Position numbers and translations under genes: made by a program. DNA of 50,084 nt from NCBI GenBank assembly GCA_013813715.1, contig JACCRF010000056.1, positions 1 to 50,084 of the forward strand. The letters run 5' to 3'. Source of the stretch: Gemmatimonadaceae bacterium (lineage in GTDB: Bacteria; Gemmatimonadota; Gemmatimonadetes; Gemmatimonadales; Gemmatimonadaceae). Under the pieces are notes generated by a model. That model was not told the origin of the DNA. It did not search any database and saw nothing but the letters and a program-made list of their open reading frames with translations. This document shows positions 1-50,084 of this stretch, piece after piece. Each line of letters begins with the position of its first letter. The first letter of the stretch is position 1.

Positions 1-594
1 GCCGAGAACACGTACCAGCCGAGCATTCGCGACATCGGCAAGAAATTCCACATCAAATCCACGAAGACCGTTTCTGATCTTCTGCAGTCGCTCGCCAGAA
101 AGGGGTTTATCGAGCGCGACCCGGCGCGGTCGCGCGGGGTGCGGCTGCTTGGTTTCACCGGGGGCGCCAAGACGAAGCCGGTTCCCTTTTACGGACGCAT
201 CCACGCCGGCGAGCCCGCCCTCTTGCCTGAGAATAAGGAGGGCTACATCACCATCGACCGCCGCTTCGTGCCCGACGAAGAGATCTATTTCCTGAAGGTG
301 AAAGGCGACAGCATGATCGGCCGCGCGATCAGTGACGGCGACTTCGTCATGGTCAATCCGGCCGTGAAGGCGAAGGAGAACGACATCATTGCTGCGCGCA
401 TCGGGGACGAGGCGACGATCAAGACCCTCACTCACCAGAACGGCGCCGTCGTGCTCGAGCCGGCAAATCCTGCTGAGCGCGAGATCGTCGTCAAACCCGG
501 CGAGGATTTCGGGGTTCTGGGCGTGATCTGCGGCGTCTTCCGCCCGTTCGTTGCGATGGAGGCGATGACGGATTCGATGCCAAGTCCGACCTAG
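1..594 (+). CDS. lexA: LexA repressor, 5'-truncated by window edge
   Basis: SOS-response repressor and self-cleaving S24 peptidase. The reading frame is open from base 1, so the start lies outside the window and roughly 15 N-terminal residues are missing. Window residues 1-50 are the end of the winged-helix DNA-binding domain. The Ala-Gly cleavage site is at 69-70 (HAGEP), the catalytic Ser at 104 (GDSM) and the catalytic Lys at 141 (TIKTL). The spacings of 35 and 37 residues equal those in E. coli LexA (A84-G85, S119, K156). Its TAG stop shares CTAG with the stop of the convergent gene at 591. No operator can be seen because the promoter is off the window. Confidence 0.96.
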   Translation, partial: AENTYQPSIRDIGKKFHIKSTKTVSDLLQSLARKGFIERDPARSRGVRLLGFTGGAKTKPVPFYGRIHAGEPALLPENKEGYITIDRRFVPDEEIYFLKVKGDSMIGRAISDGDFVMVNPAVKAKENDIIAARIGDEATIKTLTHQNGAVVLEPANPAEREIVVKPGEDFGVLGVICGVFRPFVAMEAMTDSMPSPT

Positions 595-1502
595 CGAGGC
601 GCCTGGGTAGGCGCGGTCCCCTTCGGCGGTACCTGCGCGTCCGGCTGATCTGCAGGACGCGCGTTTTTTTCGGCCTGCGCCCGCTCACGCTCCTTCCGCT
701 CGCGGATGCTCTTCACCGCCTTCTTGAAGTCCACCTCGTTCATCCCCTGGCGTGCGTAGCGGCGAATATCCGCGTTGAGCTGATTCTGGAGTTTGTTTCG
801 CTCGTTGAGCGTCGGGTTCCCTGTCATGTTGATAGGAAGAAGCCCGAGCAACGCCGTCGGAATGGAAACCTTGCCCAGCCGGATGTACTGCGGGTCGAGC
901 CCATACTTGCGCCCGTCTTTCTCAAATGTCCAGTCCTTGGGATCGCGCTGGCGTGCCGCAATCGCGACCGAGTCAACAAACGGCGCGACGATCGACGCGA
1001 CGACGCTGTCGAGCCGTTCCTTCGCGGTCCTGGGCGCCGAGACGATGTTACCCGGCGCAGTCCACAACCGTGGGTCAGAATATGTCGGCCGGATCCCGCG
1101 TGCCGGGCCGCCAGTACCAGTAAGAGGCCCGCTTCCTTCTTCCAACTGTCGCGTTACGGGTCGCGTGGGCGCAGGAGAAATCCCGGTCGGCACTGTGGCC
1201 GGTGCCACGAGCCGGCGCGGCTGAGTCTTCGACACGGGACGCCCGTCACCGCCACTCCTGCCTTCGACCGGAGTGCCAGTCGCCTTGGGAAGAACGAGGA
1301 ATCCGATACGCTCGGCTGGCACCGCAGGCGATTTCGCGCGTCCGAACACGAGGAGAAACGCGGTCGGCGATATGAGAAACCGGGCGAGCGCCAGCACAAT
1401 TGCGGCGTGGATCGCGAGAGAGGCCAGGAAGTGGCCCGACGTCATGCGCTGGCGAAGCGTCGGCTTCACTAGCGGCGCACTCGAGCCACGGGGCCTTTTC
1501 AT
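591..1502 (-). CDS. Proline-rich single-pass membrane protein, unknown function
   Basis: 303-residue protein I do not recognise. A basic N-terminus is followed by one hydrophobic segment at about residues 24-51, so it is probably anchored in the inner membrane with the rest periplasmic. The middle (60-150) is rich in Pro, Thr, Gly and Arg. The C-terminus (240-303) is charged with Glu/Arg-rich helices and a Pro-rich tail. The N-terminal segment looks like a TonB-type anchor, but I see no TonB C-terminal domain, so a TonB call is not supported. It ends tail-to-tail on lexA with overlapping stops. It could be co-transcribed with the aminotransferase 55 bp upstream. Confidence 0.7.
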   Translation of the reverse strand: MKRPRGSSAPLVKPTLRQRMTSGHFLASLAIHAAIVLALARFLISPTAFLLVFGRAKSPAVPAERIGFLVLPKATGTPVEGRSGGDGRPVSKTQPRRLVAPATVPTGISPAPTRPVTRQLEEGSGPLTGTGGPARGIRPTYSDPRLWTAPGNIVSAPRTAKERLDSVVASIVAPFVDSVAIAARQRDPKDWTFEKDGRKYGLDPQYIRLGKVSIPTALLGLLPINMTGNPTLNERNKLQNQLNADIRRYARQGMNEVDFKKAVKSIRERKERERAQAEKNARPADQPDAQVPPKGTAPTQAPR

Positions 1503-1504
1503 CT

Positions 1505-1547
1505 ACCAAAGACGCGAAGGAAGACGGACGCAGATACGCACCGAACG
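1505..1547. repeat. Possible degenerate GACGCGAAGGAAGAC-type intergenic repeat
   Basis: The short gap between the membrane protein and the aminotransferase contains a purine-rich, roughly 7-base-periodic string (ACCAAAGACGCGAAGGAAG followed by acggacgcagatacgc). It looks like a worn relative of the CACAGAGACACGGAGGCACA element at 43742. The similarity is by eye only, and no other copy is in the window. Confidence 0.25.
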
Positions 1548-1557
1548 CGAGGCCGGG

Positions 1558-2739
1558 TCACGCGCCGACGCTCAGGCGCGATAGTACCCTGCCGGCCCGC
1601 ATCGCCGCCTCGCGGATTCGATCCGGCGAGGTCACGAACGAGACGCGGAAGAATCCTTCTCCGCCTGCGCCAAACGACGAGCCCGGCAACACAATCACAC
1701 CTTCTTCCTCCATCAGGAATTCCGCGAACTCCGCGCTCGGAATGTGCTCGGGCAGCGGAATCCACAAATACATGGTCGCCTTCGGCACGTCGCAGTCGAA
1801 ACCATTCTCCCGGAATGCCGCGACCGCGGCGTCGCGCCGTTGCTCAAAGACCGCGATGTTGTTCGGAACGAATTCATCCGAGCTGTCCAGCGCCGCCGCG
1901 GACGCGGCCTGCACTGCCATGAACGCGCCGGTATCCACGAACAGTTTGACCCTCGCGAGGGGGCTCACGAGCTCGGCGCTGCCGACTGCCCAGCCGCATC
2001 GCCATCCGGTCATGTTGTATGTCTTCGACATCGAGTGGAACTCGATCGCAACCTCGCGGGCACCGTCTACCTCGAAAATGCTCGGCGGACGATATCCGTC
2101 GAACGCCATCTCCGAGTAGGCATTGTCGTACACCAGCAGGATGTCGAGTTCCCGGCAGCGGCTGACAACCGACTCGAGGTATATACGGGGGGCAATGGCC
2201 GCCGTGGGATTATTCGGATAGTTCAGGTAGAGGATCTTCGTTCGTTCGAGCACATCAATAGGAACGTCATCGAGATCGACCAGAAAGCCGTTTTCGGGGC
2301 GCAGGACGTAGCGATATGGCTCACCCTGAGCGAGTTGCGTTCCCCCGACGTACGCGAGATATCCCGGTTCAGGAACGATCGTGACGTCGCCGTCCTCCGC
2401 GTAAGCGAGCGCGACGTGCGAGATCCCTTCCTTCGATCCGATGAGGGGAACGATCTCGCGCAGTGGATCAAAGCGCAGCCCGAATCGTTTTTCCATCCAG
2501 CGCGATATGGACTCGCGGTACTCGACGAGGCCGAGCCCGAAGCCGTACCGGCTCATCGCCGGATTCTTCGCGGCTTCGGCGAGACGGGTGACGGCTGTCG
2601 GGGGCGGGGCAAGATCGGCATCGCCGGCACCGAGATCGATGACGTCCATGCCGCGGGCGACGAGCTGCCGTTTCTTCTCGGGAAATTTTCCCAGCGGATA
2701 CTCGGGGAGCGCGAGCAGGCGCTTCGTGCATCGCGGCAC
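1558..2739 (-). CDS. PLP-dependent class I/II aminotransferase (LL-diaminopimelate aminotransferase-like)
   Basis: 393-residue fold-type I aminotransferase. The PLP lysine is K239 in SMSKTYNMTGWRCGW. The YPNNPTA motif (174-180), D205/Y208 (VYDNAY) and a C-terminal substrate-carboxylate Arg in FFRVSF are all present. The layout and SMSKTYNMTGWR motif fit the DapL/DapC or alanine/aspartate aminotransferase branch, which could act in lysine and peptidoglycan precursor synthesis. The exact substrate cannot be read from sequence. It starts at GTG 2739, sharing one base with the TAG stop of the upstream hydrolase, so translational coupling is likely. Confidence 0.88.
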   Translation of the reverse strand: MPRCTKRLLALPEYPLGKFPEKKRQLVARGMDVIDLGAGDADLAPPPTAVTRLAEAAKNPAMSRYGFGLGLVEYRESISRWMEKRFGLRFDPLREIVPLIGSKEGISHVALAYAEDGDVTIVPEPGYLAYVGGTQLAQGEPYRYVLRPENGFLVDLDDVPIDVLERTKILYLNYPNNPTAAIAPRIYLESVVSRCRELDILLVYDNAYSEMAFDGYRPPSIFEVDGAREVAIEFHSMSKTYNMTGWRCGWAVGSAELVSPLARVKLFVDTGAFMAVQAASAAALDSSDEFVPNNIAVFEQRRDAAVAAFRENGFDCDVPKATMYLWIPLPEHIPSAEFAEFLMEEEGVIVLPGSSFGAGGEGFFRVSFVTSPDRIREAAMRAGRVLSRLSVGA

Positions 2740-3419
2740 TAGGCGCGGCTCCGCACCGGGTTGCTCACCATGCTCAGTCCTTCCACCTCGACCTCGACGA
2801 CATCGCCGGGTGCGAGTGGCCCGACGCCCGCCGGAGTGCCCGTGGCAAGGATGTCTCCCGGCTCGAGAGTCATTACGTGCGACACGTACGACAGCAGCAT
2901 TGCTATCGGAAAGACCATCTCCGACGTCGACGCGCGCTGGCGCTCTTCGTCGTTGACGCGAGTGATAACGGTCAGGCGGGTGAGATCGCGCGCTCCGGTG
3001 GCGACATTGCCGATCGGACAGAACGTGTCGAAGCCCTTCGCGCGCGTGAACTGAGTGTCCTTCCGCTGAAGATCTCGCGCCGTGACGTCGTTGAGGGCGA
3101 CGATTCCCCTGATGCCGCGAACGGCGTCGGACTCGCTGGCACGCGCCAGCGTGTCGCCGATCACGATACCGACTTCACCCTCGAACTCGACTCGCTCCGA
3201 TTGTTCCGGAAGCACGATTGCGTCGCCATCTCCGATGACGGAGGTCGATGGCTTGAGAAAGATCAGCGGCTCCGTCGGAACCTCGTTGCCGAGCTCTTTC
3301 GCGTGCTCCCGGTAGTTGCGGCCGATGCAGACGATCTTGCCCGGCCGTGCGGTGTGGTGCACATCCGCCGGCGGAATGCCCCCACCGGTCAACGGATCAT
3401 CGAATGTCAGGTCCGACAT
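2739..3419 (-). CDS. Fumarylacetoacetate hydrolase (FAH) family protein
   Basis: 226-residue metal-dependent C-C bond hydrolase or decarboxylase of the FAH superfamily. Visible signatures are CIGRNYREHAKELG near residue 31, IFLKPSTS, the metal-binding EFEGEVGIVIG, NDVTARDLQ, and the C-terminal TGTPAGVGPL loop. Substrates in this family include acylpyruvates and 2-hydroxyhepta-diene-dioates, and this one cannot be assigned. The ATG at 3419 shares one base with the helicase stop (TAATG). A longer start at 3479 is possible but would run deep into the helicase gene. It lies between a helicase and an aminotransferase, which gives no metabolic clue. Confidence 0.9.
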   Translation of the reverse strand: MSDLTFDDPLTGGGIPPADVHHTARPGKIVCIGRNYREHAKELGNEVPTEPLIFLKPSTSVIGDGDAIVLPEQSERVEFEGEVGIVIGDTLARASESDAVRGIRGIVALNDVTARDLQRKDTQFTRAKGFDTFCPIGNVATGARDLTRLTVITRVNDEERQRASTSEMVFPIAMLLSYVSHVMTLEPGDILATGTPAGVGPLAPGDVVEVEVEGLSMVSNPVRSRA

Positions 3420-5617
3420 TATCCCTCCTGGTGCCCGTGACCGTAGAACTCTCGCAGTTGCCTGGAGATTTCTGCCCACTCTAATACTATCCGTCTCGCC
3501 GGCGGAAGCGCGCGCATCAGCACGTCCCCGTACGACTTGGTGACGATTCGCGGGTCTGCGATGACTATCGCACCGCGGTCGGTCGACGACCGGATGAGGC
3601 GCCCGAAGCCCTGCTTAAGCCGAAGGGCTGCGTGCGGCACCATGTATTCCGCGAACGGATCGCCGCCACGCTCCTGAATCGCCTCGCAATGCGCCGCGGT
3701 GAGCGGCTCGCTCGGAACACGAAAGGGCAGCTTTGCGATGAGAAGCCCGCGCAGAGCATGGCCGGCAACGTCAACTCCTTCCCAGTATGACGAGGTTCCG
3801 AGCAGAACGGCGCGGCCGGATTCGCGAAATCTCGCGAGCATCGCATCGCGCGATTCCTCGCCATGCACGAGCACGGGCCTCCCGGTTGGCATTCCGCTGG
3901 CGCGCAGCTCCACGGCGGCCTGCTTCACGTCCCGGTGACTCGTGAAGAGGACGAAGATTCCGCCGTCCGACGCCTGCGTGAAGTCCGTGACCATCCGCAT
4001 CACCGCGCGAAAGTGGCCGGCCGCGTCGGCGTTCGGCGGCGGTGTATCGACCGGAACGGCGAGAATCGCCTGAGTGGCGAAATCGAACGGCGACGGGAAC
4101 GACTCGGTCACCGGCGGAATGGCGAGCTGATCCACGCCGAGCCGGCCCGCCAGAAAATCGAAACGCTTGTCGGTCGCGAGAGTGGCGCTGGTCACGATCG
4201 CCGTCTTCACCCGGCTGAAAAGATCATCGCGCAGAATCGGAGCGAGGTCGAGCGGCACCCAGGTAACTGCAATGTTGCCCTCGCGGCCCCGCGTCTCGAC
4301 CCACCGAATTCTTCTGTGCGCGTCGTTGCCCGCGTCGAGCGCGCCGTGCAGCGCGCCAGCGAGACCCTCGAGGCGCCGGCCGACTCCGCGCAGCTCGTTC
4401 GCTATCGCCGCTGTCGCCTCATCGCGGATTACTTCCGCCTCCAGTCGCTCGCGCACCATCGTCAGCGTGTCGTCGAGAATCGCTGTCTGCCCCAGCAGGT
4501 CGGACAGCGCGCCGGCGAGCCCGGCCCGCCAGATAGGATCCGTCGAGAACTCGTCGGTCAGGCGCACCACCGGCTGACCGTTCTCGCGGAGGAACACTTC
4601 GAGAAGGTCGAACACGATACCACCCTTTTCTCTCGAAGCGTTGACGGCGGGAAGGATTATCGCCTGGAGCAGCTCCATGCTGGCCTTGCTGAACATGTCG
4701 CCCTGCCGCGCACGGAGCCGCTCCTCGAGCGCGGCGAGCAGGCCGCTACCGGTGCGGCGGCTCCCCGAACCGCGTGACAGTCGCGAGAGGAGCCGCTGCA
4801 TGCCCAGCCGTGTTGCCGACTCACCGAGATGGGCGGCCGCGGCGTCCTCGAGATGATGGGCCTCGTCTATCACGAGCCTCCCATACGGAGGGATGACCGC
4901 GGCATCCTGCCAGTTCTGCTGCGCGCGCCGGATGGCGACGTCGGACATCAGGAGATGATGATTGACCACCACGACCTGAGCCTGCGCCGCTTCTCTTCGC
5001 GCCCGAAACACGAAGCACCGGTCGTAGTGCGGGCACTTCGCGCGGATGCACAGATCGGGCTCGGCCGCAACTTCATCCCACACTTCCGGCGCCGGCGCGA
5101 ACGGCACGTCACTGAGAGAACCGTCTGCCGTTCGCTTCGACCAGGCCGAGATCGAATCGATTCCGCCTGAATCGTCGAGGAGGCCGGAGCCAATCAGCTT
5201 TGACTGCTCGAGCCGCAGCAGGCACAGATAATTCCGCCATCCCTTGAGCAGGGCGAAGCGCACTTCCTGTTCGCCTTCCAGCGCGCCCGCAAGAAACGGA
5301 AGATCCTTCCTGACGAGCTGTTCCTGGAGATTGATCGTGTTCGTTGACACGACTGTGCGCTCTCCGGTAAGCGCGGCCCAGCGGAGCGCCGGGATCAGGT
5401 AGCCGAGTGACTTTCCAACTCCGGTTCCCGCCTCGATAAGCCCGACACCTGTGTCGTTGTAGAGCATCGAGATGGCTCTCGCCATGCTCCGCTGCGCCGG
5501 ACGGTCCTCGTACTGCCGCATCGCCCGTGCGACGGCGCCGTCAGGACCAATGTCGCCGGCGATGCTCTCGAGATCGAGCTGCGCGGAGCCGGCGATCGCA
5601 TCCGGAAAGGCGATCAC
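3419..5617 (-). CDS. dinG: DinG/XPD-family ATP-dependent DNA helicase with Fe-S cluster
   Basis: 732-residue superfamily 2 helicase. Walker A is at 62-70 (EAGTGVGKS), followed by an NTINLQEQ motif. The four [4Fe-4S] cysteines are C122, C190, C195 and C201 (LCIRAKCPHYDRC), and the DEAH box is at 251-254. C-terminal motifs LGTSSYWEGVD and QGFGRLIRSSTDRG are intact. DinG-type helicases unwind 5'-3' and resolve R-loops and G-quadruplexes. The protein could equally be a YoaA-like paralogue. The GTG start at 5617 overlaps the rsmI stop by one base (TAGTG). It is one of several DNA or RNA maintenance genes in this leftward run. Confidence 0.92.
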   Translation of the reverse strand: MIAFPDAIAGSAQLDLESIAGDIGPDGAVARAMRQYEDRPAQRSMARAISMLYNDTGVGLIEAGTGVGKSLGYLIPALRWAALTGERTVVSTNTINLQEQLVRKDLPFLAGALEGEQEVRFALLKGWRNYLCLLRLEQSKLIGSGLLDDSGGIDSISAWSKRTADGSLSDVPFAPAPEVWDEVAAEPDLCIRAKCPHYDRCFVFRARREAAQAQVVVVNHHLLMSDVAIRRAQQNWQDAAVIPPYGRLVIDEAHHLEDAAAAHLGESATRLGMQRLLSRLSRGSGSRRTGSGLLAALEERLRARQGDMFSKASMELLQAIILPAVNASREKGGIVFDLLEVFLRENGQPVVRLTDEFSTDPIWRAGLAGALSDLLGQTAILDDTLTMVRERLEAEVIRDEATAAIANELRGVGRRLEGLAGALHGALDAGNDAHRRIRWVETRGREGNIAVTWVPLDLAPILRDDLFSRVKTAIVTSATLATDKRFDFLAGRLGVDQLAIPPVTESFPSPFDFATQAILAVPVDTPPPNADAAGHFRAVMRMVTDFTQASDGGIFVLFTSHRDVKQAAVELRASGMPTGRPVLVHGEESRDAMLARFRESGRAVLLGTSSYWEGVDVAGHALRGLLIAKLPFRVPSEPLTAAHCEAIQERGGDPFAEYMVPHAALRLKQGFGRLIRSSTDRGAIVIADPRIVTKSYGDVLMRALPPARRIVLEWAEISRQLREFYGHGHQEG

Positions 5618-6435
5618 TACTCGTGCGCCAGCCGGTAGGCGACGTTGCGGGGAGCGCCGTGCTCGCCGATGAGCCGCTCGACGACATCGCGCGGCGGGAG
5701 ACCGCCAGCAAGCATCGACTGCGCACGATCGCGTAGGGCGTCCTCGTTGAGTTCGGCGGGCAGTGCTCCGCTGATGAGGATAACGACTTCGCCGCGCGCG
5801 GGCGCCTCGGAATACCGCTCCGCCAGCTCGGCGGCGGTGCCGCGGGCGAACTCTTCGAATTTCTTGGTGAGCTCGCGCGCGACGACGGCTGTCCTCGACC
5901 CCGCGCCGGCATCGGACAGCTCTCGCAGCGTCGCGCCGACGCGGAGGGGCGACTCGTAGATGACGGCGGCGTGCGTCATTCGCATGATGTCACCGAGCGC
6001 GCGCAGCCGGTCCTTTCCCTTCCTCGGCAGAAATCCGAAGAACGTGAAGCGGTCTCCTGCCATTCCCGATGCGACGAGCGCGGCGAGCAGCGCCGAGGCT
6101 CCTGGCACGGGAACCACGGTTATGCCGGCTTCGATCGCGGCGGCGACTAGACGTGCCCCCGGGTCGGAGAGCAGCGGTGTGCCCGCGTCGGTGATCATAG
6201 CGATCGACTCCCCTTCGCTGAGCCGCCTCACGAGGCGAGGCGTCTCTCGCGCCTCGTTGTGCTCGTGATACGCCAGGCAGCGAGTCGAAATCTGATAATG
6301 GTCGAGCAACCGCCGCGAATGACGCGTGTCCTCCGCAACGACGAGCGCGGCCGACGAGAGGACGTCGACCGCGCGAAACGACATGTCTCCCAGATTACCG
6401 ATGGGAGTACTGACTACGAAGAGGGTCCCGGCCAT
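5617..6435 (-). CDS. rsmI: 16S rRNA (cytidine-1402-2'-O)-methyltransferase
   Basis: 272-residue tetrapyrrole-methylase-fold enzyme that 2'-O-methylates C1402 of 16S rRNA in the decoding centre. The N-terminal GTLFVVSTPIGNLGD, the VAEDTRHSRRLL motif, DAGTPLLSDPGARLV and the VPGASALLAAL SAM-binding loop are diagnostic. Length matches the family. The C-terminal 50 residues form the small helical domain. The TAG stop overlaps the start of the helicase gene. It starts 28 bp after trxA on the same strand. Confidence 0.96.
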   Translation of the reverse strand: MAGTLFVVSTPIGNLGDMSFRAVDVLSSAALVVAEDTRHSRRLLDHYQISTRCLAYHEHNEARETPRLVRRLSEGESIAMITDAGTPLLSDPGARLVAAAIEAGITVVPVPGASALLAALVASGMAGDRFTFFGFLPRKGKDRLRALGDIMRMTHAAVIYESPLRVGATLRELSDAGAGSRTAVVARELTKKFEEFARGTAAELAERYSEAPARGEVVILISGALPAELNEDALRDRAQSMLAGGLPPRDVVERLIGEHGAPRNVAYRLAHE

Positions 6436-6463
6436 ACCGGCTGCGCCCTCGTCCGGGAACTCC

Positions 6464-6790
6464 TCAGGCAGCGTGCTGCCGAAACTTCCCTTCGAGTTGA
6501 GACTTTGGAACGGCGCCGATCACCTGATCGACGAGCTTGCCGTCCTTGAAGAAGAGAATCGCGGGAATCGAGCGCACCTGGAAACGGGCAGGAGTCATTA
6601 TGTTCGTGTCCACGTCGAGCTTCGCGACCTTCGCCTTGCCGGCATATTCGAGCGCGAGCTGGTCGAGCATCGGCGCGATCGCGCGACAGGGCCCGCACCA
6701 CGTCGCCCAGAAATCGACGACCGCCAGTCCCTCATGCTTCTCGATCTCCGCTTCGAAATCGCCGTCAGTAACATTGAACGCACTCGACAT
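6464..6790 (-). CDS. trxA: Thioredoxin
   Basis: 108-residue cytoplasmic thioredoxin. The WCGPC active site is at residues 31-35 and the cis-Pro is P76 (RSIPA). There is no signal peptide. It reduces protein disulfides using thioredoxin reductase, which is not in this window. It is the first gene of the leftward run ending at 1558, so a promoter is expected in the 79-bp gap shared with the divergent epimerase gene. A plausible one on the minus strand is TTCGAA, 17 bp, TTAATT, though both boxes are weak. A ribosome-binding AGGGT precedes the ATG by four bases. Confidence 0.97.
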   Translation of the reverse strand: MSSAFNVTDGDFEAEIEKHEGLAVVDFWATWCGPCRAIAPMLDQLALEYAGKAKVAKLDVDTNIMTPARFQVRSIPAILFFKDGKLVDQVIGAVPKSQLEGKFRQHAA

Positions 6791-6806
6791 TCATACCCTC
6801 CGCGGC

Positions 6807-6819
6807 GGGGGTGACCCCC
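6807..6819. promoter_or_regulatory. Perfect 13-bp palindrome in the trxA leader
   Basis: GGGGGT-G-ACCCCC is an inverted repeat with 6-bp arms and a one-base centre, 17 bp before the trxA start. The centre is too short for an RNA hairpin without fraying, so if functional it is more likely a protein-binding site. This is inferred from symmetry alone. Confidence 0.3.
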
Positions 6820-6869
6820 ACGTGCAGCTGAATTAAGTTTGAGGCCCTTTCTCTTCGAACTGAAATCTA

Positions 6870-7280
6870 ATGCAAGATTCAACCCCAGAAGGGATTCGAA
6901 TCGCACACGTGGGCTTCGCGGTAAGGTCGATACCGGAGCTCCTCCCCTTCTATCGGGATGTGCTTGGAATGCCAGAGGCGCCGCTCGCCGATTCCGACGG
7001 TGCGCGTATCGCGGGGTTCGAGGCTGGAGGCTCTCTGGTGGAACTGCTGGAGGCGGAGTCGGCGGACACGCCGGTCGGGCAGTTCATCGAGCGGCGCGGA
7101 CCGGGAATACATCATGTGTGCTTCTCGGTTGACGATCTCGATACAGTGCTCGACCGCTGTCGCGCCGCGGGCGTGCGCTTGATCGATGAGACGCCGCGGA
7201 TCGGGGCGGAAGGCCGCCGCATCGCCTTCCTTCATCCCGGCTCGACGGGCGGGATCCTCATCGAGCTAACGGACCCGTGA
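6870..7280 (+). CDS. mce: Methylmalonyl-CoA epimerase
   Basis: 136-residue VOC-fold protein with two glyoxalase-like betaalphabetabetabeta modules. Metal-ligand positions fit: H in RIAHVGFAV, H in GIHHVCFSVDDL and E in ILIELTDP. It interconverts (2R)- and (2S)-methylmalonyl-CoA in propionate and branched-chain breakdown. Length and the motif DTPVGQFIERRGPGIHHVC match the epimerase rather than other VOC enzymes. No mutase or carboxylase genes lie nearby. The ATG has no strong ribosome-binding site in the 30 bases before it. Confidence 0.9.
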   Translation: MQDSTPEGIRIAHVGFAVRSIPELLPFYRDVLGMPEAPLADSDGARIAGFEAGGSLVELLEAESADTPVGQFIERRGPGIHHVCFSVDDLDTVLDRCRAAGVRLIDETPRIGAEGRRIAFLHPGSTGGILIELTDP

Positions 7281-7292
7281 CGGGTACCCGTT

Positions 7293-7757
7293 CTATCGCG
7301 GCGCATCCCGGCAGAAATCACGCACGACGGCGATCTCCATGTTGTCCACGTACCAGCGGCGGCCGGGGCCGCTGATGACATAGAACCGGGGCGACCGGGA
7401 CTGTCCTCCCCGCGTCAACTCGGCGCCGATGATTCGGTGCCCGTCGTCTCCCGGAGAGTCGCCAAGGAGGCGAAATTTGTCGTGGTTGAAGAAGCACTGA
7501 AGAATGACGAGACGCTTTTCCAGCTCGTCCCGATCCATGTTGTCGCGTGCGGGTCCCTGCGAGGTTCCGAAGTTCACCGACATCGCCTGAATGTCCTCGG
7601 CCCGCACGGCGTTGAGGAACTGCTCCACGGCGGCTCTCGCGGTGGCTGCGCCGGTCAGTTGATTGGCGCCGGCTGCGGGGGCGGGACCTCTGGAGGCGGG
7701 GGTGGTGGCGGGCGTGCACGCGGACAGGACGAGAAGCGCCAGCAGATATTTCTTCAC
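7293..7757 (-). CDS. Small lipoprotein, unknown function
   Basis: About 154 residues, with a short basic start, a hydrophobic stretch and a lipobox LVLSAC, so it is probably lipid-anchored. A Pro/Ala-rich linker follows, then a compact domain (residues 45-154) resembling NTF2-like/nuclear-transport-factor or SnoaL lipoproteins in length and in AVEQFLNAVRAEDIQAM, but the match is not certain. I place the start at GTG 7757 because GGAG sits four bases before it. GTG 7769, four codons earlier, is the alternative. It is divergent from pdxJ with a 44-bp gap. Confidence 0.75.
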   Translation of the reverse strand: MKKYLLALLVLSACTPATTPASRGPAPAAGANQLTGAATARAAVEQFLNAVRAEDIQAMSVNFGTSQGPARDNMDRDELEKRLVILQCFFNHDKFRLLGDSPGDDGHRIIGAELTRGGQSRSPRFYVISGPGRRWYVDNMEIAVVRDFCRDAPR

Positions 7758-7801
7758 ACGGTACTCCACTGAAGTTGGTGCGAACCTGAGGGGCGGGACA
7801 A

Positions 7802-8545
7802 ATGCGAGCGATTTACCAGCGCCTGTATGTCAACATAGATCATATCGCGACACTCAGACAGGCGCGGCGCGGAAGCGAGCCCGATCCAGCGGAGGCCGCT
7901 GCAATCTGCGAGGCGGCGGGCGCTGACGGCATCACCGCGCACCTTCGCGAAGATCGCCGTCACATACAGGACACCGACATCGAGTCCCTCGCAACCGCGG
8001 TTCGCACGTTCCTGAATCTCGAGACGGCCTGCGTGGACGAGATGATTGGAATCGCCCTGCGCGTGCGGCCGCAGCAGGTAACGCTCGTTCCGGAGAAGCG
8101 CGAGGAGATCACGACCGAGGGCGGCCTCGACGTCATCGGCGAGCGTGCTCGCGTTTCAAAAGCGGTCGAGCGCCTGCGTGGAGGAGGCATCCGAGTCAGC
8201 CTCTTCATAGATCCATTGCGTGAGGCCGTCGCAGCGTCGAAGGAGCTCGGCGCCGAAGCGATCGAGCTGCACACCGGGCGATACGCAAACGACCCAGTGC
8301 GTGGAATCGAGCCTCTCCGGGCTGCCTCCCGCGAGGCGGCTGATCTCGGTCTCGCGGTTCACGCCGGCCACGGCCTGGCCGTACGAAACATCGCGCCGGT
8401 TGCGGCAATCCCCGAGATCGAGGAGCTCAACATCGGCCACTCCATCGTGAGCCGCGCGGTGATGATCGGCCTCGCGCAAGCAGTGCGCGAAATCCGCGAA
8501 GCGATAGACGCCGCCCGGTCACCAGCCGAGATTTCGCGGTCATGA
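7802..8545 (+). CDS. pdxJ: Pyridoxine 5'-phosphate synthase
   Basis: 247-residue TIM-barrel enzyme that condenses 1-deoxyxylulose 5-phosphate with 3-amino-2-oxopropyl phosphate in DXP-dependent vitamin B6 synthesis. Signatures are [60 protein letters not shown] and AGHGL, covering the phosphate and catalytic sites. Its last four bases (ATGA) overlap the start of the next gene. pdxA is not in the window. Confidence 0.97.
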
Positions 8546-8907
8546 TCAGCAACAGCGCCATAGTCCCGATCGCACGTCTCTTTTATGACGACGCCGGCCC
8601 GCACATCATGCAGCCGGACGACACCAGTAGCGGTTCCGCCTCCGGGCGGTACACGCCGCGTGGCCAGGAGCTGCGTGACCTGCTCGACACGAGCATCGCG
8701 AACCTCGGCGCGGTCTCGGGCCAGACGCGGCGCGGAGCCTCGCTGGAGCCAGCGCCAGTGGCGATCGAGACACTGCTTTACCGCGGGCGTGCCGCGCTCG
8801 ACCGAGCGCTGGAGATCAGCACGACGGTGCGCGCGGCAGGCGTCGCGCCGGCGCGCGAAGCTGTAGACGAGCTCCTCGATCTCGTCGCGCTCGCAGCGAC
8901 GGAATAG
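8542..8907 (+). CDS. Hypothetical 121-residue protein
   Basis: I do not recognise this protein. It has no signal peptide or membrane segment. Residues 1-40 look disordered (Ser, Gly, Pro-rich), and 40-121 are predicted mainly helical with Ala/Leu-rich amphipathic stretches. The ATGA overlap with pdxJ and the four-base gap to the next gene place it firmly in the operon, which supports it being a real gene. Third-position GC is high like its neighbours. Confidence 0.65.
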
Positions 8908-8911
8908 GAAT

Positions 8912-9922
8912 TTGAAGGCGAGCCTGCGAAGCGCGATTGGAATCGCGCTGAGCGCGATCCTGCTCTGGTGGACGCTGCGCGACGTGTCGCTCGCCACCGT
9001 TTGGAAGGAGCTGTCTCAGTCGAGCGTTCCGCTCTTCATGGCGTCTGCGCTTTGTGCGACACTGATTTTTCCGCTCCGCGCCCGGCGCTGGAGAACAATC
9101 CTCGATCCCGTCGCTCCCGGCCAGCCGCTCGGTGCCCTCTGGCGGTCAACGGCCATCGGGATGATGGTCAACAACGTCGTTCCGGCGCGGGCGGGGGAAA
9201 TCGCCCGCGCCTACGCTCTCACGAAGGAGACGCCGGTACCTTTCGCGACAGCCATCGCGTCGCTCGCCGTAGACCGTCTGTTCGACATGCTCGTGCTGCT
9301 GCTCCTGGGCGTCGTCGCGTTCGTGGATCCGGCCTTCCCGCGCGACGCGACGATCGCCGGACAATCGCTCGGCAATCTCGTGCAGGGCGCGGTCGTCTTC
9401 GTCATTCTGCTCGTCGCCGCTTTGTACGGCCTCGCTTTTTTTCCGGCCGCGCTCGTGCGCGCGTTCGAGATGTTCTCCCGGCGGGTGGCTCCCCGCATCG
9501 AGGAGGCGGGCAAGGCCGCGCTGCTGCGATTCAGCGAAGGGCTGAGTGTGCTCAAGGATCCCGGGCGCTTTGTCGCCGTGCTCGCCTGGACAATCGCGCA
9601 CTGGCTGCTCAACGGTTTCGCTTTCTGGCTCGGATTTCGCGCCGTCGGACTCGAGCTGCCGTTCTCGGCAGCTCTCTTCCTTCAGACGCTGATCGCTGTC
9701 GGTGTGGCGCTGCCATCGGCGCCAGGCTTTTTTGGCTTCTTCGAGAAGCTGGCCACGGTGGGACTCGGGATCTACGGGGTAGGCGCGACGCAGGCAACGA
9801 GTTGGGCGATCGGGTTCCACATCCTCAGCTTCATACCGATCACAGTCATCGGCCTCTGGTATTTCACCCGCCTGGGATTGCGTTTCAAGGAAATCAGCCG
9901 CGCCGCGGAGACGGCGGCGTGA
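8912..9922 (+). CDS. Lysylphosphatidylglycerol synthase TM/AglD-like flippase-domain membrane protein
   Basis: 336-residue polytopic inner-membrane protein with about eight hydrophobic segments and the UPF0104/YbhN hallmarks: a conserved RARRWR after the second segment, NNVVPARAGEIARAY, a central loop, and the closing PSAPGFFGFFEKL motif. This family is linked to lipid or glycolipid translocation and the membrane half of MprF, but the substrate here is unknown. There is no C-terminal synthetase domain. The start is TTG 8912 behind AGGAA. The stop overlaps the ispE start (GTGA). Confidence 0.85.
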   Translation: MKASLRSAIGIALSAILLWWTLRDVSLATVWKELSQSSVPLFMASALCATLIFPLRARRWRTILDPVAPGQPLGALWRSTAIGMMVNNVVPARAGEIARAYALTKETPVPFATAIASLAVDRLFDMLVLLLLGVVAFVDPAFPRDATIAGQSLGNLVQGAVVFVILLVAALYGLAFFPAALVRAFEMFSRRVAPRIEEAGKAALLRFSEGLSVLKDPGRFVAVLAWTIAHWLLNGFAFWLGFRAVGLELPFSAALFLQTLIAVGVALPSAPGFFGFFEKLATVGLGIYGVGATQATSWAIGFHILSFIPITVIGLWYFTRLGLRFKEISRAAETAA

Positions 9923-10818
9923 CCGGGCCCGCCGCCTGCATCCGCGCGCAGGCGAAGGTGAATCTCCATCTGCGGGTGTTCGCGCGCGACGAGTCCGGGT
10001 TCCACTCGATCGAGACGATCTTCCACCGCATCGATCTCGCCGATGAGGTCACTGTTCACGCGACTGAAGGCGAGCGCTTTCTCGATGTCGAAGGCGAAGA
10101 CGAACGGCACGTTGGGCCCGCCGAGTCCAACCTCGCCTGGCGCGCCGCCGCCGCGTACACGGCGCGGGCCCGCTGGCCCGGCGGGTTCCGCATCGAGTTG
10201 ACAAAGCACATTCCCGTCGGCGCGGGGCTCGGCGGCGGCAGCGCTGACGCGGGGGCGGTACTCCGCGCGCTCGATTCGCTCGCTCCCAATCCGATGGGAC
10301 CCCATGGGTTGATCGACATCGCGGCCGCGCTCGGTTCCGACGTGGCGTTTCTCGCCGCCCCCGCGCCGATGGCGCTCGCGTGGGGACGCGGTGAGCGGAT
10401 GCTCGCACTTCCACCGCTACCGAGACAGGATCTAATCCTTATTACGCCTGAGTTCGCCGTCTCGACAGTCGATGCGTATCGATGGCTAGAGGATGACCGG
10501 CGGGCGTCTTCGGCGATAGTCTCTGGCGACTCGTTCCTGCTCGGCCCGCGCGACCTCACCGACTGGGCAGCGATCGCGGGCTTCGCAAAAAACGATTTCG
10601 AAGATTCGATTGTCAGGCGCCTTCCGGTGCTTGGCGAGTTGCTCGGAGTTCTGCGGGGGTCGTGCCCGGTGTTCGCACAAATGACCGGGTCGGGCTCGAC
10701 GATGTTCGGCGTGCTAGACGAATCGTTCGACCATTCGCGTTTCCCGCTTGCGTATCCCGGGCGCCTGCGCACTTCGGCGACTGCGGTCGATGTCGCTCAG
10801 CCGGTGCGAATCAAATAA
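9919..10818 (+). CDS. ispE: 4-diphosphocytidyl-2-C-methyl-D-erythritol kinase
   Basis: 299-residue GHMP kinase of the non-mevalonate (MEP) isoprenoid pathway. It has AKVNLHLRV at the N-terminus, FHRIDLADEV, the ATP-binding PVGAGLGGGSADAGAVL, LGSDVAFL, and the C-terminal MTGSGSTMFGV loop. I start it at GTG 9919, which overlaps the upstream TGA; the frame is open much further upstream, but only because of high GC. It is the last gene of the pdxJ run. No terminator is visible, and the repeat array begins 13 bp downstream. Confidence 0.95.
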   Translation: MTGPAACIRAQAKVNLHLRVFARDESGFHSIETIFHRIDLADEVTVHATEGERFLDVEGEDERHVGPAESNLAWRAAAAYTARARWPGGFRIELTKHIPVGAGLGGGSADAGAVLRALDSLAPNPMGPHGLIDIAAALGSDVAFLAAPAPMALAWGRGERMLALPPLPRQDLILITPEFAVSTVDAYRWLEDDRRASSAIVSGDSFLLGPRDLTDWAAIAGFAKNDFEDSIVRRLPVLGELLGVLRGSCPVFAQMTGSGSTMFGVLDESFDHSRFPLAYPGRLRTSATAVDVAQPVRIK

Positions 10819-10831
10819 GGTCGCCGTTCGG

Positions 10832-10921
10832 GTCTACGGCTCTTGCGTCTACGGCTCTTGCGTTTACGGCTCTTGCGTTTACGGCTCTTGCGTCTACGGC
10901 TCTTGCGTCTACGGCTCTTGC
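10832..10921 (+). repeat. Tandem array of six 15-bp units
   Basis: Six contiguous copies of GTYTACGGCTCTTGC, with no spacers and no indels. The only variation is at the third base, in the order C, C, T, T, C, C. The period is a multiple of three, so frames stay open (VYGSC on the plus strand, ARAVD/N on the minus strand), but neither has a credible start or context. The array fills the gap between ispE and the tRNA promoter and stops one base before its -35 box. Confidence 0.95.
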
Positions 10922-10922
10922 G

Positions 10923-10951
10923 TTGACCCTTCCCGGTTGATCGCATAGCAT
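10923..10951 (+). promoter_or_regulatory. Promoter of tRNA-Gln
   Basis: TTGACC (10923-10928), a 17-bp spacer and TAGCAT (10946-10951) give five and four matches to the sigma-70 consensus at optimal spacing. Transcription would start near 10958, about 15 bases before the mature tRNA 5' end. The following protein gene has no promoter of its own, so this one probably serves it too. Confidence 0.65.
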
Positions 10952-10972
10952 TCGTTCTTCATTGATGCATTC

Positions 10973-11043
10973 TGCCCCCTCGTCCAATGGCAGGACATCG
11001 GTCTTTGGATCCGAGAATGGTGGTTCGAATCCACCGGGGGCAA
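10973..11043 (+). tRNA. tRNA-Gln (anticodon TTG)
   Basis: Complete cloverleaf. Acceptor TGCCCCC (10973-10979) pairs with GGGGGCA (11036-11042). The D stem is GTCC/GGAC, the anticodon stem TCGGT/TCCGA with a T-T mismatch next to the loop, and the loop CTTTGGA carries anticodon TTG at 11005-11007. The variable loop is GAAT, and the T arm is GGTGG-TTCGAAT-CCACC. The discriminator is A11043 and no CCA is encoded. The A of the first possible start codon of the next gene is the discriminator base itself. Confidence 0.95.
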
Positions 11044-11045
11044 TG

Positions 11046-12470
11046 ATGAGGTTCCTGTTCGCACTGGCGTCGATCGCGCTGCCGCAGACACTGACGGCGC
11101 AGCAGGCGGCGGCGCAGCAGCCGTACTCCCACATCATCGGCGCCGCGGTGGACAGCATCCGGGGCGGGGGCCTCCGCGGCGCGATCGTCAGCGTGAGCGG
11201 CACGACTCGGTCGGCGACCACGGACTCCTCGGGCCGCTTCCGGATCGACAGCATCGCGCCCGGGCGCCGCCATCTCGAGCTGATGCACCCGCTGCTCGAC
11301 ACGCTCGGGATCTTTGTCACAACTCCACAGCGCGATTTCAAAGCCGCCGATACCACTCTGCTCGTTCTCGGCGTTCCCTCGGCGGCGACGATCGTGGCCA
11401 CCAAATGCTCGGCTGCCGACCAGACAGTTGGCAGCGCGGCACTGGTCGGGATAGTCCTCGGCGCCGAAACTGATTCACCGGTACCGGGCGCGACGGTGAG
11501 TGTCGAGTGGATGGATTACCAGGTCGGGAAGAAGAGCATCGCCCGGACGCCGCAACGGCGCACAGCGGCGGTTCGGGACGACGGGACATATCGCGTCTGC
11601 GGATTGCCGGACGATCTGTCCACGGGGGTAATCGCGTTCCGTGGAGCCGACAGCACTGCAGTCGTGGGAGTGAGCTTCGTGCCGAAACTTGCCGTGCTGT
11701 CATTCCGCCTGCCGTCGGATGCGTCGACTCAACCGGCTGCCGCTTCAAGCGACACCGCAGCAGCACCGACCTCACGCCGCCCGCGGGGCCGCGCTGCGCT
11801 CACAGGACGAGTCGTCGACGCAACCGGCGCGCCGCTCAGCGGCGCACGCGTCGCGCTCGAGGCGGACGAAGCGGTTACGGTCTCCAACGAGGCGGGGGAG
11901 TTCACGCTGAACGGCCTTCGAGGGGGAACGCGCGGCCTGAGTGTTCGGCGTCTCGGCTTCGAGGCCGTGGACATGCCGGTGGACCTTTCCTCAAAGGCCC
12001 CACAATCGGTCACCGTTCGCATGACCAGGTTCGTGCCGGTGCTGGAGGCCGTGCGCGTGACTGCGCTCCGGGACTTCGGACTTCAGCGAGTCGGGTTTAC
12101 CGAGCGACGAAATATGGGAATGGGCAAATACTTCAGCCCGGCAGAAATCGAGCGTCGCAATCCATTACGGCTCAACTACCTGCTGGAAACGGCGCCGGGT
12201 CTGCGCACCGGTACGACCGCCGGCGGGCACCGGTACATCACCGGCCGTTTTGGCGACTGCGTGAAATACTTCGTGGACGGCGTGCGCTGGTTCGGCGGGT
12301 CGGACAGCGACATCACATCGACGCCCGACTACTGGATACCAGCCGCCGAGCTGGGGGCAGTGGAGGTGTATTCTGCCGGCCTCGCCCCCGGAGAATTCTT
12401 TGCCTCGTCCAGGGATGGACGCCCCTGCACCGCCGTCGTCATCTGGACGAAATTCAAGCTCCGCATCTGA
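11046..12470 (+). CDS. Secreted protein with carboxypeptidase-regulatory-like domains and a TonB-plug-like C-terminus
   Basis: About 475 residues. A signal peptide (1-20) is followed by two carboxypeptidase-regulatory-like beta-sandwiches (about 28-90, with SGRFRIDSIAPG; about 250-330, with VVDATGAPLSGARV and EFTLNGLRGG). A region between them has a related SPVPGATVSVEW motif. Residues 335-475 resemble the plug of TonB-dependent receptors (LRLNYLLETAPGLR, VKYFVDGV, VEVYSAG), but there is no beta-barrel. It is probably periplasmic or on the outer membrane. ATG 11043 is an alternative start. There is no ribosome-binding site, because the start abuts the tRNA 3' end. Confidence 0.8.
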   Translation: MRFLFALASIALPQTLTAQQAAAQQPYSHIIGAAVDSIRGGGLRGAIVSVSGTTRSATTDSSGRFRIDSIAPGRRHLELMHPLLDTLGIFVTTPQRDFKAADTTLLVLGVPSAATIVATKCSAADQTVGSAALVGIVLGAETDSPVPGATVSVEWMDYQVGKKSIARTPQRRTAAVRDDGTYRVCGLPDDLSTGVIAFRGADSTAVVGVSFVPKLAVLSFRLPSDASTQPAAASSDTAAAPTSRRPRGRAALTGRVVDATGAPLSGARVALEADEAVTVSNEAGEFTLNGLRGGTRGLSVRRLGFEAVDMPVDLSSKAPQSVTVRMTRFVPVLEAVRVTALRDFGLQRVGFTERRNMGMGKYFSPAEIERRNPLRLNYLLETAPGLRTGTTAGGHRYITGRFGDCVKYFVDGVRWFGGSDSDITSTPDYWIPAAELGAVEVYSAGLAPGEFFASSRDGRPCTAVVIWTKFKLRI

Positions 12471-12558
12471 TTCGCGCACTGCCCCGCCATACCAGCCCGC
12501 GTTAGATTCCTCCGACGCCGGCGGCGCGAGTACTCCCAGCACGAGTCCTCCCAGCCAA

Positions 12559-12587
12559 TTGAACTGGGCCCACCGGCCATTTATCTT
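12559..12587 (+). promoter_or_regulatory. Promoter of prs-rplY-pth-ychF
   Basis: TTGAAC (12559-12564), a 17-bp spacer and TATCTT (12582-12587), each with four consensus matches. The start point would be near 12594, leaving a leader of only about 10 bases before the prs ATG at 12605. The same TTATCTT string occurs at the -10 of the rpsF promoter. Confidence 0.5.
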
Positions 12588-12604
12588 AAAGGGCTATTGC
12601 GGCA

Positions 12605-13561
12605 ATGGACGGACTTTCCGTACCGAGTCACGGCTTAAAGCTCATCGTTGGGTCCGGCAATCCCGCGCTCTCCGAGGAAATAGCCCGAAGCCTCGGCGTT
12701 GGTCCTACCAGAACGACGATCAACCGTTTCTCTGACGGCGAGATCTTCGTCCGCATAGATGAAAACGTCCGCGGCAACGACGTCTTCATTCTGCAGCCGA
12801 CAAACCCACCGGCCGAGAACATCATGGAGCTGCTGCTCCTGATTGACGCGGCCAAGCGGGCGTCGGCCGCGCGCATCACCTGCGTGATGCCGTACTACGG
12901 CTACTCGAGGCAGGACCGGAAGGACCAGCCACGAGTCGCGATCGGCGCGAAGCTCGTTGCAAACATGATCGTTACGGCGGGAGCGAACAGGGTGCTGGGT
13001 CTCGATTTCCACCAGCACCAGCTCCAGGGATTCTTTGACGTTCCTGTCGATCATCTCTATGCCGCGCCGGTGATCGTATCGCACTATCGGAAGAAGCACC
13101 TGCACGACCTGGTTGTCGTCGCCCCCGACGTGGGCTCGGCGAAGATGGCCCGCGGTTACGCGAAGCGGCTGAATGGCTCACTGGCCATCATCGACAAGCG
13201 GCGCCCAGGGCCCAATCAAAGTGAAGTTGTCAACGTTGTCGGTGAGGTCGAAGGGCGTGACTGCCTTCTCACGGACGACATGATAGATACGGCCGGCACG
13301 GTTTCCGAGGCGGCCCGCGCACTCAAGACTCTGGGCGCGAAAGACATATACGTCTGCGCAACCCACGCGCTGCTCTCCGGCCCGGCCTGTGAGCGACTCG
13401 CGGAGGCTCCGATAGTGGAAGTGACGGTCACCGATTCCGTAAGCATTCCGGCGGAGAAGCGCTTTGCGCGGCTCCACGTTCTGTCAGTCGGCGAGCTGTT
13501 GTCGAAGGCAATCAGGTACATACACAGCGAGCAATCGGTAAGCTCGCTTTTCGAACTGTAG
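12605..13561 (+). CDS. prs: Ribose-phosphate pyrophosphokinase (PRPP synthetase)
   Basis: 318-residue class I PRPP synthetase making 5-phosphoribosyl-1-pyrophosphate for nucleotide, His and Trp synthesis. It contains NRFSDGEIFVRI, the ATP loop PYYGYSRQDRK, DFHQHQLQGFFDVPVDHL, the catalytic flexible-loop KRRP region and the PRPP-binding signature DDMIDTAGT. Length and motifs are normal for the family. The gene order prs-rplY-pth-ychF is a common bacterial arrangement that ties nucleotide supply to translation. Confidence 0.98.
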   Translation: MDGLSVPSHGLKLIVGSGNPALSEEIARSLGVGPTRTTINRFSDGEIFVRIDENVRGNDVFILQPTNPPAENIMELLLLIDAAKRASAARITCVMPYYGYSRQDRKDQPRVAIGAKLVANMIVTAGANRVLGLDFHQHQLQGFFDVPVDHLYAAPVIVSHYRKKHLHDLVVVAPDVGSAKMARGYAKRLNGSLAIIDKRRPGPNQSEVVNVVGEVEGRDCLLTDDMIDTAGTVSEAARALKTLGAKDIYVCATHALLSGPACERLAEAPIVEVTVTDSVSIPAEKRFARLHVLSVGELLSKAIRYIHSEQSVSSLFEL

Positions 13562-13581
13562 GCCCAGGGGGATCAAACGAA

Positions 13582-14244
13582 ATGGCGTCAGCAACACTTT
13601 CAGGAAATGTCAGGGAGACCAGCGGTAAGGGTGCCGCCCGCTCGCTTCGCCGCGGTGGACAGATTCCAGCGGTCATCTACGGCCACGGCCGCGAGCCGCA
13701 GTCGCTTTCGATCAACACGCGCGAGCTCGAGAAGCTACTCGAGCACATCGCCGCCGAGAACACGGTCATTGACCTGTCGCTGGACGGCAAGAGCGCCCGA
13801 ACCCTGATCCGTGAGATCCAGCGCCATCCCTTCAAGCGCCAGATTCTTCACGTTGATTTCCAGGAGCTGGTGGCCGGCGAGAAAGTGGTCGTCCGACTCC
13901 CCATCGTCCTCGTGGGCGTGCCGGACGGTGTTCGCAATGACGGCGGAATTCTCGACCAGACGCTGCGCGAGCTCGAAGTCGAAGTCGACCCGTCGAACAT
14001 TCCGAACCGCGTCGAAGTCGATGTGACTTCGCTTACCATCGGAGGCTCAGTCCACGTCCGCGACATCACGCTTCCCGAAGGCGTCGAGATCGTCGGTGAC
14101 GAGGATTCATCGGTCTGCGTTGTTGCAGCGCCGCGTGCGGCCATCGAGGAAGTCGCTACCGAGGAAGTAGTAGCGGAGGCCGAGCCCGAGGTCATTCGCA
14201 AGGCGAAGGCCGACGAAGACGAGGCCGAAGAGGCGAAGAAATAA
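13582..14244 (+). CDS. rplY: 50S ribosomal protein L25/general stress protein Ctc
   Basis: 220-residue two-domain (Ctc-type) L25 that binds 5S rRNA. The N-terminal L25 domain (about 1-95) has the RRGGQIPAVIYGHG motif and HPFKRQILHVDF. The C-terminal TL5-like beta domain (about 96-190) has VPDGVRNDGGILDQTLRELEV. An acidic Glu/Ala-rich tail with a Lys end (190-220) follows, as often seen in long forms. It is in the prs operon, 20 bp after prs. Confidence 0.97.
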   Translation: MASATLSGNVRETSGKGAARSLRRGGQIPAVIYGHGREPQSLSINTRELEKLLEHIAAENTVIDLSLDGKSARTLIREIQRHPFKRQILHVDFQELVAGEKVVVRLPIVLVGVPDGVRNDGGILDQTLRELEVEVDPSNIPNRVEVDVTSLTIGGSVHVRDITLPEGVEIVGDEDSSVCVVAAPRAAIEEVATEEVVAEAEPEVIRKAKADEDEAEEAKK

Positions 14245-14258
14245 GGCGGGGATAACCA

Positions 14259-14858
14259 TTGAAGGTTATTCTCGGGCTCGGGAATCCAGGGCGGCAATAC
14301 GAAGCAACGCGGCACAACGTCGGCTGGTGGGTACTCGACCATCTCGCCGACGTTTGGCGTTTCGATGGCTGGAAGCGCGATGGTGAGACGCTGGTTTCGA
14401 CCGCTGCGGTGGACGGCACCCGCGTGAGGCTCGTCAAGCCGCTCACGTACATGAACCTGAGCGGGCATGTTCTGAAGAATTACACACGGCGCCCGTTCTG
14501 GTCGGCGGCGAAAGACCTGCTCGTTATCGTGGACGACGTCGCGCTTCCAGTGGGACGGTTCCGGATGCGTTCGCGCGGCAGCGCGGGCGGACATAACGGA
14601 TTGCGAAGCGTCGAAACCTCACTCGGCAACCAGGAGTACTCGCGGTTTCGCATCGGCGTCGGGCCGAGCGAGGAGCGGCGCCACGTGTACAGTGATCTCG
14701 CTGATTTCGTGCTCGCTCCCTTCGCCCGCGACGAGCGCGAGGACATCATTGGATTGATGCCTCGCTTCGCGGCGGCGGCGGATACTTGGTTGCGCGAAGG
14801 AATCGAGAGCGCGATGAACTCGCACAACCGCGACGGCGACGGCGCGATTACCGAGTAA
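14259..14858 (+). CDS. pth: Peptidyl-tRNA hydrolase
   Basis: 199-residue enzyme that frees tRNA from dropped-off peptidyl-tRNA. Catalytic residues are visible: H19 in the YEATRHNVGWW motif, N in PLTYMNLSG, D in VIVDDVALP, and the GSAGGHNGLRS loop. The start is TTG 14259, since the MKVILGLGNPG N-terminus fits exactly there. A short acidic tail follows the conserved C-terminal helix. Confidence 0.97.
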   Translation: MKVILGLGNPGRQYEATRHNVGWWVLDHLADVWRFDGWKRDGETLVSTAAVDGTRVRLVKPLTYMNLSGHVLKNYTRRPFWSAAKDLLVIVDDVALPVGRFRMRSRGSAGGHNGLRSVETSLGNQEYSRFRIGVGPSEERRHVYSDLADFVLAPFARDEREDIIGLMPRFAAAADTWLREGIESAMNSHNRDGDGAITE

Positions 14859-14861
14859 TCG

Positions 14862-15962
14862 ATGCTGAAGCTCGGAATCGTAGGTCTCCCCAACGTCGGG
14901 AAATCGACGCTGTTCAACGCGCTCACCGCCGCGGAGGCGGAAGCGGCCAACTATCCGTTCTGCACGGTGGAACCGAACGTCGGCATGGTCGAGGTCCCTG
15001 ACGAGCGTCTCGCCCGGCTGGCCGATGTGGTGCAGCCGAAGCGCACGGTTCCCGCGGTCGTGCAGTTCGTCGACATCGCCGGGCTAGTGAAGGGCGCCGC
15101 GGAAGGCGAGGGACTCGGCAACAGGTTCCTCGCCAACATCCGCGAGACTGACGCCATTGTGCACGTCGTTCGCTGCTTCGAGGACGATGACGTCACGCAC
15201 GTCATGGGTGCGATTGACCCGGTGCGCGACCGCGAGGTGATCGAGTTCGAGCTCGCCCTTGCCGACCTCTCCGCGGTCGAGAAACGTCTCGACAGGACGC
15301 GCCGCGCCGCACGCACCGGTGACAAGGAATCGGTTGCCGAGCTCCCCGTACTCGAGCGGGCGTATGAGTTCCTGAAGGAGGGGCGCGGGCTCTGGGAGGC
15401 GAAGCTGACTGCCGCAGAGGCGGAGACACTGGCACCGCTCGCGCTCCTTACGAGCAAGCCGGTGCTGTACGCACCCAACGTCAGCGATGGTGAGCTCCAT
15501 GGCGACGAGGGTCCGCATCTGAAAGCGCTGCGCGAAGCGGTGCGCGCGAGCGGAGAGCACGCCGAAGTCGTTCCATTCTCCGCGAAAATCGAGGCCGAGC
15601 TGGCCGAGCTTCCGGCGGAGGATCGCACGGAGTTCCTGTCGTCACTGGGTCTCCAGTCGGCGGGACTCGACCGGCTCATTCACGCAGGGTATCACCTGCT
15701 CGGCCTGCACACCTACTTCACGGCGGGTGAGCAGGAGGTGCGCGCGTGGACCATCCATCAGGGAGACAGCGCTCCGCAAGCGGCAGCGGTGATTCATACC
15801 GACTTCGAGCGCGGCTTCATCCGGGCCGAGACGGCCTCCTACGCTGACTTCGTCGCCAACGCCGGTTGGAAGGGAGCCCGCGAGAAAGGCGCCGTTCGGT
15901 CGGAAGGAAAGGAATACATCGTCGCGGATGGCGACGTGATGCTGTTCCGCTTCAACGTCTGA
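14862..15962 (+). CDS. ychF: Redox-regulated ATPase YchF (Obg family)
   Basis: 366-residue P-loop protein binding ribosomes. It has G1 GLPNVGKSTLFNAL (about 7-20), the DIAGLVKGAAEGEGLGNRFL switch II region, and a NVSDGEL motif in place of NKxD, which explains the ATP preference of the family. The C-terminal TGS domain (about 280-366) ends with GDVMLFRFNV. It is the last gene of the prs operon and convergent with the DUF4198 gene. Confidence 0.98.
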   Translation: MLKLGIVGLPNVGKSTLFNALTAAEAEAANYPFCTVEPNVGMVEVPDERLARLADVVQPKRTVPAVVQFVDIAGLVKGAAEGEGLGNRFLANIRETDAIVHVVRCFEDDDVTHVMGAIDPVRDREVIEFELALADLSAVEKRLDRTRRAARTGDKESVAELPVLERAYEFLKEGRGLWEAKLTAAEAETLAPLALLTSKPVLYAPNVSDGELHGDEGPHLKALREAVRASGEHAEVVPFSAKIEAELAELPAEDRTEFLSSLGLQSAGLDRLIHAGYHLLGLHTYFTAGEQEVRAWTIHQGDSAPQAAAVIHTDFERGFIRAETASYADFVANAGWKGAREKGAVRSEGKEYIVADGDVMLFRFNV

Positions 15963-15981
15963 GATCTCGTCGCAGGCGACG

Positions 15982-16015
15982 GTTGCCGGCCAACTGGCAA
16001 CGGTTTCGGGAACCG
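15982..16015. terminator. Weak hairpin pair between convergent genes
   Basis: The gap between ychF and the DUF4198 gene holds GTTGCC(8 nt)GGCAAC and the overlapping CGGTT-TCGGG-AACCG. The two are mutually exclusive, have five- or six-bp stems and lack a T tract, so intrinsic termination is only possible. Confidence 0.25.
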
Positions 16016-16027
16016 GTGAACGGATTC

Positions 16028-16840
16028 TCACCTCACCTGGAACGTGAGCGTCGCCCACTTCGACTCGTAGTCGAGTTTGGGATCGCCGGTTACCGGCACC
16101 ATGTGGATGAATTTCACGTACCACTGCCCCTTCTGAGTGATGCGGACACGCGCGACGCCGTTCGTATCGGTTCTCATCCGCCGCTCGGTGAAACGCGTTC
16201 CCCGGGGTGTACGGCCGCCGGTGACGAGAAGTTGATTGGGAACGGCCTTGCCGTCCACCATGGCGCGCACGCGAAGCCAGCCGCCGGATTGTGTGTCATA
16301 CGGATTGGTGAGAGGAACGAGCTCAGCCGGATAGCCAAGCTCCGTATCGAGACCGGATGTGCGTGCGGCTCCTGCCTGGATGATCGCCTTCACGTGCTTG
16401 GAGTAGCGCTCGCTCGCATCCTTCATCAGCTCTCCGTCGCGGCGTCTTGCCGCGAGCACGTCGGGAATCCCGTCATCCGCCAGATACTGGTTGAAATCCT
16501 TCGCGACGAGTGTGATCTCGCGCGGCTTGAGCGACGCACCCACCACGTACGTCCCAGCCGTCGGGGGCGACACGGTGAGCACGCTCGTGTCCCCGGTCGC
16601 TGACCACATCGTCGTGTCCGGGTGCGTTCTTCCCTGTGGCCCGAGAAGCGTCAAGTCGATCAGCCGATCGCGAGCGACGGAATTTTCGCTCTTGCTGAAC
16701 GTGCCGTTCAGCACGCGGATTCGCGCCGACGACCCCGGCTCCACGAAGAAACTGTCGAGTCGGAGGAACAGGTCGTGCGCCTGGAGCGCCGTGGCCCCCG
16801 CGAGTACGAGCAGGATGAGAATCGCAAGTCGTCGCTGCAT
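16028..16840 (-). CDS. DUF4198 periplasmic protein
   Basis: 270 residues with a clear signal peptide (cleavage near residue 21, LQAHD). The mature protein begins with HDLFLRLDSFFVEPG, the start typical of DUF4198. This family is related to the NikM/CbiK-type metal-uptake accessory domain. Two beta-sandwich-like parts are suggested (30-100, and 185-265 with GVARVRITQKGQWYVKFIHM). The His next to the cleavage site may bind metal. No transporter genes adjoin it, so function is unknown. It is divergent from the ribosomal operon. Confidence 0.82.
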   Translation of the reverse strand: MQRRLAILILLVLAGATALQAHDLFLRLDSFFVEPGSSARIRVLNGTFSKSENSVARDRLIDLTLLGPQGRTHPDTTMWSATGDTSVLTVSPPTAGTYVVGASLKPREITLVAKDFNQYLADDGIPDVLAARRRDGELMKDASERYSKHVKAIIQAGAARTSGLDTELGYPAELVPLTNPYDTQSGGWLRVRAMVDGKAVPNQLLVTGGRTPRGTRFTERRMRTDTNGVARVRITQKGQWYVKFIHMVPVTGDPKLDYESKWATLTFQVR

Positions 16841-16964
16841 GGAATTTTCGATACCTCTGATGATCGTGAGCGCGGTGCCTGGCCTTCGTCCGCAGTCCGC
16901 CGCGAGCTGGTAATCCGCCCATGAAAGTACTTCAGGAGACTGTCAGCGCAACGAAGCAACTCTG

Positions 16965-16994
16965 TTGCCCGCAACGCCGGTGCCCGGTTATCTT
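16965..16994 (+). promoter_or_regulatory. Promoter of the rpsF operon
   Basis: TTGCCC (16965-16970), an 18-bp spacer and TATCTT (16989-16994). The start would be near 17002, giving a leader of about 95 bases that contains the hairpins at 17012-17070. The -10 string TTATCTT is the same as at prs. Confidence 0.4.
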
Positions 16995-17011
16995 TCGATC
17001 TCTCGAAAAAC

Positions 17012-17070
17012 GGCCGCGGCAAGCGGCCTTCACACCTTCCTTCCGCTCAGGCAACCAGCGGGGGGCGGAA
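17012..17070 (+). promoter_or_regulatory. Structured rpsF leader, candidate S6:S18 autoregulatory element
   Basis: Hairpin A is GGCCGC-GGCAA-GCGGCC (17012-17028). Region B can fold as CCGCT-(9 nt)-AGCGG (17043-17061) or, alternatively, TTCCGC/GCGGAA (17041-17070). They sit directly before AAGGAGG (17080-17086). Many bacteria control rpsF through an S6:S18-binding leader. The location fits, but I cannot confirm the consensus by eye. Confidence 0.35.
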
Positions 17071-17097
17071 CATGACCACAAGGAGGATTGCCTGCCG

Positions 17098-17463
17098 ATG
17101 TCTCGGAACTACGAGGCGGTGTACATCTTCGACTCCACACTCGAAGACGCCGCAATCAATGAAAAGCTCGATCGTTTCCACGGCCTCCTCGGTAGCACCG
17201 AGCAGCCCGAAGTGAACCATTGGGGCCGCCGCCAGCTTGCCTATTCCATCGGACGGCGCGAGAACGGCTACTACATCGTCTCGCGCTTCGCTGCCGAGCC
17301 GGCCGCGCTGCCCGAGTACGAGCGCGCCCTCAAGCTGGATGACGGCGTCATTCGGTATCTGATAACACTCTATGAGCACGAAGTCGGCGCCCCGCCGATG
17401 AGCGAGGAAGAGCTCGCGGCGCAGGCCGCGCGGCGCGACGATGACGACGACGACGAGGATTAG
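17098..17463 (+). CDS. rpsF: 30S ribosomal protein S6
   Basis: 121 residues. The S6 fold opens with NYEAVYIFDSTLED, and WGRRQLAYSIGRRENGYYIVSRF is the core signature. The C-terminus is an acidic run (RRDDDDDDED), so the acidic tail that some bacteria add to S6 after translation is encoded here. I place the start at ATG 17098, 11 bases after AAGGAGG. The frame is open upstream to 16921, but those residues are not S6-like. Unlike in many bacteria, no ssb separates it from rpsR. Confidence 0.96.
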   Translation: MSRNYEAVYIFDSTLEDAAINEKLDRFHGLLGSTEQPEVNHWGRRQLAYSIGRRENGYYIVSRFAAEPAALPEYERALKLDDGVIRYLITLYEHEVGAPPMSEEELAAQAARRDDDDDDED

Positions 17464-17469
17464 TCACAT

Positions 17470-17691
17470 ATGAGAAGACCACAGAAAAGCTGCCCGTTCT
17501 GCGAGGGACGCGTACGCTGGGTTGACTACAAGGACGATCGCACGCTCGGCCGATTCGTCACCGATCAGGGCAAGATTCTGCCGAGCAGGCTGAGCGGCAC
17601 CTGTGCGCGTCACCAGCGCCAGCTGTCGACTGCTATCAAGCGCGCGCGCTACCTCGCAATTATCCCGTATCTCAAGGGACACACCGCGTAG
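17470..17691 (+). CDS. rpsR: 30S ribosomal protein S18, zinc-binding type
   Basis: 73 residues, starting six bases after rpsF. It has the zinc-ribbon set C8, C11, C45 and H48 (SCPFC and TCARH) and the conserved SGTCARHQRQLSTAIKRARYLAIIPY core. It pairs with S6 on the 30S platform. This C+ form needs zinc, as does L31 in this window. Confidence 0.97.
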   Translation: MRRPQKSCPFCEGRVRWVDYKDDRTLGRFVTDQGKILPSRLSGTCARHQRQLSTAIKRARYLAIIPYLKGHTA

Positions 17692-17692
17692 C

Positions 17693-18712
17693 ATGGCTGA
17701 TACCGCCGCACCAGCTCCGGTCAGGGGATCGTGGCGGCGGCTCGCCATCGGACTCTTCGCGTTCATTCTTGCGTGGCAGGTGCCGCACCTTCGGGCGATC
17801 CTCCCGATAGAGCAGACAGCGATGCTGCTGGTGCCGATCGTCGCCGTGTGCGCGGTACTCGCGTGGCGGCAGGGCGGGCGGGTGTGGATCGCGGTTGCCG
17901 GCATCGCACTTTCGGCCCTCCTCCTGTCACAGTCGGTTGGGCCGCCGGACAGTCCTTACGGATGGCTGGCGCGGGGGTGGACAATGCTTCTCGCGGCGAG
18001 TTTCGGCCTCGTCTGCCTCTTCGCGCCGGCAGAAGCCTTCTTTCCGAGAGCGCTGTCAGCGCTGGCGGTCGCGATGGCGCTCGGGTTCGCCCTGCTGCTT
18101 GTCACACCCGGCGGAGCGGTGAGGGTCGGAAACATGGTGGCCTCGGAGCTCAACCGGAGAAACGACGAGTCGCTCGCGAGGAACAGGGATGCTCGCAACC
18201 AGCCCAGCGTCAAGGAGGCGTTCGAAAGCTCACCGCGGCTGCGCTGGCTCTCGGAGGAAACGGAGCGTCAGATCGCCGGCATTCCGAAATGGTCGTCAGT
18301 GCTCGTACCGGCACTGCTCGCGATCGAGTCGTTGATCGCGATGGCGCTGGCCTGGTCATTATTCCAGCGCGTCTCACCGGTGCAGATCGGCCCTCCCCTC
18401 GGCTCATTTCGCGAGTTCAGGTTCAACGACCAGCTCGTGTGGGGTGTCGCCGTGGGCGCGTCAATCTACCTGCTGCCGGCATTCTCCGAGGGCCGCAACG
18501 CAGGGCTCAATATCCTCGTGTTCTTCGGAGCGCTGTATGCGCTTCGTGGCGCGGGAATAATGACGTGGATGACCCGCGGCAGGACGATGACGGCGATAGT
18601 CGTATTAATGATTCTTATTGCTCCTCCACTCGTCGCCGCGCTCGCCTTCGGGCTGGGACTGGGCGACACATGGCTCGACTGGCGCACGCGCATGCCCGCC
18701 AGACAGGCCTAA
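17693..18712 (+). CDS. DUF2232 multipass membrane protein
   Basis: 339 residues with seven or eight hydrophobic segments (about 18-38, 42-58, 62-80, 92-112, 116-140, 205-225, 250-275, 295-320) and a charged loop at 145-200. The membrane pattern and the place between rpsR and rplI match the YybS/DUF2232 family, found at the same site in Firmicutes and others, whose function is unknown. Some family members may be S-component-like transport proteins. The start is ATG 17693, one base after the rpsR stop; the frame is open earlier only because it runs through rpsR. Confidence 0.8.
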   Translation: MADTAAPAPVRGSWRRLAIGLFAFILAWQVPHLRAILPIEQTAMLLVPIVAVCAVLAWRQGGRVWIAVAGIALSALLLSQSVGPPDSPYGWLARGWTMLLAASFGLVCLFAPAEAFFPRALSALAVAMALGFALLLVTPGGAVRVGNMVASELNRRNDESLARNRDARNQPSVKEAFESSPRLRWLSEETERQIAGIPKWSSVLVPALLAIESLIAMALAWSLFQRVSPVQIGPPLGSFREFRFNDQLVWGVAVGASIYLLPAFSEGRNAGLNILVFFGALYALRGAGIMTWMTRGRTMTAIVVLMILIAPPLVAALAFGLGLGDTWLDWRTRMPARQA

Positions 18713-18779
18713 CCCAACCGGATCTCATCGTGGCGGCCCGGAACGGTGTCGCGATTTCACACTCAACGGGAACAGTTCC

Positions 18780-19223
18780 ATGGAAGTCATTCTTCGACAG
18801 GCGGTAGAGAAGCTCGGCCACCCCGGCGACATCGTGAAGGTATCCCCGGGATACGCGCGCAACTTTCTGCTTCCCCGCGGCTTCGCCTATGAGGCGACGC
18901 CGGGCAACAAGAAGCGCATCGAGCAGGAGCGCCAGCGGCTCGATGCGGCAGAAGAATCGCGCCGCACCGCGGCTCAGGAATATGCCGGCAAGCTCGAGCA
19001 GGTTTCGCTCACCTTCTCCGCGCGTGTCGGCGAGGAGGGAAAGCTGTTCGGCTCGGTGACCTCTGCCGATATCGCGCAGCAGCTGGCCGAGCAGGGCCAT
19101 ACGGTCGAGAAGCGTCAGATAGACCTGAAGGAGCCGATCAAGGCCCTCGGCGTTTACCGCGTCCCGATCCGTCTCCACGCCGACGTCCACCCGGAAATCA
19201 AGGTCTGGGTCATCAAGCAGTAA
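18780..19223 (+). CDS. rplI: 50S ribosomal protein L9
   Basis: 147 residues. The N-terminal domain has MEVILRQAVEKLG..GDIVKVSPGYARNFLLPRG, then the long connecting helix (about 45-80, Lys/Arg/Glu-rich), then the C-terminal domain with GKLFGSVTSADIAQQL. Size and motifs are typical. It is 67 bp after the DUF2232 gene and closes the rpsF operon. I place the start at ATG 18780. Confidence 0.97.
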   Translation: MEVILRQAVEKLGHPGDIVKVSPGYARNFLLPRGFAYEATPGNKKRIEQERQRLDAAEESRRTAAQEYAGKLEQVSLTFSARVGEEGKLFGSVTSADIAQQLAEQGHTVEKRQIDLKEPIKALGVYRVPIRLHADVHPEIKVWVIKQ

Positions 19224-19356
19224 GCGCGCTCAGGGCAGGAATTTCCCCCGTTCCTTGTTGCGAATTCGGCTGGGGCCTTTCCGGTCGTGGCGTGGCGTGC
19301 CATATGCTGATACATCCGGCTAACGGAACTTTTCGCACCACCGTATGATATTGTAG

Positions 19357-19377
19357 ACGGCGCCCGGATGGCGCCGT
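19357..19377 (+). other. GC-rich hairpin in the rsfS leader
   Basis: ACGGCGCC-CGGAT-GGCGCCGT is a perfect 8-bp stem with a 5-base loop. No T tract follows, so it is a poor intrinsic terminator for rplI. It lies 24 bases before the rsfS start and 7 bases before AGGAG is approached, and could be a leader or attenuator structure. Confidence 0.45.
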
Positions 19378-19401
19378 GGTTCATCATTTCATAGGAGCCG
19401 A

Positions 19402-19776
19402 ATGGCGACCTCCCTCTCCCCCGTAACACCGGCGCGCGAACCAGCGTCAGCAGCACTTCGCGCGGCGTCTCTGTGCCAGGACATGAAAGCAAATGACGTC
19501 GTTCTCCTCGACCTGAAGGGCGTCACAGACATGACAGACTTCTTCGTCATTGCCAGCGGAACTTCCGACACGCATGTAAGGTCCGTCGGTGAGCACGTGA
19601 TCGCCGAGCTGAAGAAACTCGGAGTAAGGGTTCATCATGTGGAGGGTGTTCAACAAGGGAGATGGGTGCTGCTCGATTTCGTGGACTTTGTCGTCCACAT
19701 ATTTCACCCGACGCTCCGCTCGTTCTACCAACTCGAGCGACTCTGGAGCGACGCCGAAGTAGTGCCAACCGAATAG
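19402..19776 (+). CDS. rsfS: Ribosomal silencing factor RsfS (Iojap/YbeB)
   Basis: 124 residues. RsfS binds L14 and blocks joining of the ribosomal subunits in starvation. The core DVVLLDLKGVTDMTDFFVIASGTSDTHVRSV (split here as motif positions 32-62), the GRWVLLDFVDFVVHIF segment and FYQLERLW are diagnostic. AGGAG stands four bases before the ATG at 19402. It leads the run that continues with the protease-propeller fusion 13 bp downstream. Confidence 0.95.
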   Translation: MATSLSPVTPAREPASAALRAASLCQDMKANDVVLLDLKGVTDMTDFFVIASGTSDTHVRSVGEHVIAELKKLGVRVHHVEGVQQGRWVLLDFVDFVVHIFHPTLRSFYQLERLWSDAEVVPTE

Positions 19777-19789
19777 CGGAGCTGCGAAA

Positions 19790-22700
19790 ATGAAAGCGGT
19801 GCGCGCGTTGACCATTGCGCTGGCGCTTGTGTGCGCCACGGGTCTCGAGGGACAGCAGTACTTCGGCCAGAACCAGGTTCAGTACAAGCACTTCAAGTGG
19901 CGCGTCCTGGAAACCGAGCATTTCCTCGTGCATTACTACCCGGAAGAACGGGAGGCAATCGTGCCTGCCGCCCGGATGGCCGAACGGTCCTATGCGCGCC
20001 TGTCGCGTATTCTGGGCCACCAGTTCCGTGAGAAGAAGCCGATAATTCTCTTCTCCTCGCGCGCCGATTTCGGCCAGAACAACGTCACCGGTGATCTTGG
20101 TGAGGGTGTGGGCGGAGTCACCGAATCGGGCCGCCACCGTCTCATCATGCCGTTCACCGGCGACCTCGGAAGCTTCGAGCAGGTCCTCGCCCACGAAATG
20201 GTGCACGAGTTCCAGTACGACGTTTTCCAGCGCGGTCGCGCGGGCGCGAATCAGCAGAACCTCGAGCGCATCAACCCGCCCCTGTGGTTCATGGAAGGCA
20301 TGGCGGAATACCTGTCTACCGGGCCGACACACCCGCTTACCGCGGGATGGCTGCGGGACGCTGCCGTCACCGGCAACATCCCGTCAATCGAACAGATGAC
20401 GAAGCGGCCGGACAAGTACTTCCCGTATCGCTACGGCGAGTCACTCTGGCAATACGTCGGCGAGCGGTGGGGCGACGCGGCAATTGGCGAAATCCTGCGG
20501 AATTCATCCGCGGTTGGCGTCGAGCGCGCTTTCCAGCGCGAGTTGGGAATGACGCTCGAGGATCTGAGCAGTGCGTGGCGCGAAGCGGTGCAGTCACAGT
20601 ACCTGCCCGCTGCCGCCAACTACCAGCGTCCCCGCTCGTTCGCGGAGCCGCTTCTCACCAGGAAACGCTCGGGAGGCGAGATCTTTCTTGCTCCGGTTTT
20701 GTCGAGCGACGGCAATTACATCGCTTTTCTCTCGAACGGAAACCAGAAGCGCGGCGAGCTGTTCATCGACCTCTGGCTCGGCAACGCGCGAACGGGGGAA
20801 CGGATCAAGCGACTCGTGAAGAGCACGCTCGATCCCAATTTCGAGGAGCTGCGGCTTCTCTACTCGCAGAGCGCGTTCTCCAACGACGGCAAGACGCTGG
20901 CCTTCACCGCGCAGCGTGAAGGAAAGGATGTGCTTTACCTTCTGGACCTCGCGAGCCGCGACGTGAAGAAACGGCTCGACCTGCCGCTCGACGCTGTGAC
21001 CGCTCCGTCGTTCTCGCCCGACGACCGCCGCATCGTCTTCAGCGGGACAAAGGGAGGCGTAACCGACCTCTACATCGTCGACGCCGACGGCAGGAATCTC
21101 AGGCAGCTCACCGAGGATCTGTACGGCGACCTCCAGCCGAGCTGGTCGCCCGACGGGCGGCGAATCGCCTTCGCGACCGATCGCGGACCGCAGACCGACC
21201 TGGCCCGCCTCAAGATCGGCAAATGGCAGATCGCGCTCATCGACCCCGAGACCCGCGCAATCGAGCTCGTTCCGAATCAATCGGGACACAACCTCAATCC
21301 GTCGTGGTCGCCGGACGGATCGTCGGTGGCGTTCATCTCTGACAGGACGGGCGTTGCGAACGTGTTCCTCTTCGATCTCAGCGACCGGCAGCACTACCAG
21401 CTCACGAACGTCCTCGGCGGCGTTACGGCGATTACTGAATACAGCCCGGCGCTGACGTGGGCGCGCGGCGCTGATCGGATGGCGTTCACTTACTATGAGA
21501 ACGGCGATTACACCGTGTGGGCGTTGAACAATCCGCGGTCACTCAAGACCGTCGCGTATCAGCCGCGGCCGGCCGCCTCGACGGGGCTCGTGGTCAATGT
21601 CCCGCTGCTTCTTCCCAGGGCGGTCGTTGCGCGCACGCCTGCCGACTCGGCGCGAATTGCAGCCGACGCAATCAACAACGCATCAACCTACAGGGCACCG
21701 AGCGGGTCGCGGCCGTCCGCCGAGCTGTCGACCAACGAGGCAACGGTGAACGAGGGCGCCGGGACGACGGTGGCCGTGCTGAACGCGAACCCTGATTTCG
21801 CACTGCCCGACACCACGCGGTTCCGCGATTACGCCTACAACGTCGGATTCAAGCCGGACTATATCGCTCAACCTGAAGTCGGATATGGAACCGGCAACCA
21901 GTATGGTCTGAGCGGATTCAACGGCGGAACGACAATCGTCCTCAGTGACCTGATCGGAAATCACCAGATCGCGCTTTCCGCGTCCGTTTACGGTCAGCTT
22001 CGCGACGCAAGTCTGTTCGCCGCCTACTCGAACCTCAGCCGGCGCTGGCAGTACACTGCGGGCGGGTATCAGCAACCCGTGTTTCTTCCGCAGGAGGGCG
22101 GCACCTTTCAGCGGCTTGAAGATCGTGACCGCTACAGATCGCTTTACGTGAGGTACGTGCTCCGCAACATGTTCCTGACGGGGCAGTATCCGCTGAACCG
22201 CTTTACGCGGATCGAAGGCGGCCTCCAGTTCAACAACATTGGCCGCTCGGTTATCTCGCTGACCCAGGACTGCTTCTTCAACGGATGCACCGGGCTCGAG
22301 ATCGACGACGTGTCATCGGCACCGTCGTTCAATTTCCTGTCACCGTCGGTGGCGCTCGTGTCGGACAATTCTCTTTTCGGCATCACCGGGCCGGTGCTGG
22401 GCCGCCGTTACCGGTTCCAGATCACGCCGTCGGTGGGCAACCTGAGATGGGTCGAGTATCTCGCGGACTACCGGCGCTACGATGCTATCGTCTTCAACAC
22501 GCTCACGGTCGCCACGAGGATTCTCGGCAGCGCGTCCGTCGGGCGCGACGAGTCGGAGTTCCCGAAGTACATCGGGCGGCCGGAGTACGTCCGCGGGTAC
22601 GACGGCGCGAATCTCAGCGGTTACGAGTGCACGGCGTTCCTGGGCGGCGGCGGATCCAACTGCAACACGGTGCAGCTCGTCGGAAGCCGCGTCGCGGTGG

Positions 22701-23008
22701 CAAACCTGGAGCTCCGGTTCCCGCTCATCAGGCGGTTCGATCTGGGATCGCTCCCGGTTGGGCTGCCTCCGGTCGAGGGATTGCTCTTCTACGACGCGGG
22801 GATGGCGTGGAACGCTGGCCAGACGGTATCGCTGACCAAGCCTGAGAATTACGATTTCACGCTCCAGCGTTATCCGTTCCGCAGCTACGGACTCGGACTT
22901 CGCGTGAATCTGTTCAACCTCGCGATTCTCCGATGGGACTACGCGAAGCCTCTCGATCAGCCCGGACGCAAAGCGAACTGGACATTCTCACTGGGACCGA
23001 GTTTCTAG
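19790..23008 (+). CDS. Fusion of secreted zinc metalloprotease, TolB-like beta-propeller and Omp85-like outer-membrane barrel
   Basis: 1072 residues. A signal peptide (1-20) precedes a gluzincin-type peptidase domain (about 30-280) with zinc motif H135-E-M-V-H139 and a second motif EGMAEY (E169, E173). At about 285-590 there are repeated PD40/TolB-like blades (SFSPDDRRIVFSG, SWSPDGRRIAFAT, SWSPDGSSVAFIS). Residues about 660-1072 look like a surface-antigen/Omp85-type barrel: NRFTRIEGGLQFNNIG, EYVRGYDG, NLELRFPLIRRF, and a C-terminal Phe. I infer it sits in the outer membrane with the protease and propeller on one face. The substrate is unknown. SPOR genes follow immediately. Confidence 0.85.
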   Translation: MKAVRALTIALALVCATGLEGQQYFGQNQVQYKHFKWRVLETEHFLVHYYPEEREAIVPAARMAERSYARLSRILGHQFREKKPIILFSSRADFGQNNVTGDLGEGVGGVTESGRHRLIMPFTGDLGSFEQVLAHEMVHEFQYDVFQRGRAGANQQNLERINPPLWFMEGMAEYLSTGPTHPLTAGWLRDAAVTGNIPSIEQMTKRPDKYFPYRYGESLWQYVGERWGDAAIGEILRNSSAVGVERAFQRELGMTLEDLSSAWREAVQSQYLPAAANYQRPRSFAEPLLTRKRSGGEIFLAPVLSSDGNYIAFLSNGNQKRGELFIDLWLGNARTGERIKRLVKSTLDPNFEELRLLYSQSAFSNDGKTLAFTAQREGKDVLYLLDLASRDVKKRLDLPLDAVTAPSFSPDDRRIVFSGTKGGVTDLYIVDADGRNLRQLTEDLYGDLQPSWSPDGRRIAFATDRGPQTDLARLKIGKWQIALIDPETRAIELVPNQSGHNLNPSWSPDGSSVAFISDRTGVANVFLFDLSDRQHYQLTNVLGGVTAITEYSPALTWARGADRMAFTYYENGDYTVWALNNPRSLKTVAYQPRPAASTGLVVNVPLLLPRAVVARTPADSARIAADAINNASTYRAPSGSRPSAELSTNEATVNEGAGTTVAVLNANPDFALPDTTRFRDYAYNVGFKPDYIAQPEVGYGTGNQYGLSGFNGGTTIVLSDLIGNHQIALSASVYGQLRDASLFAAYSNLSRRWQYTAGGYQQPVFLPQEGGTFQRLEDRDRYRSLYVRYVLRNMFLTGQYPLNRFTRIEGGLQFNNIGRSVISLTQDCFFNGCTGLEIDDVSSAPSFNFLSPSVALVSDNSLFGITGPVLGRRYRFQITPSVGNLRWVEYLADYRRYDAIVFNTLTVATRILGSASVGRDESEFPKYIGRPEYVRGYDGANLSGYECTAFLGGGGSNCNTVQLVGSRVAVANLELRFPLIRRFDLGSLPVGLPPVEGLLFYDAGMAWNAGQTVSLTKPENYDFTLQRYPFRSYGLGLRVNLFNLAILRWDYAKPLDQPGRKANWTFSLGPSF

Positions 23009-23012
23009 ACCT

Positions 23013-24500
23013 TTGCGCCGCCTGCTAGCGCTGGCGCTTGCCGCAGTCGCGTGTAGTAGCGACCGGCAGGCGCCATCGACTGCGTCCGCGTCTTCCGCAC
23101 CACGTGGTCCCGATCAGATCGTCCTCCGCATTGCCCGAGCAGGGGGGACTGCGCGCGCCTACGTGTATCCGCGTCTGGATTCCGTCGTCTGGGCTGCGGC
23201 CGGTGCACCTCCGGTGTCACGGATGCTCGGATTCGATCCGGATTTCGGGCTTCTGGCCCTCGTGGATGACAAGGATCAGCCGCGCCGAATCGACCTGCGG
23301 CTCACCGAAGTGCGGCTGGCGTCGCGCGCGGTGCTCACGTCGATCGCATCGGCCGACGGTAACGAGATCTACGGGGTGACCGTCGAAGGAGACGTCAAGC
23401 GACTCACCCCCGCCGGCGATTGGAGCTTCGACCCGCCCTTCCCTGCTCGATGGGTTTTCCCGCAGCCCAACGGGTTCTTGGTCATTGCTGGAATGCGCCG
23501 TTCTCAAATGCAATTGTGGCGTATCCGGCCGACTGACGACGAGATTCTCGACAGCGCGGCTCTCCCCCCCGTCACACGCGGACTACGCGCGCAGCTCGGC
23601 GACCGCTTGTATTTTGTGGTTGACAGCGGGCTCGTCGGCGTAAGAACGGGCGACCTGTCGCCGCTGAAGAGCGTACGGTTCGACGAGCCCGTCGTGGCGA
23701 TGGTTCCGACCCCGAGCGGCGATCGGCTTTACGTTGCTCTGCGCGGTTCAACCCGTGTTTCGGTCGTTGACCGTTATTCCGAGGTGATCGCCGGTGCAGT
23801 CGCGCTTCCTGGTCCAGTATCCGAGCTGCGCATGGACCCGCTCGGGCAGGCGATTCTTGCGCGACCCGCCCGCGTCACGGATTCGGCATGGGTCATCAGG
23901 GTGGGCGGTGACCGGGTGGCTGGGACAATCGAGACGTCCTGGCGTAACGATCTGCCGGCGTTTGCTCCCGGCCCCACGATCGCGACAGCCCGTGGCAATG
24001 ACGTCGTCTTCCTCGACACCCGAACTCTCCAGGATGTTCGCACGGTATCTGGCGGCGCGAAGGATTTCTGGTATTTCTTCTCCTGGAATGGATTTCGCCC
24101 TCGCTCCGCTGGGCTGGACCAGCCGGTTACCTTCGAGTCTCGTGACAGCGTCATGCCGCCCGATTCGGCGCTGATCGTCGCCGACAGCGTCCGGCTGCCT
24201 GCTCCTCCAATGCGGGACACGTCGCCGACGATGATCCAGCCGCCCGCGTCCTATCCTCCTTCGCCTCCACGGCCGGCAGGTTTCCTGGTGTCATTCGCGG
24301 CAGTGCTCACTCAGCAGAAGGCGCACGAGTTGACGGCGGGGATAGCCGTCAACGGCGTTCGCCCCAGAGTCGTCCCGACGCAGTCCGGATCGACGACCAT
24401 CTATCGCGTCGTGCTCGGCCCCTATGGCACCCGCGAGGAAGCAGAGCGAATCGGGCGTGATTCACGGCGCGCGTACTGGGTGTACGAGGCACCTCGATGA
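23013..24500 (+). CDS. Lipoprotein with C-terminal SPOR domain
   Basis: 495 residues, starting at TTG 23013, four bases after the previous stop. A short signal with lipobox AAVAC (Cys about 14) is followed by a beta-rich region (30-370) that may be a propeller, since it has repeating VVAMVPTPSGDRLYVALRG-like strands. A Pro-rich linker (400-420) leads to a SPOR domain (about 422-495) with FLVSFAAVL, YRVVLGPYGTREEAERI. SPOR domains bind denuded peptidoglycan at the division site. The stop overlaps the next start by ATGA. Confidence 0.82.
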   Translation: MRRLLALALAAVACSSDRQAPSTASASSAPRGPDQIVLRIARAGGTARAYVYPRLDSVVWAAAGAPPVSRMLGFDPDFGLLALVDDKDQPRRIDLRLTEVRLASRAVLTSIASADGNEIYGVTVEGDVKRLTPAGDWSFDPPFPARWVFPQPNGFLVIAGMRRSQMQLWRIRPTDDEILDSAALPPVTRGLRAQLGDRLYFVVDSGLVGVRTGDLSPLKSVRFDEPVVAMVPTPSGDRLYVALRGSTRVSVVDRYSEVIAGAVALPGPVSELRMDPLGQAILARPARVTDSAWVIRVGGDRVAGTIETSWRNDLPAFAPGPTIATARGNDVVFLDTRTLQDVRTVSGGAKDFWYFFSWNGFRPRSAGLDQPVTFESRDSVMPPDSALIVADSVRLPAPPMRDTSPTMIQPPASYPPSPPRPAGFLVSFAAVLTQQKAHELTAGIAVNGVRPRVVPTQSGSTTIYRVVLGPYGTREEAERIGRDSRRAYWVYEAPR

Positions 24501-25792
24501 CCTCTCCGCCGATCCGGGCGCCGGGAGGCGTATATGAAGGCGCTGGACGCCAGGTCGCCGTCGCCGTGCGCGGCTGCTCGGCGATCGTGGTTGCATCCGA
24601 CGATCCGCGCAGCGCGGCGCATGTCGCGCTTGGAATCGGGCTCGCGGAGAGCGCCCACCGCATCGTGATGATCGCCGACCTGGCCGGAGAAATCGGACCG
24701 CTGCAGACGCTGATCACCGATGACGATTCGCACGGCGTATTCGACAGCTTCGAGTTCGGCACTTCGTTCGGGAAGCTGGCGCGCGAGGTGGTCGGCGCAA
24801 GCAATCTCTTCATCATGCCGAGCGGTACTGAATCGGCAGCCACTGAGCAGATAATCGGAAGTCCGCGGTGGAAACACATCGCAGCCGAGTTCGCCGAGTC
24901 GGACGAGATGCTGATACTGGTCGCGAGCGCGGTGGCGCCGGGCATCGCCCGCCTGGTTGGGAACGTGGATGGAGTCGTGCTCGTCGGGCCGCAGCGGCTC
25001 GCGCTCTCGCCCGATTCCCGTATCCTCGCGAGAGTGCCGCACCCCGTTGTCGTGCCGCCGCCGAGGCTCAGTAGGGCACCCCAGTGGAAATCGCAAGACT
25101 TTTCGCGCATCGGCCTCGCTGCAATCGGATTGCTGGCGGCTGGCATTGCTGGCGGCGCCTTGTTCGGCGGACGGGACGAAGAGTCCACCACGCGTGAGAA
25201 TGAACGGCCGCGAGCTGTTGTCGCCGATTCGGCCGCCGCCGATTCAGCGGCGACTGTGCGGGTAACGCAGGTTTTGCCGGTCAACCCGCATGATTCTGCC
25301 GGAGCGACTGCGTATTCGGTTGAGATTCTCAACGCGAATACAGCGGAGGGTGCTAACTTTGAGCTCGAGCGGCATCGAGCGGCGATGCCGGCGGCGACGA
25401 TCTCGCAGGTACCTATCGGGGATACCGAAGTTACCTGGTACAAGGTCTACGCGGGTGCGTATGACGACAGCCTGCGGGCGGAGGCACTGCTCCGGTTGCT
25501 CCGCCGGCGCCGAATCGTTCCGGATTCCGAGGGGCAGGTGGTGCGAGCCCCGCTGGCATTGCTGGTAGATAGCGTTCCATCGCAGGGAGGCGCTGCCGCG
25601 AAGGCGCGTGAGATGGTGCAGGGTTATGTCGCTCGCGGGCTGCCGGTGTATGCGCTTCTTCAGCGCGACGGAGGCGCGCGGCTCTACGCAGGCGCTTTCA
25701 ATAGTCCTGAGCAGGCGTCACTCGCTGCTACGGCACTTCGGGTTGCTGGCGTGACGCCGGTACTCGCATATAGAACAGGGAGAATTCCGTAG
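24497..25792 (+). CDS. Membrane-anchored protein with ATPase-like N-terminus and SPOR repeats
   Basis: 431 residues. The cytoplasmic N-terminal part (about 20-180) resembles the CpsD/MinD-like Rossmann ATPase fold (VIMIADLAGEIGPLQTL, MLILVASAVAPGIARLVGNVDGVVLV) but has no visible Walker A, so ATP use is doubtful. One membrane segment lies at about 205-225. Two SPOR-like repeats follow (about 270-345 with WYKVYAGAYDDSLRAEALL, 350-431 with ARLYAGAFNSPEQASLAA). Their periplasmic placement is inferred. It overlaps both neighbours, so it is translated with the SPOR lipoprotein and smc. Confidence 0.72.
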   Translation: MTSPPIRAPGGVYEGAGRQVAVAVRGCSAIVVASDDPRSAAHVALGIGLAESAHRIVMIADLAGEIGPLQTLITDDDSHGVFDSFEFGTSFGKLAREVVGASNLFIMPSGTESAATEQIIGSPRWKHIAAEFAESDEMLILVASAVAPGIARLVGNVDGVVLVGPQRLALSPDSRILARVPHPVVVPPPRLSRAPQWKSQDFSRIGLAAIGLLAAGIAGGALFGGRDEESTTRENERPRAVVADSAAADSAATVRVTQVLPVNPHDSAGATAYSVEILNANTAEGANFELERHRAAMPAATISQVPIGDTEVTWYKVYAGAYDDSLRAEALLRLLRRRRIVPDSEGQVVRAPLALLVDSVPSQGGAAAKAREMVQGYVARGLPVYALLQRDGGARLYAGAFNSPEQASLAATALRVAGVTPVLAYRTGRIP

Positions 25793-28700
25793 TGCGCCTC
25801 ACGAAGCTCGAGCTCCATGGATTCAAATCGTTCGCCGACGAGACTGAGCTCGTTTTCGAGCCGGGCGTCACGGCGATCGTGGGGCCGAACGGCTGCGGCA
25901 AGTCGAACGTCTCGGACGCCGTGCGCTGGGTGCTCGGCGAGCAGCGGGCGCGCGCACTACGCGGCGCGAAGATGGAGGAGGTGATCTTCCAGGGCTCGTC
26001 AGCACGACGCCCGGTGAACATCGCGGAGGTGTCGCTCCATTTCGAGAACGACGACGGCGCACTGGGTGTACCGTTTCGCGAAGTCGTGATCACCCGGAGG
26101 CTCAGTCGTTCGGGCGAAAGCGACTATCTCCTTAATCGCGCGCCCTGCCGGCTGCGGGACATCCACGACATGGTGCGTGGCACCGGCCTCGGCGCGGATT
26201 CTGGCGTCGTTATCGAGAGCAGGATGATCGATGCACTGCTCTCCGACCGTCCTGACGAGCGGCGCGAGCTGTTCGAGGAAGCCGCCGGAGTGGGGCTCTA
26301 TCGTGACCGCAAGCGCAGCACTGAGCGGCGACTCGAAGAAACAGCGGTGGATCTCGGCCGTCTCGATGATCTCATATCGGAAGTGCAGACGCAGGTGCGG
26401 TCGCTTGCACGCCAGCGGCGCCGCGCGGAGAAACACGTCGAGTTGAACAGGCGCCGGTTCGTCGTGGAGATCGCCCTTGCCTCCCGGGAGATGGACGCAT
26501 GGAGAGGTGAGCTCGAGCGTCTCGAGCAGCGCGTCCGTCGGTTGCGCGACGAGGTGCCGACGGCCGAAGAGAGCGTCGCGGCCGCCGAAGCGGCGCGCGA
26601 TACGGCTCACGGCGCGCGTGCGGCGGCTGAGGGCCGGCGCGGCGAGCTCACGCGTCTCGTCTCAGAACAGCGCGAGAGCACACAACAGCTTCGTTCCGCT
26701 ATCGCCGTGGCCGAAGAGCGGCAGCGCAATGCACTGGCGCGTCGCGAGCGCGCGGAGCAGGAGCGGCGGGAAGGCGACACGACAGTCGAGCGCGTTGCGG
26801 AGGATCTCGAGCGCGCGAGGAGTCAGCGCGCACAACTCGAATCCCAGCTCTCGCTCGCGAGCAGCGCCCTCGTCGGGCATGTCGCGGAAGAAGACGCCGT
26901 GCGGCGGGCGCTCGCTGAAGCGCGCGCGAAGGTCGAGGCAGCCGAGAGGGTCGCGCGCGAAATGCGCGAAGCCGCGCATCGTGACGAGCTCGACCGTCAG
27001 GCCGCCGGCCGCGAGCTGCACGACCTGGAGATCAGAAGGGCAGCGCTCGTCGATGAGCAGTCGCAGCTTGCGGATTCCGAAGCGGCCGTGCGCCGCGAGC
27101 TCGAACAGACGGAGGAGAATCTTGCTCTCGCGCGCGAACGCAACACGACTCTCGACGGCGCGCTGGCCGCCGCCCTCGCCGCAGTGCGTGCCGCCCGCGA
27201 CGCCGACTCTGCGGCGCGCTCTTCCCGGCTCCGTGCCGAGGAGGCGCAGACCGCGCTCGCCGGCAGACTCAACGCGCTGGAGGCACTCGAGCGCGATCGC
27301 GTGGGGCTGGCTCCGGCGGCGGCACGGCTCCTCAAGGATCGCCGGCGCTTCGGCGAAGGCGCCATCATCGGTCCATTGAGCGACTACATCAGTACCGACG
27401 CCGAATCGGCATCGCTCGTCGAGCGGTTCCTCGGTGCGACTCTGCACGCCGTACTCGTCCGCGATCGCGACGCGGCGGAAGCCATCCGTGCCTGGCACGC
27501 CGCGACCAATCCAGGCGCGCTGCTGCTGCTTCCCGCTGATTCGGCACCGCCTTCTGATGGCGATGGGCCCTCGGAGGAGGGAGTGCTTTCCCGCCTCGTG
27601 AGCAGTGAGTCGCCGGCTGAGGCATGGGTGCGGACGCTACTGGGAAGTGTCACCTCGCTCGAGGGCGGTACTGGTTTCGTGGATGCACGTGGAGCGGTCT
27701 GGCTTCCTGCCAGCATTGCCGGTGCAGGCCCGCTCCGACGTCGCGCCGAAATATCGACGTCTAGACGCGACCTTCTCGACGCGCGGGCAAATCTCGAGCG
27801 CGCGGCGGGCGACGCCGACGCCAAACGCGGCGAGCTGGAAGACGCGGAGCGTGCATCCGCTGCCGCCAATGAGGCAGTCCACGTATCGTCGCGCGATGTT
27901 GCCGAGAAAGAAGATCTCTTCACTGCGGCGACCCGCCGCCATCACCGGGCTGTCAGAGAGGCGACTGATGCATCGGCGCTGCTCGAGCGCCTCGCCGAAC
28001 GCGAATCCCTTCTTCTTGAGACTATCGCCGGGATTGACCAGGCAATCTCGCAAAAGGAAGAGGGCGCCACGTCTCTCGATGCGGCAGTCGCCGAAGCGCG
28101 CCGCGGGCTCTTCGACACTGAAGCTGGGCAGGACGAGGCACGCGGACGGCGTACTGCCAGCGAAATCGCCAGCGCGCAGGCGCAGGCGCGTCTCCAGGTC
28201 GCGAGCGACAGAGAGCGCCATCTGCACGAGGAGCACATATCGGCGAGTTCGCGGCTCGCGTCGCTGCAATCGGAGCTGGTCACGCTTTTGAGCGCAGACA
28301 GTGAGCTCGCAGAGCAGCTCGTCGGATGGCAGCTCGACATCGACGCGAGGCAGGCGACGCTCGAGGATGCTGAGGCACGGCTGGCCAGCTCCGAGGTCGC
28401 GGTCAAGGCGACCGACGCTGAACTGGATGGCGCTGAGCATGCGCTGACCGACTTCCGGCACAAAGCGACTGGGCTAGTTGACGAGCTGCACACTTCAGAG
28501 CTGAGGCTCACCGAGCTATCCGGCCGCCGGGCCGCTATCCGCGAGCGGCTCGAGACCGAATGGAGGAGGCCGCTCGAGGATCTCCTGGACAGCGCGGAGA
28601 GCGTCGAAGACGACGATGACTCGCTGCGGTTGGAGGCGGCGCAACTGAGGGATCAGGTCGATGCGCTCGGCCCCGTGAATCCGCTGGCGATCGAAGAGCA

Positions 28701-29331
28701 TGAGGAGGAGCAGAAGCGCCTCGAGCTGCTCACGTCGCAGCGCGCTGATCTCGCTTCGGCGAAGCTTTCGCTTCAGCAGGCGATCCGCGAGATCGATGCG
28801 ACGGCCCGCGAGCTCTTCCTCGGTACATTCGTCCAGGTTCGCGAGAACTTCAGAAAAATCTTCATGACGCTGTTCGGTGGCGGTGAGTGCGATCTGCGAC
28901 TCGAGAATCACGACGCTCCGCTCGAAGGTGACATCGAGATTCATGCGGCACCGCGCGGAAAGCGCACGCAGCGAATACATCTTCTCTCCAGCGGCGAGAG
29001 AGCCCTGGTGGCATTGTCGCTCCTCTTCGGAATCTTCCTCACCAAGCCAAGTCCGTTCTGCCTTCTGGATGAGGTCGATGCTCCGCTCGACGACGCCAAC
29101 ATCGGCCGATTCGTGCTGATGCTGAACGAGTTCAAGAGCAACACACAGTTCATTGTCATCACGCACAACCCGCGCACGACAACAGAAGCGGCGGACGCTG
29201 TATACGGAGTCACGATGCAGGAGCCGGGGGTTTCGTCGCTTGTGAGCGTCCGCATGCGGGGAGGGGCGGTCGAAGACGCCATCGCGGGAACGATTCCAGC
29301 GCCAGAGCCGGAAGCGGCGCTGAGCGCCTAG
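25792..29331 (+). CDS. smc: Chromosome segregation protein SMC
   Basis: 1179 residues. The ATPase head halves flank long coiled coils and a hinge (about 515-650). Walker A is GPNGCGKSN (31-39). The signature motif is at 1065-1069, reading LSSGE instead of the usual LSGGE, and Walker B is LLDEVDAPL (D1093, E1094). It compacts and segregates the chromosome with ScpA/ScpB, which are absent from this window. GTG 25792 shares one base with the previous stop. Coupling to SPOR genes is unusual and suggests a segregation and division transcription unit. Confidence 0.97.
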   Translation: MRLTKLELHGFKSFADETELVFEPGVTAIVGPNGCGKSNVSDAVRWVLGEQRARALRGAKMEEVIFQGSSARRPVNIAEVSLHFENDDGALGVPFREVVITRRLSRSGESDYLLNRAPCRLRDIHDMVRGTGLGADSGVVIESRMIDALLSDRPDERRELFEEAAGVGLYRDRKRSTERRLEETAVDLGRLDDLISEVQTQVRSLARQRRRAEKHVELNRRRFVVEIALASREMDAWRGELERLEQRVRRLRDEVPTAEESVAAAEAARDTAHGARAAAEGRRGELTRLVSEQRESTQQLRSAIAVAEERQRNALARRERAEQERREGDTTVERVAEDLERARSQRAQLESQLSLASSALVGHVAEEDAVRRALAEARAKVEAAERVAREMREAAHRDELDRQAAGRELHDLEIRRAALVDEQSQLADSEAAVRRELEQTEENLALARERNTTLDGALAAALAAVRAARDADSAARSSRLRAEEAQTALAGRLNALEALERDRVGLAPAAARLLKDRRRFGEGAIIGPLSDYISTDAESASLVERFLGATLHAVLVRDRDAAEAIRAWHAATNPGALLLLPADSAPPSDGDGPSEEGVLSRLVSSESPAEAWVRTLLGSVTSLEGGTGFVDARGAVWLPASIAGAGPLRRRAEISTSRRDLLDARANLERAAGDADAKRGELEDAERASAAANEAVHVSSRDVAEKEDLFTAATRRHHRAVREATDASALLERLAERESLLLETIAGIDQAISQKEEGATSLDAAVAEARRGLFDTEAGQDEARGRRTASEIASAQAQARLQVASDRERHLHEEHISASSRLASLQSELVTLLSADSELAEQLVGWQLDIDARQATLEDAEARLASSEVAVKATDAELDGAEHALTDFRHKATGLVDELHTSELRLTELSGRRAAIRERLETEWRRPLEDLLDSAESVEDDDDSLRLEAAQLRDQVDALGPVNPLAIEEHEEEQKRLELLTSQRADLASAKLSLQQAIREIDATARELFLGTFVQVRENFRKIFMTLFGGGECDLRLENHDAPLEGDIEIHAAPRGKRTQRIHLLSSGERALVALSLLFGIFLTKPSPFCLLDEVDAPLDDANIGRFVLMLNEFKSNTQFIVITHNPRTTTEAADAVYGVTMQEPGVSSLVSVRMRGGAVEDAIAGTIPAPEPEAALSA

Positions 29332-29333
29332 TC

Positions 29334-30431
29334 ATGCTTGTCGTCATGGAGCACGGCGCTCCCGCTGCGGCGGTGGAGCGCGTCGTCGAGGTCATCGAGG
29401 AATTGGGATACGAGGCGCGGCCGATGCCGGGCGCCCAGCGCACCGCCATCGGAGTAGTCGGTAACGACGGGCGAGTAGATGCGTCGCGGCTTTCCGCACT
29501 GCCCGGGGTCGCGCAGATCATCCATGTCACACAACCCTACAAGCAGGTGTCGCGCGAATGGCGGCCCGAGAGCACGATCGTCACGATCGCCCCGGGAGTG
29601 TCGTTTGGCGGGGTCGATGTTCCGGTCATTGCGGGACCGTGTTCGGTCGAATCGGAGGCGCAGATTCTCGAGTCGGCGCGAGCGGTACGCGACGCTGGTG
29701 CGACGGCCCTTCGCGGCGGCGCGTTCAAGCCACGCAGCTCACCGTACTCCTTTCAAGGGCTGGGCAAGCGAGGCCTCGAGCTGCTGGCGCTGGCCCGCCG
29801 CGAGACGGGTCTCCCCATCGTCACCGAGGCGATAGACGACGAAGGCGCGCATCTAGTCGCCGAAGTCGCCGACTGCATCCAGATCGGCGCCCGCAACATG
29901 CAGAACTATTCCCTCCTCAAGACCGTCGGGCGCATCGGGAAGCCGGTCTTGCTCAAGCGTGGAATGGCGGCTACGATCACCGATCTGCTGCTCAGCGCCG
30001 AGTACATCCTTGCAGAGGGCAACGACAAGGTCATCCTGTGCGAGCGCGGGGTCCGAAGCTTCGATCCTGCGTCGCGTAACATGCTCGACCTCACTGCCAT
30101 TCCCACGGTTCACCGCCTGTCGCACCTTCCGATCGTGGGCGATCCCAGTCACGGTACCGGTATTCGTGAGAAGGTGACGCCGATGGCGCGGGCGGCGCTT
30201 GCCGCTGGTGCGGACGGGCTGCTGGTGGAGATGCATCCGCACCCGGACAAGGCACTGTCCGATGGTGCGCAGTCGCTGCACCCGGATGAACTCGCAACGC
30301 TCGTGGACGAGTTGCGAGCCGTGGCGCTCGCCATCGGGCGTCGTGTGACACCGGCAGTCGGCCTCGTCCGCGTGCAGCCCGACAACCACTCGATATCAGG
30401 AACGCAGCGAGCGGCAGCGGGTACACATTGA
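29334..30431 (+). CDS. aroF: 3-deoxy-7-phosphoheptulonate (DAHP) synthase, type I-beta
   Basis: 365 residues. It catalyses the first step of the shikimate pathway, joining PEP and erythrose 4-phosphate. The N-terminal ferredoxin-like ACT-type domain (1-70) begins LVVMEHGAPAAAVERVVEVI and may give feedback control. The barrel has IAGPCSVES (metal-binding Cys), RGGAFKPRSSPYSFQGLG, LLKRGMAATI, CERGVRSF, and DPSHGTG. It starts two bases after smc and runs straight into lolA. The residue count is normal for I-beta enzymes with the N-terminal domain. Confidence 0.96.
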   Translation: MLVVMEHGAPAAAVERVVEVIEELGYEARPMPGAQRTAIGVVGNDGRVDASRLSALPGVAQIIHVTQPYKQVSREWRPESTIVTIAPGVSFGGVDVPVIAGPCSVESEAQILESARAVRDAGATALRGGAFKPRSSPYSFQGLGKRGLELLALARRETGLPIVTEAIDDEGAHLVAEVADCIQIGARNMQNYSLLKTVGRIGKPVLLKRGMAATITDLLLSAEYILAEGNDKVILCERGVRSFDPASRNMLDLTAIPTVHRLSHLPIVGDPSHGTGIREKVTPMARAALAAGADGLLVEMHPHPDKALSDGAQSLHPDELATLVDELRAVALAIGRRVTPAVGLVRVQPDNHSISGTQRAAAGTH

Positions 30432-30432
30432 C

Positions 30433-31098
30433 ATGAAACTCATCGCAACGTTCGTCGCGCTCAGCATGGGCGCGAGCGCAAATGCACAAACGCCCGAAGC
30501 AACGATGGAGCGCGCGGCCCGCACTTACTCTGACATGCGCAGCATGCGTGCCGAGTTCCAGCAGACAATCACCAATCCGCTTACGGGGACGCGGTCGGTG
30601 TCGCGCGGTGTGCTGCTCCGGCGCGAGCCGAATCTTCTCTCGGTCAATTTCAGCGATCCGGCGGGCGACAGGGTCGTCGCCGACGGGACTAACGTCTGGG
30701 TTTATCTGCCCAGTTCGGCGCCCGGACAGGTGATCAGGATGCCCGCATCGGGAGGGAGCTCGCTCTCGACGGTGGATCCCGGCGGGCTTTTCATGTCTTC
30801 ACCCGGCAGCCGCTACACGATCACGAGCGCCGGAACGGCGATCATCAGCGGCCGGAAAACCAACGCCCTGGTGCTCGTTCCGAAAAAGCCCAACCCCGCG
30901 TTCACGCGGGCCAAAGTGTGGATCGATGCGGCCGACAATTCGATTCGGCAATTCGAGATCGCCGATGCCAACGGCCTTACGCGCCTCGTGTTAATCACGA
31001 GTCTCCGCAGCAATGTCACGATCGCGCGTTCGGAATTCCGGTTCACGCCGCCGGCAAAAGTCAGGATCCTCAATTCCGCGTCGCTCTCAGGCATGTAG
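30433..31098 (+). CDS. lolA: LolA-like outer-membrane lipoprotein carrier
   Basis: 221 residues with a signal peptide (1-18, ANAQ). The LolA half-barrel is seen in SMRAEFQQTITNPLTG, GVLLRREPNLLSVNFSDP, VADGTNVWVYLPSSAPGQV, and the ending FEIADANGLTRLVLI. LolA carries lipoproteins across the periplasm to LolB. No LolB or LolCDE gene is present here. The start ATG is one base after the DAHP synthase stop. A role in supplying the outer membrane fits the upstream lipoproteins and barrel protein. Confidence 0.88.
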   Translation: MKLIATFVALSMGASANAQTPEATMERAARTYSDMRSMRAEFQQTITNPLTGTRSVSRGVLLRREPNLLSVNFSDPAGDRVVADGTNVWVYLPSSAPGQVIRMPASGGSSLSTVDPGGLFMSSPGSRYTITSAGTAIISGRKTNALVLVPKKPNPAFTRAKVWIDAADNSIRQFEIADANGLTRLVLITSLRSNVTIARSEFRFTPPAKVRILNSASLSGM

Positions 31099-31129
31099 TG
31101 GCCTGGGAAAGTGCACGGAGCCCGCCCAC

Positions 31130-31993
31130 TTATCGCAACAGCAGCGCGTTCTGAATCTCAGCGAGCCGGCCGGGATCCGTCCCCCGCCGGCTTGCCGTCT
31201 CGACGGCCGCGAGCGAGAGTCGCTTGTATACCGCTCTCGCCTCCGGATTCCCCTTCAGTGCGGCGAGATGACGCATAACCGTGTCGACGTCGCCACGGAC
31301 TATAGGACCTGTGAGCGCGTCGCCCGGCGGCGTTTCTGCGATGTTGGAGACCGCGGCTTCCATCAGGCTGTGCACCGCCTGCTGAGCGCTCCGCTCGGTG
31401 ATGCCGAGGCCTGCAAGCAGTTTGCTTGCGACCTCGGCGAGGATGACCGGAAAGTTCGACGCGATGACGGCGGCGGCGTGATACGCGCTCTTGCGGCCGG
31501 CGGGAATCTCGAGCGTCCGCGCGCCGACATGTCCGGCGAGCCGTCTCGACATCGCTCTCGCGTGCTCGTCGCCGTCGATGCCGATCCATGCCCTTCTGAG
31601 AAATCCGGCGGCACGCTCCGGATTCGCAAAAGGAACGAGAGGGTGAAACGTACCGCCGCTCATCCCGAGCTCCGAAAGCCGCGAGATCAGCCGTGGCTCG
31701 GCGCTGCCCGACGTATGGACGACCGCGGTGCCGGATGCGACGCGCAGTCTTCGGGCCGCGCCGCGCGGCTCGATCAACTCGGCAATAGCGTCGTCAATCT
31801 GATCGTCGCGAACGGCGAGGATTACCGCGTTGGCGTCGGCTAGTGCCGGGGGCAGCGCGCCGCTGGAGGTCGTGAATGCCGAGGGACGCCGGCCGTGGAG
31901 GCCGAGGAGCTCGACTCCCCCGGCCGCACGAAAGGCGCGGAATAACCCGCGCCCCACCTGCCCAGCGCCAACAATGAAAACCCGCTCGCTCAC
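31130..31993 (-). CDS. DUF2520/Rossmann-like NADP-binding protein
   Basis: 287 residues. The N-terminus has a dinucleotide-binding site VFIVGAGQVGRGL, then VILAVRDDQIDDA and HTSGSAEP. The C-terminal helical DUF2520 domain (about 160-287) has GRKSAYHAAAVIASNFPV, as in ketopantoate-reductase-like or ProC-like proteins. The substrate is unknown. It ends the leftward rpmE run and overlaps the S41 protease stop by ATGA. It is convergent with lolA, with 31 bp between. Confidence 0.85.
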   Translation of the reverse strand: MSERVFIVGAGQVGRGLFRAFRAAGGVELLGLHGRRPSAFTTSSGALPPALADANAVILAVRDDQIDDAIAELIEPRGAARRLRVASGTAVVHTSGSAEPRLISRLSELGMSGGTFHPLVPFANPERAAGFLRRAWIGIDGDEHARAMSRRLAGHVGARTLEIPAGRKSAYHAAAVIASNFPVILAEVASKLLAGLGITERSAQQAVHSLMEAAVSNIAETPPGDALTGPIVRGDVDTVMRHLAALKGNPEARAVYKRLSLAAVETASRRGTDPGRLAEIQNALLLR

Positions 31994-33630
31994 TCGTTGC
32001 TCAGTGCACGCTGCTCCCGCTGGCGGCTGAGTGCGCGATCGAGGAGCGATTTCTGCGTCGAGGCGCCGGTCATGAGCTCGAGAGCCGTCTTGATCGCCCG
32101 GTCGTTCGCGACTCTGCGCCGGAATTCCGCTTCGGGCCCAAACACGTAGCGCGCGATGTCATACGAAAGGAAGGGCGCCACAACGTTCGAAGATTCGTCA
32201 TAGATGCCGCGATCCATCACGATTCCGCGGGCCACCATCCGCTTCCACACCTCGTCGAGCATCGGCTGCGTGACGGTGAACTGCGGAGAAGCGATCTCCC
32301 GCTTCGTCTTGAGCGCCAGAGCATAGTCTGCCAATGCATCGCGAAAAAGCCCGACCTTGCGGTCCAGCGCGCCCTGAAATGTGCGCACGCCCTCGGACCA
32401 TGCACTGTCGCTCTCGATCACGTCGGGTGTGATGCCGCCACCGTCGTAGACGATCCGCCCGGACGATGTCGTGTATTGCTTTCGCTGGCCCGCTCTCGGA
32501 TCGGCGGATGAGTCATCGTCGTCTCTGTCGACCTCCTTGCTGATGGATCGCCCTGACGGCGTGAACCACCGCGAGGTGGTGATCTTGAGACCACCGACCT
32601 CGCCCAGCGGGATGATTGTCTGCGCGCTTCCCTTGCCGTACGTCGATTCGCCGACAATCACCGCACGGTCGTGGTCCTGGAGAGCGCCCGCCACGATTTC
32701 GGCGGCGCTCGCGCTCTTGTCGTCGACGAGAACCGTGATGGGCACCGACGGCCAAAGCTGTTTCGTGCTGTCAGTGTAATCGCGGTTCGCCCCCTCAGTT
32801 CTGCCGCGAAGACTGACGATTCGCTGTCCGGGCCCAAGGAAAAGGTCAGCTACGCGCAGGCCCTGCTCCAGGAGTCCTCCGGGATTCGCGCGAAGATCGA
32901 GCATGAGCGATCTTGCTCCTCGTGCGCGCAACGCGTTGACGCTTCTCGTGACTTCGCGCTCGGTCGAGTCGCTGAACGCGTCGAGGTCGAGGTATCCGAC
33001 GCCATTGGGAAGCATCGCGATGCGGCGCACCGAGCTATGGTGGAGCGGCCTCCGCACAAGCGTGAGCGGAATGACGGTCGCCATCCCCGGCCGCTCGACG
33101 CGAAGCGCCAGCGAAGTCCCGGGCCGCCCGCGGAAAGAGCGCTGCGCTTCCTCATGAGTCCAGCCGTGAGTCGAGCGGCCGTCCACCTCGATGATCCGGT
33201 CGCCGGGCTGAATGCCTGCATGCTCGGCGGGGCTGCCTGGCGTTGGCGAGATAACAATCATCCATCCGTCGCGCACATCCACCTGGACGCCGATACCAGC
33301 GTAGTTGCCGCTCGTCGTCTCAGTGAGGCGTCCGAGCTTGTCCGGGGCGAGCAGGGACGTGTACGGATCCTCCAACTCGTACAGCATTCCCTCGACTGCC
33401 ATCCGATACATCGAGGAGGCGGCGAGGGAGTCAACGTAGTGACGGTAGATGTGCACGAATACTTCGTCGAACAGCCGTGCCGCCTCGGCCTTCGTCCTCA
33501 CCGGGCCGGATCGCGCCCCGTGTTCGAGCAGCCATCCGCCGGTGACGAGCGAGATGACCAGCACCAGCGCAACAGTAATAGTGCGAGGGCGGGCGCCGGG
33601 ATTCATGCCGGAATTCGCATCAGGGGTCAT
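31990..33630 (-). CDS. S41 family C-terminal processing peptidase
   Basis: 546 residues. A single N-terminal anchor (about 17-34), a PDZ domain (about 105-185) with YAGIGVQVDVRDGW and GIQPGDRIIEVDG, and the S41 protease core. The catalytic dyad is S318 (KSASAAE) and K343 (STYGKGSAQ), 25 residues apart as in Prc. The C-terminal region (430-546) is helical. It probably trims periplasmic proteins. It could start at ATG 33609. It shares an ATGA with tmk upstream. Confidence 0.95.
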   Translation of the reverse strand: MTPDANSGMNPGARPRTITVALVLVISLVTGGWLLEHGARSGPVRTKAEAARLFDEVFVHIYRHYVDSLAASSMYRMAVEGMLYELEDPYTSLLAPDKLGRLTETTSGNYAGIGVQVDVRDGWMIVISPTPGSPAEHAGIQPGDRIIEVDGRSTHGWTHEEAQRSFRGRPGTSLALRVERPGMATVIPLTLVRRPLHHSSVRRIAMLPNGVGYLDLDAFSDSTEREVTRSVNALRARGARSLMLDLRANPGGLLEQGLRVADLFLGPGQRIVSLRGRTEGANRDYTDSTKQLWPSVPITVLVDDKSASAAEIVAGALQDHDRAVIVGESTYGKGSAQTIIPLGEVGGLKITTSRWFTPSGRSISKEVDRDDDDSSADPRAGQRKQYTTSSGRIVYDGGGITPDVIESDSAWSEGVRTFQGALDRKVGLFRDALADYALALKTKREIASPQFTVTQPMLDEVWKRMVARGIVMDRGIYDESSNVVAPFLSYDIARYVFGPEAEFRRRVANDRAIKTALELMTGASTQKSLLDRALSRQREQRALSNE

Positions 33631-34304
33631 CGGGCGACCGGTTCCCGAAGCATGGCGAAAGAGTCGGGCAAGTTCTGCGCGAGCGTAGCGATCACTCTCG
33701 CCAGAACCTCGTCAGGCTCGCCGCGGCCGTCCACGGTCACGATCCTTCCGCATTCCTCATGCGCTCGTTGCCAGTCGCCGTCGGCAAAGCGAGCGAACGC
33801 CTGCTCGACACGGGCGTGAAACTCGTCGCCCGATCTTTCTATCCGGTCGTGTGATCCACGCAGCGTAGCTCGCGCCATGCCCTCCGCGGCGGGCAATTCG
33901 ATCGCCAGCGTGAGGTCGGGCCTGAGCCCACCGGTTGCGAGCGCGTTGGCGGCGCGCACCTGATCTTCGGGGAGTCCCCTCCCCGCGATCTGGTAGGCAT
34001 AAGTGGAGAGGAAGAAGCGGTCCATGAGAACAACTACACCATTCCGCAGCGCAGGGTCAATCTTTTCGCGAACTATCTCCGCCCGCGACGCCATGAACAG
34101 GAGCGCTTCCGCGGCGGGCGTGATCTCGCCGGGCGAATCGAGGAGAATCCCTCGGATAGCGTCGCCCAGCGCGGTGCCGCCCGGCTCGCGAAAGGTCACC
34201 ACCGAGATGCCGGCCGCCGCGAGCTTCGCGGACAACATTTTTAGTTGCGTTGTCTTCCCCACTCCTTCGGGCCCTTCGAAGACGATCAGCCGGCCCTTTT
34301 CCAC
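33627..34304 (-). CDS. tmk: Thymidylate kinase
   Basis: 225 residues, dTMP to dTDP phosphorylation. It has the P-loop FEGPEGVGKTTQ (9-20), the FREPGGT segment, DRFFLSTYAYQ and the LID loop SHDRIERSGDEFHARVEQAF. The start is GTG 34304. The C-terminus (190-225) is a little longer than in E. coli. It lies 11 bp downstream of the ylbF-like gene and overlaps the S41 gene. Confidence 0.97.
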   Translation of the reverse strand: MEKGRLIVFEGPEGVGKTTQLKMLSAKLAAAGISVVTFREPGGTALGDAIRGILLDSPGEITPAAEALLFMASRAEIVREKIDPALRNGVVVLMDRFFLSTYAYQIAGRGLPEDQVRAANALATGGLRPDLTLAIELPAAEGMARATLRGSHDRIERSGDEFHARVEQAFARFADGDWQRAHEECGRIVTVDGRGEPDEVLARVIATLAQNLPDSFAMLREPVAR

Positions 34305-34315
34305 AGGGACGCCGG

Positions 34316-34669
34316 TCAGGAAAGAGTGATGATCGAGCTCGTCGCGCCTTTCTTCATCCCGTCCATGATCCAGTTGTTGATCTGGAACATCACCTTGTCG
34401 AAGTTCTCCTGCGCGGAGATCGCCTGCTGATATACCGGGTTCGTCTGCACCTTCGAGAGCAGGTCATCGAGCTGCTGTTCCATCTCCGCCGTCGGATTCT
34501 CGCCGCGCTGGATGAGCTGCTGCGCCTCGCTGCGAATCTTGTCCATCTGCTGCAGCACCGTGACCGCTTCCCTGTTTCCGTTGAGCGCTTCGCTCGATCG
34601 CTTGACTGCCTTGTACTCGGGACTCTGCCCGATCAGTCGCCCGAGCTCGCGGGCCTTGTCTTCCAGCAT
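34316..34669 (-). CDS. YlbF/YmcA family protein
   Basis: 117 residues, all-helical. The motif QMDKIRSEAQQL and the C-terminal NPVYQQAISAQENFDKVMFQINNWI match the YlbF/YmcA (DUF964) family. In Bacillus these proteins form the Y-complex that works with RNase Y in mRNA processing. The role in this Gram-negative organism is unknown. It is 28 bp after prmC and 11 bp before tmk. Confidence 0.9.
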   Translation of the reverse strand: MLEDKARELGRLIGQSPEYKAVKRSSEALNGNREAVTVLQQMDKIRSEAQQLIQRGENPTAEMEQQLDDLLSKVQTNPVYQQAISAQENFDKVMFQINNWIMDGMKKGATSSIITLS

Positions 34670-34697
34670 CGGTTCTCCGGTATGCCTTCGTTATTGG

Positions 34698-35612
34698 TCA
34701 GCGGCGTGATGCGAAAACAAATCGCTCACGCCCCGTAAGGTCCAATCCGACCCCAACCCCTGTATAACCGGGATGTCCCATCATGAGCTCGGCAACCAGC
34801 GACGCGCGGCGCTCGTCCACCTCGAGCCCGATGACACCGCCGCTCTCGAGAACCCGCACTCCGCCACGCAGGATCGCGGCCGTTGCCGCTATTCCGTTCT
34901 GCGCACTGAGGACCGCAATCGGCGGTTCCCAGTCGCGAACGCTTGCCGGCAGTGTCTCCGCCTCAGAGTAAGCGATGTACGGTGGATTGGAGACGAGCGC
35001 TGTGACCTTCACATCCCGAACGGGCGAAAGCAGTGAGCCGTGCCTGAACTCGACTTCGGCGTTGAGCATTGCCGCCGAGCGCGAAGCGTTGATTCGGGCT
35101 ACATCGAGTGCGTCGAGGGATGCATCGGTAGCGATCACCCGGTCGAATCGGCCTTCGCTCGCGAGCGACAGGGCGATCGCTCCGGAACCCGTCCCTACAT
35201 CCAGGGCAGTGCCCCAGCTAGCGGAGCCCGGGCGCATGGCTTCCATCCGTTCCAGAACCTCACCAACAAGGACCTCCGTCTCCGGCCGCGGTATCAGTAC
35301 GCGCTGATCGACAAAGAGATTGAGATGCCGAAAGCACACCGAGCCCACCGCGTACGCGAACGGAGCGCCGGCGCCGAGCATCCGGACCGCCGACCGCGCC
35401 GACGTGACAATCGCGGTATCCACCGTTACGTCGCGATTCAGCATCGGCCATGTGCGCGGCACCCCGAGCAGCGCCGCGACTACGTCGATTGCTACACGCC
35501 GCGGATCGGTGATTCCGGCTGGGCGAAGCGACACTGTGAGCTCCTCGACGACGGCGAGGATTGACGCGTCACCGGACTGGATTGGCTGCGATTGCAGCTC
35601 CGGCCTATTCAC
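34698..35612 (-). CDS. prmC: Peptide chain release factor N5-glutamine methyltransferase
   Basis: 304 residues. It methylates the GGQ glutamine of release factors, here encoded just upstream as prfA. The helical N-terminus precedes the SAM-binding fold: ALDVGTGSGAIAL, NPPY, and the C-terminal GVIGLEVDERRA. I place the start at GTG 35612 because GAGGA lies eight bases before it. A start 12 codons earlier would lie entirely within prfA. It overlaps the end of prfA by eight bases. Confidence 0.93.
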   Translation of the reverse strand: MNRPELQSQPIQSGDASILAVVEELTVSLRPAGITDPRRVAIDVVAALLGVPRTWPMLNRDVTVDTAIVTSARSAVRMLGAGAPFAYAVGSVCFRHLNLFVDQRVLIPRPETEVLVGEVLERMEAMRPGSASWGTALDVGTGSGAIALSLASEGRFDRVIATDASLDALDVARINASRSAAMLNAEVEFRHGSLLSPVRDVKVTALVSNPPYIAYSEAETLPASVRDWEPPIAVLSAQNGIAATAAILRGGVRVLESGGVIGLEVDERRASLVAELMMGHPGYTGVGVGLDLTGRERFVFASRR

Positions 35613-36669
35613 CCAGCCGATCCTCGCGGTCTGCACTTTTGAGCGCATCGACCAGCGGCTCTATTTCTCCGTCCATGATATTCGAGAGCTCGTGCATCGT
35701 GAAACCGATGCGGTGGTCGGTAACGCGGTTCTGCGGAAAATTGTAGGTGCGGACTTTGGCCGACCGGTCACCCGTTCCGACCTGGGTCTTTCGCATCCTC
35801 GCGCGCTCCGCTTCCTGCGCGGCGATTTTCGCATCCAGCAGACGGGCGCGGAGGACCTCCATGCCTTTCATCTTGTTTTGAAGCTGAGACTTCTGGTCCT
35901 GCTGGCTGACGACGATCCCGGAAGGTATGTGAGTAATGCGCACCGCGGAATCAGTGGTGTTCACGCTCTGCCCGCCCGGACCCGAGGATCTGAAGACGTC
36001 GATGCGAAGATCCTTGTCCTCGATCTTCATGTCTATCTCCTCGGCTTCCGGCAGCACCGCAACCGTCGCCGCGGATGTATGAATCCGGCCCTGGTTTTCG
36101 GTGACCGGCACGCGCTGTACCCGATGGACGCCCGACTCCCACCGCATGGTACCAAACACGCCGTCGCCCTTGACCTTGAATATCGCTTCCTTAACTCCGC
36201 CCAGCGTGGCTTCTGAATGCGCGATGGTTTCGATCCGCCAGCCTCGGGCTTCGGCGAAGCGCGTGTACATGCGGTAGAGATCGGCAGCGAAGATAGCGGC
36301 TTCGTCGCCGCCCGTGCCCGCGCGGATCTCTACGATCGCCGGGCGGTCGTCGAGCGGATCGTGCGGAATGAGCGCCGGCTTGATCTCTTCTTCTACCGCA
36401 GCGATGGAAGTCTCGAGGCGCGCTTTCTCGGCGTGAGCTTCGGCGGCCATCTCGGGGTCATCCGCCAGAACGAGCTCGCGCACGTCAGCGAGCTCGCTCT
36501 CGAATTTTCGTAATTGGGCCGCCAGCTCGACGAGGTGCCCGAGGTGGCGATGCTCGCGCCCCAGCGCTGTCATGCGCTGGGCGTCCTTAACCGTCCTCGG
36601 GTCGGAAAGCTGCTGCTCGACCTCGCCGGCGCGTTGGAGCGCGTCGGCAAGGCGATCGCGAAGGCTCAG
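35605..36669 (-). CDS. prfA: Peptide chain release factor 1, apparent CTG start
   Basis: 354 residues, reads UAA and UAG. The core has [11 protein letters not shown] and the catalytic GGQ in [18 protein letters not shown], and the motif HIPSGIVV. The first in-frame ATG (36573) would give 322 residues and cut off homologous residues [13 protein letters not shown] at the N-terminus. The only candidate upstream is CTG 36669, two codons after an in-frame TGA. It overlaps the rpmE stop as CTGA. This start gives a length close to the 360 of E. coli RF1. Confidence 0.93.
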
Positions 36670-36902
36670 CTCTCAGGCGTCGCCGGGGCGGCGTCGCGCG
36701 GAGGCTTGGTGGCGTACTTCTGGCGGAATCGCTCGACGCGGCCCGCGGTGTCGACGAGCTTCTGCTTGCCGGTGAAGAACGGGTGACACTGCGCGCAGAT
36801 GTCGGTGTGAATGTCCGCGATGGTGGAGCGGGTCTGATACGTGTTGCCGCAGGCGCACTTTACGGTCGCCGTCGCGTACACGGGATGGATGTCGGTTTTC
36901 AT
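36666..36902 (-). CDS. rpmE: 50S ribosomal protein L31, zinc-binding type
   Basis: 78 residues. The zinc ligands are C16, C18, C36 and C39 (KCACG and CAQC), and the core has [24 protein letters not shown]. The C-terminal Lys/Pro/Ala tail (66-78) is a little longer than usual. It is the first gene of the run ending at 31130. A weak promoter may lie in the 339-bp gap before it, but I could not pick one. Confidence 0.97.
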
Positions 36903-37241
36903 CTGGTCGTCTCGTTGGACTTTTGGTGCAGCTAGGAAATATCACCCCTTTTGGCGCGATCTACAAGTTGACGCCATTGACATTCGCCACCATCGACACC
37001 TTGCACAGGCACTCGGTGTCGGCAGGCGCCCTTTGCAGCCGCCGCAGCCGTCGCATCGACCCGTTTCGGAGACCTTCTCGAGTCTTGGCGTCGCTCTGTC
37101 AAGATGGCGGCGCCAGCTCGCCGCGATGACAGTCCGGATTGCCAGCTCGGCAGAGATCCGCTAGAACGATGGTTGCCGTTTTTCTCCTCGGGAAGTGGCT
37201 TGTAGCTGAATCAATCCAGCAACCATCAAGAAGGAGGAAGG
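36903..37241. other. 339-bp intergenic gap, no gene
   Basis: It separates the divergent rpmE and hsp20 genes, so it must carry two promoters. I find no credible ORF, RNA gene or repeat in it. On the minus strand a poor TTGTAG/TGATAT pair (16-bp spacer) precedes rpmE. On the plus strand a strong ribosome-binding AGGAGG (37232-37237) precedes hsp20. No CIRCE element (TTAGCACTC-N9-GAGTGCTAA) is present. Confidence 0.6.
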
Positions 37242-37850
37242 ATGATGTATGGCAGCAGCAGTTCCGTCCCGGTGTTCGGGCTCCGCCGGGAAATCGACCG
37301 CCTGTTCGAAGATACGTTCGGGCGTGGAGATGGCACATCGAACTGGAGTCCCGCCGTGGACGTCCGCGAGATCGGAAACGAGCTGCGACTCGATATCGAG
37401 CTCCCCGGCATCAGCCCGGAGGAAGTCGAGGTAACGGCAGAGAACGGCACGCTCACCATCCGCGGCGAGAAGCGCGCCGAGCGCAAGGAAGGCGATGAGA
37501 AGAGCAGGTATCACGTCGTCGAGCGATCGTACGGCGCGTTCTCGCGGTCGTTCCAGCTTCCAGCGGGATTGGACGACTCGCGAATCGAGGCGACCTGTGA
37601 GAACGGGATTCTCTCGATCCACATTCCGCGGACAGCCCTTCCGCAGCCGCGGAGGATCGAGATCGGAGGCAGCCGCACCGGCCAGCAAAAAACTGTGAGG
37701 GGCGGTGAGCGGCAAACGTCGGCAAGCGGCGGATCGCAGTCACCGTCGACCGACGGCGGGACGGCGGAGCGTTCGATGGCCGCCAGCGGCTCTCAGCGGC
37801 CAGCAAGCAGCGGGAGCCGAGGGCGCGGGACGTCAGAGCCCAAGGGCTGA
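37242..37850 (+). CDS. Hsp20/alpha-crystallin small heat-shock protein with a long low-complexity tail
   Basis: 202 residues. The alpha-crystallin domain is about 34-128 (WSPAVDVREIGNEL, LDIELPGISPEEVEV, GEKRAERKEG, FQLPAGLDDSRIEATCENGILSIHIP). An IEI that could serve as the I-X-I motif is just after it (RRIEI). Residues 145-202 are Ser/Gly/Arg/Thr/Ala-rich and disordered, much longer than in typical 140-160-residue members. It prevents aggregation without ATP. AAGGAGG stands four to six bases before the two ATGs, and the terminator follows. Confidence 0.95.
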   Translation: MMYGSSSSVPVFGLRREIDRLFEDTFGRGDGTSNWSPAVDVREIGNELRLDIELPGISPEEVEVTAENGTLTIRGEKRAERKEGDEKSRYHVVERSYGAFSRSFQLPAGLDDSRIEATCENGILSIHIPRTALPQPRRIEIGGSRTGQQKTVRGGERQTSASGGSQSPSTDGGTAERSMAASGSQRPASSGSRGRGTSEPKG

Positions 37851-38111
37851 GAAAGCTGCGCGGGAGGAAAAAAGACCCACCGATGAGGTGGGTCTTTTTG
37901 CTTTCCGGCCGCCCCGCAATCGATACGCGAGGTCGTCCACGCGTAGCGCTTCGCAGACCCTCGCGAACACGTCGAGAATATCGTCGTGGTCACGCACGAG
38001 CTGCTTGATCGTTGCGAAGATCAGCCTTCGGTAGTGCTCGATGAAGAGGTCCCATGCGGCCACTGAGTCGCGTTCGTCGAGCTTGGCGCGCCATGGTTCC
38101 ATCGAGAACAT
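37833..38111 (-). pseudogene. Truncated sigma-70 family (ECF-like) sigma factor gene, region 2 only
   Basis: 92 codons. Residues 1-70 resemble sigma region 2: WDLFIEHYRRLIFATIKQLVRDHDDILDVFARVCEALR. Region 3/4 is missing, and the frame after about residue 68 runs into the hsp20 terminator, so the last ~25 residues are noise encoded by that hairpin. It could be a stand-alone truncated sigma but a decayed gene is more likely. The ATG at 38111 or 38102 follows the promoter and palindrome upstream at 38138-38179. Homology ends near 37910. Confidence 0.7.
37869..37899 (+). terminator. Intrinsic terminator after hsp20
   Basis: AAAAAGACCCACC-GATGA-GGTGGGTCTTTTT is a perfect 13-bp stem with a 5-base loop and a T tract. 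The A tract on the other side makes it bidirectional, so it can also stop leftward transcription of the sigma remnant. It is the best terminator in the window. Confidence 0.95.
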
Positions 38112-38137
38112 CCGACTTGTTGAGCGTGGGCCATTGG

Positions 38138-38167
38138 ATAGTTATTAGCGCTGGCGAACAAAGTCAA
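38138..38167 (-). promoter_or_regulatory. Promoter facing the sigma-factor remnant
   Basis: On the minus strand the -35 is TTGACT (38167-38162), five consensus matches, an 18-bp spacer, and -10 AACTAT (38143-38138), three matches. The start would be near 38130, about 20 bases before the ATG at 38111. The -35 lies inside the palindrome at 38163-38179. Confidence 0.45.
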
Positions 38168-38179
38168 ACGACGTTTGAC
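38163..38179. promoter_or_regulatory. Perfect 17-bp palindromic operator candidate
   Basis: GTCAAACG-A-CGTTTGAC has 8-bp arms and a one-base centre, and overlaps the leftward -35 box. Its symmetry suggests a dimeric repressor site, possibly autoregulatory, but no regulator gene is adjacent apart from the sigma remnant. Confidence 0.5.
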
Positions 38180-38244
38180 GCAGGTACCCGTCGTCGGCCA
38201 GACAGTCGCGTAAGCAATTCCGCAGCAACTGTCCGTGTAATAGT

Positions 38245-38276
38245 GCATCGCCGGAGACGGCTCCGGCCGCCGATGC
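38245..38276 (+). other. Stem-loop upstream of the DUF5602 lipoprotein gene
   Basis: GCATCG-CCGGAG-ACGG-CTCCGG-CCGC-CGATGC folds as a 12-bp stem with a four-base 3' bulge and a four-base loop, ending 33 bases before the ATG at 38310. No T tract, so it is more likely a leader structure than a terminator. Confidence 0.4.
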
Positions 38277-38309
38277 CTCGGCGCGACCTCACGACACGGA
38301 GACATACCC

Positions 38310-38948
38310 ATGATTCGCACCCAACCCGCCACTTTTCGGCGCTTCCTCATCGCCGCGTTGACCATAGCCGCCGGCGGAGCACTGTTCAGCTGCTCAGACA
38401 TCCCCGGGCCCGACGACAAGAGCGGCACCTTCTTCGGCCCCACAAGCGTCCTTGCGGGTGGAAGCGCCCGCGCCTACGTCATCCTCGACCGCACCGGGGC
38501 GCCCGGGAGTCCCTATACCCTTCCCCACTTCGACGTGCACGCTTACATGATCACCGAGGCGGAGCGGAAAGCGATGGTCCTCGGAGACGCACAGCTCGCC
38601 GCCAAAATGGTTCGGCAGCCCGCGGCCGAGTTTATCCCCGCTGGGTACGTTCCCGGACCGGTCATTGTGGAAATGGGCATGCACTGGACTGACCCGGCGG
38701 CGCCGGAGCGAAACGGCCAGCCGTTCACCCACACGTTCTTCTACGGGTCGTACGACGGCGCCTTCGTGTTGAATGAGCCGATGGTGACGAAGGCCTTCCT
38801 GGAGACGAAACCGGCAGCGGTCGTGACCCCCCTCAAGCTTCCCGCGCAGTACTCGGTGCGCGGTTATCAGCCGACGTCGTACACCGTTGGCTACGACGCC
38901 GCCGCGAAGGAGTACCGAATAGCCCTATCCGGTCTCGTCGAGCGCTAG
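38310..38948 (+). CDS. DUF5602/TTHB210-like lipoprotein
   Basis: 212 residues. The signal peptide ends in a lipobox ALFSC (Cys 28), and the mature part begins with a flexible DIPGPDDK. Motifs PHFDVHAYMITEAER, IPAGYVPGPVIVEMGMHWTD and PFTHTFFYGSYDGAF match what I recall of the TTHB210-like fold. Conserved His in HFDVH and GMHW suggest metal binding. The Thermus founder has no known function. There is no operon partner, and it is convergent with the M16 peptidase. Confidence 0.82.
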   Translation: MIRTQPATFRRFLIAALTIAAGGALFSCSDIPGPDDKSGTFFGPTSVLAGGSARAYVILDRTGAPGSPYTLPHFDVHAYMITEAERKAMVLGDAQLAAKMVRQPAAEFIPAGYVPGPVIVEMGMHWTDPAAPERNGQPFTHTFFYGSYDGAFVLNEPMVTKAFLETKPAAVVTPLKLPAQYSVRGYQPTSYTVGYDAAAKEYRIALSGLVER

Positions 38949-38993
38949 GCCGATGAGGTTGGCCTGTCAGCCCTGCAGCGATACTTCCCTGCC

Positions 38994-41948
38994 CTACCTG
39001 GCGAATACCTCCTCGACCGCCGTGATGCGAATCCTGTCAGCGGTCAGCGACAGCTTTCGCGCGCCGATGATCTTATCCTCGTCGAGCAGCGATTGCGGCT
39101 TCTCTCCGTCGTATGTGATGGGTGACAGCGCGTCCGCGATAAGCGCATCCCGAAGTTGCTTCGCGTCCTTCGTGATGATCACCACCGACAGATCGTCCGC
39201 CGATACATGCTGCTTCAGCGCGCGATTGACATCGTCTCTCGTGAGCTTCTGCAGCGCCGCGCGCATGTGCGTCGTGAAGTCGCCCATTCCATACCAGCGC
39301 GAATCGAGGGCGTAGCCGAGCTGCTGGTCCTGCGTCGCCGTCATGACGTAGACGTTCTTCATCAGGTACTGCCTGGCCGCCTGAAAATCTTCCTCCGACA
39401 TTCCTTTGTCGATCAGGTTGTCGAGCTCATGCGTCGCGATGCGGAGCGCCATGTGGGCGTTTTTCGGCTCCACGGGGCGGATCCACACCTCGAAGATCTG
39501 CGCCCGCCGCGCGATGTTCGCATCCGGGAAGAACTGGAACATGCCTCGCGGAAACGCCTCGATATAGGCGTAGTCGCCGTAGTTCATTCCTCGAATGCCG
39601 CGAATGCGGTCATAAAGCCTGCCGGTGGACATGCGGTGCTCGCCCAGCCATGCGCGCGCAACATTCAGCGCCGCGAAGTCGGGATGCGTGCGGGTGACCT
39701 CGATCGGCAGGCCGAACGAGATTGCCGTCGCGCGCGTGTCCTTCTCGATGATCTCGACTTCCATTCCCTTCGGGCGAACACCGGCAAGTGCCGGGCGCGA
39801 CACAGGCGCTGGCGTGCCGGCAGGAAGAGCACCGAGCGCCGCACGCAGATTCGTCACCATTTCATCGGAGATGTCACCGTTGATGCCGAGGACGAGGTTG
39901 CCACGCGTGTAGTGGGTCTTCACGAAGTTCCGCACGTCGTCGAGCGTAATCGACTGCAAGCCAGCGACGCTGCCGAGCACCGGATGCGCGTATCCGGTCC
40001 CCTTGAAGATGTTCGTCTGAAGGCGCTCACGGCCGAGCTCCTCTTCGTTGTTCGAGCGGAGATCCTGCTTGAGAGCGTTGGTATATGCGTCCTTCACCCG
40101 CTTGAAATCCTCTTCCCGAAATCCGGGCTCGAGAAGCTGCGGGAGCGCGATACCCAGGAAAGTCGGCCAGTTGTCGCGGTGAATCGACCCGGTGAACGTC
40201 GTCATCTCCTTGTCCACCTGATTGCCGAAACTGCCGGCAATCGGGTACAGCGCCTTGCTGATCTGTTCGAGGGTCATGGCCTTCGAGCCCGCGCTTGTTA
40301 TCATCGCCGCCGACAGCGCGGCGAGGCCTTCCTTGCCTGCTGGATCACCGGCCGATCCAGTATTGAACAGGAGCTTCATCCGGAGCTGGGGCAGTGGGGA
40401 CTTCTGCACGATCACGCTCGCTGCCGGTACAGCGGCCGCCGCATTGCTGCTCGCCGATATTAAAGCAGCGTAACGAACCTTCGGATCGCCATTCGCTGCG
40501 GGTCCGCCGTTCCCGGCGGCAACCGCCGGTGCTGGCGCAGCCGTTTCGAGTGCGACGATGCTCGGCAGCGTACGAATGGCGACGGGAAGCGCACCGTTGG
40601 CCAAGGTCGTCACAATCAGGCCGTTGTCCGTCAGGTATGTCTTCGCGACACGCTGAAGATCGGCCGGCGTGAGCGTCTCGTAGAGCGCATAGGCGCGATT
40701 GATGGTAGCGTAAGACCGGTTGTAGCGAACGAAGCGCGCGAGCGTCGACGCGATGCGGTCGGTGTTGTCGAGCGAGCGGACGAATGAGTAGCGCACGTTC
40801 GCCTTCGCTTCGGCGAGCTGCGACGCCGAGACGGGCGTCGTCCGCGCGGCCGCTACCGCTTTCAGAATCTCGTCACGCACGTAAACGACGTCTTCCGGCT
40901 TCTTCACTCTGGCAAAAATCGTGAAGAGCTCGGGGTCGGCGTTGCTCGTGTTCGACGCGTTGAGCCCATCCACCTTCTGCTCGCGCTGCACGAGTTTCTT
41001 GAACAGCTCCGACGTGGGACCGAAGTAAAGGTTGCCCACGAAATCGAGCGCTGCATTGTCGTTCTTTGTCTCCGAGAACGCCGGATTGCGGAAGGCAACG
41101 GCAAGGTACGGAAGCGTCGCCGTTGGCCATTCCACATGAGCGTATTTCGGGCCCTTTGGCGCCGGCTCGGCGGGGATCGTCGCCTTGTATGTGCCGCGCT
41201 TCCAGTCACCCCAGTGCTTCTGCACGAGAGGCATCACCTCGTCGGCAGTAACGTCGCCGGCGACGATGATCGTCGTGTTCTCGGGCCGGTACCAGCGGTC
41301 GAAGAAGACCTTCGAATACTCGAACTGGTTCGGCATGTCCTCGATGTCCTTGATGAAGCCCATCGTGGTGTGCTTATACGTGTGCGCCGTGAACGCACTG
41401 TCTCGCATCACCTCGTACAGCTTCGATCCGGGGTTTGCCGAGTTTTTGTTGTATTCGCCAAGTACGGCGCGCGCCTCCGTCTTAAACGCGGGCTCGGTAT
41501 ACGTGAGGTTCTGGAACCGATCGGCCTGGAGCTTGAGCATCCCCTCCAGATCTTCCTTCGCGAACGTGATGTAGTAGTTCGTGAAATCGTCGGTGGTGTA
41601 GGCGTTCTCGCGGGCGCCGGCCCTGGTGAGAATGCGGCTCATGTCCTCCTGAGTCGCCGTCTTCGTCCCGCGGAACATGACGTGCTCGAAGAAGTGCGCG
41701 AATCCTGATTTGCCCGGCTCGATCTCGTTGCGTGATCCGGTTTGCACCGGTATCTGCAGCGACACGATGTTGGGAAATCCGGTCGGAACGATGATAACCT
41801 TGAGTCCGTTCGGGAGGACGCGTTCGGTTGCCTTGAACGGGAGGATGTCACGCGATGCCGCGGCGCCCGGCTGCGACTGGGCGTAAGGCGCGCTTCCCGC
41901 GAGCGCTGCTCCGGCGATTAGAGTCGCGAAGAGACGACGATGTTTCAT
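38994..41948 (-). CDS. Tandem M16 zinc peptidase (pitrilysin-like), periplasmic
   Basis: 984 residues. A signal peptide (1-24) leads to two M16 halves. The first has the inverted zinc motif H85-F-F-E88-H89 (in FAHFFEHVMFRG) and the third ligand E165, 76 residues later as in the family. The second half (about 500-984) lacks the motif, as usual in these proteins, and has RATAISFGLPIEVTR. It probably degrades periplasmic peptides or misfolded fragments. I start it at ATG 41948, after AAAGGGGA. The frame is open further upstream only because it crosses the amidohydrolase gene. Confidence 0.94.
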   Translation of the reverse strand: MKHRRLFATLIAGAALAGSAPYAQSQPGAAASRDILPFKATERVLPNGLKVIIVPTGFPNIVSLQIPVQTGSRNEIEPGKSGFAHFFEHVMFRGTKTATQEDMSRILTRAGARENAYTTDDFTNYYITFAKEDLEGMLKLQADRFQNLTYTEPAFKTEARAVLGEYNKNSANPGSKLYEVMRDSAFTAHTYKHTTMGFIKDIEDMPNQFEYSKVFFDRWYRPENTTIIVAGDVTADEVMPLVQKHWGDWKRGTYKATIPAEPAPKGPKYAHVEWPTATLPYLAVAFRNPAFSETKNDNAALDFVGNLYFGPTSELFKKLVQREQKVDGLNASNTSNADPELFTIFARVKKPEDVVYVRDEILKAVAAARTTPVSASQLAEAKANVRYSFVRSLDNTDRIASTLARFVRYNRSYATINRAYALYETLTPADLQRVAKTYLTDNGLIVTTLANGALPVAIRTLPSIVALETAAPAPAVAAGNGGPAANGDPKVRYAALISASSNAAAAVPAASVIVQKSPLPQLRMKLLFNTGSAGDPAGKEGLAALSAAMITSAGSKAMTLEQISKALYPIAGSFGNQVDKEMTTFTGSIHRDNWPTFLGIALPQLLEPGFREEDFKRVKDAYTNALKQDLRSNNEEELGRERLQTNIFKGTGYAHPVLGSVAGLQSITLDDVRNFVKTHYTRGNLVLGINGDISDEMVTNLRAALGALPAGTPAPVSRPALAGVRPKGMEVEIIEKDTRATAISFGLPIEVTRTHPDFAALNVARAWLGEHRMSTGRLYDRIRGIRGMNYGDYAYIEAFPRGMFQFFPDANIARRAQIFEVWIRPVEPKNAHMALRIATHELDNLIDKGMSEEDFQAARQYLMKNVYVMTATQDQQLGYALDSRWYGMGDFTTHMRAALQKLTRDDVNRALKQHVSADDLSVVIITKDAKQLRDALIADALSPITYDGEKPQSLLDEDKIIGARKLSLTADRIRITAVEEVFAR

Positions 41949-42019
41949 GGGTTTCCCCTTTCCCTGTGAGTTTTTGCTTTCTAAGTCTACCCGGGTCTGG
42001 CGCGTAGTTGCCAGTCCCT

Positions 42020-43720
42020 TTACCTCATTCCGGGCTCGTAAACCACGCGTCCGCCGACGATTGTCATCCTGATCGTCGCCCCGGCGATGGTTTCGGGCGC
42101 CATCCGCGTCAGATCGCGATCGATGAGAACGAGATCGGCCAGCTTCCCGCGCTCGATCGAGCCCTTGATGTCGTCGTCGAACGAAGCGAAGGCGGCGTTG
42201 ATAGTGTAGCCGCGGAGCGCTTCCTCGACCGTGATCTTCTGCTCGGGAACCCATCCCGCAGGATTGCGGCCATCGAGGGTCCGTCGCGTTACCGCCGCGA
42301 ATATTCCCTCCAGCGGAGCCGGCGGCGCCACGAACCAGTCGCTGCCGAGCACCAGACGCGCTCCCGTGTCCAGGAGAGACCGAAAGGCGTACGTGTGCCT
42401 GGCCCTCTCGGGCCCGATGACTTTTTCCGCCCATCTCCCGTCATCGATGGCGTGATAGGGCTGCATGCTCGGGATGACTCCCAGCGCGCCGAAGCGGGGG
42501 ATGTCCGCGGCATCCGGATGCTGCGCATGCTCGATTCTGAACCGGCGATCTCGCGGGCCATTTTCTCGCGCAACCCTTTCGAAGATGTCGAGCTGTGTTC
42601 GTATCGCCCGGTCGCCTATCGCGTGCACCACCACCTGGAGGCCCACCTGATCGGCCTCCGATGTCCACCGATACAGATTATCGGCGGTCTCCACGAAAAA
42701 CCCGGAGTCGGCCGGCGTATCGGTGAAGGGAGCCAGCATCGCCGCGGTGTGCGAGCCGAGCGAGCCGTCGACGAATCCTTTGAGACCCCCGATCCTGATC
42801 CACTCATCGCCCCGGCCCCGGTTCGCGACGGTGTCGCGCAACCTCTCCCACTGCGCGATCGGCGTGACTGCATATATGCGCGCGATGAGGCGGCCGTCCT
42901 TCTGGGCGCGCTCGAAAGTCGCCAGATCGCCGAACGAGCCCATGTTGTGCACCGAAGTCACGCCCCGCGCGGCAACGTATTTCATCGCAGCATCGAGTGC
43001 TCTGTCGTTCATCGCTGGCGACGGCGGTGGCTCGACCGCGTTGACGTAGCTCTGCGCGTTGTCCTTGAGCACCCCTGTTGGCTCACCGCCGGCATCGCGC
43101 ACAATGGTGCCGCCCTCCACATCCTTCGTAGAGCGGGTCACCTTCGCCGCCGCGAGCGCCTGTGAGTTCGCGAGAGCCATGTGGCCGTCGAGCCGGGATA
43201 CCCAGACCGGATTGTTCGGCGTCACCGAATCGATCCAGTCGCGCCGCGGAAGCTCCCCGCCCCACTGCTGGTGATCCCAGTCCCCGCCGGTGATCCACGT
43301 GCCTGCGGGAACAGTCGCGGCGTATGCCTTGATTCGCGCGACAAACTCCGCCGGCGTCTTCGCCTCACGGAGCTGCACCGATGCCAGCCGAAATCCTCCG
43401 TCTATGAAATGCACGTGCGAATCGATGAATCCCGGCGTGACCATTCCGCCGGCGGCATCGATAATTCTCACGGCAGGGCGATTCTTCACCAGCTTCGAGA
43501 TCTCCGCGCTCGAACCGACGAGTGCGATGCGGTCGCCGCTCACCGCTACTGCGGTCGCCCACGGTTGCCGCGGGTTGCCGGTCCAGACTCGGGCGTTCAC
43601 GATGGCGAGCGTGACGTCATTTGCGGGAATCATCGCCGTGGCGCACCCCTGTAGAGAGAGGGCGGTGATGCACGCCGCCACGAGTCGAATGGAGAGGGAG
43701 ATCACGATAGAGCCCTTCAT
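42020..43720 (-). CDS. YtcJ-like amidohydrolase, lipoprotein
   Basis: 566 residues from ATG 43720. A signal with lipobox LQGC (Cys about 26) is followed by an amidohydrolase barrel. Motifs GMVTPGFIDSHVHFIDGG, GGDWDHQQWGG, KGFVDGSLGSHTAAML, VVHAIGDRAI and RIEHAQH give the metal and catalytic sites. The C-terminal small beta domain ends with TIVGGRVVYEPG. This branch includes enzymes hydrolysing N-substituted formamides and D-amino acid derivatives; the substrate is unknown. An extra 20 in-frame residues upstream come from the repeat at 43742 and are not part of it. Confidence 0.9.
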   Translation of the reverse strand: MKGSIVISLSIRLVAACITALSLQGCATAMIPANDVTLAIVNARVWTGNPRQPWATAVAVSGDRIALVGSSAEISKLVKNRPAVRIIDAAGGMVTPGFIDSHVHFIDGGFRLASVQLREAKTPAEFVARIKAYAATVPAGTWITGGDWDHQQWGGELPRRDWIDSVTPNNPVWVSRLDGHMALANSQALAAAKVTRSTKDVEGGTIVRDAGGEPTGVLKDNAQSYVNAVEPPPSPAMNDRALDAAMKYVAARGVTSVHNMGSFGDLATFERAQKDGRLIARIYAVTPIAQWERLRDTVANRGRGDEWIRIGGLKGFVDGSLGSHTAAMLAPFTDTPADSGFFVETADNLYRWTSEADQVGLQVVVHAIGDRAIRTQLDIFERVARENGPRDRRFRIEHAQHPDAADIPRFGALGVIPSMQPYHAIDDGRWAEKVIGPERARHTYAFRSLLDTGARLVLGSDWFVAPPAPLEGIFAAVTRRTLDGRNPAGWVPEQKITVEEALRGYTINAAFASFDDDIKGSIERGKLADLVLIDRDLTRMAPETIAGATIRMTIVGGRVVYEPGMR

Positions 43721-43741
43721 GCCGCCGCCACCTGAGTAACT

Positions 43742-43878
43742 ACAACCGCTGCCACAGAGACACGGAGGCACAGAGAACAAAAACTGATTTTAGGGAACTT
43801 CATCTTCATGGTCTTCACGCGTAGTTCCCCATTTTTTTGCCGTTCTCCGTGTCTCCGTGCCTCTGTGGCAGCGGTTGT
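43742..43878. repeat. 137-bp palindromic repeat element
   Basis: Outer arms of 37 bases (43742-43778 and 43842-43878) are inverted copies with a few mismatches, based on CCACAGAGACACGGAGGCAC. An inner pair GGGAACT (43793-43799) and AGTTCCC (43823-43829) pairs around a loop holding CTTCATCTTCATGGTCTTCA. The whole makes a long hairpin. The arm pattern, built of 7-base steps, is one I recall as common in environmental genomes. It has no ORF of its own, so it is a non-autonomous repetitive element or a MITE-like insert. It covers the 3' end of the neighbouring gene. Confidence 0.85.
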
Positions 43879-45146
43879 TGTTGTTTCCGGAAATACCGAA
43901 ACAGGAACGACGCGATTCCGACGTGCACGGGCAGCATGAGCGCGATGATACCGCCGTTGACCTGGTCGAGCCCGGGAGCCACCTGCATCACGAAGCCAGC
44001 CAATGAGATCAACGCGACCACACCGGCAAGGAGCGCCGCAATGTTTCCTGCCGCAATGGCTTCTGCATCCGCCGAACGCGAGCGGAGAGTCCAGATGAGA
44101 CGAATCAGTACGACTGCCAGCACCAGCGACAGCGGATTGGCCTGAAACAGATTCTCGTTGCGATAGCTGTAGATATGGTTGGTGAGAACCCAGAGTCCCG
44201 CCAGACCAGACCCCAATATCCCCACGACGACGCTCCACACGGTCGCAAGCGCGAGCGCCGGAATCAGCGACCGGCGCGAATGCCCCAGTGCCAGAAGAAT
44301 TCCTCCCAGCGCGAGAACCGAAGCCGCGATCGCCAGATAACCCCCGTTTCCGCGGGTGACGGTCAACGGCTCGCCGGGCCTCGTCGCCTGGAAAAGGACG
44401 CGCTCGTTCATCACCAGCGCCTGCGATCGCCCGGGGGTGCCTCCCGGCTCCACTTTCATTCCGCGAAGGTGGATCATCATCTGTACGGGCAGGAACATCT
44501 CCTCCCACGGCGACGTCTGACGATCGACCGGCTGCCCAAGCCCGAGCATCGTACCGGTGTAAATCGGCCAGTCGTCCTGTGTCAGTCGTGCAGTGTGAAA
44601 CCTGTACGAAGAGGGATTGGGGGGCGTCTCGCGGGCCGGGCCGCTGAAAGTGCGCCTGATCGATCCGCCAAGAGCATTGTCCAGAGCGTCGCGAATCCGC
44701 GTCGAACAGTTGTCGCGATAATAGTCGTACAAGTATTCCCGGTTCTCAGGCAGAAGATTCCACGCAACGAACCTCGCGAGGCGATGCTTCTCTGCAGCGG
44801 TCATCGCGAGCTCCTGCGCCCACACCGTCCGGTTCGTCCGCCGGTACTCTGCGATCGTGGCCGCGAGATCGAACGCGCCCATCGAGTAGAGCATCCGGCC
44901 CTTGAGGAAGTTCGGGATGAAATCCTCGTCGGCGAAGTCGAACAGCCCCCAGTGGTAGGCGATGTCAGTTCCCGCAACTGCATCGTGAATCCATATCGCG
45001 TTATGGCCGAACAGCTCCCACACCTGGCTGCCGGGACCCATCGTGACGAGGTACACGGTGAGTTCCGAGCCGGGCCCGGCAGCACCAGAAACGGCGACTG
45101 TCGTGGGTGCCTGTGTTTGCGCATCTGCCTGCGGTGGATTCACCAA
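43815..45146 (-). CDS. DUF4105 (Lnb N-terminal-like) membrane protein with repeat-encoded C-terminus
   Basis: About 443 residues. Residues 25-240 form DUF4105, with MGPGSQVWELFGHNAIWI, AYHWGLFDF, and the YDYYRDNCSTRIRDAL motif (Cys as in NlpC-like hydrolases). Six membrane segments follow (about 270-420). The last ~23 residues, from KQQQPLPQRHGDTE, are translated from the palindromic repeat, so the native end has been replaced. The start is unclear: TTG 45146 is the best available. A hydrophobic stretch continues upstream in frame but has no ATG, GTG or TTG start. Confidence 0.8.
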   Translation of the reverse strand: MVNPPQADAQTQAPTTVAVSGAAGPGSELTVYLVTMGPGSQVWELFGHNAIWIHDAVAGTDIAYHWGLFDFADEDFIPNFLKGRMLYSMGAFDLAATIAEYRRTNRTVWAQELAMTAAEKHRLARFVAWNLLPENREYLYDYYRDNCSTRIRDALDNALGGSIRRTFSGPARETPPNPSSYRFHTARLTQDDWPIYTGTMLGLGQPVDRQTSPWEEMFLPVQMMIHLRGMKVEPGGTPGRSQALVMNERVLFQATRPGEPLTVTRGNGGYLAIAASVLALGGILLALGHSRRSLIPALALATVWSVVVGILGSGLAGLWVLTNHIYSYRNENLFQANPLSLVLAVVLIRLIWTLRSRSADAEAIAAGNIAALLAGVVALISLAGFVMQVAPGLDQVNGGIIALMLPVHVGIASFLFRYFRKQQQPLPQRHGDTENGKKMGNYA

Positions 45147-45182
45147 CGCAGCTGCAACGAGGACGGAACATAGAACTACCCT

Positions 45183-45225
45183 GCTACCGGCTGCCGGCCA
45201 CAGAAGGCGCTGCCGGCTACCGGCC
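45183..45225. repeat. Paired 17-bp CCGGC repeats upstream of the DUF4105 gene
   Basis: GCTACCGGCTGCCGGCC (45183-45199) and GCTGCCGGCTACCGGCC (45209-45225) differ only by two swapped bases. They lie in a 257-bp gap (45147-45403) with no credible gene. GC-rich, hairpin-prone strings (GCAGCCGGCGGCGCACT, GGCGGCGGCAGG) continue to 45360. I see no promoter in the gap. Confidence 0.6.
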
Positions 45226-45403
45226 TGATTACAACGACGGGTAATCGCCTCTTGGAATCCAATGCAGCCTGCAAACCCCGGCGAGTGAGGTATCAGTTGC
45301 AGTTCCGCTTAAGCCCGCAGCCGGCGGCGCACTACCGAGGCGGCGGCAGGCAGCCAGGTGGTTCTCGGTTCCGCAGTGCACGGGAGCCTTTCCTCGCCGC
45401 CAA

Positions 45404-46405
45404 TCACAACCGTATCTCGCGCCCCTCTTCAGCAGACCGGTAGATCGCCTCCATCACACGCATCACCTTCAGTTGATCCGCCGGAGGGTCGTACGGGGTC
45501 TCTTCCTTGAGCACGGCGACGAAGTGCGCCAGCTCGGCGCGATACGACTGAAGGAAAACGCTCTCGCGCGCCGCCGCGCCCGTCGGTGAGACGTTGGTCG
45601 GCCGTCCGTTGAGCTCCTTCACGACGCGCAGCGGCGACAGCCGCGCGCTGCCGCGCGTCGACAGGACCTCGAACCACCACCTTTCCTCCTGGCCGACATA
45701 CGCCCACGAGACATCAATGCTGAATCCAATTCCGGTTGCGCACTCGAGGTGCACGAGCATTGTGTCTTCCACGCCACCCGCGCGCGCCGTGGTCATCTGG
45801 GCGTTGACACGAACCGGATCGGGAAAGTCGGCCAGCCACAAGCAGAGATCGAGCAACGGGTATCCATATTCTAAGAACGCGCCTCCACCTGCTTCCGCCT
45901 TTCTGTACCTCCATCCCTGCTGTCCAGTGCGGAACTGGTACTGCCCCGCCCGCATCCCGACCAGCTTCCCGAGCTCGCCGCCCCCGAGAAACCTGCTCAA
46001 TTGCTGAACATCGCTTCGGAATCGATGGTTGTTTCCGACAACCACCTTGCGGTCCACCTTGACCGCCGCGGCAAGTATTCGCTGCACGCCGGCCGTCGTC
46101 AGCGAGAGGGGGCGCTCGCACAAAACGTGAACGCGCGACTTGAGCGCGCGAAGAGCATGCGGTTCATGCAGGTGATTCGGAGTGGCGATGACGACCGCGT
46201 CGAGCTCGTCGAAATCCAGCAGCTCGTCGATGTCTGTAAACACGTCGGGAACACCCAGCCGCTGGGCGAGGGCGCCTGCCTTGGGGCCATCGTTGTCGCA
46301 GATCGCAACGAGCTGCGCGCCGCGAATCCGCGAGAGAACGGGCAGGTGAGCGAGCTGGGCGATCGCACCGGCGCCCACAAGACCAAGCCGGATGTCAGCG
46401 CTCAC
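45404..46405 (-). CDS. Gfo/Idh/MocA family oxidoreductase
   Basis: 333 residues. The N-terminal Rossmann domain has GLVGAGAIAQLAHLPVL, ATPNHLH and LCERPLS. The C-terminal alpha/beta domain has GGAFLEYGYPLLDLCLWLA. Substrates in this family are sugars, inositols and bile-type compounds; the one here is unknown. The usual catalytic EKP motif reads ERP (R98). There is no linked sugar operon, and it is 39 bp from the SpoIID gene upstream. Confidence 0.9.
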   Translation of the reverse strand: MSADIRLGLVGAGAIAQLAHLPVLSRIRGAQLVAICDNDGPKAGALAQRLGVPDVFTDIDELLDFDELDAVVIATPNHLHEPHALRALKSRVHVLCERPLSLTTAGVQRILAAAVKVDRKVVVGNNHRFRSDVQQLSRFLGGGELGKLVGMRAGQYQFRTGQQGWRYRKAEAGGGAFLEYGYPLLDLCLWLADFPDPVRVNAQMTTARAGGVEDTMLVHLECATGIGFSIDVSWAYVGQEERWWFEVLSTRGSARLSPLRVVKELNGRPTNVSPTGAAARESVFLQSYRAELAHFVAVLKEETPYDPPADQLKVMRVMEAIYRSAEEGREIRL

Positions 46406-46444
46406 CGAATCGCTCCTCTCGTCGGCCGCATTCGCTCGGCCCGT

Positions 46445-47755
46445 TCAAATGCTGCCCACCGTCGTTCCTGGATAGTAGGTCGTCAGAATCGTGCGATAGT
46501 CCTGGCCCGCTCGGGCGCGTCCGATCGCGCCCCACTGGCACATTCCAATTCCATGGCCGTAACCCCCGCCGGTGAGTGTCAGCCGAGAAATCTCGCCGGC
46601 GCTGTCGGACTCGGTCTGGGCCGTGAAATACGTGCTGTTGAGTATCGTGCCGGTTGGCGTGCGAAGAAGAAAGCGGATGTCGTTGCCGCGCACCACAGAG
46701 TTGCCTCGGCCGGTCTGAATAGTCAGCGTCGCCGCCCGGTCCGACGCGGTGCGACCCTCGACGCGGATACCCGATATGCGTCCAAGCGACACCCGCTGCC
46801 CCCCCGCCGGCGCAACGGTCATTTCCCGCGCACCGGAGACCTGCTCCAGATACTTCTCGAGCGTCGCCCGCAATTCGTTCTGGTCGAAAGTGGAGGTCCA
46901 GCGGAAACGCGGCGACGCATCGCAATAGAAACGGTCCGATCCCGAGATCCTGTCGCTCACCGGTCTCAGGTGCGGCTGATCGGGCTCTCGCCACCACACC
47001 TCCTCCACCCCCGCCGTGCTTCCCCCGCAGGTCGATGAGTAGGGCGTATTGACGATTCTGCCGGCGTAGCGGAGTACCATGTCCTTCGTCGCCAGCACTG
47101 CGGCATCGGGCATTGGCTTCTCCGCGTCGACACCGCCGTAAACCTGGTCCTGCACCGACGAGTACATGTCGAACGGCCGCGTCTCGCGGCTTGTCATGCG
47201 GATGTACGAGTAGCTGCGAGCGGCCACCGCCTGCGCTTCGACGGCAGCTTCCTCGCCCGTCTGGCGGTTGCCGATTTCCAGCGGGACAACACCTCGAAGA
47301 TACGACTCGACCCCGAGCCGGTTCACGACCAGCATCCCGCTGTCGGTCGTCGTAATCAACAACTCGCCCCGGTATCGCTTGCCGCCGTGCTTCACGAACG
47401 ATCCGGGCGTTGCCGAACGCACAATGAACGGACCGGAATGTCTCGATGTGACGGACCCGTTTGATCGGATCGCGACCATCTTCCGGCCGCGCACCTCGAT
47501 CGTCATCGTGTCGTCGGGCCGGCCGCTTGCCACAAGGTTGGAGCTGTTGCGACTGTAGATGCGCCACGACCCGGTTCCCCCCACGCGCGCGGAACGCGAG
47601 GCGGTCGCGAGCGCAATCCGCACAGGTTGATCTCCCTGGTCAATGCCGCTCTCGGCGGCCGGTTCGGGCTCGCCCCGCGGAAGCGCGGACGCGCAGGCGG
47701 CGGCCCCAACCAATGCGATCGCGAGTGTTCTACGCACGTGAGGCCTCCAACGCAT
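46445..47755 (-). CDS. SpoIID/LytB-domain lipoprotein
   Basis: 436 residues from ATG 47755. An N-terminal signal with AAACAS (Cys about 20) suggests a lipoprotein. The SpoIID core runs about 110-436: [52 protein letters not shown], and [13 protein letters not shown]. It ends [17 protein letters not shown]. SpoIID is a peptidoglycan lytic transglycosylase acting on stem-less strands; here the organism is probably not a sporulator, so a wall-remodelling role is inferred. An earlier ATG at 47791 lies inside the hemL remnant. Confidence 0.92.
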
Positions 47756-48128
47756 GCTCGATGCGGCTCGAGGCTTCCGGGACTTCAGCATTGCCGTACG
47801 CGCCGGGCTTGAACGATGCCTCGCTCATGGAAGGTGCCAAATACCCGCCGCGCTCGGGCGCAGCAAGGAAGGCTCTCTTGAACATCCCGAAGACACTCCC
47901 CATCGCTATCGCGAAATGGTGAACCGGCTCATCGTGAAAGAAGCATGCCGCCTCAGGAAGTCCTCCGCTGAGCTTGCCGAATGTGGTCTTGACGGAAGTC
48001 ACTCCGAATCGCTCCGGCGCACCGCCGGGCGCGATTCGGAATCCTGTTGTCGCCTCATCGAAGACGAGCAGCGCTCCCGATTCGTCAGCGATCCCCCTTA
48101 TCCGTGAAGGAAGCCCGGGTGGGATCAC
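47730..48128 (-). pseudogene. hemL: Decayed hemL (glutamate-1-semialdehyde aminomutase) fragment
   Basis: 132 codons. The start resembles the middle of Hem[30 protein letters not shown], then [12 protein letters not shown], which holds the PLP lysine. About 100 residues are then missing, and it resumes with [25 protein letters not shown]. The first ~230 residues are gone. It is open without stops and starts as GTGA on the rimO stop. It cannot be an active enzyme. A full hemL elsewhere would be expected if this organism makes haem by the C5 route. Confidence 0.82.
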
Positions 48129-49507
48129 CGGCCGTAGCTGCCGGCGGTTTGCGCGACCAGCGGCAGGACGCGAGTCCTATTGCGTACCAATGCCGTCCGC
48201 GCCTCGACACGAATCACCGACGCTCTGAAATCGTAGTCGTCGACGACCTCTTCCACTTTCACAGCCGCAATCGAGCCAGGTGTGAGTGGCTCGCCGATGA
48301 ATGTGATTCCGTCGATGTCGTCCGCCTGCCACGGAAGCCGCGCGAGCGCACCGCCGTTCCCGGCAAGGCGGTCAACGATGACCTGAGAGGTGGTGCCGAG
48401 GCGCGCGTCATAGCGCTCGGCAGTGATCGACCGTTGAAGTTCCGTGAGCCGCTCGAGCCGCTCGCGCTTGATTGCGTCCGGCACATCGTCAACCATTGCG
48501 GCCGCCACGGTTCCCTCCTGCGGCGAATAAGTGAACGCACCGACGCGATCGAAGGTGATCTCCTCGAGAAATTCCAGCAACTCCTCAAAGTCAGACTCGG
48601 TTTCGCCGGGAAACCCGACGATGCACGTCGTCCGGATAGCGACTCCGGGAACCGCATCGCGGAAGCGCACGACTCTTTCGCGAATCGTACGCTTTCTCTC
48701 CGGGCGGCGCATGCGGGCGAGAACATCATCGGCCGCGTGCTGCATCGGCATGTCGAGGTAAGGAAGAATGCGATTCTCCCGTGCGACGACCTCGAGCAGC
48801 CGTGGAGTGATGCCCTGCGAATACAGATACAGCATGCGGATCCACGGAATCGACGTCTCCGCCACGAGCGACTCGAGCAGCTCTGGCAGGCGAACGCCAT
48901 CGCGGCGGTCGCGCCCGTAGTGAGCAAGGTCCTGCGCGACAAGATTTACTTCGCGTGTACCGTGCAGCTCGAGGAGCTGGGCTTCGTTGACCAGCTCGCC
49001 CAGCGAGAACGAACGGTGCCGGCCGCGCATCAGCGGTATCGCGCAGAACGCGCAGCCGTGATCGCAACCCTCGCTGATCTTGAGATAGCGGACGTGCGGG
49101 AGGTCCCCGGTGTAGACCCTGACCCCGGGGTGAAGGGTGACCGGATCGCCGACGACGATGCCGAGCTTCGCGAGCTCCTGCGCGAGACGTCCGCTCTCGG
49201 ATGCGCCGAGGAAGAGGTCGACTTCGGGAAGCGCATTGATGAGCTCCTCCTTGTGCCGCTCAACCATGCAGCCGACTCCGACCACCGCCTGGCACGAGCC
49301 CTCCGACTTGTACCGCGCCGCGTCGATCATCGCGTCGATCGATTCCTTCTTTGCCGCGTCGATGAAGCCGCAGGTATTCACGATGATTACGTCCGCATCG
49401 CCGAGCGTCGCCGTGTACTCGCCACCGCAATCGGTCAGCTCGGCGAGGTATCGTTCGGTATCAACGGTATTCTTGTCGCAGCCGAGCGTGACGAACCCGA
49501 CCTTCAT
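48125..49507 (-). CDS. rimO: Ribosomal protein S12 methylthiotransferase
   Basis: 460 residues. A radical-SAM enzyme that adds a methylthio group to Asp88 of S12. N-terminal UPF0004 domain with C10, C46 and C80 for one [4Fe-4S] cluster; the radical-SAM cluster is C148, C152, C155 ([12 protein letters not shown]). A C-terminal TRAM domain (about 385-450) is present. The [12 protein letters not shown]-terminus distinguishes it from MiaB. The start at ATG 49507 lacks a clear ribosome-binding site. The stop overlaps the hemL remnant. Confidence 0.97.
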
Positions 49508-49565
49508 GCCGATGGTGGCGTGGGTGCCGGTCGCGCTGCAGGAAGCGCAACGGTCACTGGGCGCG

Positions 49566-50066
49566 TCACCGATAGTTGCCGAATTTCAGCTCGACGCCGA
49601 AGTCCTGCGACCGCAACAACGCCATCGCCGCCTGGAGCTCGTCCTTCGAGGGCGACGTGACCCGCACCTGGTCGCCCTGAATCGCTGCCTGCACCTTCTT
49701 CAACTTCGCGTCCTTGATCGCCGCGGAGACTTTCTTCGCCGTATCGCCGTCGAGCGACATCTTGAGCTTGACGGTGCGCGTGACCTTGTCGCCGCCCGCC
49801 GGCTTCATGTCTCCGATGTCGAGATTCTTCACCGGAACTCCACGCTTGATGAGCTTAGACTGAAGCACGTCGAAGAGGGCGTCCATCCGGTACTCACTTT
49901 CGGCGGTGAGGTCGATGGTGCCGTCAGCTCGCTTGAAGTCAATCTCCGCGACGGTTCCCTTGAAGTCGTAACGCTGCGCGATCTCCTTCTGGGCTTGATT
50001 GACCGCGTTGTCGACCTCCTGGAGGTCGACGCCGGTTGTCACGTCGAAAGAGGATTGGGCTGCCAT
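49566..50066 (-). CDS. YajQ family nucleotide/c-di-GMP-binding protein
   Basis: 166 residues. The sequence SSFDVTTGVDLQEVDNAVNQA at the start, the RYDFKGT motif and QGDQVRVTSPSKDELQ near the C-terminus are diagnostic. Family members bind c-di-GMP or tRNA in some species. It is complete inside the window, 18 bp from the edge, and followed by rimO 58 bp later. No promoter can be seen because of the edge. Confidence 0.95.
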   Translation of the reverse strand: MAAQSSFDVTTGVDLQEVDNAVNQAQKEIAQRYDFKGTVAEIDFKRADGTIDLTAESEYRMDALFDVLQSKLIKRGVPVKNLDIGDMKPAGGDKVTRTVKLKMSLDGDTAKKVSAAIKDAKLKKVQAAIQGDQVRVTSPSKDELQAAMALLRSQDFGVELKFGNYR

Positions 50067-50084
50067 GCAACCAATCTAACGGGC

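Follow-up and report, generated by a model that had tools for sequence, protein, structure and literature searches.

Within a 50,084-nucleotide stretch of a Gemmatimonadaceae contig (the window), a single gene raises the question of what one protein would do with a zinc protease, a TolB-like propeller and an Omp85-type barrel in the same chain. A reading made from the sequence alone had claimed this combination in a single 1072-residue frame, and the frame is present exactly as described. We consider it somewhat probable that the barrel holds the propeller and a putatively active gluzincin protease in the periplasm, where the enzyme would process or clear envelope proteins. The gene and the features of its product are as follows.

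19790-23008, + strand: target open reading frame, ATG start, 1072 residues, single frame
19790-19855, + strand: signal peptide, residues 1-22, a hydrophobic run followed by QYFGQN, no lipobox, putative cleavage site
19859-20641, + strand: gluzincin-type zinc metalloprotease domain, residues 24-284 (profile, AlphaFold2 model, Foldseek/VIA)
20192-20206, + strand: HExxH motif HEMVH, residues 135-139; H135, E136 and H139 identical in 78/78 aligned proteins
20294-20311, + strand: EGMAEY, residues 169-174, with E169 as predicted third ligand of the zinc
20642-21565, + strand: TolB-like beta-propeller, residues 285-592 (profile to TolB, structure alignment)
21566-21769, + strand: variable, poorly ordered linker, residues 593-660 (pLDDT <50 over most of 596-657)
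21836-23005, + strand: Omp85-type outer-membrane beta-barrel, residues 683-1072, ending in Phe (profiles, VIA)
22589-22600, + strand: loop-6 motif VRGY, residues 934-937; R935 and G936 in 78/78, Y937 in 72/78
22628-22663, + strand: loop-6 cysteine pair C947/C958; exactly two Cys in 69/78, none in 9, one in 0

From the N terminus, the chain thus leads from the signal peptide through the HExxH...E zinc protease (24-284), the propeller (285-592) and the variable linker to the barrel (683-1072), and the same signal-peptide layout is seen in relatives. This architecture lies far beyond chance, because dozens of relatives have the same frame over its full length and H135, E136, H139, E169, R935 and G936 are identical in all 78 aligned proteins. 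Pfam recognizes PD40 in the target (2.5e-37) and gives only weak peptidase matches (BSP 0.005, M61 0.02), and the NCBIfam matches to TolB (3.6e-38) and to the Omp85 family (4.5e-7) both fall beneath curated cut-offs. Across 36 relatives, at E <= 0.01, Pfam finds PD40 in every one, BSP peptidase in 29 and Omp85 in 13; Peptidase_MA_2 matches 6 of them, and so does Peptidase_M9. For sharper identity, we used profiles of the protease, propeller and barrel built from relatives. An AlphaFold2 (AF2) model of the whole chain, built with 78 sequences, has a pLDDT of 86.2 and a pTM of 0.84, the latter suggesting that the three domains are packed in a defined arrangement. Profiles, AF2 and Foldseek/VIA agree on the outer-membrane-anchored protease with three domains that the sequence-only reading had proposed, and there is good support for both the architecture and the anchoring in the outer membrane.

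Within the protein, conservation is highest in the protease (mean pairwise identity 52.5%, compared with 44.9% for the propeller and 37.4% for the barrel). Its profile matches an M9 collagenase (7wss, E 2.1e-4), with HExxH and EG.AEY aligned to the collagenase motifs and the EGMAEY of the target opposite an EGVAEY. Folded alone in AF2 (pLDDT 88, pTM 0.87), the domain resembles M9 collagenases (Foldseek/VIA Z 15-17, maximum 17.3), the M30 protease lugdulysin (17.0) and M1 aminopeptidases (13-14). HExxH with a downstream Glu (78/78) and a thermolysin-like catalytic fold by VIA are the features of gluzincins (clan MA). The two motifs are located where they had been read from the sequence, and the His and Glu residues, which the earlier reading had taken for one site, align with the collagenase metal site in sequence and are predicted to share its fold. 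Within EGMAEY, E169, G170 and Y174 occur in 78/78 and E173 in 77/78 proteins. M9 collagenases share the gluzincin fold and the HExxH...EG.AEY arrangement with the target, but they are secreted and have no barrel, and the Pfam Peptidase_M9 match of the target is weak, at 12 bits below the cut-off of 26. For Peptidase_M48, Pfam gave no match in the target, and the target is absent from the M48 search of its own genome. HExxH, the Glu downstream of it and an aromatic last residue are kept in 18 remote paralogues that are only 22-30% identical (L182, in the wrong frame, and L189, with no full relative, were left out) and likewise in 22 further relatives. The invariance of the zinc ligands and general base, extending to such low identity, would point to purifying selection on catalysis.

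Propeller repeats are present, as the repeated WSPDG blades of the first reading implied (PD40 in 5 stretches), but WSPDG occurs exactly in two blades only, the others having SSDG, SNDG or FSPDD. The propeller profile matches TolB (3.8e-48), and VIA-align places residues 308-587 on TolB 3iax with Z 27.3, rmsd 2.6 and 248 aligned residues; Foldseek concurs. The span that follows (595-672) varies from 28 to 126 residues in length among relatives.

At the C terminus, the barrel matches PF01103 above its curated cut-off (1.3e-11), its profile matches BamA (1.5e-6), and the last residue is the Phe noted from the sequence; this position is F, Y or W in 77/78 aligned proteins. Residues 689-1072 align with Deinococcus BamA 8xnb (VIA-align Z 23.3, rmsd 4.3, 306 aligned; Foldseek concurs), and predicted secondary structure gives about 15-16 barrel strands. 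The earlier reading would have failed had the last 400 residues been predicted not to form a closed barrel; they superpose on BamA barrels with Z about 23. The target thus has both the C-terminal barrel that defines the Omp85 superfamily (PMC4104836) and the (V/I)RG(F/Y) loop-6 motif, whose RG was found by pattern in 8/14 divergent relatives. The two-or-none distribution of C947 and C958 points to a likely loop-6 disulfide, in a count whose independence is limited by kinship among the sequences. Pfam matches no POTRA family in the target or among 36 members; it does so in three further Omp85 proteins that the genome encodes. POTRA domains are usual but not universal in Omp85 proteins, and the subfamily survey of PMC4104836 accepts subfamilies without them.

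Several known identities were tried against the target in its own genome. The target resembles TolB in the fold of its propeller (Z 27) and in its sequence repeats (profile 3.8e-48), but here the propeller is fused to a protease and a barrel, the score on the TolB equivalog TIGR02800 is 131.6 bits against a cut-off of 343.15, and a separate tolB lies in a complete tolQ-R-A-B-pal-cpoB operon on another contig (C176). On the BamA model TIGR03303 the target scores 23.9 against 297 bits and has no POTRA, whereas the true BamA (C45) passes with 370 bits. Two more POTRA-Omp85 proteins (L166 on G000:C125 and L167 on G000:C140) fall under the BamA cut-off. With its own tol-pal operon and true BamA in the genome, the target is neither TolB nor BamA, and the suggestion of a TolB-type sensor or clamp finds no support. 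There is no patatin match in the target that would make it a PlpD (type Vd) protein. A replacement for BepA is not supported either, as the genome holds at least four strong M48 proteases.

We next describe the distribution of the family. All 298 Gemmatimonadota genomes contain some match, and 295/298 do so at E <= 2e-65 (the exceptions carry the working labels G053, G075 and G098), making the target a core gene of the phylum. The genome of the window has one copy, its remaining matches being propeller repeats only; some other genomes carry two or more paralogues. A scan of named genomes gave 80 loci, and intact end-to-end relatives with three domains occur in Latescibacterota, Acidobacteriota, Aminicenantes and Rhodothermota (Rhodothermales). 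The fusion is thus not a local one. Phylum-wide searches around an Acidobacteria, a Latescibacterota and a Rhodothermales genome gave matches in 38/119 (E <= 1e-60), 16/16 and 122/198 (E <= 1e-30), respectively, counts that include paralogues and whose architecture was checked in samples. The tree (FastTree, midpoint root) separates clade I (51 rows, including the target) from clade II (27 rows). In one single-contig Gemmatimonadota genome, the best match (L189, G075:C1:3530000-3536000) covers the barrel part only, in a 318-residue frame, and the fusion seems to have disappeared from this genome or to have undergone heavy change. A contig with a Clostridiales label carries a full-length relative (L129) that groups with Aminicenantes in the tree and probably comes from a mislabelled bin.

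The closest published description is that of WD40-Omp85, defined by Heinz & Lithgow in 2014, who compared its propeller to TolB and proposed a BamA+BamB-like role (PMC4104836). As described in that paper, these proteins carry the propeller N-terminal to a POTRA-less Omp85 barrel, an order that the target shares; the description names a WD40 domain only and does not mention a zinc protease ahead of it. The protease joined ahead of propeller and barrel would then be new, or the two sets may be one group of proteins whose protease went unnoticed. In an open-access search, with most subscription papers outside its reach, only PMC4104836 and short mentions came up, and we found neither a description of the triple fusion nor an experiment on any member of the family. 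PF00149 is the family of calcineurin-like phosphoesterases. It is the family cited for the 'Metallo' Omp85 subfamily (PMC4104836), whose domain would thus differ from the protease of the target. A 2024 paper still calls these Omp85 subfamilies not well characterised (PMC11116518). If the preferred reading is correct, the uncharacterised WD40-Omp85 proteins would be enzymes and not only scaffolds, and the point mutation E136A would separate the two.

PlpD offers the nearest precedent in layout, with an N-terminal enzyme, shown to be periplasmic, on a C-terminal Omp85 barrel; it differs in having a patatin lipase and one POTRA, with neither propeller nor metalloprotease (PMC11116518). In PlpD the barrel can serve as a plain anchor, and a model of delivery to the surface was overturned (PMC11116518). 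The precedent for the chemistry is BepA of E. coli, an HExxH zinc protease that works in the periplasm at an Omp85 barrel, namely at the BAM complex and outer-membrane assembly site (PMC8423444; PMC13067283). BepA, however, is a separate soluble protein of family M48, a functional analogy and, by the tests here, not a relative.

We propose that the barrel anchors the target in the outer membrane with propeller and protease on the periplasmic side, that the propeller would be a docking platform, and that the tethered enzyme may process or remove envelope proteins near the outer membrane, as BepA does at BAM. An Omp85 barrel has its two termini in the periplasm, where the PlpD enzyme stays as well, so the simplest reading is a periplasm-facing tethered protease. 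Against this reading stand the nearest matches of the N-domain, which are M9 and M1/M30 and not M48, so that the substrate class of BepA is not transferable; the M48 proteases already in the genome; the two or more paralogues of several genomes, which would suit secreted or scavenging enzymes as well; and the lack of conserved neighbours outside clade I. If the reading holds, an outer-membrane-fixed zinc protease kept across a phylum would be a basic envelope component in bacteria whose envelope biology is hardly studied.

The alternative that survives best, although we think it unlikely, is a protease that its own barrel brings to the cell surface (type V-like autotransport) for nutrition or interaction. 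The closest folds are those of secreted collagenases, the linker ahead of the barrel is long and variable, and some lineages carry several paralogues in one genome. However, a folded propeller would hardly fit through a 16-stranded Omp85 barrel whose loop 6 sits inside, the prediction packs the barrel and the domains above it into a single body, and a gene present once in the genome and retained almost throughout the phylum resembles a housekeeping gene; the PlpD model for such delivery was itself overturned (PMC11116518).

Slightly less likely still is a single-chain assembly device in which the barrel would insert or help fold outer-membrane proteins, the propeller would take the role of BamB, and the protease would edit failed clients. 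The conserved RG motif in loop 6, the role proposed for WD40-Omp85 in PMC4104836 and the BepA precedent (PMC8423444) are in its favor; the absence of POTRA, the true BamA and two further POTRA-Omp85 proteins in the genome, and the plain anchor of PlpD (PMC11116518) are not. Were it true, one self-editing chain, core in Gemmatimonadota and widespread in related phyla, would unite roles that E. coli splits among BamA, BamB and BepA.

The neighbouring genes bear on a further alternative.

19402-19776, + strand: RsfS, ribosomal silencing factor, upstream (PF02410 3.8e-31), a position it holds in almost every clade I locus that has flank
23013-24500, + strand: SPOR1, predicted lipoprotein with a SPOR domain at its end (PF05036 1.8e-6), after a 4-base gap
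24497-25792, + strand: SPOR2, membrane protein with SPOR domain(s) (PF05036 8.9e-8), overlapping SPOR1 and less constant than it
25792-29331, + strand: SMC chromosome segregation ATPase (TIGR02168 4.5e-264)
30433-31098, + strand: LolA-type lipoprotein carrier, farther along this gene row (PF03548 8.9e-17)

Where the flank is long enough, Gemmatimonadota loci of clade I show a nearly constant order, L9-RsfS-target-SPOR1-(SPOR2)-SMC, and DAHP synthase and LolA are often part of the row. SPOR1 usually begins close behind the target and has a lipobox-like Cys near its start in most clade I relatives. In clade II (Longimicrobia, Acidobacteriota, Aminicenantes, Rhodothermota), no common neighbours were found beyond small groups; the SPOR link is thus real but local to one clade. 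The sequence-only reading had drawn on these neighbours for a role in envelope maintenance or constriction, of which the constriction part is weakly supported: the RsfS-target-SPOR-SMC row is conserved in clade I but not shared by the sister clade. A constriction factor acting with the SPOR proteins at the septum is improbable to our minds. The SPOR lipoprotein four bases downstream, conserved across clade I, speaks for it; the sister clade has no such neighbours, Tol-Pal is separately present, and the operon also includes rsfS, smc and DAHP synthase, so that it may be a mere conserved housekeeping row and constriction is only a lead. Finally, we regard it as very improbable that the protein is structural, with a catalytically dead protease domain: the four catalytic-site residues never vary among the 78 aligned proteins and persist in remote paralogues.

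Other observations concern the surrounding genes and the most distant relatives. The middle of SPOR1 is propeller-like (a weak YVTN repeat match) ahead of its C-terminal SPOR domain, and the gene is kept directly after the target in clade I. SPOR2 has its SPOR domain at the C terminus, and it also contains a hydrophobic stretch and, in its N-terminal region, a faint tyrosine-kinase/P-loop match (TIGR03018, E 0.04). An S41 (Ctp-like) protease with a PDZ domain (31990-33630, - strand) is convergent with the lolA gene row. In one group of distant paralogues (L179-L183 except L182), the spacing from HExxH to EG is longer and an insert precedes the loop-6 RG motif.

Follow-up and report, generated by a model that had tools for sequence, protein, structure and literature searches.

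A dispersed CACnGAGn palindrome that ends an Lnb-type reading frame in a Gemmatimonadaceae bacterium has arms like those flanking genes for GxxExxY proteins, predicted nucleases

A long palindrome lies between two minus-strand genes in a 50,084-nucleotide stretch of a Gemmatimonadaceae genome (hereafter the window), and the reading frame of one of these genes runs into it. This raises the questions of where the palindrome came from, which enzyme might move it, and whether it has given a neighbouring protein a new end. An inverted-repeat search, an RNA fold and the family consensus placed the non-coding element as a whole at 43738–43882 (no strand assigned); as the consensus begins GTTGCC, the outermost bases of the window copy may be its own or flank. 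The left arm (43738–43778, + strand) carries the octamer core CACAGAGACACGGAGGCACAGAG at 43753–43775, and the right arm (43842–43882, − strand) carries it on the minus strand at 43845–43867. The arms are 41 nt each, 90% complementary and separated by 63 nt, and each holds about three CACnGAGn octamers; the 37-bp arms described in the initial annotation are part of these longer ones. That annotation had also placed an inner inverted pair within a long hairpin between the two genes, and here it was borne out: GGGAACT (43793–43799, +) and its partner (43823–43829, −; AGTTCCC on the plus strand) pair in the computed RNA fold, which has an energy of −78.2 kcal/mol against −37.6 for shuffled sequences (sd 3.4; z −11.9). 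Motifs similar to the inner pair are present in other copies (GGGGAACT). With the settings used, the element was by far the best of four inverted repeats in the whole window, the other three being 71–74% complementary, and the 23-nt arm core, allowing up to three mismatches, matched the window twice against 0.00 matches expected. An Rfam scan of the element returned nothing above gathering score; weak, sub-threshold matches to microRNA hairpins were taken as chance.

The arm is not unique in its own genome (G000; 3.73 Mb in 183 contigs), where a count of the core at up to three mismatches gave 11 plus-strand and 12 minus-strand matches, compared with 3 and 1 for the reversed control. Inward-facing pairs of 88–583 bp account for 17 of these 23 matches, and ten paired elements were analysed, partners with up to five mismatches being admitted in the pairing. 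The consensus of 26 arms, GTTGCCACAGAGaCACgGAGgCACaGAGAAc, has a variable base after each triplet. The family has the dispersed, multi-copy, intergenic palindromes that characterize REP/RAYT systems, and it also has the features of a MITE, being small and non-coding with inverted ends, many copies, and both filled and empty sites. The empty sites were found by comparison with relatives. Lnb homologues occur in 23 of 41 genomes (G000 included), and in five congeners (G003, G006, G013, G015 and G018) the amidohydrolase gene directly follows Lnb, with homology from 3–48 nt past the Lnb stop. This leaves no room for the element at the junction, so the window element is an insertion; in the remaining genomes with Lnb, the amidohydrolase was not seen adjoining it, or the contig ends. 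At a second copy (locus L002), ten congeners represent the empty site, their FAA hydrolase and SET genes being close neighbours, and at up to two mismatches none of the ten genomes matched the arm. Across the genus sample, arms were found only in G000 and G015 of 19 genomes. Two insertions, at the window locus and at L002, are thus seen against empty sites, as a mobile repeat of the kind first proposed would leave them, and we are highly confident that the window copy belongs to a mobile palindrome family and is an insertion. A conventional MITE, with the terminal repeats of a DDE-type insertion sequence as its arms, would also fit the size, the inverted ends, the number of copies and the empty sites. 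However, no target-site duplication was seen by eye at the ten elements of G000, whose ends are not base-exact, and the gene found inside one of them encodes a GxxExxY protein (see below), making this origin improbable.

What the insertion did to its neighbours differs between the two genes. The Lnb/DUF4105-type membrane protein frame (43815–45146, − strand; 443 aa from a putative TTG start) matches Lnb_N (E 1.4e-23) and, short of its Pfam cut-off, the Lnb transmembrane domain (E 4.4e-05). It continues into the element, which adds 22 residues and a stop codon, QQQPLPQRHGDTENGKKMGNYA; about 23 residues had been estimated. By translation and comparison with homologues, the element-encoded end occupies 43815–43883 (− strand), the 22 residues lying at 43818–43883 and the stop codon at 43815–43817. 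The G000 protein reads ..HVGIASFLFRYFRK before the element-derived residues; syntenic relatives have short, unlike tails beyond the common ..H(L/V)G segment, such as ..ARRGLSETPTVA and ..TARHDSTPDGA. The 22-residue tail was absent from the homologues compared, and no conservation speaking against a gain was found. As read from the DNA, the tail is new, and we infer that it is translated. Six-frame openness was mildly raised among the arms (18 of 26, compared with 1815 of 5000 random 28-mers) because one strand has few T. The amidohydrolase frame (Amidohydro_3, E 5.5e-108; 42020–43720, − strand) had likewise been noted to run into the other arm. It is open there, but only upstream of its likely ATG start at 43718–43720, 17 nt outside the element. 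Since homology in five congeners begins within the first 22 residues from this ATG, nothing shows arm-derived residues in the amidohydrolase. A 149-aa frame also adjoins the window element, antisense to the amidohydrolase.

The initial annotation had regarded the element as a way for mobile repeats to donate protein ends. Eight frames of at least 90 aa end in or at one of the ten paired G000 elements. Among the seven of these scanned against Pfam, only Lnb and the FAA hydrolase gave matches, and the FAA hydrolase frame stops at the outer edge of its element, not inside. Because Lnb alone has a Pfam match and ends within an element, protein-end donation rests on one good case in G000, with no further supporting case among the frames scanned. 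Other frames were rejected as element-ended proteins: eight of ten scanned had no Pfam match, and the rest were the FAA hydrolase and a SET-domain gene that lies beyond the element. Elsewhere in G000 (contig C132, L003:1313–1523), an element comes after a short frame ending RRKQGFSMLEMLVV, which we take to resemble a prepilin start, as though the element had severed a pilin-like gene; no remainder of this putative gene was identified.

The position and fold of the window element also bear on whether it is maintained for its hairpin in RNA. On this account Lnb and the amidohydrolase gene, both on the minus strand and abutting in five relatives, would be co-transcribed, and RNase III would cut the hairpin and uncouple them, in the manner of NEMIS or rRNA intervening sequences, whose hairpins are described as RNase III substrates in PMC2229807 and PMC4990558. 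The very stable fold fits such a role. Selection acting on each hairpin should nevertheless leave excess complementarity within elements, and among the paired elements of G000 we found no such covariation, arm likeness being 0.770 within elements and 0.766 between them; the Rfam result is a further point against it. We therefore consider an RNA function highly improbable as the reason for the element's presence, although it is compatible with the explanation based on GxxExxY nucleases that we favour.

Given its resemblance to REP sequences, the palindrome might be served by a RAYT (Y1 transposase), and a linked REP-type transposase had been suggested from the outset. Dispersal between genes agrees with this, as does the presence of a RAYT match in 6 of the 13 arm-rich genomes (77 of 296 overall), arm-rich meaning at least three arms above control; G194 was dropped from this set because its five matches, against four in the control, were microsatellite-like. 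The expected enzyme did not materialize, however. A PF01797 (RAYT) profile search gave no match in G000, nor in G043, which has 98 arms in seven contigs, and octamer arms were present at none of nine RAYT loci from the six arm-rich genomes. Neither GTAG nor CGTC is conserved as a tetranucleotide in the consensus of 26 arms; GTAG is present beside one arm of the window copy. A RAYT as mobilizer is accordingly disfavoured, to the point of being hardly credible. Seven of the RAYT loci (L271–L277) have inverted repeats of their own, which score 77–110 and are unlike the octamer arms.

A different candidate came from within the family itself. One paired G000 element (C33:21349–21931) encloses a GxxExxY gene (PF13366, 136.4 bits), and we therefore examined 80 GxxExxY loci in named genomes that span many phyla, scoring as octamers inward chains of two or more units within 300 bp. 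Octamer arms are associated with GxxExxY genes, and specifically so. Inward octamers were present on both sides of 45 of the 80 genes, including that of the archaeal locus Methanothrix L113, and at 0 of 790 same-locus shifted controls; for at least one side, the counts were 69 of 80 and 17 of 790. Outward octamers occurred on both sides at only four of the 80 loci. Thirty-five were not flanked on both sides, and 11 had octamers on neither. A motif-free inverted-repeat score of at least 40 was reached by 35 of 78 testable loci and by 1 of 790 shifted controls, as well as by 15 of 769 crossings of flanks from different GxxExxY loci, which have arms in common. Within the phylum sample, octamers flanked the gene on both sides at 16 of 31 loci, and at 4 of 11 more taken by place. 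This arrangement was confined to one protein type: genes of the VH..LGPGLLE type were flanked on both sides in 16 of 23 cases and on at least one in 21, compared with 0 of 7 flanked on both sides for the VYN type, and the single locus outside these types was without octamers. Inverted repeats of another kind are present at two VYN loci (L064 and L065), with scores of 46 and 50.

The arms are built in a periodic way. Where they scored at least 40, the best self-match lay at lag 8 or 9 for 25 of 35 named loci and for 8 of 14 in the phylum sample. Variable unit spacing makes this signal weaker (mean self-match 0.40, at lag 8) than that of the arms of PF05635 genes (0.65, at lag 7). Of the 80 named genes, 77 have a core free of stop codons with a stop after it. 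By a loose single-unit test, the ORF ends 0–27 nt before the downstream unit in 42 of 66 cases and beyond the unit in nine. Outside the octamers, the bases of gene-flanking and non-coding arms looked alike by eye in G000, G246 and G073, and less so in G043. The ends of the window palindrome are thus of one kind with those framing the genes of GxxExxY proteins, a little-studied family present in many bacterial groups, and this likeness suggests an unrecognised class of mobile repeat.

PF05635, the family of four-helix S23p proteins, was tried as an alternative owner of the octamer arms and rejected, with octamers on both sides of 0 of 34 genes and on one side of two; its arms mostly have 7-nt units. 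At PF05635 loci of the same phylum (L026, L027 and L198–L227), the inverted-repeat score reached 40 in 24 of 32 cases against 6 of 304 crossed controls, and the best lag was 7 or 14 in 20 of these 24. The 7-nt repeats may resemble cyanobacterial STRR repeats. The division between 7-nt and 8-nt arms has an exception at L031 (G030:C49:106659–108801), where 45 nt separate a CACAGAG arm from a PF05635 match and the genome gave no match to GxxExxY. Across 298 genomes of the phylum, GxxExxY was found in 96 and the arm pattern, at up to two mismatches, in 21. Ten of the 13 arm-rich genomes had a GxxExxY match, compared with 86 of 285 others (p 0.001, in a test that ignores relatedness). PF05635 was present in all 13 (158 of 296 overall), so co-occurrence alone cannot name the owner of the arms; the flank tests do. 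Among the 33 named genomes with arm-flanked genes, a generic octamer pattern matched in 24, and 15 had at least five matches and over twice the control, the gene's own arms being counted in both figures. In G322, G334, G340 and G341 the control nearly equalled the pattern, probably because long octamer runs match the reversed pattern too.

The protein itself is a plausible partner for such arms. GxxExxY proteins (TIGR04256/PF13366) are predicted PD-(D/E)XK nucleases. All 29 sequences analysed match TIGR04256, and G18, G20, E23, Y26, D63, K75, Q87 and Y91 are among their invariant residues, with E73 nearly so. An AlphaFold2 model of the G015 protein (pLDDT 94.8) had Cas4 SSO0001 (E 4.9e-4) and lambda exonuclease (8.9e-4) as its best Foldseek matches, and VIA-align gave Z scores of 9.5 for 4ic1, 7.1 for the Holliday resolvase Hjc and about 6 for XisH, values under 8 possibly meaning only a common arrangement. 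The predicted fold and the motif pattern, ExK plus QxxxY, are like those of Cas4 and lambda exonuclease (4ic1, 6m9k), from which the GxxExxY protein differs as a 117-residue domain of about 14–20% identity. A sequence search for a solved relative found none, and PADLOC returned only weak Cas4-like and RT-associated matches, for two of three GxxExxY proteins. Family profile, motif residues and predicted fold all point to a PD-(D/E)XK nuclease. In G000, the arm-flanked gene is decayed, with frameshifts at both ends, and a second copy is truncated; both being broken, nothing suggests current activity in this genome.

We lean slightly towards an explanation in which the window element is a non-coding copy of a CACnGAGn palindrome family that is served by a GxxExxY nuclease, is mobilized much as REPs are by RAYTs, and has replaced the end of Lnb. 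The element would be a non-autonomous member of a mobile family of short palindromes ending in octamer arms. Gene-bearing members of this family have such arms around a GxxExxY gene, whose small product is a predicted PD-(D/E)XK nuclease resembling Cas4 and lambda exonuclease. We infer that this nuclease recognises the arms, probably when they are extruded into a hairpin or cruciform, and that it cuts there, whereupon the palindrome would be copied to new places, as RAYTs are thought to do for REPs. The window copy landed between the Lnb and amidohydrolase genes, where one of its arms is open in the Lnb frame; the native stop and short tail thereby gave way to 22 residues encoded by the element. 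Whether GxxExxY proteins have this mobilizing role is, in our judgement, evenly balanced. An association of gene and arms need not mean that the enzyme acts on them, and the equal likeness of arms within and between elements, the absence of a visible target-site duplication and the 35 named loci not flanked on both sides all speak against the role. They might instead be passengers or parasites that settle in, or are regulated by, octamer palindromes that owe their spread to something else, such as replication slippage, template switching or an enzyme acting in trans. Three of the 13 arm-rich genomes have no GxxExxY match, the G000 copies are broken, and a search of GxxExxY loci for a single mobile unit set in unrelated surroundings returned mainly syntenic pairs, the genes being frequently syntenic between relatives rather than moved, all of which suits a passenger; synteny, however, also fits a resident, RAYT-like helper. 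Against a passenger stand the closeness of the arms and their inward orientation, far more frequent than outward (45 versus 4 of 80) and absent from controls (0 of 790), the restriction of arms to one GxxExxY type in the phylum sample, and the stop-free core kept by 77 of 80 named genes. We regard the passenger account as unlikely, if a serious contender. Returning to nuclease-served palindromes, a wider proposal can be made tentatively, at somewhat below even confidence: GxxExxY proteins of the VH..LGPGLLE type may be dedicated mobilizing nucleases of an unrecognised palindrome class that spans many bacterial phyla and reaches at least one archaeon. Such a system would parallel REP/RAYT but rely on a Cas4-like PD-(D/E)XK enzyme, with CACnGAGn octamers serving as the recognition code. 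The dispersed elements of four-helix PF05635 genes, with their 7-nt arms, would then form a sister class, and rRNA intervening sequences would be its copies in 23S genes.

Several known systems resemble parts of this arrangement. REPs and REPINs with TnpAREP (RAYT), or 'REPtrons' (PMC8266576), likewise comprise dispersed small palindromes and a small nuclease gene bordered by them, the helper gene often being syntenic between relatives; the enzyme there is of the HuH/tyrosine kind rather than PD-(D/E)XK, and its hairpins are short and GTAG-tagged, in contrast with the long octamer arms here. In the review PMC2229807, in-frame gains from palindromic repeats are described for RPE, ERIC and cases in Yersinia and Neisseria, and the C-terminal gain of Lnb is a new case of this known kind. 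The RPE, ERIC, YPAL and NEMIS elements described there are similar in their size of about 100–200 bp, inverted ends, stable hairpin and a stretch of element sequence read in frame with a host gene, but differ in sequence and hosts, RPE having a Rickettsia host range, whereas our case has a C-terminal tail and a candidate helper gene. The 23S rRNA intervening sequences with S23p (PMC4990558) have a small ORF between stem-forming inverted ends with short tandem repeats beside it, as in Coxiella, where heptameric repeats adjoin the S23p ORF. That ORF encodes a four-helix protein beside 7-nt repeats within rRNA; the comparison here is with a nuclease and 8-nt repeats, and with a window copy that is non-coding and lies between two protein genes. 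GxxExxY proteins are mentioned in passing, without tested function, in the passages of PMC8934634 and PMC12085832 that name them. Open-access PubMed Central literature yielded neither a link between GxxExxY/PDDEXK_3 nucleases and inverted-repeat palindromes nor CACAGAG-type arm strings; the nuclease–octamer link thus looks new, with earlier mention possible outside the open-access literature searched.

The directional and specific tie to repeat arms gives the GxxExxY family a testable substrate and CACAGAG-type repeats a likely owner. If the proposed role is true, it would add a second kind of enzyme for REP-like genome palindromes, and the window copy offers another instance of a neighbouring protein gaining a new end from such a repeat. 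Two individual loci are also worth recording. The MAG contigs of L112 and L153, labelled Roseateles and Methylotenera, share long syntenic stretches of 79–88% identity around the GxxExxY gene, which may reflect a binning or naming error, or transfer. At L040 (G015:C58:176979–180329), the GxxExxY gene is flanked on each side by a seemingly complete palindrome, the two in inverted orientation (score 163), an arrangement that recalls RAYT genes with their REPs.
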